From the NCBI GenBank assembly GCA_903842505.1, contig CAIMMI010000145.1, positions 1 to 38,444 on the forward strand: 38,444 bases of DNA. The letters run 5' to 3'. This DNA is from an uncultured Verrucomicrobiota bacterium. GTDB taxonomy: Bacteria; Verrucomicrobiota; Verrucomicrobiia; Limisphaerales; UBA9464. The notes beneath the pieces are model-generated. The model did no database searches and had not been told where the DNA came from. It saw nothing but the letters and a program-made list of their open reading frames with translations. This document shows positions 1 to 38,444 of this stretch, piece by piece (position 1 is the first letter of the stretch; every line of letters begins with the position of its first letter). Both the position numbers and the translations under genes were made by a program.

Positions 1-126
1 TCCGTGGCCGGTGGATCCTCGGAGCCCACCACCGAGGCCACCAACCAGACCTTCGCCCCGGGCCAGATCCGCATCTCCGCCGTCGTCAGCGTCCAGTTCG
101 AAACCCTCGCCGGAACCGGGAAATAG
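1..126 (+). CDS. C-terminal end of a SIMPL-domain-like (DUF541) protein, partial
   Basis: The window opens inside a reading frame that gives 41 residues and a TAG stop at 124-126. The tail FAPGQIRISAVVSVQFE resembles the end of SIMPL-domain (DUF541) proteins, where a short 'F.pG.i.isa.VsV.Fel' beta strand closes the fold. These are periplasmic or secreted proteins of poorly defined role. Only the last strand is present, so the assignment rests on a short match. The codon usage is GC-rich like its neighbours. The gene starts outside the window. Confidence 0.5.
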   Translation, partial: SVAGGSSEPTTEATNQTFAPGQIRISAVVSVQFETLAGTGK

Positions 127-319
127 GGTCGTAGCCGACGAGGTAACGAGGCGGGACGTGAAGAGCTCCAAGTTTTAAGGTTCAAGGTTCAAGCCCGTCC
201 CATGGCTTCCAACTTGAATCTGAAATCTTCAAACTCCCCAGCCCCAGCCTCCTTACGTCGGCTGCTACGGACTGCTACGGGCTTCAAACTTGAATCCGAA
301 ATCTTCAAACTCCCCCGCC
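127..319. repeat. Intergenic repeat-rich leader with GTAGC...GAGGC and TTGAATC elements
   Basis: This 190-bp gap holds no gene of its own. It has a forward GTAGC..GAGGC element at 131-152 and an inverted one at 247-268. There are also two near-identical copies of an A+T-richer element, at 211-239 and 284-315, each running CTTGAATC..AAATCTTC then AAACTCCCC. The second copy ends right at the ATG of the response regulator. The same elements recur at 8.07 kb, 22.74 kb and 36.75-36.95 kb. Confidence 0.75.
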
Positions 320-1021
320 ATGGCACAACGCTGCATCCTGGTCGTTGAGGATGATTCCGCGATCCGACGCGGCGTCGTGGACGCCCTCACCTTCGCCGGG
401 TACGGCACTCTTCAATCCGGCGACGGCGCCGAGGCCGCACGCCTCGCCACCACCGCCACCATCGACCTCATCCTCCTCGACCTGGTGCTTCCGAAGCAGG
501 GCGGATTCGAGATCCTCAAGGCCGTCCGCGCCACCCGGCCAACGCTTCCCGTCATCATCCTCACCGCTCGTGGCGACGAATCGGATCGCGTGAACGGACT
601 CCGTCTGGGCGCTGATGACTACGTCGTGAAGCCGTTCAGCATCCGCGAACTGCTCGCGCGGGTGGAAGCGGTGCTGCGTCGGTCACCCGAACGCCCCCAA
701 CCCGTGGGTCAGGTTCCCATCCCGGGCGGAAGCGCCGACCTGGACCGATGCGAGGTCCGGTTCGAGGACGGAGGACGGGCTGAACTGTCGGAGCGCGAGG
801 TCGAGCTGCTCCGCTACCTCGCGGCGAATCCGGACCGCGCGATTTCCCGGGACGAAATCCTCCAGCGGATCTGGCGTCTCGATCCGCGCCACGTCGAGAC
901 CCGGACCATCGACGTCCATATTGCCAACCTACGGGCCAAGCTGCGCGACCCGGGCGACCAGCCGCGGGTCATCCTGACCGTCCGCGGCAAGGGTTACATG
1001 CTGGGAAGGATGGCGGCATGA
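320..1021 (+). CDS. OmpR/PhoB-family DNA-binding response regulator
   Basis: Cytoplasmic two-component response regulator of 233 residues. The receiver domain covers residues 4-118, with the acidic pair E10-D11-D12, phospho-acceptor D54 (LILLDLVLP), the switch threonine in IILTARGDE and the conserved lysine in VVKPF. A winged-helix Trans_Reg_C domain follows, recognisable from LSEREVELLRYL and TRTIDVHIANLRAKL and ending in VRGKGYML. I chose the ATG at 320. An in-frame TTG at 290 would add ten residues encoded purely by an intergenic repeat, so it is probably not the start. Its stop overlaps the start of the kinase gene by 4 bases (ATGA), so the two form a coupled two-component operon. The regulated genes cannot be told from sequence. 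Confidence 0.95.
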   Translation: MAQRCILVVEDDSAIRRGVVDALTFAGYGTLQSGDGAEAARLATTATIDLILLDLVLPKQGGFEILKAVRATRPTLPVIILTARGDESDRVNGLRLGADDYVVKPFSIRELLARVEAVLRRSPERPQPVGQVPIPGGSADLDRCEVRFEDGGRAELSEREVELLRYLAANPDRAISRDEILQRIWRLDPRHVETRTIDVHIANLRAKLRDPGDQPRVILTVRGKGYMLGRMAA

Positions 1022-2865
1022 AGCGTCCGCTACACATCTGGCTGGTGTTCGCCGGCGTCGTGTTGCTGGCGCTGGCGTCGTTTGCATGGCTCAGCCGCGC
1101 CGTCCTCGATCTGGATGACGCCCAGCGACGGCAACTGGCCGAAGCCGAACAGGAGGAGAAGGTCCGGCTCGCACTGTGGCGCATGGACTCCGCCCTCGCC
1201 CTGCTGGTGGCTGGCGAGGACGCGCGGGCGCCGCTGGAGTACCGATCGTTCCACAGCCCGGCCCGGGCGTGGACCCACGACAACAAGGACGTCGCCGCGG
1301 GCGAGTTCCGCATTCCGTCGCCATTGCTGGCGGTGCCCTCGACAAACACCCGACTGCACTTTGAGTTCATTCCGAACCGGCCGCCGACTTCACCTCAGGT
1401 TCCGCCACCCGCGATGGAACCGCTCGTCCTCGAACTGGGGATCCCGCCCGGGAACCTGGTCGCGGCGTCGAACCAACTCGACGTCCTGCGGCGAGCCCTC
1501 GTCACCACCGGCAAGGCAGGAACCTCCTGGTCGACGGCGTTGATCCGGGCCGCGGAGACGGGGGTGACGAATTCCCAGCCGCCCTCGGAACGGATCCCGT
1601 TGCTCTCGCAGCAGGCGGACAACATCGGCAACTACGGGAACGAGTTCCCCCAGCAACAGGCGTTTCTCAACCGCGGCGAGGCCAATGCGCGCCAACAGGT
1701 CTTCAACAATGGCATCCAGACCCAGCAACGGAGTGCGTATGCCGCTCCCACCCGTTCCCAGGGCGGCGTCCTGGCGGAGACGGGTGTCCTGGAAGCCGTG
1801 GGCCGGGTCACCCCGGTGTGGATCGGCGAGGAACTGTTCCTCGTCCGGCGCGCGGACTTCAGCAATGGCCAGCGCTTCCAAGGGGTCTGGCTCGACTGGC
1901 CCTCGATCCGCAGCTCGTTGCTGCAGGTGGTGCAGGATCTCATCCCGTCCGCTCGCCTGACGCCCATCACCGCCGGGACAACCCCGGACGACACCCGCCT
2001 GCTGGCGTCGTTGCCGCTTCGGCTCGATCCCGGTCCCATTCCAGGCACCGCCGGCTCGCCCTGGACCGCCCTCCGTCTGGCGCTCTGGGCAGCCTGGGCC
2101 TGCCTCGCATTCGCCACCGCGGCGCTGGCCGTGCTCCTGAGCGGCATCCTCGCCCTCAGCGAACGCCGCGCGGAGTTCGTCTCCGCCGTGACCCACGAAC
2201 TCCGCACCCCGCTCACCACCTTCCGACTCTACAGCGAGATGCTGGCCGACGGCATGGTGCCCGAGGGTGAACCGCGTCAGCGCTACCTCGCCACGCTCTG
2301 CGCCGAGGCCAGCCGGCTGGGTCACCTCGTCGAAAACGTCCTCGCCTACGCCAAGCTCGAACGTGGGAATGGCCGTCAACGCCGCGAAAAGCTCCCGCTC
2401 GCCGCGCTGGTCGACCGGGTGCTGCCACGTCTGAGCGAGCGCGCCTCCCTCGCGGGCATGAAGCTCCAGGTCGATCTCGACCCGGCGCTCGCCTCGCGCC
2501 CCGTCGAGGTCGATGTCGGGGTCGTCGAGCAGATCCTCTTCAACCTCGTCGACAACGCCTCGAAGTATGGGCTGCCGGAATCCGGTGAACCCTGCATCCA
2601 CCTCGAAGCCCTGCCCGAGAAGGGCAAGTTCGCACTCCTCCGCGTCCGCGACGAGGGACGCGGCATCAGCGCAGATGTCGCCGGACGCTTGTTCGAGCCC
2701 TTCCATCGTTCGGCCGAGAAGGCCGCGGGCTCGGCACCAGGCGTTGGGCTCGGGCTCGCGCTGTGTCGCAAGCTGAGCCGCAGCCTCGGCGGGGACCTGC
2801 GCCAGGACCGGTCGGTCCCGCACGGCGCTGCGTTCGTCCTCAGCCTGCCCCGCGCGATCGGTTGA
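1018..2865 (+). CDS. Membrane sensor histidine kinase
   Basis: Partner kinase of the preceding response regulator, 615 residues. A first transmembrane helix lies at about residues 7-27 (WLVFAGVVLLALASFAW). A roughly 320-residue extracytoplasmic sensor region follows, glutamine-rich around 205-240 and with no domain I recognise. A second helix lies at about 350-380. The HisKA domain has the phospho-accepting H393 in the H-box SAVTHELRTPL. The HATPase_c domain shows the N-box FNLVDNASKYG, G1 box VRDEGRGIS, F-box LFEPFHRS and G2 box GVGLGLAL. All catalytic motifs are intact. The signal sensed is unknown; the large periplasmic region suggests an extracellular or envelope cue. Confidence 0.93.
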   Translation: MKRPLHIWLVFAGVVLLALASFAWLSRAVLDLDDAQRRQLAEAEQEEKVRLALWRMDSALALLVAGEDARAPLEYRSFHSPARAWTHDNKDVAAGEFRIPSPLLAVPSTNTRLHFEFIPNRPPTSPQVPPPAMEPLVLELGIPPGNLVAASNQLDVLRRALVTTGKAGTSWSTALIRAAETGVTNSQPPSERIPLLSQQADNIGNYGNEFPQQQAFLNRGEANARQQVFNNGIQTQQRSAYAAPTRSQGGVLAETGVLEAVGRVTPVWIGEELFLVRRADFSNGQRFQGVWLDWPSIRSSLLQVVQDLIPSARLTPITAGTTPDDTRLLASLPLRLDPGPIPGTAGSPWTALRLALWAAWACLAFATAALAVLLSGILALSERRAEFVSAVTHELRTPLTTFRLYSEMLADGMVPEGEPRQRYLATLCAEASRLGHLVENVLAYAKLERGNGRQRREKLPLAALVDRVLPRLSERASLAGMKLQVDLDPALASRPVEVDVGVVEQILFNLVDNASKYGLPESGEPCIHLEALPEKGKFALLRVRDEGRGISADVAGRLFEPFHRSAEKAAGSAPGVGLGLALCRKLSRSLGGDLRQDRSVPHGAAFVLSLPRAIG

Positions 2866-2920
2866 CCACCGATTCCCGGATGGAACCCGGCGGCCGGCCG
2901 TGTCAGCCTTCGACCAACGC

Positions 2921-3133
2921 ATGTCCGCTTCCACAAAACCATTCGTGGTGGCCATCGCCGGCGGCTCCGGCTCGGGCAAGAGCACCTTCATCCGCGAGAT
3001 GCACGAGGTCTTCGTCGAGCCCGCCCGGAGCACGGCCCACGCGATCATCCCGAACGACCGCCGGGGTCAGGCGACCGAATCCATCCGGCAGTTGGTGGAG
3101 TTCGCGTTGCGCCTGCCGAGGAACGTCGCATGA
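2921..3133 (+). pseudogene. Internally deleted uridine kinase-like P-loop remnant
   Basis: The 70-residue frame starts like a uridine kinase/phosphoribulokinase: VVAIAGGSGSGKSTF with Walker A at residues 14-21. Right after residue 23 it jumps to a piece that matches the C-terminal end of the same family: MHEVFVEPARSTAHAIIP, compared with the usual 'MHe.FVePsk.yAdiIIP'. The uracil-nucleoside binding core, about 135-140 residues of the usual ~210, is absent. The reading frame is preserved, so this looks like an in-frame internal deletion. It cannot be an active kinase. Its TGA stop overlaps the ATG of the next gene (ATGA at 3130-3133), so it may persist as a translational leader. A GTG at 2900 is an alternative start. 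The possibility of an intact, diverged short P-loop protein is small. Confidence 0.7.
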
Positions 3134-4554
3134 ACACCCGCCACACCCGCCCGTTCCTGGCCAGCCTTGCCTGCCTCGCCGCCAGTTCGCTGCTGGCCGA
3201 TTGGCCGCAGTTCCGGGGCCCCGCTGCCACCGGCACAGCTCCCGGCGGGTTCCCCACCCACTTTGGCCCGGGCACGAACGAGGTCTGGTCGGTACCCTTG
3301 GCCGCCGGCAATTCGTCGCCCGTGATTTCCGGCGACCGGATCTTCCTCACCGCCTGGGACGGTTCCGCCCTGCGGGTCGCATCGCACTCCACCCTCGACG
3401 GCCACGAACTCTGGAACCGGTCGTTGCCTCCGGGAAACATCGAGCGCGGCGCGCGACTCGGGAATCCTGCCACCGCGACGCCCGCCACGGACGGTGAACG
3501 CGTTGTCGCGTACTTCGGCGCCTTCGGCCTCGCCTGCTTCAACGTGACTGGCGAAGAACTCTGGCGTCATCCCCTGCCCGTTCCGGTCACCCAGCATGGA
3601 GCCGGCACCTCGCCCATCCTCGCGGGCGACCTCGTGCTCCTCAATTGCGACCAGGACTTTGGCTCGTACCTGCTCGCCGTGGACAAGCGCACCGGAAAGC
3701 ACCGATGGCGACGCGACCGCCCCCACGCGCTTCGCGGGTTTTCAACGCCCCTGGCCTGGCCGCCCAGCCACCCCACCCAGATCGTCGTCTCCGGCACCCT
3801 CCGCCTCGACGCCTACACCCTCACCGACGGCAGCCCAGCCTGGCATGTCAACGGCCTCCCCAACGAAATGGTCAGCTCGCCCATCCCCGGGGACGGCGTC
3901 ATCCACGTGGCCGGATGGACGGCCGGATCCGGCGTCGGACGCATGCCCGCCTGGGATGGGATCCTCGGCGAAGGCGATCGCGATCACGACGGCGAACTCA
4001 CCCAGAGCGAAGCTCCCGGCGGACCGGCCAAGCAACACTTCGCCTACCTGGATGCCGACAAGAACGGCCGCCTTTCGAAGTCCGAGTACACCGCCGCCGC
4101 CCACGCCTTCGACGCATCCCGCAACGTAGCCATGGCTGTCCGACCCGACGGTTCCGGTGATCGGACCTCGACGGCCATCGTCTGGTCCCATGGCCGAGGA
4201 CTTCCGTACTGCCCGACACCGCTCCTGCTCGACGGACGCCTTCACCTGCTGCGGAACGGAGGTCTCCTGACCTGCCTCGACGCGAAATCGGGCAAGGTGT
4301 TCTACCAGGAGGAACGGATCGGCGCGCTGGGTGACAACTACGCCTCGCCCGTTGGATCCAACGGCCGGCTCTGCGTCTTCTCGCAGGCCGGCGTCGGTGT
4401 CGTCCTCCGTTCGTCGGACCATCTGGAAGTCCTGGCCCGGAACGAACTCGGTGAACCCGTCGTGGCGACCCCGGCGATTGACCGGGGCCACCTGTACGTC
4501 CGCTCGGCAACCCGGCTGTGGAAGTTCGGGGATCGGGGACCGCATCAGCCGTGA
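3130..4554 (+). CDS. Secreted PQQ-like beta-propeller protein with paired EF-hands
   Basis: A 474-residue protein with an N-terminal signal peptide (about residues 1-24, ending in SSLLADWPQ). The mature start DWPQFRGPAATG is typical of PQQ-binding-like (outer-membrane assembly/quinoprotein-like) propellers of Verrucomicrobiota and Planctomycetota. Repeated propeller blades are seen as 'G..LvLl..D', 'SPI.GDGVIHVAGW' and 'CLDAKSGKVFYQEE'. Two canonical EF-hand loops sit in the middle, at residues 283-294 (DRDHDGELTQSE) and 308-319 (DADKNGRLSKSE). Each has Asp/Asn at loop positions 1, 3 and 5 and Glu at 12, so calcium binding is likely. No residues prove PQQ or enzyme activity, so the role may be structural or binding. 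It overlaps the kinase remnant upstream by four bases. Confidence 0.88.
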   Translation: MNTRHTRPFLASLACLAASSLLADWPQFRGPAATGTAPGGFPTHFGPGTNEVWSVPLAAGNSSPVISGDRIFLTAWDGSALRVASHSTLDGHELWNRSLPPGNIERGARLGNPATATPATDGERVVAYFGAFGLACFNVTGEELWRHPLPVPVTQHGAGTSPILAGDLVLLNCDQDFGSYLLAVDKRTGKHRWRRDRPHALRGFSTPLAWPPSHPTQIVVSGTLRLDAYTLTDGSPAWHVNGLPNEMVSSPIPGDGVIHVAGWTAGSGVGRMPAWDGILGEGDRDHDGELTQSEAPGGPAKQHFAYLDADKNGRLSKSEYTAAAHAFDASRNVAMAVRPDGSGDRTSTAIVWSHGRGLPYCPTPLLLDGRLHLLRNGGLLTCLDAKSGKVFYQEERIGALGDNYASPVGSNGRLCVFSQAGVGVVLRSSDHLEVLARNELGEPVVATPAIDRGHLYVRSATRLWKFGDRGPHQP

Positions 4555-4626
4555 TCCATGAGTTCCCCGTGTCCACCTCGGCACTCATCGAACCCGTCCC
4601 GTTCAAAGGGACCGATTGGACCCGAT

Positions 4627-4647
4627 GTGTCCTTTCCAGAAGGACAC
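4627..4647 (+). promoter_or_regulatory. Hairpin that sequesters the ribosome binding site of the small gene at 4649
   Basis: GTGTCCTT at 4627-4634 and AAGGACAC at 4640-4647 are perfect reverse complements with a 5-base loop (TCCAG). The 3' arm contains the AGAAGGA Shine-Dalgarno sequence that lies 5-9 bases before the ATG at 4649. In mRNA the stem would hide the ribosome binding site. The hairpin is seen directly; the regulatory role is inference. Confidence 0.45.
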
Positions 4648-4648
4648 C

Positions 4649-4879
4649 ATGAGAGACGTCATCCGCCAAAAGCTCGCTGATTCCCTGCACTCAGGGCTGC
4701 CGTCGACCACCCGGCGGGAGTTTCGCGCCCTGACCGAGGCAATGGCAGAGCACCCACGTGCCGCGGCCCTCGTTCTCACCGCCACCTCCACCAGCCTCGG
4801 CCATGCCCAGGCCGACGCCCCGAAGGGCATCCCGATCCGCCCGGCATGGGAGTGGATGCTGGCCGAATCCGGAACCTGA
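4649..4879 (+). CDS. Small hypothetical protein, 76 residues
   Basis: I do not recognise this protein. It reads MRDVIRQKLADSL at the start, has a mildly hydrophobic stretch AAALVLTATSTSL at about residues 41-53, and ends WEWMLAESGT. A good Shine-Dalgarno (AGAAGGA) precedes the ATG at 4649, third codon positions are strongly G or C as in true genes here, and the gap between neighbouring genes would otherwise be empty. A start at 4616 would add 11 residues but has no ribosome site. Against it: short length and no known homologue in mind. The gene converges on the glycosyltransferase gene. It could be a remnant or a lineage-specific protein. Confidence 0.42.
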   Translation: MRDVIRQKLADSLHSGLPSTTRREFRALTEAMAEHPRAAALVLTATSTSLGHAQADAPKGIPIRPAWEWMLAESGT

Positions 4880-4881
4880 AC

Positions 4882-4935
4882 CTCCGGTGTGGGAGGGATG
4901 AACAGCCAAGGATCACGCCCCAACAACCACCGGAG
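4882..4935. other. Inverted repeat between convergent genes
   Basis: CTCCGGTG at 4882-4889 and CACCGGAG at 4928-4935 can pair with a 38-base loop, between the convergent ends of the small gene (4879) and the glycosyltransferase (4991). No T-run follows, so it is not a textbook intrinsic terminator. It may fold into a weak bidirectional transcription end, or mean nothing. Confidence 0.3.
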
Positions 4936-4990
4936 TATCCCGTGCATGCCCGTTGAGACGCAGCTCGCGGCACGGCGTTACAGCACGATC

Positions 4991-5926
4991 TTACCACCCG
5001 CACATCGCCCGCTCCAACGGTGCCAGCACCCGGCGATTGAGGATGGAGTCCGACGGAATACCCAGACGCCGATGGAGTGCGTCCTCGTGCGAGACCATGC
5101 GGTGCGCGACGGCCCATCGCCGCTGGCTGTCGAGGACCGGTTGAAAGCCCGAAAGGCCCCATTTTTCCCTGAACCGGGTGAAGCCGGAGTCAATCCAGGC
5201 ATCACTCCATCGCATTCGGTAGAATCCCCGATCCGGCTCGGGAACCTCGGTGGGCAGGACGACCGTGACCGTGGCCCGGGGCTCGATCCAAAGGGTCTCC
5301 CCGGCTTGGAGAACCGTCAGGCAGAAGTCGGCATTCTCCGGGATCGTGGGAATCTCGGGATCGAACACCCGCAGCGAGGACAGCAAGGCGGTGCGGATGA
5401 TGAATCCGTGCATCTCGATGTGCTCCGTCTGGATCCGGGTGAAGCTCTGGCGGGCCTGTCCCTTCCTTCCGTCATGCGTGACCTCCAGCATCCGATCGCC
5501 TGCGGACTCCACGATCCGGCAATGCCCGCCGAACATGTGCAACCGCTCCACTCCCTCCAGCAGTTCGAGGTAAAGGGGGGCAACCACTCCTGCCCCGGTC
5601 TCCGCGGCACAGGTCAAAAGCCCTTCAAGCCATCCCTCCGCCACGAGCACGTCGTTGTCGAGGAAGGCCGTGTACTCGCCGGAAACGAAGGGCAAGGCCG
5701 CCTCACGGGCCTCGTTTGGAGACAGGTAACGTTCGTGGCGGAGAAGCCGGAACCCCCGTTCCTCGCTGAGGCGCCGGAGTTCATCCCGGACTTCGGGAGG
5801 TGAAGCGCCATCGACGTAGATGAGTTCGTACGGCTTCGGCGTGTGCGTCAGGACGCTCAGAAGGCTCTCCCGGCTGCGCGAGAATCCCTCGCGCTGCGTG
5901 ATGACGATGCTGGGAGGGGAGTGCAT
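4991..5926 (-). CDS. Family 2 glycosyltransferase
   Basis: A 311-residue GT-A-fold glycosyltransferase that would transfer a sugar from a nucleotide-sugar to an unknown acceptor at the cytoplasmic membrane face. The start SIVITQREGFSRSRESL and YELIYVDGASPP match the GT2 N-terminal strands. NEAREAALPFVSGEYTAF then leads to the metal-binding motif LDNDVLV (DxD type, here D-N-D) at about residues 90-96. No transmembrane helix is seen. I took the ATG at 5926 because the frame upstream of it overlaps the preceding acyltransferase gene and adds unrelated residues. It follows that gene by 16 bases on the minus strand, so the two are co-transcribed. The pairing suggests work on a cell-surface glycan or peptide, but no substrate can be named. 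Confidence 0.85.
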   Translation of the reverse strand: MHSPPSIVITQREGFSRSRESLLSVLTHTPKPYELIYVDGASPPEVRDELRRLSEERGFRLLRHERYLSPNEAREAALPFVSGEYTAFLDNDVLVAEGWLEGLLTCAAETGAGVVAPLYLELLEGVERLHMFGGHCRIVESAGDRMLEVTHDGRKGQARQSFTRIQTEHIEMHGFIIRTALLSSLRVFDPEIPTIPENADFCLTVLQAGETLWIEPRATVTVVLPTEVPEPDRGFYRMRWSDAWIDSGFTRFREKWGLSGFQPVLDSQRRWAVAHRMVSHEDALHRRLGIPSDSILNRRVLAPLERAMCGW

Positions 5927-5942
5927 GGATGTGTCTGGTGGG

Positions 5943-6827
5943 TCAGGGAAGCCGGGTCCGGGCCGCCGCCTCCAGAACTTCCAGATGGCGCAGGCGACCG
6001 ACTCCCCCCCACGACCGTCGCCCTGCCCGAAGGATCGCAAGGCTGGCCCGATTCACAAGGCCCCATCGCGCCCAAGGATGCAGCACGACCGCCACCGCAC
6101 ACGGCTCCCGATGGAAGCCGGCGTGTTCCTTGAACTGATCCACCGGCGCCATCGCCGGCAACGTCTGCCTGCCCAGCGAAAAGACGTCGATGCCACTCCG
6201 TCCCATGCGCTCGCGGGCCGTTTCAAAGTAAAGGGCATGGGTGGGATGCAGGGCCTTGAAGGCATCCGCCCAGTGGAGCTGGAGTCCGTGGCAGACGCGC
6301 TCGTGGGTCCAGGTGACCATGTAAGAGGCGAGTTCCCCGTCGCGGGTGAAGCACCCGGAAACCTCCAGTCCCTCCACGCTTCCGGCGGCCTCGCAGTAGG
6401 CGGTCCATCGGGCTTCGTCCCAATCCACGCCGACCGTCGCCCCGCGTCTCAACTGGCTGTCGCGATAGGCCGGAAGCCCCTTCCGGACCATTTCAGACCA
6501 TTCCACCGGGCGCACCTCGCAGACGCCCATCGCGGCCCGGGTCTGCTGACGGAACTGGCGCTGGAGGGAATGCAGGCCGTAGGAACGGTCCCGGAGGACG
6601 AACCGACTCACATTGACGCCGGTCCCAGGCTCCACCGCAAACAACGCGGCGATCCGCCGCATCCGGCGGAGCATCGCGTTCAACTCCTGCAATCGCGGGC
6701 GAAGCCCAACGACCCCGGGAATGGCCATGACCGAGAGCCCCGTCTCCGCCACCCACAGACCGCCTTCGAGCAACTCCACCGGCCGCCCCGTCGCCCGGTA
6801 GAACCCGGCCAGGCTGGAGAGGCTCAT
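5943..6827 (-). CDS. GNAT/FemAB-like acyltransferase
   Basis: A 294-residue protein resembling the Acetyltransf_6/FemAB-related branch of GNAT folds. The family-like features are the middle MVTWTHERVCHGLQLHW and the C-terminal FSLGRQTLPAMAPVDQFKEHAGF, which recalls the 'L..FK...GF' end of FemAB-type proteins. No signal peptide. The substrate is unknown; relatives transfer amino acids or acyl groups onto peptidoglycan precursors, polysaccharides or proteins. I chose the ATG at 6827 because GGGGGAGG lies just upstream on the minus strand; a GTG at 6842 is possible. It sits between a deoxyhypusine-synthase-like gene (43 bp upstream) and the glycosyltransferase (16 bp downstream). Confidence 0.65.
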   Translation of the reverse strand: MSLSSLAGFYRATGRPVELLEGGLWVAETGLSVMAIPGVVGLRPRLQELNAMLRRMRRIAALFAVEPGTGVNVSRFVLRDRSYGLHSLQRQFRQQTRAAMGVCEVRPVEWSEMVRKGLPAYRDSQLRRGATVGVDWDEARWTAYCEAAGSVEGLEVSGCFTRDGELASYMVTWTHERVCHGLQLHWADAFKALHPTHALYFETARERMGRSGIDVFSLGRQTLPAMAPVDQFKEHAGFHREPCAVAVVLHPWARWGLVNRASLAILRAGRRSWGGVGRLRHLEVLEAAARTRLP

Positions 6828-6869
6828 CCGAACCTCCCCCACCGGCCGCCACCCGGATGCGTCATGGCA

Positions 6870-8048
6870 CTAGGCCTTCTTGAGTCCGACGGACGAGCCC
6901 CGCTTGGCCACCTTGCGGCTGGTCAGGACCTTCGAGACCGTGCCGACCTTCAGATACCGGTCGCGCACCTTGCCGAGGATCGCGTCGCGATCATCGTACA
7001 GGCGCTTGAGCTTGCGGGGCTTCACCCGCGACAGCGTGTAGGCGCTCAGGAGCGGCAGGGCAATCGTGCTGTCCGTGTAGCAGACCACCGAGTCCGGCAG
7101 CTTGTCCGGATCCACCTTGCCCCAGCTCACGGCCTCGGCCGGCGTCGCACCCGACAGGCCGCCCGTGTCCGGCCGCGCGTCGGTCACCTGCAGGAAGTAG
7201 TCATGGCCCTTTTCCTTGATGCCCATGACCTCCTGGATCTGCGGCTCGGTCTGGAGCATGAAGTTCTTCGGGCTGCCACCGCCCAGGATGAACACCGAGC
7301 TGGTGTGACCCGTGCTCTTGGCGTGGTACACGATGGCCGCCGTCTGGTTCACGTCGCGGTTCACGTCGAACATCAGCTTCGAATCGCGCATCGACATCGC
7401 CGCCACGTTCATGCCGATCGACGAATCCCCGGGGCTCGACGTGAAGATGGGAATCCCGCACTCGTACGCCGTCGCCAGCACCGAGCTGTCCTCGATGCCC
7501 AGCTTCTTGCCGCGGGCATGCACGTACTTGCCGAGCAAATAGTGGAACTCGTCCGTACCCATCGGCCGCTGGAACTCCGGGCCCTGGATCACTTCGCGAA
7601 CGAACGCGTCCGTATCGAGCAGCACGTTGTAGTCGAAGATGACGTCGTAGATCCGGATGACGCCTTCCTTGTGGAGATCCACGTCATTCAGGAACGGCGA
7701 ACCGGCGAAGAGCTTCATGTCCAGGCCGTAGTGCAGGTCGTGGTACAGGTTCGCACCCGTCGACACGATCCAGTCCACGAACCCCGCCTTCATGATCGGG
7801 ATGAGGCAGGACTTGCCCAACCCCGCCGGCGTCAAAGCCCCCGTCAGCGACAGGCCAATGTAGCCGTCGTCCGGAAGCATCTTCCGGCTCAGCAACTGCG
7901 CCGCCTCCCGCAAGCGCCCACCGTTGTATGCCAGGAAGACCTGGTCGATCAGGTCGGCTGCGGTGATGTCGCGCCCGACCCCCAATGGGTTGAGGCGCGG
8001 ATACGACTGGAATTTCTTGGAGACCTTCGGGGCCTTCTTCTGGCTCAT
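6870..8048 (-). CDS. Deoxyhypusine synthase family protein
   Basis: A 392-residue cytoplasmic protein of the deoxyhypusine synthase fold. These are NAD-dependent enzymes that take the aminobutyl group of spermidine via a lysine imine and pass it to a protein lysine or to an amine. Visible family signatures are [61 protein letters not shown] and the catalytic-lysine segment [10 protein letters not shown], equivalent to the AVSWGK around the active lysine of the human enzyme. Bacteria lack eIF5A, so the substrate is uncertain; homospermidine synthesis or an unknown protein target are the options. I chose the ATG at 8048. A TTG 33 bases upstream lies in the dispersed TTGAATC repeat. It heads the minus-strand operon with the acyltransferase and the glycosyltransferase. 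Confidence 0.9.
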
Positions 8049-8065
8049 GACGGGGGCCAAGGTCC

Positions 8066-8089
8066 CAGTTTTCGGATTCAAGATTCAAG
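8066..8089 (-). repeat. TTGAATC-type dispersed element upstream of the deoxyhypusine-synthase-like gene
   Basis: On the minus strand this reads GCTTGAATCTTGAATCCGAA, a member of the same element seen at 211-239, 284-315 and 36781-36955. It lies in the 91-bp gap between the membrane-protein gene and the deoxyhypusine-synthase-like gene and supplies an in-frame TTG before the ATG. Confidence 0.6.
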
Positions 8090-8139
8090 CCTCCGCTCCA
8101 CTTCGTCTGGCCACCGGAAGCAAGGGGTCCACCCCGGCC

Positions 8140-9762
8140 TCACGGACGCGAATCCTGTCGGCGGACCGCGAAGGCGGTCCCGACGGCGAAGCAGGCGAGG
8201 CTGAGCAGGAGCGTCAGGACGCCCACAGACAGGTTTTGCGCGGTCCACGTCCCGGGCGGCACGAGGAAGTTCAGGCCAGCGATGCCGATCAGGAGCCACG
8301 GTACCGGCCAGTCCGTCCGGGCGCGCAGGACGGCCAGCGCGGCCAACGCCACGCCACCGAAGGCGCACGGCATCCAGGCGGTCGCGACCCCGGGTTCCCA
8401 AGCCCACGTCAGGCTGTCGATGGTCCAGGTCAACCCGATGACGCATTGCCCAAGGCGAGCCTCGAATCCCGATGCCGGCACCCAGCGCAGGCTGTGGGCG
8501 AGTCCAACGAGGGCGCCCACCTGGATCCCAAGGTGGGGCTGTTCCCACGCAGAAAACCAGGACACCGCCAGTCCGCAGCCGAGGGCACCGATGATCCCGG
8601 CGACCGGAGTCCGCAACCTCACCAGGAGGGCGACGAAGACCACGCCGGCAACCACGCCCAGCGCGATCACGTAGGGCTTGGGTTGGAGCAGCAATTGCAC
8701 CCACTCGGGCCGCAGCAGGAACAGGAGTCGGAACGCGGAAACGGCCGCTGCACCCCAGGCGATGTAGCGGAGCAGCGGCATCCGGCCTCCTTCGCGAATC
8801 GAGAACAGCACGAAGAGCAGCAGGTTCGCCGCGGCCACGCCTACCGCGACCTCAGGCAACTCGGAAAACATCCATCCCGCGAACGCCGTGACCACGAGCA
8901 GCCCAGCCCGGAACCCGACGTTCGCTCCTTCCATGAAATCCTGATGACGCCATTGAACGGTCCACAGGGATGCGATCGCCACGGGCAGGAGCAGGATGTT
9001 CGGCGTCGGGGTCTTGTCGACCCACGCAATGCTCCACGCATGGACGGCCGTACCGGCCAGCCAGAGGCCATGGATCAGCATCGGCAGCCAGCTTGCTTCC
9101 GCGGGAGTCGCGGGGCCGCGCCGACTTCCGGGGGTTGGCGCAGGAAACAGGTTGGGCAGCAGCGCCAACAAGGGAAGTACCGCCAGCCAAAGGATCCGGT
9201 TGCCCGCATGCCAGTCCGTGTCGACCCGCGTCTTGTAGACCAGCGGGAGTCCGACGTTGATCGCGAGGATCAGCGCGCCCGCCAACCGCGCCCGGTCGGA
9301 AAGGTTGAAGCCCGCATAGCCGCGTCGGATCGACCATGCCCGCCCGACCACGGCGAGGCCGCCACCCAGGGCCAGGCTCACGGCGAGGGTCTCGTCGAGG
9401 AGCACCGCCTGGCTGATGCCGAGGAACGGCGCGAGCAACAGGCCGTTCTCAAGCACGACCAGCAACGCCGAGTCATACCAGATCCGGCGCCGGGCCAACC
9501 ACAGTGCGGTACCCACCAACAGGAATCCGTAGGCCTGCAACACCCCGAACTGGAACAACACCTCCCGCGTCTCCGTCGTCAGGAAGCGCGGATCGCGTGT
9601 CAGACGGCTCAACCCGAACAGCAGCAGCGCCGCACTCGCCAGGTAGAACGGGTTGCACACCAGCAATCGCCTCAGCCAGCTCACGGAGGCGTTCGCTTGC
9701 ATTTCCTGTGCCGGGACACCCTCGGGCATCAGCGGCGGAACCGGGATGACATCGGAGTTCAT
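8140..9762 (-). CDS. Polytopic membrane protein of unknown function
   Basis: A 540-residue integral membrane protein with roughly a dozen or more hydrophobic helices after a 30-residue polar N-terminus. Examples are FYLASAALLLFGLSRL, ALLVVLENGLLLAPFLG, LAGALILAINVGLPLVY, ILWLAVLPLLALLPNLF, YVIALGVVAGVVFVALL and LSVGVLTLLLSLACFAVGTAF near the end. No conserved catalytic motif stands out and I do not recognise the family. The fold could be a transporter or an O-antigen/glycan-associated membrane protein, but nothing proves either. It lies upstream of and in the same direction as the deoxyhypusine-synthase-like operon, with a 91-bp gap. A G-rich tract on the opposite strand lies directly upstream of its ATG. 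Confidence 0.82.
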   Translation of the reverse strand: MNSDVIPVPPLMPEGVPAQEMQANASVSWLRRLLVCNPFYLASAALLLFGLSRLTRDPRFLTTETREVLFQFGVLQAYGFLLVGTALWLARRRIWYDSALLVVLENGLLLAPFLGISQAVLLDETLAVSLALGGGLAVVGRAWSIRRGYAGFNLSDRARLAGALILAINVGLPLVYKTRVDTDWHAGNRILWLAVLPLLALLPNLFPAPTPGSRRGPATPAEASWLPMLIHGLWLAGTAVHAWSIAWVDKTPTPNILLLPVAIASLWTVQWRHQDFMEGANVGFRAGLLVVTAFAGWMFSELPEVAVGVAAANLLLFVLFSIREGGRMPLLRYIAWGAAAVSAFRLLFLLRPEWVQLLLQPKPYVIALGVVAGVVFVALLVRLRTPVAGIIGALGCGLAVSWFSAWEQPHLGIQVGALVGLAHSLRWVPASGFEARLGQCVIGLTWTIDSLTWAWEPGVATAWMPCAFGGVALAALAVLRARTDWPVPWLLIGIAGLNFLVPPGTWTAQNLSVGVLTLLLSLACFAVGTAFAVRRQDSRP

Positions 9763-9792
9763 GGGTTGGGACGGGTTTGGGTTGGGGTTGGG
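9763..9792 (+). promoter_or_regulatory. G-quadruplex-type G-tract
   Basis: Six runs of three or four G separated by 2-3 bases (GGGTTGGGACGGGTTTGGG and onward to 9792) fill the 30 bases just upstream of the minus-strand start codon at 9762. The G-rich strand is the template strand of that gene. The motif fits a G-quadruplex; any effect on expression is inference. Confidence 0.55.
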
Positions 9793-10053
9793 TCTTCGTT
9801 CGAGGCACCTCCTCCCGGAGGAGCCGTACTGCTGGGATTGTGAACGTTGGACGAGCCCGCCGCGTGAGGCTCACGAAGCAAGTGCAGCGCCAACGCCGGC
9901 CGGGCTCATCTGGACATGGCCCACGAAACCGGTGCGGCGAGACTCCGTCGAGCCGTCCCATTTCCATTCATGACAACGCACCATCCCTTTCACCCATCCC
10001 CCCCGGGATAACCATCGCTTCATCGCGCCTTCTTCTGTTGCACTACACGGTTC
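9793..10053. other. Divergent intergenic region
   Basis: This is the space between the divergent membrane-protein gene and the ParA-like gene. A small perfect hairpin CTCCTC-CCG-GAGGAG lies at 9809-9823. I see no further gene and no convincing sigma-70 promoter or Shine-Dalgarno sequence; both start regions must lie here. Confidence 0.5.
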
Positions 10054-10749
10054 ATGGCGAAAATCCATTTCATCGGTGGCGAAAAGGGTGGGGTCGGCAA
10101 GTCCGTCGTCGCCCGCGTCCTCGCCCAGTATTTCATCGACCGCGAACTGCCCTTCGTCGGATTCGACTCCGACCGTTCCCACGGCGCCCTCCTGCGCTTC
10201 TACACCGCCTACGCCTCAGCCGTCGTCGTCGACCGCTACGAGAGCCTCGACCAGATCGTCGAGACCGCCATCGAGCATCCCGGCAAGCGCGTGCTCGTCG
10301 ACCTGGCCGCCCAGACCCACGAACCGCTTGTGAAGTGGATGGACGAATCCGGCGTGCTCGAGATGACCGAGGAGGCCGGCTACTCGATCACCTACTGGCA
10401 CGTCATGGACAATGGCCGGGACTCCGTCGACCTCCTCCAGAAACTCGTCGACCGGTTCGGCGCACGCCTCGACTACGTCATCGTCCTGAACCACGTCCGC
10501 GGGGACAATTTCGACCTGTTCGATGCCTCGCCCGTGAAGGAGCGCATCGTCGAGTTGAAGGGGCGGATCCTGAACCTCCGTCGCCTGCACGAGCCGGTCA
10601 TCAACAAGATCGACACCGGCAGCACCAGCTTCTGGGCTGCCCAGAACCGCGGTGAAGATGGGAACCGCACCCTCGGCATCCTCGAACGGCAACGGGTCAA
10701 GGTCTGGCTCCGCAACGCCTACGAGGAAGTCGACCGCGCCGGCGTCTGA
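10054..10749 (+). CDS. ParA/MinD-family P-loop ATPase (MobD/CobQ-like), orphan
   Basis: A 231-residue cytoplasmic ATPase of the SIMIBI class. The deviant Walker A motif GGEKGGVGKS (residues 8-17) carries the signature lysine K11 that forms the ATP-sandwich dimer. PFVGFDSDRSHG and VLVDLAAQTHEPL match the switch I and Walker B-like strands of ParA-like proteins, and IVLNHVRGDNFDLF fits the base-binding region. It is not next to parB, min or flagellar genes, so its cargo is unknown. The closest type I recall is the 'MobD-like' or 'nucleotide-binding CobQ/ParA' orphan group found on plasmids and some chromosomes. It stands alone, with about 290 bp free on each side, so it is probably monocistronic. 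Confidence 0.82.
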   Translation: MAKIHFIGGEKGGVGKSVVARVLAQYFIDRELPFVGFDSDRSHGALLRFYTAYASAVVVDRYESLDQIVETAIEHPGKRVLVDLAAQTHEPLVKWMDESGVLEMTEEAGYSITYWHVMDNGRDSVDLLQKLVDRFGARLDYVIVLNHVRGDNFDLFDASPVKERIVELKGRILNLRRLHEPVINKIDTGSTSFWAAQNRGEDGNRTLGILERQRVKVWLRNAYEEVDRAGV

Positions 10750-11039
10750 AGTCGCCAGTAGCCGGACTCCGTTGTTGGTTGGGGGCAGATCCTCCACAGC
10801 CAGCGTCACAAGGCTGTCTGGAGTCTGGTGCCTGGGAACTCCCCGGCGTTGGCCCTGTTCGGGTAAGGCCCCATGGGGCGGGTGCCGCTTCCCGGGTAGG
10901 GTGACGGGGTCTCTGGCTTCGCGGACAGCCCGCTGGCTGGGCGTTCCACCGCTCACCGGGCAGGGCGCGGCCGCTGGTCGATCAGCACCCTTCCATGAAA
11001 ATCAGGACAACCCCATCGATCCGCGACACTCCAACCGGA
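10750..11039. other. Intergenic region, no gene seen
   Basis: About 290 bp with no frame that resembles a known protein. A perfect 12-bp palindrome GCCCCATGGGGC occurs at about 10868-10879. An in-frame ATG at 10995 precedes the chosen start of the next gene. The stretch holds the promoter of the next gene, but I cannot point to its boxes. Confidence 0.45.
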
Positions 11040-12416
11040 ATGTCCATCAGCCCTGCCCGGGTCCTTCTGAGCCTTTTCCTGGTCATCCTGGCCACGGCAG
11101 TCCAGGTCGAGCTATGTCGAGCCCAACTTCGGGGCCTGGTTCCGGAAGGAATCGAGGTCCTGACCCGTGGGCCGGTTCACGAGGCCTTCGCCGGACTTCA
11201 GACCTACGACCCGCAACCGGGCCGGATTGTCAGCAGGCTGGCCCCGCTCGCGATCGAGGAGATCGCGCCGAACCGGAGACCCACCGGGGTGAACGTGGCC
11301 TGGATCCCGGGCTATTGGACCTGGGACGACGAACGGGCGGACTTCATCTGGCTGAGCGGAACCTGGCGTGCGCTGCCTCCCGGACGCGAATGGGTCCCGG
11401 GCTACTGGGCAACGGTTCCAGCCGGATATCAGTGGACCTCGGGCTACTGGTCTGATTCCTCCAATCGACAGGCAACCTACCTCCCTCCACCGCCGCCCAG
11501 CCTGGAGGCAGGCCCCTATATCCCGGCCCCATCCACAGACTTCCTCTGGACACCGGGATGCTGGATCTGGGTCCAGGCCCGGTACGCCTGGCAGCCCGGC
11601 TTCTGGGCCCTCGGACAACAGAATTGGGATTGGATCCCCGCCCATTACACCTGGACCCCTCGCGGGCTCGTCTTTGTCAGCGGCTATTGGGACCATCCTG
11701 TCGAGCGCCGCGGACTCCTGTTTGCGCCGGTCTGGTTTGATCCGACCGTTGTTGGCACCGGACGATTCCGGTACTCGCCCGCGATCGCGGTCGACCTGAA
11801 CCTTTTCGCAGAACATCTCTTCCTGAGGCCAACCTTCCAGCACTACTACTTCGGCGACTACTACGCCGCCACCTATACCTCGGCCGGATTCTTCTCATCC
11901 CTGTCCTTCACCCGCGGACACCACGGCTACGATTCCATCCACTCCCATCAGGTCTGGGAGCATCGTCGTGACCCGGACTGGCAGCACCGGATGGATGTCG
12001 CCTTTCAGGATCGTCGCGATCATTCCGCCAACCGCCCTGCGCGGACCTGGCCACCCACCCGGGCCAAACCCACGGATCCCGATCCGCACCGCGAACCCGC
12101 CGAGTCCCTGGCCAAGCCTTACGACCAATTGTTGCGACGCGACCGGGGCCTGCTCCCCCTACAGAGCGTCTCGGGCCCCGAGCGCGCCCAATTGACGACC
12201 CGCGCCGATGACGTTCAGAAGGCCCGCGAATTGCGCCGGGCCCGCGAGGCCACTCCGGCGAGGTCCCTCACCGAAAGACCGACCTCCATCGCCCCAGTCC
12301 GGGTCCGCGTCCCGAAGTCTCCCATCGTCTCGCTGCCGAACCGCAAACTTGGCGGAAATCAGACTCCACCCCGATCCCACCGCGCCCCGCCATCCAGCCC
12401 CGACTCGGCTCCGTGA
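11040..12416 (+). CDS. Secreted YXWGXW/WXXGXW repeat protein
   Basis: A 458-residue exported protein. The signal peptide ARVLLSLFLVILATAVQ is followed by a likely cleavage near CRAQ. About eight copies of the aromatic repeat W.PGYW/W..GYW run between about residues 85 and 235, for example VAWIPGYWTW, WVPGYWATVPAGYQWTSGYW, FLWTPGCWIW, YAWQPGFWAL and LVFVSGYWDHP. This is the YXWGXW repeat family found in Verrucomicrobiota, Planctomycetota and related phyla, thought to be an envelope or surface protein. The C-terminal third (beyond about residue 300) is basic, proline-rich and looks disordered. I preferred the ATG at 11040 to that at 10995 because it puts the signal peptide at the N-terminus. 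No partner in the neighbourhood. Confidence 0.85.
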   Translation: MSISPARVLLSLFLVILATAVQVELCRAQLRGLVPEGIEVLTRGPVHEAFAGLQTYDPQPGRIVSRLAPLAIEEIAPNRRPTGVNVAWIPGYWTWDDERADFIWLSGTWRALPPGREWVPGYWATVPAGYQWTSGYWSDSSNRQATYLPPPPPSLEAGPYIPAPSTDFLWTPGCWIWVQARYAWQPGFWALGQQNWDWIPAHYTWTPRGLVFVSGYWDHPVERRGLLFAPVWFDPTVVGTGRFRYSPAIAVDLNLFAEHLFLRPTFQHYYFGDYYAATYTSAGFFSSLSFTRGHHGYDSIHSHQVWEHRRDPDWQHRMDVAFQDRRDHSANRPARTWPPTRAKPTDPDPHREPAESLAKPYDQLLRRDRGLLPLQSVSGPERAQLTTRADDVQKARELRRAREATPARSLTERPTSIAPVRVRVPKSPIVSLPNRKLGGNQTPPRSHRAPPSSPDSAP

Positions 12417-12480
12417 AGCGTCGTCTCGCACGAACGCAACAACTCCACACTGTCGGCGCCGCGCCTGCCCAGGCCTCGTC

Positions 12481-13134
12481 CTCAACCTGTACGCCGCTTG
12501 GAAAGCCACGCTGGAGACGTTCCTCCAGCCCTGCCTCGCCATCGCATTCCCGGCGCTCGCCGACCTCAATCTGGAGCCTTGGATCACAGCTGGGAATCCG
12601 GTGGCCCGCGTGATCGAGGCGCATCGGATGGCGCAGAAAACCGGCAGGGACGCGAAGGCGCGTCGGAACGGCAAGCTGGGCTTGGTGCGGCAGTTGTTGG
12701 AGTCGGGCATGAGCGAAGTCGAGGTCCGGGAGGTCATGCGCCTGATCCACTGGCTGCTGGCGCTGCCCGAGGAGGAGGAGTTAGGATTTCGGGAGGATGT
12801 AAACGATATGGAAGCGAGTATGCAGACCAAACGACGGAGCACCTACGAGCGGATCGTCTGGGAGGAGGGCGTGGAACGGGGCTTGGCCCAAGGTCGCGAC
12901 GAAGGCCGACAGGAAGGCCGACAGGAAGGCCGGCTGGAGGGACAGTTGGAGGGACGCCACTCTGCCGCCCGCGAACTCCTGCTGGACCTCATTCGCGTCC
13001 GGTTTGGCACCTGCACTCCGGCTGTCCGCAACCGAGTGGAAGCGATCGAGGATGAGGCGAGGCTTCGGAAACTGGCCCTCGCGGTCGTCACGGTCTCGTC
13101 CTTGTCCGAGTTCGAAGGCCTTGCCATCGAATAG
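12481..13134 (+). pseudogene. Rpn-family nuclease with its catalytic core deleted
   Basis: This is a paralogue of the intact gene at 23466-24494. It aligns over AAWKATLETFLQPCL at the N-terminus, then jumps from FPALAD directly to LNLEPW. That is an in-frame loss equivalent to residues 34-149 of the intact copy (about 348 bp), and it removes the nuclease motifs (D63, E83, Q85 of the paralogue). The rest, AGNPVARVIEAHR through to the C-terminal helix bundle, is retained, including MEASMQTKRRSTYERIVWEE and a stretch of ExGR tetrapeptides. No plausible ATG precedes the homology, so the start is also lost. The remaining frame has no stop for 650 bp, so the deletion may be recent or the C-terminal part may still be made. 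Confidence 0.8.
12901..12960 (+). repeat. 12-bp tandem repeat coding for EGRQ tetrapeptides
   Basis: Five units of 12 bp: two perfect copies of GAAGGCCGACAG, then diverging GAAGGCCGGCTG, GAGGGACAGTTG and GAGGGACGCCAC. They sit in the spacer before the C-terminal helix of the Rpn remnant. The paralogue at 23466-24494 carries a different 12-bp unit at the same place. Confidence 0.75.
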
Positions 13135-13236
13135 AATTCCAGCAGATCCGCCGCCCATCAGCCCATCGAACGGGTCTTTGTACCTCGACGCTGTGGACCC
13201 TCTCCGCGAATCCGCGCATTCTCCGCGCAGGATTTC

Positions 13237-14514
13237 ATGGCGCTTCGATTCATCCACACGGCGGACTGGCACCTTGGCCAGCAGTTCCACGGCTTCGACC
13301 GGGACGCTGAACACGGCCGCTTCCTCGAATGGTTGCTCGGGCAACTCGTGGAACGCCGACCCGACGCGTTGATCGTATCGGGCGACATTTTCGACAGCAT
13401 CAGCCCGCCCTCCACCGCCCAACGCCGCTTCTATCAGTTCCTCGCCCAGGCCCGCGCGACCTGCCCCAGCCTCCAGGTCGTCCTGACCGCCGGAAACCAC
13501 GACTCCGCCTCCCGCCTCGAAGCACCGTCCGACCTGCTCGCCGGCCTTGGCATCCACGTTGTCGGCACCATCCCACGTCGACCCGATGGCACCGTCGATC
13601 CCGCCCGCCTGCTGATCCCGCTCCGAACGACAACGGGGACCATCGAAGCGATCGCGATCGCCGTTCCTTTCCTGCGTCCTTCCGATGTGCCCGGGGTCGA
13701 AGGCGCGCGCGACCCCTACCTGGACGGCATCCGCGAATTCCATCGAAGGCTGGTCGCCGAAGCCGTGGGCTTGCGCGACGCGCGGTTTCCGGGTGCCGCC
13801 CTGGTCGCGCTCGGGCACTGCCATCTCACCGGAGCCGAGGAATCGCGGGAATCTGAGCGTTGCCTGGTCATCGGCGGCAGCGAGGCTCTGGGAGTTGACT
13901 CGTATCCGAAGGAGCTCGCCTACGTCGCACTCGGACATCTCCACAAGCCCCAGTCCCTCGACGGCGGGCGTATCCGCTATTCCGGCAGCCCGATCCCGCT
14001 TTCCTTCTCCGAACGTCGGTACACCCACCGCGTGCTCGAGGTCGCGATTGCCGATAGCCGCCTCCAGGCGGTCACGGACCTTCCGGTTCCCCGGACGATC
14101 TCCCTGCATCGCATTCCGGAGTCCGGTGCGCTGCCGCTGAGTGGGATCCTTCCGCTGCTTGCCCAGCTTCCCGCCGCCTCCACGACTCCCACTGCGGACC
14201 AGCCCTTCCTCGAAGTCCACATCCTGGACGACGGCCCGGATCCGACCCGCCGCCGCCAGGTCGACGACGCCCTGCGCGACAAGGCCGCACGGCTGACGCG
14301 CATCCAGTTGGTCCGACCCGAACCCACGCCGGGCTCGGGACCCAGCCAACCAACGGCACACATCGGGTCCATCGCCGACCTGCAATCGCTCGACCCGATC
14401 CAGCTGATGGCATCGGCACATCGCGAGCGCCACGGGACGGATCCCGCGGGTGATTTGGAGCGTGCGCTGCGGGAGTTGATCGCCAACGAAGCGCTCGAAC
14501 CCCATCGCGCATGA
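13237..14514 (+). CDS. sbcD: Exonuclease subunit SbcD
   Basis: Nuclease subunit (425 residues) of the SbcCD (Mre11-Rad50-like) complex, which cuts DNA hairpins, palindromes and protein-blocked ends. The metallophosphoesterase motifs are all present: HTADWHLG (D10, H12), VSGDIFDS, TAGNHDSASR, the histidine in VALGHCHLTGAE and the GHxH motif in VALGHLHKPQ. These bind two Mn2+ ions. The C-terminal SbcD domain has PVPRTISLHR. The frame ends in ATGA, overlapping sbcC by four bases, so the subunits are translated together. Only a 100-bp gap separates it from the gutted Rpn gene upstream. The substrate link to palindromes is of interest because palindromic repeats follow sbcC. Confidence 0.95.
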   Translation: MALRFIHTADWHLGQQFHGFDRDAEHGRFLEWLLGQLVERRPDALIVSGDIFDSISPPSTAQRRFYQFLAQARATCPSLQVVLTAGNHDSASRLEAPSDLLAGLGIHVVGTIPRRPDGTVDPARLLIPLRTTTGTIEAIAIAVPFLRPSDVPGVEGARDPYLDGIREFHRRLVAEAVGLRDARFPGAALVALGHCHLTGAEESRESERCLVIGGSEALGVDSYPKELAYVALGHLHKPQSLDGGRIRYSGSPIPLSFSERRYTHRVLEVAIADSRLQAVTDLPVPRTISLHRIPESGALPLSGILPLLAQLPAASTTPTADQPFLEVHILDDGPDPTRRRQVDDALRDKAARLTRIQLVRPEPTPGSGPSQPTAHIGSIADLQSLDPIQLMASAHRERHGTDPAGDLERALRELIANEALEPHRA

Positions 14515-17500
14515 AGATCCTCCGCATCCGGCTTCGCAATCTGGCCTCGCTCGCGGGGACGCACTCGGTCGACTTCACGCGTGAACCGCTCGCTTCGGCC
14601 GGCCTGTTCTCCATCAGCGGGCCGACCGGTTCCGGCAAGAGCACGCTGCTCGACGCCCTTTGCCTGGCGCTCTACGAACACACGCCGCGACTGGCCTCCG
14701 CGCGAGGCGAGGCCCTTCCCGACGGCAAGGATGGAGTCCAGCAAAAGGACCCAGCCAACCTCCTGCGCCGTGGAACCACCGAAGGCTTCGCCGAAGTCGC
14801 GTTCATCGGCATGGACGGTCAGACCTATACAGCGCGGTGGAGCGTCCGACGCGCCCGTCAGCGCCTGGAGGGAAAGCTGCAGAAGGCCGAGATGGCGATG
14901 TACCGCGGCGACGTCGTCGAGGGGGTGGGCGGCGAACTCCTCCAAGGTGGACGCAAGACCGAAGTCCTTGAGGCCATCGAGCAAAAGGTCGGACTCACCT
15001 TCGAGCAGTTCACGCGGGCCGTGCTGCTCGCCCAGAACGAATTCGCCGGATTCCTCAAGGCGGACGACAAGGAGCGGGCCCTGATCCTTCAGGCCCTGAC
15101 GGGATCCCACCGCTTTGAACGCCTTTCCGTCGCTGCTTTCGAACGCGAGCGCCGGGAGCTTGAGCTGATCCGCGATATCGAGTCCCGGATGCAGGGTCAG
15201 GTCCCGCTCGCGCCAGACCTTCGCACCGCCGCCGAACAGGCCTGCGAAATCGCCGGACACGCGGTTGAGGAAAGCCGACGCGCCGTCGATACGCGTGTGG
15301 GTCATGTGGGGTGGTTTGACAGGCTCCGGGAGTTGGAGGGCGCGGTCGTCGACGCCCGGGCACGCCACGAAGCTGGGCTTCGCCGGGTCGAAGATGCTGC
15401 ACCGCGACGGGCCGAACTGGAGCGCTCAACGGAAGTGCTCCAGTCGTCGCAGTCCCTCCACCGCGCCGAGCGGGAATCGCTGCGCCAACGGGACGAAAGC
15501 GTCCGGAACCATGCAATCGCGCTCCAGCGTCAGGACCAGGCCCGGATCACTGCCGCCGACGCCGCGCGCATCGCCACGGAGGCCCGCGCCCAACTCAACA
15601 GTTCCCGCGGCGAGCGCGACGCTGCCGCACCGATCCTCCATCAGGCGAGGACCCTCGATGCGGAGCTGCTGCCGGCGGCCGACCGACTGAAGTCCGCCCA
15701 GCAGGAACGCCGGGTTGCCGACACGCGCCTGCTGGAGTCGACCCAGCGCAGCCAGGATCTCGCCACCGAACTCGCCTTCCATCGGCAGACGCTCGAATCC
15801 CTCGAACAACAGCGCGCCGGCGACCGGCATCTCGACCCCTTCCTGCCCGAAGCTGCTGGCTGGATTGAACGCCTTGGGGCAGCTCTCCGCGCCCGCGCCC
15901 AACGCGATGCCGCCCGGCGCCGATCGAGTGAGTCAGCCGAGTCCCTGCAACGGCTGACCGGACAACTCGAGATCCTCCGCCCCTCGGTCGCGGCTGTTCG
16001 CGAAACACTCGCCCGGTTCACGCACGAGCACGCCAGACTGCGGGTGACCCTTCAGGCCTTCGACACCGCAGGCCTTGCCCGGGAACGCCAGGAGCTCGAC
16101 GCGACCCTCCACCTCCTCGCCGATGCCCGCACCCATCTCGGCACTGCCCAGACTCTGGGTACCCAGATCAACGACCAGACCCACGAAGCCGCGCGGCTCC
16201 AGAATCTCATCAGCGACCAGTCCCGCATGCTGGCCGACATCCAGCAACGCCAGCTTCCCCGCGCCGAGAATTCCTGGATCACCGCCCGCGACCTCCTCGC
16301 GAACGCCCAAGCCGCCATCGGGAACGCCGCTGGCAGTCTCCGCGCCGGCTTGCGCCCCAGCCAACCCTGCCCGGTGTGCGGTGCGTCGGATCACCCCTAC
16401 GCCACCCACGCGCCGGAGGCGAATGCCATGCTCGACGCCCTCCGCTCCGCTGCCGAACAACACCAGAGGGCCTTCGAGGATCTGCGCACGGAATCAACCC
16501 GGCTGGAGACCTTGTTGAAGACCCATGCCGCCAGCCTGACCACGACGCACACTTCCCTTTCGCAACTGGAGCAACGGCGATCGGCAGCGCGCACCCGCGC
16601 CTTTCAGGATCCATCCCTCGCCGAAGGATTCAGCCTGACGGAATCCGAAGCCCTGGAGTTCATCGGATCCCGGCAAACCGATTGCACCCGACGCCGGAAT
16701 GAGCTGGCGCAACGGGAAGAGGCGCAACGCCGCGCAGCCGACGAGACGGATGCCGCCCGACTTCGGGTTGAGTCCGCCCGACAGCAGGCCGAAGCCGAAG
16801 AACGGAAATTGGGCGAGTTGGAACGTTCCCGCGCCGCCGCCCACGCGGCCCAGGAAGCAGACCGGTCCAACGCCGATCACGCTGCGAGGACCGATCTCGA
16901 GGCGTTCGCGGCTTCGATGCCCTTGCTGGACATTCTTCCTGATCCAGACAAGGCCTCGCTTTCGGACGATCCCGTCCCCGTCCTCACCCGGATCCAGGAC
17001 CGGCTTCGTCAGTTGGCGGAGATTGAGTCCAAACTCCGGCAAACCCGGCAACTTCTCGACTCGAGTCAGGCCCGGCTCGACGCCGAAGCCCGCGAACTCC
17101 ATCTCGCCCGGGAAGGGGCTACCCAGGCCCAGGCTGCGGAACAAGCCACCACACTCGCCCATGCCACCCTGTTGACGCGACGCCAGACGTTGCTCGGGGG
17201 AAGGAGTGTCGACGAGGAAACCCGCCGGCTCGACGCACTCCAGGGAACCGCCGAAAGACATGTGGCGAGCGCCACGGAAGCGGAGGCCGAGTCAGGGAAG
17301 GCGTTGGCGGATGCCACCGGTGCGGTTCGGGCTGCCACGGAAGCCCTGGAGCAATTCACCCAACGCGCCGCCATCTCAACGGCGGCCTACAATGACTGGC
17401 TTTCCGCCTTCGGAGTGCGGACCGGCCTCGACCTGGGCCGCGCCTATGTGGAGGGGGTCCTTGCCCGCGGCGAAGCTTGGTTCACCCAGGAACGTGCCGA

Positions 17501-18281
17501 CCTCGCCGCCCTCACCGAGGCTGTGAGCAGCACCCACGGCGAATGCATCGCCCGCACCGCCGCCCGCGACGAGCACCTCGGCCGCCGCCCCACCGAAGAC
17601 CCGGAACCCACCGTCCTCGCCGACCTCGCGCAACGACGCGTCCATCTGCAGGAGACGGAGGATCAGCTGGCCAAGGCCAAGGCTGAAATCCTTCAGGACG
17701 ACTTCCGTCGTTCCCAGTCCGCTGAACTCATTGAACAGCTCAATCGCCAGCGCGCCCAGGCGGCGCCCTGGCAACAATTGAATGCGTTGATCGGTTCCGC
17801 CGACGGCGCCCGGTTCCGATCCATCGCCCAGCGCCACACGCTCGACCTGCTGCTCCTGGATGCCAACGCCCAACTCGAACTCATCGCCGCCCGCTACCGT
17901 CTCGAACGCCTTCCCGAATCATTGAACCTGGTCGTGATCGACCGCGACATGGGCGACGAACGGCGCGGCGTCCACTCGCTCTCCGGTGGCGAATCGTTCC
18001 TCGTCTCACTGGCCCTGGCCCTGGGTCTGGCCTCCCTCACCTCCAGCCGCGTCCGGATCGAGTCCCTGTTCATCGACGAAGGCTTCGGCAGCCTCGACCA
18101 GGAAACCCTGAACACCGCGATGGGCGCCCTCATGCACCTCGAAGCCCAGGGCCGGAAGGTCGGTGTCATCTCGCACGTCACCGAGATGGCCGACGCCATC
18201 CCCGTCCAGATCCGCTTGGTTCGCGGCCGTGGCGGGGCTTCGCGCCTCGTCGTCCCCGGTCAAGAATCCACGAGGCTGTAG
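14511..18281 (+). CDS. sbcC: SMC-like ATPase subunit SbcC
   Basis: ATPase/tether subunit (1256 residues, within the family range of ~1000-1250) of the SbcCD complex. The N-terminal ABC half has Walker A SGPTGSGKS at residues 36-44 and the Q-loop LAQNEFAGFLKADDKERA. Two long coiled-coil stretches flank a zinc hook, CPVCGASDHP, with C620 and C623. The C-terminal half has the signature LSGGESF at about 1157-1163 and Walker B SLFIDEGFGSLD at about 1184-1196, followed by the D-loop. All catalytic elements are intact. The TAG stop at 18279-18281 lies within the first copy of a 76-bp tandem repeat, so the last codons may have been set by that insertion. Confidence 0.95.
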   Translation: MKILRIRLRNLASLAGTHSVDFTREPLASAGLFSISGPTGSGKSTLLDALCLALYEHTPRLASARGEALPDGKDGVQQKDPANLLRRGTTEGFAEVAFIGMDGQTYTARWSVRRARQRLEGKLQKAEMAMYRGDVVEGVGGELLQGGRKTEVLEAIEQKVGLTFEQFTRAVLLAQNEFAGFLKADDKERALILQALTGSHRFERLSVAAFERERRELELIRDIESRMQGQVPLAPDLRTAAEQACEIAGHAVEESRRAVDTRVGHVGWFDRLRELEGAVVDARARHEAGLRRVEDAAPRRAELERSTEVLQSSQSLHRAERESLRQRDESVRNHAIALQRQDQARITAADAARIATEARAQLNSSRGERDAAAPILHQARTLDAELLPAADRLKSAQQERRVADTRLLESTQRSQDLATELAFHRQTLESLEQQRAGDRHLDPFLPEAAGWIERLGAALRARAQRDAARRRSSESAESLQRLTGQLEILRPSVAAVRETLARFTHEHARLRVTLQAFDTAGLARERQELDATLHLLADARTHLGTAQTLGTQINDQTHEAARLQNLISDQSRMLADIQQRQLPRAENSWITARDLLANAQAAIGNAAGSLRAGLRPSQPCPVCGASDHPYATHAPEANAMLDALRSAAEQHQRAFEDLRTESTRLETLLKTHAASLTTTHTSLSQLEQRRSAARTRAFQDPSLAEGFSLTESEALEFIGSRQTDCTRRRNELAQREEAQRRAADETDAARLRVESARQQAEAEERKLGELERSRAAAHAAQEADRSNADHAARTDLEAFAASMPLLDILPDPDKASLSDDPVPVLTRIQDRLRQLAEIESKLRQTRQLLDSSQARLDAEARELHLAREGATQAQAAEQATTLAHATLLTRRQTLLGGRSVDEETRRLDALQGTAERHVASATEAEAESGKALADATGAVRAATEALEQFTQRAAISTAAYNDWLSAFGVRTGLDLGRAYVEGVLARGEAWFTQERADLAALTEAVSSTHGECIARTAARDEHLGRRPTEDPEPTVLADLAQRRVHLQETEDQLAKAKAEILQDDFRRSQSAELIEQLNRQRAQAAPWQQLNALIGSADGARFRSIAQRHTLDLLLLDANAQLELIAARYRLERLPESLNLVVIDRDMGDERRGVHSLSGGESFLVSLALALGLASLTSSRVRIESLFIDEGFGSLDQETLNTAMGALMHLEAQGRKVGVISHVTEMADAIPVQIRLVRGRGGASRLVVPGQESTRL

Positions 18282-18494
18282 GCCCGGGTGCCCCCACCCG
18301 GCACAGTCCATGAATCGCCGCGTGAGGGCACGCGGCCTACAATCCATGACACTGTAGGCCCGGGTGCCCCACCCGGCGCAGTCCCATGCTTCGCCGCGTG
18401 AGGGCACGCGGCCTACAATCCATGACACTGTAGGCCCGGGTGCCCCCACCCGGCGCAGTCCATGAATCGCCGCGTGAGGGCACGCGGCCTACAA
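18276..18494. repeat. Three tandem copies of a 76-bp palindromic repeat
   Basis: Copies start at 18276, 18352 and 18428, a spacing of exactly 76 bp. Each contains TGTAGGCCCGGGTGCCC at the left and GGGCACGCGGCCTACA at the right, which are imperfect reverse complements and form a REP-like hairpin of about 65 nt. Between copies is a 10-base spacer ATCCATGACA. The copies differ at only a few bases (for example GGCACAG versus GGCGCAG, and CATGAAT versus CATGCTT). The sbcC stop codon is inside copy 1. A palindromic structure could end sbcC transcription. The remaining 48 bp before the next start at 18542 hold nothing else recognised. Confidence 0.9.
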
Positions 18495-18541
18495 ACTTCC
18501 GTCTCCCACTGCGACCAGGTCAGAGGCATCTTTCCCCACAC

Positions 18542-20302
18542 ATGTCCCCCTTGGAGAAACGTCGTGCGATCCCGACCTGCCGTCCGTGGTCGCTGGCCAT
18601 TGCCCTCCTGACCTTGGTGGCCGGCACAGGCCCCGTCGGGGCCCAACGCCCGCCCGGGCCCGAAGCCCATCGTCGTGAAGCGTTGACCCGGGGCGGCGAC
18701 GCCGGACGCGGGGCCCGACTCTTCGCCGACGAACGGCGCCTCGCCTGTGCGAACTGCCATTCCATCGACGGCACCGCGAGCAAGGCTGGACCGGATCTTC
18801 AGGCCATCGGCGACAAATTCGGCCGACGCGACCTCGTCGAGGCGGTGCTGAATCCATCGGCAACGATCGCGCCCGGATATGGAACTGTCGTGGTGGAGAC
18901 GAAGGCTGGCCTCCAGTACCAGGGAGTGCTCAAGCAATCGGACGCGCGCCAGATCCAGATCATGGGCGGCGACGCCAAGCTCGTGAGCGTCGCGAAGGAC
19001 GACATCGCATCGCAGTCCGGTTCGACGGTTTCCCTGATGCCCGAGGCCCTGCAGGCCGGCCTGACCCCGCAGGAGTTTGCCGACCTGATCGAATACCTGA
19101 CCACGCTCAAGCAGCCGGAATCCGCGCTCGCCGGGAACCGGGGCATGCCTCGAACGATCCCGGTGCTGGCCCGGCCCGTGCGGGTGGAACCCTTCTTTAC
19201 CCAGGAGCTGCGGGTGCCACCCGCCAAGGTCAAGACCGGCCTCACGGGCATGTACCAGGTACCGGGGCGGACCAATGTGTTCCTGGTGCTCCACCAGAAG
19301 GGAATGATCTGGAAGATGGAGAAGACCGGCACCGGCGAAACGAAGACCGTGTTCGCCGACCTCACCTCCGAGGTTTTCAGCGAGCGGGGACCCAACGGAC
19401 TTCTCGGGATGACCTTTCATCCGAAGTTCCGCCAAAACCGGAAATACTACCTCAAACATCAGGTCTTCGAGGCAGGCACGGTCACCACGGTCATCGTGGA
19501 GAAGCAGTTCTCGTCCGACCTCGAGGGCGACTCCGGCGTCCCGGGCCGACGCCTGATCCAGATCCAGAGCGTCGCCGAGGATCATAGCGGCGGATGCGTC
19601 GAGTTCGGGCCGGACGGGTTCCTTTACTTCGCCATGGGCGACACCGGCCCGCACAACGATCCCAACGGCCACGCCCAGAACATGGGCCTGCTGCTCGGCA
19701 AGATGATGCGCATCGACGTGGACCACACCGATCCCGGCAAGGCTTACGCCATCCCGCGCGATAATCCATTCGTCGGCCAGACCGGCGTCCCGCCCGAGAT
19801 CTGGGCCTCCGGCTTCCGCAATCCCTGGCGCTTCTGTTTTGATCCCGCCAATGGCGACCTGTGGCTCGCAGACGTCGGGCAGGATCGGGTCGAGGAAGTG
19901 GCGCTCGTGCGGCGCGGGGAGAACCACGGCTGGAGTGTGTACGAGGGATTTGAACCGTTCTCGAACCAGTACCGCCGGGAAGGCCGGACGTTCACTCCCC
20001 CGGTCTTTGCCTACGGCCGCAAATACGGCAACTCGGTCACCGGCGGATACGTCTATCGCGGGGACAAGCAGTCCTCATTCAACGGCGTCTATCTGTGCGG
20101 CGATTACACCTCCAAACGGATCTTCGGCGTGCGCCAGGAAAAGGGTGTGCTGAAGGACGTCCGCCAGGTGGCCACCGTCCCTCAGGGCCTTGTCTCCTTC
20201 GGCACGGACGAAGCCGGGAACCTCTACGTTGTGGGCTTCGATGGCATGGTCTACCGCATGGACTTCAGCGGGTCGCGGTTTGATGGAGAGGCGACGGAGT
20301 AG
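18542..20302 (+). CDS. Secreted cytochrome c fused to a sugar dehydrogenase-like propeller
   Basis: A 586-residue exported protein. The signal peptide at residues 1-35 (SLAIALLTLVAGTGPVGAQ) is followed by a heme-binding domain with CANCH (C69, C72, H73), where the Met/His-type c heme binds. It continues in the 'putative heme-binding' style seen in Planctomycetota and Verrucomicrobiota (PDLQAIGDKFGRRDLVEAVLNPS), then GYGTVVVETKAGLQYQGVL. From about residue 210 a six-bladed glucose/sorbosone dehydrogenase-like (GSDH) propeller follows: LLGMTFHPKF, FGPDGFLYFAMGDTG, RNPWRFCFDPANGDLWLADVGQ and GGYVYRG. These enzymes oxidise sugars and would pass electrons to the heme. I chose the ATG at 18542 over the upstream in-frame start, which lies in the repeat. 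The cofactor (PQQ) is inferred, not seen. Confidence 0.9.
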   Translation: MSPLEKRRAIPTCRPWSLAIALLTLVAGTGPVGAQRPPGPEAHRREALTRGGDAGRGARLFADERRLACANCHSIDGTASKAGPDLQAIGDKFGRRDLVEAVLNPSATIAPGYGTVVVETKAGLQYQGVLKQSDARQIQIMGGDAKLVSVAKDDIASQSGSTVSLMPEALQAGLTPQEFADLIEYLTTLKQPESALAGNRGMPRTIPVLARPVRVEPFFTQELRVPPAKVKTGLTGMYQVPGRTNVFLVLHQKGMIWKMEKTGTGETKTVFADLTSEVFSERGPNGLLGMTFHPKFRQNRKYYLKHQVFEAGTVTTVIVEKQFSSDLEGDSGVPGRRLIQIQSVAEDHSGGCVEFGPDGFLYFAMGDTGPHNDPNGHAQNMGLLLGKMMRIDVDHTDPGKAYAIPRDNPFVGQTGVPPEIWASGFRNPWRFCFDPANGDLWLADVGQDRVEEVALVRRGENHGWSVYEGFEPFSNQYRREGRTFTPPVFAYGRKYGNSVTGGYVYRGDKQSSFNGVYLCGDYTSKRIFGVRQEKGVLKDVRQVATVPQGLVSFGTDEAGNLYVVGFDGMVYRMDFSGSRFDGEATE

Positions 20303-20359
20303 GAGCCTGGAGCGCATTCAGCATTGCCAGCGAGGGCCACTTGCAGCGGTGTTTGCGGC

Positions 20360-20844
20360 ATGCAGGTCGACCCGGCTGATCCCGCCAGAGCCAGCTTCTC
20401 TTCCATCCGCCAATTCCGCGGAATCTCCGAGCGACTGGCAACCGCCGGCCAACCCACGGCCGGGCAGTTCGCGTTGATCCGGGAGGCGGGCTATGAGGTC
20501 GTGATCAACCTGGCCTCACCACCTCGGACGACGCCCTCGCCAACGAGGGCAGCCTCGTGGCGGGGTTGGGGATGTCCTACGTCCACATCCCGGTGGACTT
20601 CGCGCAACCGAAGGAAAGCGACTTTGAGGTTTTCGCCGGCGTTCTCGACGCGTTTCGCGGGCGCCGGGTCTTCATCCATTGCGCGATGAACATGCGGGTC
20701 TCGGCTTTTGTGTTCCTCTACCGCGTCCTGCGCGGCGAGGCGACGCAGACCGAGGCCCTGCGCGACTTGAAGGCCATCTGGGAGCCCGACGGAACGTGGG
20801 CCCGATTCATCGAGGACCGGCTTCCACCTCTTCCCCGGCATTGA
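20360..20844 (+). pseudogene. Protein tyrosine phosphatase-like gene broken by a one-base frameshift
   Basis: The first part (ATG at 20360) reads IRQFRGISERLATAGQPTAG and GYEVVINLA up to base 20515. The next base run gives nonsense in that frame. The sequence continues in the +1-shifted frame as TTSDDALANEGSLVAGLGMS, YVHIPVDFAQPKESDFEVF and VFIHCAMNMRVSAFVF to the stop at 20842-20844. Restoring one C after position 20515 would join the two into NLALTTSDD. The family (DSP/DUF442-like phosphatases) has a catalytic HC..N.R.S loop, here HCAMNMRVSAF, still intact. This is a real pseudogene, or a sequencing error at a short C run. The second part also has an ATG at 20572 and could be translated alone without its N-terminus. 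Confidence 0.8.
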
Positions 20845-20887
20845 CGTGCGTCGGACATCAGGAATGTTGAAGGCCTTGCTGAACGCG

Positions 20888-21277
20888 ATGAATCCCTCCT
20901 CCCCCAATCCCGCGCGGAACGTTCTCGGCGAACGCCTTGAACCCTGCTGCTTCGCGCCGCTCACCGGATTCTTCCGCGATGGCTACTGCCGCACCGATAC
21001 CCACGACAGGGGACGCCACGTCGTTTGCGCGCAGGTGACGGCCGAGTTTCTGGCCTTCAGCCGCGACGCCGGGAACGACCTCTCGACCCCACGCCCCGAG
21101 TACGAATTCCCCGGGCTTCAACCGGGCGACCGATGGTGCCTTTGCGCCCTGCGCTGGAAGGAAGCCTTCGACGCCGGCTGTGCTCCTCCGGTCGTCCTGG
21201 AAGCCTGCCACGAACGCGTCCTCGACTTCATCCCGCTCGCTGCCCTCCAAAGCCATGTCCTCCGTCCCGGCGCCTGA
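20888..21277 (+). CDS. DUF2237 family protein
   Basis: A 129-residue small protein with the whole DUF2237 signature: NVLGERLEPC at the start, PLTGFFRDGYC, HVVCAQVTAEFLAFSRDAGN, PGLQPGDRWCLCALRW and PPVVLEACHERVL. The conserved cysteines suggest metal or redox binding, but the function is unknown. I took the ATG at 20888 (MNPSSPNPARN); starts at 20864 and 20846 are possible and lack any stronger ribosome site. Its stop codon overlaps the selO start by 23 bases, so translation is probably coupled. The broken phosphatase gene lies immediately upstream and in the same direction. Confidence 0.9.
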   Translation: MNPSSPNPARNVLGERLEPCCFAPLTGFFRDGYCRTDTHDRGRHVVCAQVTAEFLAFSRDAGNDLSTPRPEYEFPGLQPGDRWCLCALRWKEAFDAGCAPPVVLEACHERVLDFIPLAALQSHVLRPGA

Positions 21278-22730
21278 TTCCGCCTCCCGCCCGGGCGGCG
21301 GTTGGCGCTTCGACAACTCGTACGCCCGCCTCCCAGCGGCGTTCTTCAGCCGCGTCCAGCCAACTCCGGTCTCCCACCCACGCGTCGTCCTCTTCAATCC
21401 AACCCTCGCGAACGCACTGGGCCTCGACGTCACCAACCTTTCCCTGCCCTCGGCCGCGTCGGTCTTCGCCGGCAACGAACTCCCTCCCGGCGCCGATCCC
21501 ATCGGCCAGGCCTACGCCGGCCATCAATTCGGCAACCTGACCCGACTCGGCGACGGCCGGGCCATCCTCCTCGGCGAACAAGTCACTCCATCCGGGGCCC
21601 GCTTCGACATCCAACTCAAGGGACCCGGCCCCACGCCTTACTCGCGTCGGGGAGATGGTCGCGCCGCGCTCGGCCCGATGTTGCGCGAGTACCTCATCAG
21701 CGAGGCCATGCACGCCTTGGGTATTCCCACCACCCGGAGTCTCGCTGTGGCCACGACCGGCGAACCGGTCTTTCGCGACGAACCCCTTCCCGGCGCCGTC
21801 CTGACGCGCGTCGCTGCGAGCCACATCCGGGTCGGCACCTTCGTCCTGTTCTCCGCGCTGGGTGACGTCGACTCGCTCCGCCTCCTCGTCGAGCACACCC
21901 GGCAACGCCATTTCCCGAACCTCACCCAGCATCCAGAGAATCCAGCGCTCGCGCTCCTGGAAGGCGCCATCGAAAGCCAGGCCTTCCTCATCGCCCAATG
22001 GATGCGCGTGGGCTTCGTCCACGGCGTGATGAATACCGACAACATGGCGCTCTCCGGCGAGACAATCGACTACGGCCCGTGCGCCTTCATCGACACCTAC
22101 GATCCGGACGCGGTGTTCAGCTCCATCGATCACCAGGGCCGCTACGCCTTCGGCAACCAACCCAGCATCGCCGGATGGAATCTCGCCCGGTTCGCCGAGG
22201 CATTGATTCCCGTCCTCCACCCGGATTCAGCGCAGGCCCTCCCGCTGGCGCAGGAAGCCATCCGACAGTTCCCAGCCCGGTTCACAAGGCATTGGCTGGA
22301 GGCCATGCGCGGAAAGCTCGGGCTCTTCTCGGAAGAACCCGGGGACGAAGCCCTCATCAACGACCTGCTCACCGCGCTCCTCGAAGGCCGGGCCGACTAC
22401 ACCCATTCCTTCCGGTCACTGCACCCAGACCAAGCCTCCGGTCCGATCCCGCCGGATTGGCACAACCGTTGGACGGGCCGACTCCGCCAACAGCCGCAAA
22501 CCCGGGAAGCCGTCCTCCACCGGATGCGCGCCCACAACACGGCCGTGATCCCGCGGAACCATGAGGTCGAGGCGGCCCTCGACGACGCCACCCGACGGGC
22601 CGACCTTTCCCGATTCCATCGCCTCCTGCAGGCAGTCTCCCAACCGTACGACGAAACCGGTCAGCCGCAGGAATTCCTGAACCCACCGCCCGCCGGAACA
22701 CCGCGTTGCACGACGTTCTGCGGAACCTGA
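21255..22730 (+). CDS. selO: Protein adenylyltransferase SelO (YdiU)
   Basis: A 491-residue pseudokinase-fold enzyme that AMPylates serine, threonine and tyrosine residues of target proteins and is linked to redox stress in E. coli. Family hallmarks: NSYARLPAAFFSRVQP near the start, YAGHQFGNLTRLGDGRA, DIQLKGPGPTPYSRRGDGRA, the FVHGVMNTDNMAL loop and the metal-binding DYGPCAFIDTYDP. The middle PSIAGWNLARFAEAL and the end with a C-terminal cysteine (CTTFCGT) match full-length SelO. Length is as expected. The ATG at 21255 follows a run of non-homologous residues in frame. It overlaps the DUF2237 gene by 23 bases. It ends before a 120-bp gap holding a dispersed repeat. Confidence 0.95.
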   Translation: MSSVPAPDSASRPGGGWRFDNSYARLPAAFFSRVQPTPVSHPRVVLFNPTLANALGLDVTNLSLPSAASVFAGNELPPGADPIGQAYAGHQFGNLTRLGDGRAILLGEQVTPSGARFDIQLKGPGPTPYSRRGDGRAALGPMLREYLISEAMHALGIPTTRSLAVATTGEPVFRDEPLPGAVLTRVAASHIRVGTFVLFSALGDVDSLRLLVEHTRQRHFPNLTQHPENPALALLEGAIESQAFLIAQWMRVGFVHGVMNTDNMALSGETIDYGPCAFIDTYDPDAVFSSIDHQGRYAFGNQPSIAGWNLARFAEALIPVLHPDSAQALPLAQEAIRQFPARFTRHWLEAMRGKLGLFSEEPGDEALINDLLTALLEGRADYTHSFRSLHPDQASGPIPPDWHNRWTGRLRQQPQTREAVLHRMRAHNTAVIPRNHEVEAALDDATRRADLSRFHRLLQAVSQPYDETGQPQEFLNPPPAGTPRCTTFCGT

Positions 22731-22851
22731 TCCCAGAACCGTAGCTGCGGACGTCAGGACGCAGGGCCAATCCTGCCAGCCCAAAGGTTGGCTGATCTGA
22801 CGCCTTTCGCGGGGTAGAAGCGGACTTCCGGACACAGCTGACATCAGCCCC
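22731..22851. other. Gap between convergent selO and purE, with one dispersed repeat copy
   Basis: The 22-bp segment at 22741-22762 (GTAGCTGCGG then ACGTCAGGACGC) is a diverged member of the GTAGC...GAGGC family. No intrinsic terminator stands out for either gene. Confidence 0.5.
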
Positions 22852-23376
22852 TCACGCCGTCGCACCCGGTACGCGGTTCGCGAGCACAGCTTCCGTCTGG
22901 CGCGTGCGGAAGGCGTCATAAGCCTCACGGAAGCGCGGATGCTTCGCCCCGAGAATCGCGGCTGCGAGCAGCGCGGCATTCACGGCACCCGCTCGCCCGA
23001 TGGCCATCGTTCCCACCGGAACACCGGCCGGCATCTGGACGATGCTCAGGAGGGAGTCCATGCCGTTGAGGGCCTTGGACTGGACGGGCACCCCGAGCAC
23101 CGGCAGGACCGTCTTGCTCGCGCACATCCCGGGCAAGTGGGCTGCGCCCCCGGCTCCGGCGATGATCACCTCCAACCCGCGCACAGCCGCAGAACTGGCG
23201 TACTCAAACAACAGATCGGGCGTCCGGTGCGCACTGACCACCGAGGCCTCAAACGGAATGCCGAAATCCTCCAACTGCTTTGCAGCATGCTGCATCGTCT
23301 CCCAGTCCGACTGGCTTCCCATGATGATCCCAACCAACGGACCGGTCGCGGTCCCCGAAGCGATGCCCAAACTCAT
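22852..23376 (-). CDS. purE: N5-carboxyaminoimidazole ribonucleotide mutase PurE (class I)
   Basis: Purine biosynthesis enzyme (174 residues) that moves the carboxyl group of N5-CAIR to C4 to give CAIR. Class I motifs are all seen: [60 protein letters not shown] and [17 protein letters not shown]. The active-site histidine (SAHR) is present. The usual partner purK is not adjacent. The gene runs on the minus strand 89 bp after the end of the Rpn nuclease, so it may share a transcript with it but more likely has its own promoter in the gap. Confidence 0.95.
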
Positions 23377-23465
23377 GCCGAGAGGCTAGTGCCACGCCTA
23401 CGCGTGACGCGAGCGGTTTGGAGGGCTGGCCCCCCCTGCTTCCCGCGAACATCCGCTTCGCCGGA

Positions 23466-24494
23466 TCAACTGCCAATCCGTGCCTCAAACTCCGCCATCG
23501 TGGACATCGTGAAGACCGATCGGGCCAACGCCCTCAGCCGGGCCTCGTCCTGGATCGCGTCCACCCGAGCCCGAAACGCATCGCCGCAGGGCCCGAAGCG
23601 GTCGCTGACCAGATCCAGAAGCAGGTCCCGCGCGGCTGCATGGCGGCCCCGCTCCAGACCCCGCTCCAGACCCCGCTCCAGACCCCGCTCCAGGCCTTGC
23701 TCCAGGCCTTGCGCCCGGCCCTGTTCCCGCCCTGCCTCCAGCCCCTCTTCCCACACGATCCGCTCGTAGGTACTCCGTCGCTTCGTTTGCATGCTCGCCT
23801 CCATCTGTTTCACATCTTTCCTCAATCTTAGCTCCTCCTCCTCCGGCAACGCCAGCAGCCAGTGGATCAGGCGCATCACCTCCCGGACCTCCAATTCTCC
23901 CATTCCCGACTCAAGCAGTTGCCTCACCAATCCCAGCTTCCCGCTCCGCCGGGCCCTCATGTTCCGTCCCGTGCCCTGCGCGATGCGATGTGCTTCGATC
24001 ACCCGCGCCACCGGGTTCCCGGCTTTGATCCATGGCTCCAGATCCAGGTCGGTGAGCTTGCAGATCCCATAGTCGAACCGAAGCGATGATGCAGGGCCCC
24101 GGAATTCGTACGCCTTGGGACGCCACCGCTGATTCGCATCCGCGAGGATCACGACGCTCGTCGGCATCCAGCCAAACCGGTCCAGAATCCGGCACAGGTA
24201 ACGGAACATCCGGAACGGCAGTTGGTCGTCCCGCTGTGCCTGAACCTCCACGTGCACCAGCAACACGTCCTTGGCCCCATCCTTCCGTTGCACCTCCACC
24301 AGCTTGTCGACCCGCATGGGACCGCCTTCGGAATCGCGGACGATCTCCTGAAGTTCGGTGTCCAGAAAGCGCGGCGGGGCGGACCAGTCGATCTGGTCAG
24401 CCAGGCGCGGGAACGCGAGGGAAAGGCAGGGCTGGAGGAACGTCTCCAGCGTTGCCTTCCACGCGGCGTCATATTCCGTGACGGGATTCAACAC
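23466..24494 (-). CDS. Rpn-family PD-(D/E)XK nuclease (TIGR01784/putative transposase type), intact
   Basis: A 342-residue protein of the recombination-promoting nuclease group. The PD-(D/E)XK core is visible: MRVDKLVEVQ with D63, then LLVHVEVQAQRDD with E83 and Q85. RMFRYLCRILDRFGW is followed by SVVILADANQRWRP, a family hallmark. Such proteins cut DNA non-specifically, raise recombination, and some have been linked to phage defence or mobile DNA. A C-terminal region with GLER tetrapeptide repeats (residues ~245-280) and a helix bundle probably serves in oligomerisation. The start is a GTG at 24494, 24 residues ahead of FLQPCLSLAFP. No other transposon gene or inverted repeats flank it. Its degraded sister is at 12481-13134. 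Confidence 0.82.
   Translation of the reverse strand: MLNPVTEYDAAWKATLETFLQPCLSLAFPRLADQIDWSAPPRFLDTELQEIVRDSEGGPMRVDKLVEVQRKDGAKDVLLVHVEVQAQRDDQLPFRMFRYLCRILDRFGWMPTSVVILADANQRWRPKAYEFRGPASSLRFDYGICKLTDLDLEPWIKAGNPVARVIEAHRIAQGTGRNMRARRSGKLGLVRQLLESGMGELEVREVMRLIHWLLALPEEEELRLRKDVKQMEASMQTKRRSTYERIVWEEGLEAGREQGRAQGLEQGLERGLERGLERGLERGRHAAARDLLLDLVSDRFGPCGDAFRARVDAIQDEARLRALARSVFTMSTMAEFEARIGS
23647..23754 (-). repeat. 12-bp tandem repeat coding for GLER tetrapeptides
   Basis: Eight to nine 12-bp units of the type CCCCGCTCCAGA (plus-strand sequence). The first three are perfect, the later ones degenerate. On the minus strand they code for repeats of GLER and GQEQ-like tetrapeptides in the Rpn protein. 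The tract keeps reading frame, so its length can vary by whole tetrapeptides. Confidence 0.75.
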
Positions 24495-24571
24495 CCCCTG
24501 CTACGCCGCAACGCACGAAAGGTTACCGCTCCTGTTCGCCTCAGCCGGCGCAAGGAGTAGCGCCGTCGACC

Positions 24572-25342
24572 TTACTGCTGCGGGAACATTCCCGCGGTCC
24601 ATCCGCCGTCGACGGCAAGGGCAGCCCCCGTGACGAAGCTCGCCTCGTCGCTGGCCAGGAACAGCGCGGCATTGGCCACTTCTTCCGGCGTGCCCATCCG
24701 CCGCTGGGCCTGCGTCGAGGCCATCTCCCGATACGCCGCCGCCGGGTCCGGATACTCGCGCAGGCGGGCCTTCACGAAGGGGGTCTCGACGCGGCCCGGA
24801 CAGACCGCGTTGACGCGCACGCCCGTTGTGGCGTGATCGAGGGCGGCACAACGCATCATTCCGACCACGGCATGCTTGCTCGCGGTGTAGGCGAACCGGT
24901 CGACCAACCCCTCCAGACCGGCGGTGGAGCCGGTCACGACGACCGACCCGCGCTTCCGTTCCACCATGCCCGGCATCCACGTCTTGAGGGTGCGAAGGAC
25001 GCCGACAACATTGACTGATAACAGGCGCTCGAAGTCGGCGACGCTGGTGGTCAGGAGGGTTCCCACGTGGCCGATCCCCGCGTTGGCCACCAGCACGTCG
25101 ACCACCGGTACCCGTTCCAGCGCCGCCACGAAGTCCGCGTCCCGCGTGACATCGAGCTTCAGGGCATCCGCCTGTCCGCCGGCTTCCCGGATGAGCGCCA
25201 CGGTCGTCCGCGCCGCCTCCTCGTTCACGTCCGCCGCCCAGACAAAGGCACCGGCACGGGCAAAGGTCAGGGCGATGGCCTGTCCGATGCCGGATCCGGC
25301 ACCAGTGACGAGAGCGGTCTTCGAAGCGAGCGAGAAGGGCAT
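24572..25342 (-). CDS. SDR-family NAD(P)-dependent oxidoreductase
   Basis: A 256-residue short-chain dehydrogenase of the classical type. Nucleotide-binding TGAGSGIGQAIA (residues 13-24), the NAG-type motif ANAGIGH, the serine in VVVTGSTAGLEG and the YTASK catalytic motif are all present, and the C-terminal AVCPGRVETPF is typical. The end ASFVTGAALAVDGGWTAG is the standard SDR C-terminus. It would reduce a carbonyl or oxidise an alcohol; the substrate is unknown. It is the last gene of a minus-strand operon after the lactate permease (43-bp gap). A start 33 bases upstream, behind a GGGGGGA tract, is possible. With the permease next door, a hydroxy-acid or sugar substrate is plausible, but that is inference. 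Confidence 0.9.
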   Translation of the reverse strand: MPFSLASKTALVTGAGSGIGQAIALTFARAGAFVWAADVNEEAARTTVALIREAGGQADALKLDVTRDADFVAALERVPVVDVLVANAGIGHVGTLLTTSVADFERLLSVNVVGVLRTLKTWMPGMVERKRGSVVVTGSTAGLEGLVDRFAYTASKHAVVGMMRCAALDHATTGVRVNAVCPGRVETPFVKARLREYPDPAAAYREMASTQAQRRMGTPEEVANAALFLASDEASFVTGAALAVDGGWTAGMFPQQ

Positions 25343-25385
25343 GGTCCGATTGAGCCCAATTCCCCCCGGGTTCATCCACTGATTT

Positions 25386-27056
25386 TCAACGGGACATGGC
25401 CGTCACAAGCAACCCGACCAAGGCCGCCAGGGCGATGCTGTGGCCGAACACCGTGCGGAGGATGCGACCTTCCTGGCCATGCACGCGCGTCGCAACCCCG
25501 GCCACGACGATGCTCTGGGCATCAATCATCTTGCCCATCACGCCGCCGACGCTGTTTGCCGCGCACATGAGGTAGGGATTCAGGCCGAGTTGTTGGGACG
25601 TGATCTTCTGCAGACCGCCGAAGAGAACATTCGATGCGGTATCCGATCCGGTGAGTGCCACGCCCAGCCATCCCAGCAATGTTCCGAAGAACGGATAAAA
25701 CGCGCCGGTCCCGGCGAGGGCCAGCCCGAGGGTCGCGTCCGCCCCGGAGTATTTCGTCACGTTGCCCAGAGCGAGCATCGCCGCGATGGTCACGAGCGAG
25801 CCTCGGACCCGCAGCGCGGTTTCGCCGTAAGTGCGAAGCATCTCGCGGGGTCCGAAGCCCATGGCGAAACCAGCGAGGATGCCGGCGAGGAGGATTCCGG
25901 TGCCGGTGGCGGAGACCCAGTTCAACTTGAACTCCGCCGATTCCGGCTTCACGCCGTGCGCTTCCACCACCGGAGGAACGCGAACGACCTTCTGGTGGAT
26001 TCCCGCGACCGGGAAGCTGGGGGCGGAGAAGGCGTCGAAGGACTTCTTTACTGTCGGCAACCCCCAGACGAACAGGGTTGCCGCCAGCAGGATCCAGGGA
26101 ACCCAGGGATTCCCCGCGGCCCTGACCACAGCCTTCCCTTCCGGCACGGCCGCCGATCCCGGACCCGCAGCAGTTGTCCCCAGGGTCCTTCCCGTCGGCA
26201 TCCCGGCCAACTCCGCTTCCTCTTCCGGTGGCGTCCATCCATCCCGCGGCTGCCAGAAGCGCAGCAGCACCACCAGGCTCGCGATCGAAACCAACCCAGC
26301 CGCCGTATCCACCAGCCAAGGTCCGTGAAAGTTCGAGACCAGGAATTGCATCAGCGCGAACGTCCCGCCCGCGACCAACGCCGCCGGCCATACCCCCACC
26401 AACGCCCGCCAACCGCCGTAGGCCACCACCACCCAGAACGGGATCAACAACGAAAACACCGGCAACTGCCGTCCCGCCATCTTCGACAACTCCAGCACGT
26501 CCAACCCCGTGACCTGGGCCAGCGTCGTGATCGGAATGCCCACGCTCCCGAACGCCACAGGCGCCGTGTTCGCCAGCAGGGCCATCGCGGAGGCTCGGAT
26601 GGGAGCAAAGCCGAGCTGCATCAGCATCGCGGCCGTGATCGCCACCGGCGCCCCGAATCCCGCCGATCCTTCGATGAACCCACCAAACGAATAGGCTACC
26701 AGGATGAGCTGCACCCGACGGTCCGGCGCCAGCGCCGTCAACCTTTGGCGCAACACCTCGAACCGACCCGACTGCACCGTGAGCGTGTGCAGGAACATCA
26801 CGTTCAGCACAATCCAACCGATCGGAAAGAGTCCGTAGGCGGCCCCGTACAAAGCGGATCCGAACGCCGCAGGCGCGGGCATGCGGAAGGCGAAGACGGC
26901 CACCGCGAGGGCCGCACCCAGTCCCAGGAGGGCCGCCATCCAGGCCCGAATATGCCCCAAGGCGACCAACCCGAGCAGCACCACCACGGGGAGCGCGGCC
27001 ACCAAAGTCGAAAGCCAGCGCGACCCGAACGGATCGTAAGTCTGTTGCCAGATCAT
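25386..27056 (-). CDS. lctP: L-lactate permease (LctP/LldP family)
   Basis: A 556-residue inner-membrane symporter of the lactate permease family (TC 2.A.14), which brings lactate or glycolate in with protons. It has about 12-14 hydrophobic helices. Family stretches seen are SFGGFIEGSAGFGAPVAITA, PVAFGSVGIPITTLAQVTGL, FYPFFGTLLGWLGVALTGSD and SNVLFGGLQKITSQQLGL, ending with LMCAANSVGGVMGKMI. The ATG at 27056 starts IWQQTYDPFGS; the upstream frame overlaps the peptidase gene. It lies 7 bp after the peptidase gene and 43 bp before the dehydrogenase on the minus strand, so the three are one operon. No oxidase gene of the lldEFG type is present nearby. Confidence 0.93.
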   Translation of the reverse strand: MIWQQTYDPFGSRWLSTLVAALPVVVLLGLVALGHIRAWMAALLGLGAALAVAVFAFRMPAPAAFGSALYGAAYGLFPIGWIVLNVMFLHTLTVQSGRFEVLRQRLTALAPDRRVQLILVAYSFGGFIEGSAGFGAPVAITAAMLMQLGFAPIRASAMALLANTAPVAFGSVGIPITTLAQVTGLDVLELSKMAGRQLPVFSLLIPFWVVVAYGGWRALVGVWPAALVAGGTFALMQFLVSNFHGPWLVDTAAGLVSIASLVVLLRFWQPRDGWTPPEEEAELAGMPTGRTLGTTAAGPGSAAVPEGKAVVRAAGNPWVPWILLAATLFVWGLPTVKKSFDAFSAPSFPVAGIHQKVVRVPPVVEAHGVKPESAEFKLNWVSATGTGILLAGILAGFAMGFGPREMLRTYGETALRVRGSLVTIAAMLALGNVTKYSGADATLGLALAGTGAFYPFFGTLLGWLGVALTGSDTASNVLFGGLQKITSQQLGLNPYLMCAANSVGGVMGKMIDAQSIVVAGVATRVHGQEGRILRTVFGHSIALAALVGLLVTAMSR

Positions 27057-27063
27057 GGTGACC

Positions 27064-29010
27064 TCAGCGCGGCAGCGTCTGCTCCAGGTCGGCGATCGTG
27101 TAGACCAGGATCGCCAGCGCCGCTGCACACCGGTTCAACGCATCCGGATCCACCTTCTCCGGCGTGTCGGCCTCGGTGTGGTGATACCAGAAGTAACGTT
27201 CACCCGCCACGCGCAGCGCCGCCACCGGAACCCCCTCCTCCAGCAACGGCCCCGTGTCCGCGTCGGCACCGCCCGCGACCACCTTGCCCGCCTTCAGTCG
27301 ACTGCCAGTGGATTCGCCCACCGCCTTCACGATCCGCATCGCCTCGTCGCTTCCCGTGAACCCGAACCCGGTCGGATCAAACGCGCCGTTGTCGCTCTCG
27401 ATCGCGAGCACGTGGTTCTTCAACTCGCTGCGGTGCGCATCCCGGTAGGCCTTCCCGCCAATCGCTCCGTTTTCCTCATCCGTCCACAGCACGCATCGGA
27501 TCGTCCGACGCGGCTTCAGGCCCAGGTCCCGCAAGAGCCGAAGGGCCTCCCACGCCGCAATGCAACCGCCGCCGTCATCCAACGCGCCCCGTCCGACGTC
27601 CCATGAATCCACATGCCCGCCGACCACGATGACCTCGTGCGGCAGGGTCGTTCCCCGAATCTCACCAATCACATTTCGTGACTGCGCCGGCGGCCTGGAT
27701 TCCGCTTCCATCCGAAGCCGCAGGACAGGCGTGACGCCTCGTTCCTGCCAACGTTGCAGCCGGGCGGCGTCCTCGGCCGAAACACTCGCATGCGGGATCT
27801 TCGTCACCCCATCGTCGTATCGCATCATGCCGGTGTGCGGGGTCCGTAAGCCGAAGTCCCCGACGGCTCGGACCAGCGATGCAACCGCCCCCACCTTGGC
27901 GGCCGCATTCGCACCCGAGTAGCGGTACCGAACGGTGGTGCCATAACCTTGAAAGGGCGCATTGAAGACGACGATCCGGCCCTTGGCCTCGTCACCGCGC
28001 GCCGCCAGTTCCTCAAAGTTCGTCACCACCAACACCCGGGCGGTGATGCCCTCCGGAGGCGTCCCGATCGATCCGCCCAGGCCGAGCAGCGGCATCGACT
28101 CGGGCGAACGGCCCGGCTCCATCAACTCCAGGGATTCCTTTCCCCGAACCCAGTGTGTCACGGCCACGGGTTCGCCGCGGACTGCATCCAGACCGTCCCG
28201 CTTCATCTGGTCCAGGATCCAGTCGATCGCCAGTTCCAGATTGGTGCTCCCAGCGGCACGCGGCCCGAACCGGTCACACATCTCCGCGAGACGTTGCCAG
28301 GCACGATGTGAGTTCGTGGCCTTCGCCACGATCCGGTCGGCCGCCACGGAGAACCGCTCGGGCAGAAGGGCGGCACCGCCTGGGGGGGCCGGCTTGGGAT
28401 CCTCGCCGAGAGAGCGCCAGCGCACGTTGCGGATCTCCGCCGTCGTGCTCCAGGTCGCCAACCCAAACGGCGCGCTCATCTCGATCTCGCCCGAGCGCAT
28501 CGCAATCTTCTTCCCGGCCGTCGCCACCTGGATCACGCGTTCGTCATCGATCCACACCGTGAGGTTCGTCCCCGTGACGGCCAGGCGGATCGCATACCAA
28601 CGCTCCTTCTGGAACGACTTGTACTGCGTGGTCTCGTTCTGGGAAGCGTCCTGGTCGTCGATCGACGAAATGCCCACCACGGCTCCGCCCCATCCGCCGA
28701 CGATCAGGCTGGCGTGGGAATCGCGGACCGGAAACGTCAGGCCGCAGAAGAAATCGCCGCCGAGGACGCGGCGCGCCTCCAGGGACACCTCGTAGTCCAC
28801 GCGGGCCGGAGGGTTGGTGCGGTGGATGCCGGTGAGAATCCCTTGGTTGAGGACCAGCACCCCATCCCTCACTTCGATGTCCCCGTGTCCGGCGAAGGGC
28901 GTCACCTCCCAACCGGCGAGGGACTTGCCATCAAACAGGGGTTTCCAGTCACCCGCCACGAGCCGGGAAGCCAGAAGACACGCGAACCAGATCCACCATC
29001 GGCGCTGCAT
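27064..29010 (-). CDS. Secreted DUF1080-PA-M28 zinc aminopeptidase fusion
   Basis: A 648-residue exported protein. A signal peptide (WWIWFACLLASRLVAG) is followed by a DUF1080 (3-keto-disaccharide hydrolase-like lectin fold) domain at about residues 20-215: WKPLFDGKSLAGWE then DGVLVLNQG, DFFCGLTFPV and WYAIRLAVTG. A linker leads to a protease-associated (PA) insert. The C-terminal M28 domain (about 450-648) has the ligands H and D in VVGGHVDSWDVG and GALDDGGG, E-E in LWTDEENG, D in IESDNGAFD and H in WYHHTEADTPEKVD. These make a two-zinc peptidase site. I chose the ATG at 29010. It is the first gene of the operon with the permease and dehydrogenase and follows a terminator at 29080-29111. Confidence 0.9.
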   Translation of the reverse strand: MQRRWWIWFACLLASRLVAGDWKPLFDGKSLAGWEVTPFAGHGDIEVRDGVLVLNQGILTGIHRTNPPARVDYEVSLEARRVLGGDFFCGLTFPVRDSHASLIVGGWGGAVVGISSIDDQDASQNETTQYKSFQKERWYAIRLAVTGTNLTVWIDDERVIQVATAGKKIAMRSGEIEMSAPFGLATWSTTAEIRNVRWRSLGEDPKPAPPGGAALLPERFSVAADRIVAKATNSHRAWQRLAEMCDRFGPRAAGSTNLELAIDWILDQMKRDGLDAVRGEPVAVTHWVRGKESLELMEPGRSPESMPLLGLGGSIGTPPEGITARVLVVTNFEELAARGDEAKGRIVVFNAPFQGYGTTVRYRYSGANAAAKVGAVASLVRAVGDFGLRTPHTGMMRYDDGVTKIPHASVSAEDAARLQRWQERGVTPVLRLRMEAESRPPAQSRNVIGEIRGTTLPHEVIVVGGHVDSWDVGRGALDDGGGCIAAWEALRLLRDLGLKPRRTIRCVLWTDEENGAIGGKAYRDAHRSELKNHVLAIESDNGAFDPTGFGFTGSDEAMRIVKAVGESTGSRLKAGKVVAGGADADTGPLLEEGVPVAALRVAGERYFWYHHTEADTPEKVDPDALNRCAAALAILVYTIADLEQTLPR

Positions 29011-29070
29011 GCCCGCCAGAATGCGGGGATGCCGATTCGGGGGAAGGCCGAAGTTTGAAGGGCACACAAC

Positions 29071-29111
29071 AAACAAAAAGGCGCGCCGACGGATTTCTCC
29101 GCGGGCGCGCC
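29071..29111 (-). terminator. Intrinsic terminator of the exported-protein run
   Basis: On the minus strand, GGCGCGCCCGCGGA and TCCGTCGGCGCGCC form a 14-bp stem with two mismatches and a GAAA loop (29080-29111), followed by a T-run (TTTTTGTTTG). It lies 26 bp after the stop of the 788-residue protein and before the DUF1080-M28 gene. This is the clearest Rho-independent terminator in the window. Confidence 0.9.
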
Positions 29112-29137
29112 CTGTGCAGTGTGCAGGTCGGATCAGC

Positions 29138-31504
29138 TCAGTTCACGGCGGCGACGCCGGGGACCTCGTGGATCGACTGCTGGACTTCCTGGGCGACCTT
29201 GGTGCCGTCCTTGGCAACGAGGTCGAACTTGATCGCCTGCTGCATGACGGTCCGCAGGTCCTCGATCTGGAGGCGGACCGACTTGCCGTCCGCGGAGAGC
29301 TTCGCCGCGGTGATGTTGAGGTTCTCGCGGGACTTCTTGCTGGGATCCTTCACGCTCACCTCGGGAGAACCGTAGTTTTCGGAGCGGACGTAGTTCCAGC
29401 GCTTGCCGCTCCAGTTCTGGAGGTCTTCCGCGGAGGCCTTGTCGAGGGGCTGGGAGAAGCCGAGTTCAACTCCGCCGGGGATCACCTTGAGGCTGTTCAC
29501 CGTGTAGACGGGCTTGCCGGTGTAGCGGACGCGATCGAAGCCGGTGATGCGGGCGGCATTCGACTGCCACTCGCTGAGGCCGGCGACGTAGAGCTGGCCG
29601 TCCTTCGGGTGGAACCGGGCGCGCATGACGGACGAGGTGAACTTCAAGGGGAACTTCACGACGCCGGCCTGCTGACGACCCTTGGCGATGTCCTGGCGCA
29701 TGACGAGGTAGAGGCTGGACTTGCCGTAGGACTCATGGAGCAGCTCTCCCTTGAACGGTCCCCACTTGTCGCTGCTGACCCAGATCTGGCCGCCGCCCGA
29801 GTTGTCGTAGTCGTTATGCGAAAGCCACATCAAGGGCGGGGCATACGCATCGGCCCGTTCCTTGGGCGTCAGCTTGTTGACCACGCCATGGAACGTCTTT
29901 CCATCCACCCAGTTGATCGGCGTGGTCGGCACCCAGGTGCCTTCGTTGTCCGACGTCGTCACCTGGCCGTCGGCGCGGACGCCAATGCCATTCGGGGCGC
30001 GCAGTCCGCGGGCCACGACCTCGAACTTCTTGCCGTCGGGACTGACCTTGAAGAGGGCGCCGGCATGCGAGCAGACCGAGCCATTGCCCCGCGAAGCCTT
30101 CTGGTCGCCGAACCCGCGACCGCCGCCGTTCACCGGATTCGCCTTGGCGAAGTAGAAGTTGCCCGCGGCGTCCGTCTGGAGGTCGAACACGAACTCATGG
30201 AAGCCCTCGGTCGACATCACCTCGTTGTTGAAGTTCTCGTAGTAGTCCGCCGAACCGTCCTTGTTGAAATCATGGAAGCGGGTGATGCCGTCGCGACCCG
30301 AGACGTAGATCATGTCGTTGACGATCTCGAGGCCGAGAGGCTCGTAGAGACCGGACGCAAAGCGCTTCCAGGTCAGCTTCTCCAGCTTGTCGTCGATGCC
30401 GGAAACGATCCAGATGTCGCCATCGTGGGTGCACAGCGCAGCGCGCGTGCCGTCGGCGAAGAAGTCCATGCCACCGAAGCGGACCCGGCGGTTCCAGGGG
30501 TTCTTCTCCGGCGCGGAGATGACGTCCGTGACGTAGGCGCCATCCGGCGTTGCGGAGGAGTTCAGCTGGCCTTGCAGGACCACCGGCTCAGGCCAGTGCG
30601 CCGGCCCGCCCTTGGTGAAGTCCTTGAACTTCGGCTCGCCTGCGGAGAGTTGGGCGAAGCTGGAAGCGCCACCCTGGGCACCGGCCCAGATCGTGACCTT
30701 GAACGTAGAAACGGCCGCACCCTGGGGAATGTTCAGGCTGACGCGCCCGTCCTGGAACTTGAGGGCCGCGCCCTTCGGCAAGCCCGTGGCTGAGATCAGC
30801 GTCACCTTGCCGTCCGCGCCCTGGACCTTCACGGCACCCGCTTCCACGCTGCCCTGACCGCCTTCGACGTCCGCGATCAGGATCGAGAACGCCTCGGACG
30901 TCCGCTGCCGCTTGAAGATCATGCCGCTCTTCGACGGTTCGATCCGGAAAGTCCGGACAAAGCCGAGCTCGCCATTGGCCTTCACCGACGAAGGCTGCTC
31001 AAACACCTTGGTACCGCGGACGGTGTAGGCCAGCTGCACGTCCATGCCGTTGACGTAGAGGCCGTCCCAACGTCCCAGGTCCGACTTCACCGGGCCGTAC
31101 GGCTCGGGCCGCAGATCCTTGAACGATCCATCCGCACCCGCCACACCGGGCACCTGCGCGGTCCCGAACGCCTGCGTCCCGACCATCGCGGGATGATTGC
31201 CATGGCTGCCGTCGAACACCACGCCCCGCGTGTTCACGAAGCCACCGCTCCAACCGGCCGCCACCCGGAGCAGGTCCGTATCAAAGAGGATCGAGGCATC
31301 ATTGCCCACCCGGATCGCGAGCCCCTTCATGGCCACGTTTTCCTTGGGGAAATTCGCGTTGATGCACGCGCCCAGGAACGGGAAATCCTTCTGAAGAAGC
31401 TCTTCCTTGATCTTGTCCTGCGCCTGGACCGCCAACGAAAGGCCCACGGTCGCGACCGCCAACTGGATCGCTCCGCGCCATGTAACCACTGTGTTCAACA
31501 GCAT
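29138..31504 (-). CDS. Large exported beta-propeller protein with DUF6797-like N-terminus
   Basis: A 788-residue secreted protein. A signal peptide (AIQLAVATVGLSLAVQAQ) is followed by a domain of the sort LGACINANFPKENVAMKGLAIRVG and GWSGGFVNTRGVVFDGSHG, which I connect with the DUF6797 family of Verrucomicrobiota/Planctomycetota. From about residue 350 a propeller of the sugar-dehydrogenase/NHL type follows: MDFFADGTRAALCTHDGDIW, FHEFVFDLQTDAAGNFYFAK, GLRAPNGIGVRADGQV, PFKGELLHESYGKSSLY and RARFHPKDGQLYVAGLSEW. No CXXCH heme motif. The function is not known. The ATG at 31504 (LLNTVVTWRG) was chosen because the upstream residues lack signal-peptide character. It may be the last gene of the exported-protein operon, or have its own promoter in the 205-bp gap upstream. 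It ends at a strong terminator. Confidence 0.85.
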   Translation of the reverse strand: MLLNTVVTWRGAIQLAVATVGLSLAVQAQDKIKEELLQKDFPFLGACINANFPKENVAMKGLAIRVGNDASILFDTDLLRVAAGWSGGFVNTRGVVFDGSHGNHPAMVGTQAFGTAQVPGVAGADGSFKDLRPEPYGPVKSDLGRWDGLYVNGMDVQLAYTVRGTKVFEQPSSVKANGELGFVRTFRIEPSKSGMIFKRQRTSEAFSILIADVEGGQGSVEAGAVKVQGADGKVTLISATGLPKGAALKFQDGRVSLNIPQGAAVSTFKVTIWAGAQGGASSFAQLSAGEPKFKDFTKGGPAHWPEPVVLQGQLNSSATPDGAYVTDVISAPEKNPWNRRVRFGGMDFFADGTRAALCTHDGDIWIVSGIDDKLEKLTWKRFASGLYEPLGLEIVNDMIYVSGRDGITRFHDFNKDGSADYYENFNNEVMSTEGFHEFVFDLQTDAAGNFYFAKANPVNGGGRGFGDQKASRGNGSVCSHAGALFKVSPDGKKFEVVARGLRAPNGIGVRADGQVTTSDNEGTWVPTTPINWVDGKTFHGVVNKLTPKERADAYAPPLMWLSHNDYDNSGGGQIWVSSDKWGPFKGELLHESYGKSSLYLVMRQDIAKGRQQAGVVKFPLKFTSSVMRARFHPKDGQLYVAGLSEWQSNAARITGFDRVRYTGKPVYTVNSLKVIPGGVELGFSQPLDKASAEDLQNWSGKRWNYVRSENYGSPEVSVKDPSKKSRENLNITAAKLSADGKSVRLQIEDLRTVMQQAIKFDLVAKDGTKVAQEVQQSIHEVPGVAAVN

Positions 31505-31708
31505 AACTTTGAAATCCTGTACCAAACCTGCACCCCCACGCCAGAGCCAATCCGGCCACGGCGGACGATTTGCAGAGGCCCAATGACTGCCACAAGACAC
31601 ACGGCATTCAACTTCCGATTTCCTGCAGGACCTCAGAAAGCCCGCCTCGGATGGCTCGTGGGGACACTCGCCCCACCTCCAGATCCTGCAGTCGGTCCCG
31701 CTGCTCCC
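31505..31708. other. Gap upstream of the DUF6797-like gene
   Basis: A 204-bp gap on the minus strand between two same-direction genes. It has a short perfect hairpin GTGGGG..CCCCAC at 31660-31678 and a palindrome TCCTGCAGGA at 31623-31632, but no poly-T run and no convincing promoter boxes. A promoter for the downstream gene may be here. Confidence 0.4.
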
Positions 31709-32935
31709 TCACGGGCGCACGTCCACCACCACGAGGTCCCCCTTCGAGTTCCGGACATGGATCCGCCCACCGGCCAACACCGGCGCCGTCCAGGTCTTGC
31801 CTCCCAACACCTGCGCCCGGGCCGTCGGCTTGAATCCGTCCGGACTCGCCGGCGCCACAACCAACTCCCCGGTTCCGTTCACCCCGACCAACTTCCCGTC
31901 CGCCACGATCACCCCGCCCGAACCAAAGCCCGGCTCGCTCCACTTCTCAGCCCCGGTCGCGAACTCGATGCACTTCAACGACGCCTTCTCCGTGGTGTCG
32001 CCGTCGACCCCGTACAGGAATCCCCCCTGCAGCACCGCCGGGTTCATCTGCGTCCGCAACGCCTTGGATTTCCAGAGCATCTCCGGCTCCCCGGTCCCCA
32101 TCCGGAACAGCGCCGCGCCCTTGCCATAACCCGTTGAGACAAACATCCGGTCCCCATCGATCACCGGGTCCGCCGCGTTGACCCCGTATTGCGTCAGCCA
32201 CTTCACCCGCCAGACCTCGGTGCCGTCCGTGGGTCGGACCGCCACGTAGGCCTGTCCCGATCCGAGGATCAGCACCTGTTGGGCGCCCGTCCCGTGCGGA
32301 AACGGGGTCGAATAGCCTGCGCTCTTCGTCGAAGTCTTCCAGGCCACCGTGCCCGTCGGGGCGTCCAGGGCCAACCCGGCCTCCCCCACATTCAGGTACA
32401 CCTTCCCATCCAGCACCAGCGGCGCCCCCGTGAATCCCCAATCCGGGACCCGCGCCCCGGTTTCCTTCTCGACGTTCCGATGCCACACGACCTTACCGTC
32501 GGTCGCCCCCAGACAGAACACGTCGCCCCACCGGTTCAACACATAGACCCGCCCACCCGAGACGGTCGGAGTCCCCGTCGTCCCGCCATCGAAATACTTG
32601 TCGCCCAGTTCCGATGCGAATGCGTGACGCCAGACCTCACGGCCCGTGGCGGCATCGAAGCAGAACACCCGATCCTGTTCATCCGCATGACCCAGGGTGA
32701 AGGCGCGGCCGTCGGCCACCACCACCGACGAGAAGCCCAACCCAACCTGCGCCTTCCAGGCCACCTTGGGTCCGGAGGCGGGCCATTCCGCCTTCCAACC
32801 CTTCTCCGACGAAGTCCCATCGCGCCGTGGACCGCGCCATTGCGGCCAGTCTTCAGCCTGACCCGCGACCCCGCTGGCCAGCGCCAGGCCGCACGCAACC
32901 GCCCTGCCAAAACGCATCCACAGACCCATGCTCAT
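31709..32935 (-). CDS. Secreted PQQ-like beta-propeller protein
   Basis: A 408-residue exported protein. A signal peptide (RAVACGLALASGVAGQAE) is followed by the family start DWPQWRGPRRDG. Propeller blades repeat as 'VFCFDAATGREVWRHAF', 'GGRVYVLNRWGDVFCLGATDGKVVWH', 'GKVYLNVGEAGLALDAPTG' and 'GGKTWTAPVLAGGRIHVRN', with the aromatic tryptophan docking motif typical of the PQQ-like fold. No cofactor residues can be assigned and no EF-hand is present, unlike the related protein at 3130-4554. The ATG at 32935 was chosen. It lies about 43 bp after the cytochrome-WD40 gene on the minus strand, within the exported-protein run. Confidence 0.9.
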   Translation of the reverse strand: MSMGLWMRFGRAVACGLALASGVAGQAEDWPQWRGPRRDGTSSEKGWKAEWPASGPKVAWKAQVGLGFSSVVVADGRAFTLGHADEQDRVFCFDAATGREVWRHAFASELGDKYFDGGTTGTPTVSGGRVYVLNRWGDVFCLGATDGKVVWHRNVEKETGARVPDWGFTGAPLVLDGKVYLNVGEAGLALDAPTGTVAWKTSTKSAGYSTPFPHGTGAQQVLILGSGQAYVAVRPTDGTEVWRVKWLTQYGVNAADPVIDGDRMFVSTGYGKGAALFRMGTGEPEMLWKSKALRTQMNPAVLQGGFLYGVDGDTTEKASLKCIEFATGAEKWSEPGFGSGGVIVADGKLVGVNGTGELVVAPASPDGFKPTARAQVLGGKTWTAPVLAGGRIHVRNSKGDLVVVDVRP

Positions 32936-32978
32936 GCCCCTAGGGACGCAGAAGCCCCCCGGCCCCATCAAGCCCGCT

Positions 32979-34349
32979 TCATGGGCGGCCGTTTGCCCCC
33001 ACCCACTCCTTCAGGATCGGGACGGGCTGGAGGATCCCGGTAAGGCGGCCGGTGGCGGGATCAAACTCACGGATCAATCCGTCAAAGGCGCCGGTATAGA
33101 GCCGCTTGCCGTCCGGACTGAAGGCGAGGCTGAACACGGCTCCGTCGTGCCCGGTGAGCGTGGCGGTGCGCTTGCCGTCGGTGGGATTGTAGAGGCGGAC
33201 CTCGCCGTTGGGCGCGGCGGCGGCAGCGAGGGTTCCCTCGGGATTGAAGGCAACCGCCTGCACGGGCCCTGGCTGACGTTCGAAGTCGCGGACGAGGTTG
33301 ACGTCGTTGTTCGCGTCGGTGCGTTCCTGGTTTTCCTTGGCTCGGTAGATCCGCAACCCCCCTTCGCCGCCACCGTAGAGGACGGTTTCCTCCTTCGGAT
33401 GCCGGGCGAGGCAGGTGACGGGTTCGATCAGCTTGTTGATGTCGTCGATGAACTGGCCGCTGGCGGCATCGATGAGCTTGATGGCGCGGTCGCGGCTGCC
33501 GCTGAGGAGGCGGTTGCCGGCCGGCAGCCACGAGGTCTGGAGGGACCAGTCGGAGTGATTATCGAAGCGCACGACTTCCTTGCCGGACGGCCAGGCGAGG
33601 ACGCGCACGGCCTTGTCGGCCCCGCCGAGTGCGAGGCGGTCGCCCGTGGGAGACCAAGAGATGCCGTAGACCGAATCTGCAGAGACCTTCCATGCGGCAG
33701 CCTGCTTCCCGGTTTCGACCTCCCAGACCTGTACCTCGCCCAGGCTGGCAGGAACACCGGCGGCGACGGCGAGATGCCGGGAATCGGGCGAGAAGGCGAG
33801 CGACTCAATTCGAGTCGATTCGCCGATCCATCGGCCCTTGGGCTGGAAGTCGGCGGTGCCGAACACGAGGACCTCGTGGTAACCCGAAGCGGCAATCCAC
33901 TTCCCGTCCGGCGAAATCGCCAGGGCCGTGGTCACGGGCAACGACGGATAGGCCGGCGGTGCGGCGATGTGGGTGCTGTAGGCGTCGGCCGGCGTGTCGT
34001 CCTTGGCCCCTTCGCGGATCCAACGTTCGAGCAGGGCGACCTCGGCAGGCGAGAGTGGGTCGCCTTCCTTCGGCATGCTGGGTTCCTTGCCTCCCACCTC
34101 GGTGATGACAATCGATTTCGACGGGTCACCGGGGAGGTAGTTGGGGCCGTTCTTGCCGGGCTTGGCGAAGAGCGCGTAGGTCGAGGTGTCGACGCCACCC
34201 TTGGTCTTGTTGGGATTGTGGCACCCGTTGCAGGAACGCTTGAAGATCGGCGTGACGTCCTTGAACCACGAGACCGGGGCGTCCGCGGCGAACGCGGAGA
34301 CGGGCAGCAGGAGCGACAGGGCGAGAGCGCGGACGGGCGATGAAGACAT
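32979..34349 (-). CDS. Secreted Planctomycete-type cytochrome c fused to WD40 propeller
   Basis: A 456-residue exported protein. A signal peptide (ALALSLLLPVSAFAAD) precedes a class-I-type c heme domain with CNGCH (C40, C43, H44) and a possible Met ligand in EPSMPKEG. WVxEGA-style closure (ERWIREGAKDD) ends the domain by about residue 115. Seven or so WD40-type repeats follow: LAISPDGKWIAASG, LAFSPDSRHLAVAAG, ISWSPTGDRLALGG, VAFNPEGTLAAAAAP and LAFSPDGKRLYTGA. The heme domain is the PSC1 type found beside DUF1549/1553 proteins. It probably carries electrons in the periplasm while the propeller binds partners. It is 39 bp downstream of the large pre-peptidase-type gene on the minus strand. Confidence 0.92.
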   Translation of the reverse strand: MSSSPVRALALSLLLPVSAFAADAPVSWFKDVTPIFKRSCNGCHNPNKTKGGVDTSTYALFAKPGKNGPNYLPGDPSKSIVITEVGGKEPSMPKEGDPLSPAEVALLERWIREGAKDDTPADAYSTHIAAPPAYPSLPVTTALAISPDGKWIAASGYHEVLVFGTADFQPKGRWIGESTRIESLAFSPDSRHLAVAAGVPASLGEVQVWEVETGKQAAAWKVSADSVYGISWSPTGDRLALGGADKAVRVLAWPSGKEVVRFDNHSDWSLQTSWLPAGNRLLSGSRDRAIKLIDAASGQFIDDINKLIEPVTCLARHPKEETVLYGGGEGGLRIYRAKENQERTDANNDVNLVRDFERQPGPVQAVAFNPEGTLAAAAAPNGEVRLYNPTDGKRTATLTGHDGAVFSLAFSPDGKRLYTGAFDGLIREFDPATGRLTGILQPVPILKEWVGANGRP

Positions 34350-34388
34350 CGCCGCCCCGCAGGAGTGGAATGGGTACTCGAACATGTC

Positions 34389-36800
34389 TCAGGGTGTGGG
34401 CTTGGGAGGGGTGGGTGCGTTGGTCGAGGCGGTCTCGACAGGGGGCGCGGCGATGGTCAAGGAGACCGGGGTGGTCTTCTGGCGCCAGGTGCGGTCGTTG
34501 TGCGTGTAGGCGGCCGTGACAGCGATCTTGTGTTCCTTGCCGGCCTCGGCCTTCTCAGTGACGAGGAGTTGGACGGTGGCTTCCTTGGCCTTGGCGGCGA
34601 CGGGTTGCACCGTGGCGATGACTCCAACCGGAACACCTTCCAGGGCCAGGCTGACTTCGCCGTCAAAGCCGCGGCGCTCGACCTTCACCACGAACTCGGT
34701 GCGGTTGGCGGCGGAGGCGGAATTCGTAGGCAACGCGACGGCAGAAAGTTTCACGGCGTCAGTGCGGAAGAACGGCGAACCCGGAAGCATGGCCGTGGCA
34801 TAGAGCGGAATGCCCTGGACCGTCAGGTCCGCAAAGCGCGGAGCGGACTGCACCAGGTTCTGGCCATCCACCAAACCCTCGGCACGGAAGGCAACGGGTC
34901 GGGTGCCGGTCCCGGCGTTGAAGGCGGCATTGAGCTGGAGCTGTCCGCGGGATTGTCCGGGAGGAAGGGTCAGGACCGGGATGTTCACGCCGCCGGGGCC
35001 GTCAGCGAGGACCTTGACCTCATTCGTGAATCCAGGCGCACGCGCCACCGCCACGTCGAGGACGACGGTCGTATTCTGTTCGACAGCGGCAGACGCCTGG
35101 CCGAGATCGACCGAGAACGGCGCGGGCGGAAGCACGGTGAGCCATCCGGCCTCGGAAAGCTGGACGGGACGCACGAACGGCTTGCCGCCGATTTCTGCCG
35201 TGGCCTGCAATCGCAACGGCAGGGAGGTCGCCGAGGCGTCGGCCGTGGCACCGATCAACAACCATCCGAAATCACTGCCGGCGCCGATGGTGCACGGCAC
35301 CACGGACACACCCGGGGGGAGGTTCTGGCCAGACACCCGCACGATGCCGTCAAAACCATTGCGCCGCGCAACCTCGCATCGGACGGCGAGCCATCCATCG
35401 CGATGGACGCGAACCCTTCCAACGCCCGTTCTCACACTGAAGTCGGGCGCGGTGTCCGGCTTCTGGATCACCATCCGGTAACCAAAACGTTCGCCACCGC
35501 GATCGGTCAGGTCGCGGAGGGAGATCAGGTACTCGACGTCCTTCTTCGCATCGAACTCGATCCGGGCATCGGGTCCGTTGGCGTCGTCGTTCCGCTGGAG
35601 CACCTTCCCCTGCGCGTCCTGGAGCGTAAGGAGGACGTCGAGCGGGGAGCCGAAACGGCGCGCAAGGACATCAACCGTCCAGCGTTGGTCGGCCGGGCTC
35701 TTGAAGCGGAAGGTGTCGAGGTCGCCCGGCATCCCGATGCGGCCGTTGAGCGCGATCGGTGCGGAGAGGGCGTTGGCCTTGTCGGCGGCGTTGTTCGGCT
35801 CGGCTTCGAGTTGCTCCGGGAGGTCGCCGACTTCGAAGCCGATCGGGTTGGAATAGCCGGCGGCGGTACGGGCGCGGATCTCCTGTCGGCCGAGAGGCGC
35901 ATCCGGGGCGAGCGCAAGCGTCAGGCGGTTGGCGCCTTCCAGTTGTTGGCCGAGGAGTTGGACCTCGACCGTCGAACCGCGTCGGCCGCCGAAGGGAAAC
36001 AGCGACTCAAGGTAAGGCCGGGTGCCGACGACGAAGTGGTAGGTATAACGGTCGCCACCGAGGTGACGCAGGTCGTTGAGGCGTGCGACGTACTCGCCAT
36101 CGGCCGGGGCCTTGAAGACGAGGAAGGGATCCAGGCCGTGGGCATCCTCGGAGCGGGCGAGTTCGGCGCCCTTGGAATCGAGCACGATCAATGTCGCATC
36201 CAGCGGGGAACCCGTGCGGTTCGCCTGGACGTCGAAGAGGATTTCCTGCCCGGCCTTCAGCGCGATCCGGTAGGCGTCGACTTCCGCGGAACCACCGATG
36301 CGACCCGAAATGGCGACGGGCGGCGTGATCAGCGGGAGGGAGGCGGGGTCGGAGGCACCGGCCGGTTCGAGGACCTCGCGCAGATCGGTCACCTGAAAGA
36401 GAAGCGGGTTCGACACACCGCCGGGTCCGGCCACGCGCAGTTCATGGGCACCGAGCGGGGCGTCCGCAGCGACGACGACCTGGAGGGCGAGCGATTTGGC
36501 GGGATCGGTCGGTCGGACCGCGATGCCGCCCAGCGAGCCTTCGAGGACCACGGCGGGCGTGGAGGAAGGGACGTCCGCGAGCCGGATGGCCTTGTGGGAG
36601 GCGAGGTGATCGGTGACGGCCGCGAGACCATCGCCAGAAAGCGTCACCGTGTTGGTCGTGCCCCGCTGGAGAAACGTGAGGGACGTGGAGTCCAGCCGCG
36701 GAACCGGCTGGATGGCCGCTTGGAGGAGGCCTCCTCCAACGAGTCCAATCGTAGCCACCGACGTCAGGAGGCGAGTGGAGTTTGAAGTTTGAAGATTCAA
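34389..36800 (-). CDS. Exported pre-peptidase C-terminal (PPC)-type domain protein, TTG start
   Basis: An 803-residue secreted protein of beta-sandwich domains. Motifs of PPC (bacterial pre-peptidase C-terminal) type recur, for example ISGRIGGSAEVDAYRIALKA, LNGRIGMPGDLDTFRF and FGSPLDVLLTLQDAQGK. Other parts look like cohesin- or IPT-type sandwiches (APLGAHELRVAGPGGVSN). This protein family regularly accompanies DUF1501 and cytochrome genes in this superphylum; the role is thought to be cell-surface binding. No ATG exists in frame before the signal-peptide region (RLLTSVATIGLVGGGLLQAA), an upstream in-frame stop rules out a longer form, and TTG at 36800 is the only start that keeps a charged n-region. 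Residues 3-16 come from a dispersed repeat (see findings). Codon use is otherwise native. Confidence 0.85.
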   Translation of the reverse strand: MNLQTSNSTRLLTSVATIGLVGGGLLQAAIQPVPRLDSTSLTFLQRGTTNTVTLSGDGLAAVTDHLASHKAIRLADVPSSTPAVVLEGSLGGIAVRPTDPAKSLALQVVVAADAPLGAHELRVAGPGGVSNPLLFQVTDLREVLEPAGASDPASLPLITPPVAISGRIGGSAEVDAYRIALKAGQEILFDVQANRTGSPLDATLIVLDSKGAELARSEDAHGLDPFLVFKAPADGEYVARLNDLRHLGGDRYTYHFVVGTRPYLESLFPFGGRRGSTVEVQLLGQQLEGANRLTLALAPDAPLGRQEIRARTAAGYSNPIGFEVGDLPEQLEAEPNNAADKANALSAPIALNGRIGMPGDLDTFRFKSPADQRWTVDVLARRFGSPLDVLLTLQDAQGKVLQRNDDANGPDARIEFDAKKDVEYLISLRDLTDRGGERFGYRMVIQKPDTAPDFSVRTGVGRVRVHRDGWLAVRCEVARRNGFDGIVRVSGQNLPPGVSVVPCTIGAGSDFGWLLIGATADASATSLPLRLQATAEIGGKPFVRPVQLSEAGWLTVLPPAPFSVDLGQASAAVEQNTTVVLDVAVARAPGFTNEVKVLADGPGGVNIPVLTLPPGQSRGQLQLNAAFNAGTGTRPVAFRAEGLVDGQNLVQSAPRFADLTVQGIPLYATAMLPGSPFFRTDAVKLSAVALPTNSASAANRTEFVVKVERRGFDGEVSLALEGVPVGVIATVQPVAAKAKEATVQLLVTEKAEAGKEHKIAVTAAYTHNDRTWRQKTTPVSLTIAAPPVETASTNAPTPPKPTP

Positions 36801-36955
36801 GTTTGAAGAGGGGAAGAGACCTGCCTCGTGACCTCGTCAGCTACGGCCGGATGGGTAGCCGACGACGTGAGGAGGCGGTGGGAGTTTCAAGTTTGAAGAG
36901 GGGAAGGCGGCTGGCTTGTTGCCGGACTTGAATCTTCAATCTTCAAACTTGGCAC
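36751..36955. repeat. Cluster of GTAGC...GAGGC and TTGAATC/TTCAAAC repeats
   Basis: Members: a 44-bp copy at 36751-36794 (inside the 803-residue gene), a reverse copy at 36823-36844, a forward 44-bp copy at 36855-36898, and TTCAA/TTGAA elements at 36781-36812 and about 36926-36955. The forward copies at 36751 and 36855 match at 37 of 44 positions. The pair 36823-36844 and 36855-36876 is an inverted repeat with a 10-bp spacer and can form a hairpin. Confidence 0.85.
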
Positions 36956-36956
36956 T

Positions 36957-38411
36957 TCACGAGAACAACCCGGTGACCGGTTCCGCCTGGACGAGTTCGC
37001 GGGGTTGGTTGAGGTGGTTCATCACGATCGTGTGCGGATCGATCCCCAGCGCGTGATAGATCGTGGCGACGATCTGTGTGGGATGCACCGGCGAGTCGGC
37101 CGGCGAGGATCCGGTGGCATCGGAACGACCGTATAACGCGCCGCGGGAGACGCCGGCGCCCGCGATGAACGCGGTATAGCAATAAGGCCAGTGATCGCGA
37201 CCGTCGGGCGAGTTCGTGTTGCCGCTGGTGGAGACGCCAAGGCGCGGGCTCCGACCGAATTCACCCAGGGCGACGACGAGGGTTTCCTTGAGCAAACCGC
37301 GTTGGTCGAGGTCGTCGAGGAGGGCGCTGAGGCCGGAGTCGAGCTTCGGGCAATGGATGTTCCGAAGGGGACCGAAGTTGGCGGCGTGCGTGTCCCAGGC
37401 ATCCACGGTGGGATCCCCGTTGGCGACGGCGGGCCAGTTCATCTGGACGACGCGCGTGCCGGCCTCGACGAGACGCCGGGCGAGGAGACAGCCCTGGCCA
37501 AACGTATGACGACCGTAGCGATCGCGGAGGGCTTCGGCCTCCTTGGTCAGGTCGAAGGCGTCGCGGGCGCGGCCGCTGGAAACGAGGTCGAAGGCCTTCT
37601 GATAGTACGAGTCGAGGGCGTACTTCTCGACCGCCTTCTCCATGTCGGGCATGGCGTCGTTGACGGACTTCAACAGCCGGGACCGGCGTTCGAGGCGTTC
37701 GCGGGAAACCTCCGGGCGCAGGGTGAGGTCCGCGAGGTTCAGTTCCTTGGCGGGGTCCTGGTAGAAGTAATACGGATCGAACGCCGCGCCGAGGAACCCG
37801 GCCGTGCCGCCCTTTCCGATGACGTTCGATTCCTGCAACGGACGCGGCAGCATGACGAACGGCAGCATCGGGACCTCGGGCGGACGCAGTCGGGCGATCT
37901 GCGAACCGAGGTGCGGGAAGTCGTTCGGCGCGGGCGGCTCCAGCTGGCCGGAGGGCGACACGCGGTCGGGCGTGTAGCCGGTCATGATCTGGTAGATCGC
38001 GGCCGTGTGGTTGAAGAGTCCAACAGGCGTGTAGCTCATCGAGCGGATGAGGGTCGCCTTGTCCATCTGCTGGGCGAGCTTCGGCATCACCTCGCTCAGC
38101 TGGATGCCGGGGACCTTGGTGCGGATGGGCTTGAAGTCGCCGCGGATGTTCGAGGGGGCGTCGGGCTTCGGATCCCAGATGTCGATGTGGCTGGGTCCGC
38201 CCTGCAGGTAGAGGATGATGACGGACTTGGCGCGGCCCCACCCGTTGCGGGGTTGGGAGGCGGCGGGACCGGCGGTGGCCGATTGCTGGGCCTGGAGCTT
38301 GAGGATGTTCGCGAGGCTCAGGCCGGCAAGGCCCGCGCCACCGATGCGCAGGAACTCGCGGCGGGAGAAGCCGTCACACGTGGCGCCGTATTGGCCGGGG
38401 ATGGAGATCAT
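36957..38411 (-). CDS. DUF1501 family protein with Tat signal
   Basis: A 484-residue exported protein. The Tat signal [19 protein letters not shown] is at residues 16-34. The alkaline-phosphatase-like DUF1501 fold is recognised by [66 protein letters not shown] and [15 protein letters not shown]. Most of the metal-binding D/H residues of the alkaline-phosphatase superfamily are present (D-W-DTH, D-H). The function is unknown; genes of this type are always near DUF1549/1553 proteins, as here. The ATG at 38411 starts MISIPGQ. It is 15 bp after the stop of the upstream partial gene and 156 bp before the PPC-type gene, with the repeat cluster in that gap. Confidence 0.95.
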
Positions 38412-38426
38412 GGCGGGAGGTGGGAT

Positions 38427-38444
38427 TCAGCGGTTGAAGAGGAA
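38427..38444 (-). CDS. C-terminal tip of a DUF1553/PSD1-type protein, partial
   Basis: Only the last five codons and the stop are in the window: FLFNR*. 'EFLFNR' or 'FLFNR' is the usual last stretch of the DUF1549-DUF1553 cytochrome (PSD1) proteins that precede DUF1501 genes in Planctomycetota and Verrucomicrobiota. The spacing (15 bp to the next ATG) also fits that operon. The rest lies beyond the right edge. Confidence 0.55.
   Translation of the reverse strand, partial: FLFNR

Follow-up and report, generated by a model that had tools for sequence, protein, structure and literature searches.

The window analysed here is the whole 38,444-nt stretch of DNA, taken from a genome (G000) of a freshwater verrucomicrobial MAG lineage. 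On its minus strand, ORF analysis and translation revealed a gene of 803 codons for a secreted protein with a PPC domain (34389–36800; Pfam PPC PF04151, E = 3e-9), with orthologues in about 28 relatives that are alignable over most of its length. The frame is preceded by an in-frame stop at 36839 and, as the earlier note described, opens with a TTG at 36800. Its conserved upstream neighbour is a DUF1501 gene (36957–38411, minus strand; Pfam PF07394). The first 17 codons of the PPC gene are derived from a repeat, and a recount of the match between 36751–36794 and 36855–36898 returned the 37 identical positions of 44 given before.

The repeat: REP core and heptad tract

The 44-bp element is a genuine repeat, but it is a composite of two parts rather than a single unit. 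The first is a REP core (36751–36774, plus strand), defined by pattern search, consensus and covariation, whose antisense strand encodes approximately codons 9–17, (T/P)RLLTS(V/A)AT. The second is a tract of TTTGAAG/ATTCAAG heptads (about 36777–36808, plus strand), recognised by sequence and repeat search, which supplies the TTG and codons 2–8. Such heptad tracts follow some REP copies. The arginine and the first hydrophobic residues thus come from the REP core and the TTG from the heptads.

A pattern search with the REP core, GTAGCCG(A/C)CGACGTNAGGAGGCGG, located 500 places in the genome (265 + 235; up to 3 mismatches in a 23-nt core), while the reversed-pattern control located 4 (4 + 0), which places the match between 36751–36794 and 36855–36898 far above chance. 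The unit is a 24–25-nt imperfect hairpin with covarying stem positions. Among 178 distinct copies, the strongest covariation was observed at positions 12–17 (C-G/G-C), 6–23 (C-G, A-T, T-A) and 5–24; inside these pairs lie two invariant G.A/A.G mismatches and a GTNA loop. The GTAG tag lies 5' of the stem and is conserved at 96–99% per base. Folding energies of single units are modest. Neighbouring copies stand in opposite orientation in 161 of 201 pairs, and convergent spacers hold the most copies per base. By called gene ends, 403 of 422 copies were intergenic in a sample of 1.5 Mb of G000 around known REP copies, with counts biased to element-rich stretches and genes called with a simple hexamer model; a general enrichment of copies at gene 5' ends was tested for and rejected. 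Its GTAG tag, imperfect palindrome, high dispersed copy number and mostly intergenic, oppositely oriented pairs identify the repeat as a GTAG-type REP.

Further copies were identified in the window. In the spacer between the DUF1501 and PPC genes, a REP at 36823–36844 (minus strand) pairs with one at 36855–36878 (plus strand), the latter followed by heptads. Two intergenic copies lie 5' of a response regulator (131–152, plus strand; 247–268, minus strand), together with a heptad tract (280–319, plus strand) that contains an in-frame TTG at 290. The TTGs proposed to be supplied by the element at 290 and at 8081, before a deoxyhypusine-synthase-like gene, do lie in repeat sequence, but as heptad tract alone, with no REP core at 8081. 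Better ATGs had been noted for both genes: the response regulator is served by the ATG at 320, which leaves its TTG unneeded, and the deoxyhypusine-synthase-like gene is probably served by an ATG.

Start codon, export signal and history of the PPC gene

The TTG (36798–36800, minus strand) lies inside the heptad tract and, according to the list of in-frame starts and the alignment with the sister species G006, is the sole canonical in-frame start common to both genomes. It had been described as the only workable start; a second canonical in-frame start, a GTG at 36758, exists ahead of the mature protein, so that only the restriction to starts shared by both species holds. No Shine-Dalgarno motif precedes the TTG, which is no objection, given that the motif is found at only about 13% of called genes. 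Behind the element lies the native remainder of the signal peptide, codons 18–33 from IGLVGGGLLQAAIQPV (36702–36749, minus strand), which is kept between the species under constraint (dN/dS 0.12). Signal-peptide calls were made with a home-made hydropathy/charge rule; under this simple Sec rule (positive n-region, hydrophobic h-region, small residues at -3/-1), the target passes only with the TTG start.

An alternative is that the REP is merely 5' untranslated, with initiation downstream at the GTG at 36758, an ATT at 36749 or later, and that N-terminal REPs in general are an annotation illusion. The GTG is present and is preferred by the hexamer gene caller, and misannotated starts have a published precedent (Di Nocera et al., PMC3733652). 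Against this, the GTG codon reads GCG in G006 and is usable in G000 alone, a start there would leave zero positive charge before the hydrophobic stretch, and the relatives carry an export-signal-like N-terminus at the same place. We regard this explanation as unlikely, and infer initiation at the TTG and Sec export of the product.

Comparison with the relatives indicates how the present N-terminus arose. In G001, G002, G004, G008 and others, the PPC gene begins with an ATG, encodes a different N-terminus and has no element; in G001, this start lies within a few bases of the DUF1501 stop. These ordinary starts in element-free orthologues agree with the earlier suggestion that the gene owes its start region, its n-region arginine and the first part of its hydrophobic core to the repeat. 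None of the 28 orthologues checked has the same N-terminal residues without the repeat. The element-derived N-terminus is also inherited in G006, whose PPC protein is 92% identical to that of G000: LKLETSNFPRLLTSAATIGLVGGG in G006 and LNLQTSNSTRLLTSVATIGLVGGG in G000 share the same TTG and the same junction without an indel, while the spacer upstream of the gene is indel-rich between the two species.

Over the whole gene, which is intact in both species, dS is 0.53 and dN/dS 0.08. In the 17 element codons, 9 of the 51 bases differ and dN/dS is a relaxed 0.44; this number of differences is below the expectation from the synonymous rate (pS) of the gene (binomial P about 0.0015). Homogenisation among REP copies could also reduce divergence of the element, so the low value is supportive and not proof. 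We read these patterns as a single old insertion, inherited and held in frame under weak to moderate constraint.

The open frame across the element might instead be chance or neutral debris in a pseudogene or a gene that is losing its signal. The relaxed dN/dS over the element would fit such decay, and the RLLTS and VAADVRR frames of the REP are stop-free by composition, so an open frame alone proves little. This is very improbable given a downstream gene that is intact in both species with a dN/dS of 0.08 at a dS of about 0.53, element codons free of indels, and the recurrence of REPs in five export signals (see below).

The reading that we favour, and consider probable, is that a REP with its heptad tail was inserted into an old secreted-protein gene and is now translated from the TTG as the start of the export signal. 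The insertion into the 5' end of the gene would have occurred in or before the common ancestor of G000 and G006 and would have cost the gene its native start codon, its n-region and the first part of the hydrophobic segment. Translation would then begin at the TTG inside the repeat tract, with the heptad (LNLQTSNS) and REP (..RLLTSVAT) codons forming the n-region, its only positive charge and the start of the h-region, and with the native h/c-region retained behind them. What the insertion changed was the start and n-region of a long-standing secreted protein; it created no new one. The earlier note had presented the repeat as a possible maker of new secreted proteins; the host protein is old, conserved and secreted, and the repeat overwrote part of its native signal.

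Translated REPs in other genes

Translated REPs were identified in seven genes, and in five of these they lie N-terminally within an export signal (four Sec-like, one prepilin-like). For three of the five N-terminal cases, REPs were found at the same place in G006. In addition to the PPC gene, REPs occupy the N-terminal export signal of C80, a PQQ-repeat protein (MNPLPVAADVRRQSPPFPAPAVAADVRRRVAPLSPLPVAADVRRRVAPLLTTLLTLALGTASAQA; three units of 48 bp). At the same place, its G006 orthologue carries a single unit (VAVDVRRR); the orthologues in G002 and G007 have none. In C131/C256, of the DUF1080 (3-keto-disaccharide hydrolase) family, four and three units of 45 bp were observed, following the pattern MTTPSPSQAP(VAADVRRQSPVPSPS)n..RRLPLLLLTLLSTSALAA; the array is absent in G006 and G002. 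The contigs of C131 (end of L173) and C256 (start of L196) break inside what is apparently the same 45-bp REP array, in one signal peptide. REPs in the N-terminal export signal of C21a (..VVRLLTSAATAATVVALEARAAEA) are likewise absent in G006 and G002.

The neighbouring gene, C21b, encodes a prepilin-type leader with REPs (MKVVGFEKGGRIPPPDVVGYGERDGGADARLLTSSATGNGGRGESRLLTSSATG|FSLVELLVVV). The leader, ..RLLTSSATG|FSLVELLVVVAVIAILAG, has a Gly at -1 followed by an F(S/T)LVELL hydrophobic segment, as in type IV prepilins, and the orthologues read GFTLVELL or GFSLVELL. A Pfam search with C21b from its truncated start gave no match. In the G006 orthologue (L314), a different REP pair occupies the same leader; the array is rearranged and the frame is kept. 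The precursors would contain peptides such as ..LLTSVATIGLVGG or VAADVRR. Internal translated REPs were found in C66 and C298.

Two of these genes bear on whether N-terminal REPs are an annotation illusion. In C80 and C256, the stretch from the REPs to the mature protein holds no canonical start; a product made with its signal must therefore include the translated REPs.

All statistics on coding REPs are post hoc and concern seven genes, among which the adjacent C21a and C21b may not be independent. Same-strand copies are spaced by a multiple of 3 in 13 of 14 steps in coding arrays vs 11 of 35 in intergenic arrays (P = 1e-4), and in 7 of 8 coding vs 8 of 27 intergenic cases when independent arrays are counted (P = 0.011). 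An exported appearance characterises all five N-terminal cases, compared with 28% of called genes under a similar crude rule. The REP falls within about the first tenth of the gene in five of the seven genes (P about 2e-4 under uniform placement).

In its strong form, the idea of the repeat as a dedicated carrier of a start codon and signal sequence that creates new secreted proteins can draw on REP frames that yield Arg and hydrophobic residues, and on their presence in five export signals. It is largely refuted by the intergenic position of nearly all sampled copies, by host proteins that are old orthologues, and by a native ATG 5' of the REPs in C80, C131/C256 and C21b. Nor are the copies read in one frame, a pattern for which a test had been suggested: RLLTS-A (antisense) and VAADVRR (sense) both occur, so that two frames and both strands are in use. 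We give this strong form next to no credence.

A broader reading, on which we are evenly divided, is that this lineage has repeatedly drawn on REPs as raw material for the N-termini of export signals, with selection filtering insertions and expansions into Sec and prepilin signals, and with a start codon that is replaceable. The most likely mechanism, which belongs to the reading that we favour, is tolerance combined with filtering. REPs would land mainly between genes, and most insertions within genes would be purged. The n-regions of export signals may accept nearly any short stop-free peptide, provided that a positive charge remains ahead of the hydrophobic stretch; the REP frames VAADVRR(R/Q) and RLLTSAA would be such peptides, and insertions in n-regions would survive. 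Gain or loss of whole units, each 3n bases long, could then change the length of the arrays with the frame kept.

A translated REP array of VAADVRRQSP units (L091:3174–3273) lies in a large membrane-type protein, and another of PPDVGGY-type units (L132:9956–10253) in a CusB/HlyD-like protein, both away from the N-terminus. REP copies at L150:4756–4777 and L180:7758–7779 overlap gene 3' ends and probably supply the stop codon, as in other GTAG REPs. An apparent N-terminal REP in L183 was discarded as an artefact of masked bases, and numerous REPs that fall within in-frame 5' extensions of further genes were set aside, as those genes have ordinary starts downstream.

Relatives, RAYTs and known repeat systems

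Copies of the REP are plentiful in G006, G002 and G003; G007 also has the REP, and G001, G004, G005 and G008 have none or almost none. Among congeners, copy numbers of 106, 99, 64 and 25 were obtained, with none or one copy in four others, and 22 of 50 genomes in the family, about half, carry the repeat. Two RAYT-like Y1 transposase genes were identified in G000, with NCBIfam REP_Tyr_transpos scores of 53–57 bits, below the cut-off of 80. The flanks of both genes were searched and contain no REP of this GTAG type. One RAYT in G007 has a variant REP copy about 380 bp downstream. Based on the literature, the REP is probably mobilised by a RAYT. The alternating orientation of paired REPs in G000, along with its two RAYT-like genes, resembles the RAYT-mobilised REPINs/BIMEs; the lack of a flanking REP of this type at the G000 genes is a difference.

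The GTAG REP superfamily (families GTAG-1 to -24) includes repeats of the verrucomicrobium Opitutus terrae (Di Nocera et al. 2013, PMC3733652). Its members are described as imperfect palindromes of 20–40 nt with complementary stem variants and hundreds of copies, mostly intergenic, with a preference for convergent and unidirectional spacers, and in dimers of opposite orientation (PMC3733652), and the G000 repeat shares the tag, palindrome, copy number, dimers and intergenic bias. Some GTAG REPs have been reported in frame inside ORFs, including ORF N-termini; most of the N-terminal ones were judged extragenic on account of misannotated starts, and DNA-repair genes were stressed (PMC3733652). 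In contrast to that report, the N-terminal REPs of G000 lie in export signals, three cases recur at one position in both species, and for two no start exists further downstream.

Rickettsia palindromic elements (RPEs) are likewise palindromic repeats that sit in frame within protein genes and leave the host gene functional; PMC3733652 cites a report that RPE-1 is expressed at N-termini. RPEs have another sequence and lineage and variable positions in ORFs, whereas translated REPs of G000 are in N-terminal export signals in five of seven genes. An assignment of the repeat to the RPEs was rejected, as the host is verrucomicrobial and the sequence is that of a GTAG REP and not of the Rickettsiales family.

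REPs in ORFs are thus known; what is new is that they have been recruited into export signals more than once. Our literature search returned no case of REPs as signal peptides and no description of repeated REP recruitment into export signals with insertion-free relatives. The relatives without the insertion show a non-coding mobile repeat becoming functional coding sequence in bacteria, and the findings point to export signals as a tolerant landing site at which mobile repeats can turn coding. At least five genes are available for testing whether N-terminal REPs are genuine protein, the view taken here, or a product of faulty annotation.

Other repeats were also noted in the window. Three tandem 76-bp units of another GC-rich palindromic repeat (TGTAGGCCCGGGTGCCCC..) occupy the spacer between two genes at 18257–18494, and a related GTAGGCC repeat was found in the DUF1501–PPC spacer of G002 (L037). 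Tandem repeats of 12 bp (CCCCGCTCCAGA) at 23635–23718 lie within or border a coding region. An inverted pair of 365 nt (12555–12919 and 23693–24057), 78% identical, has the appearance of two diverged paralogous genes.
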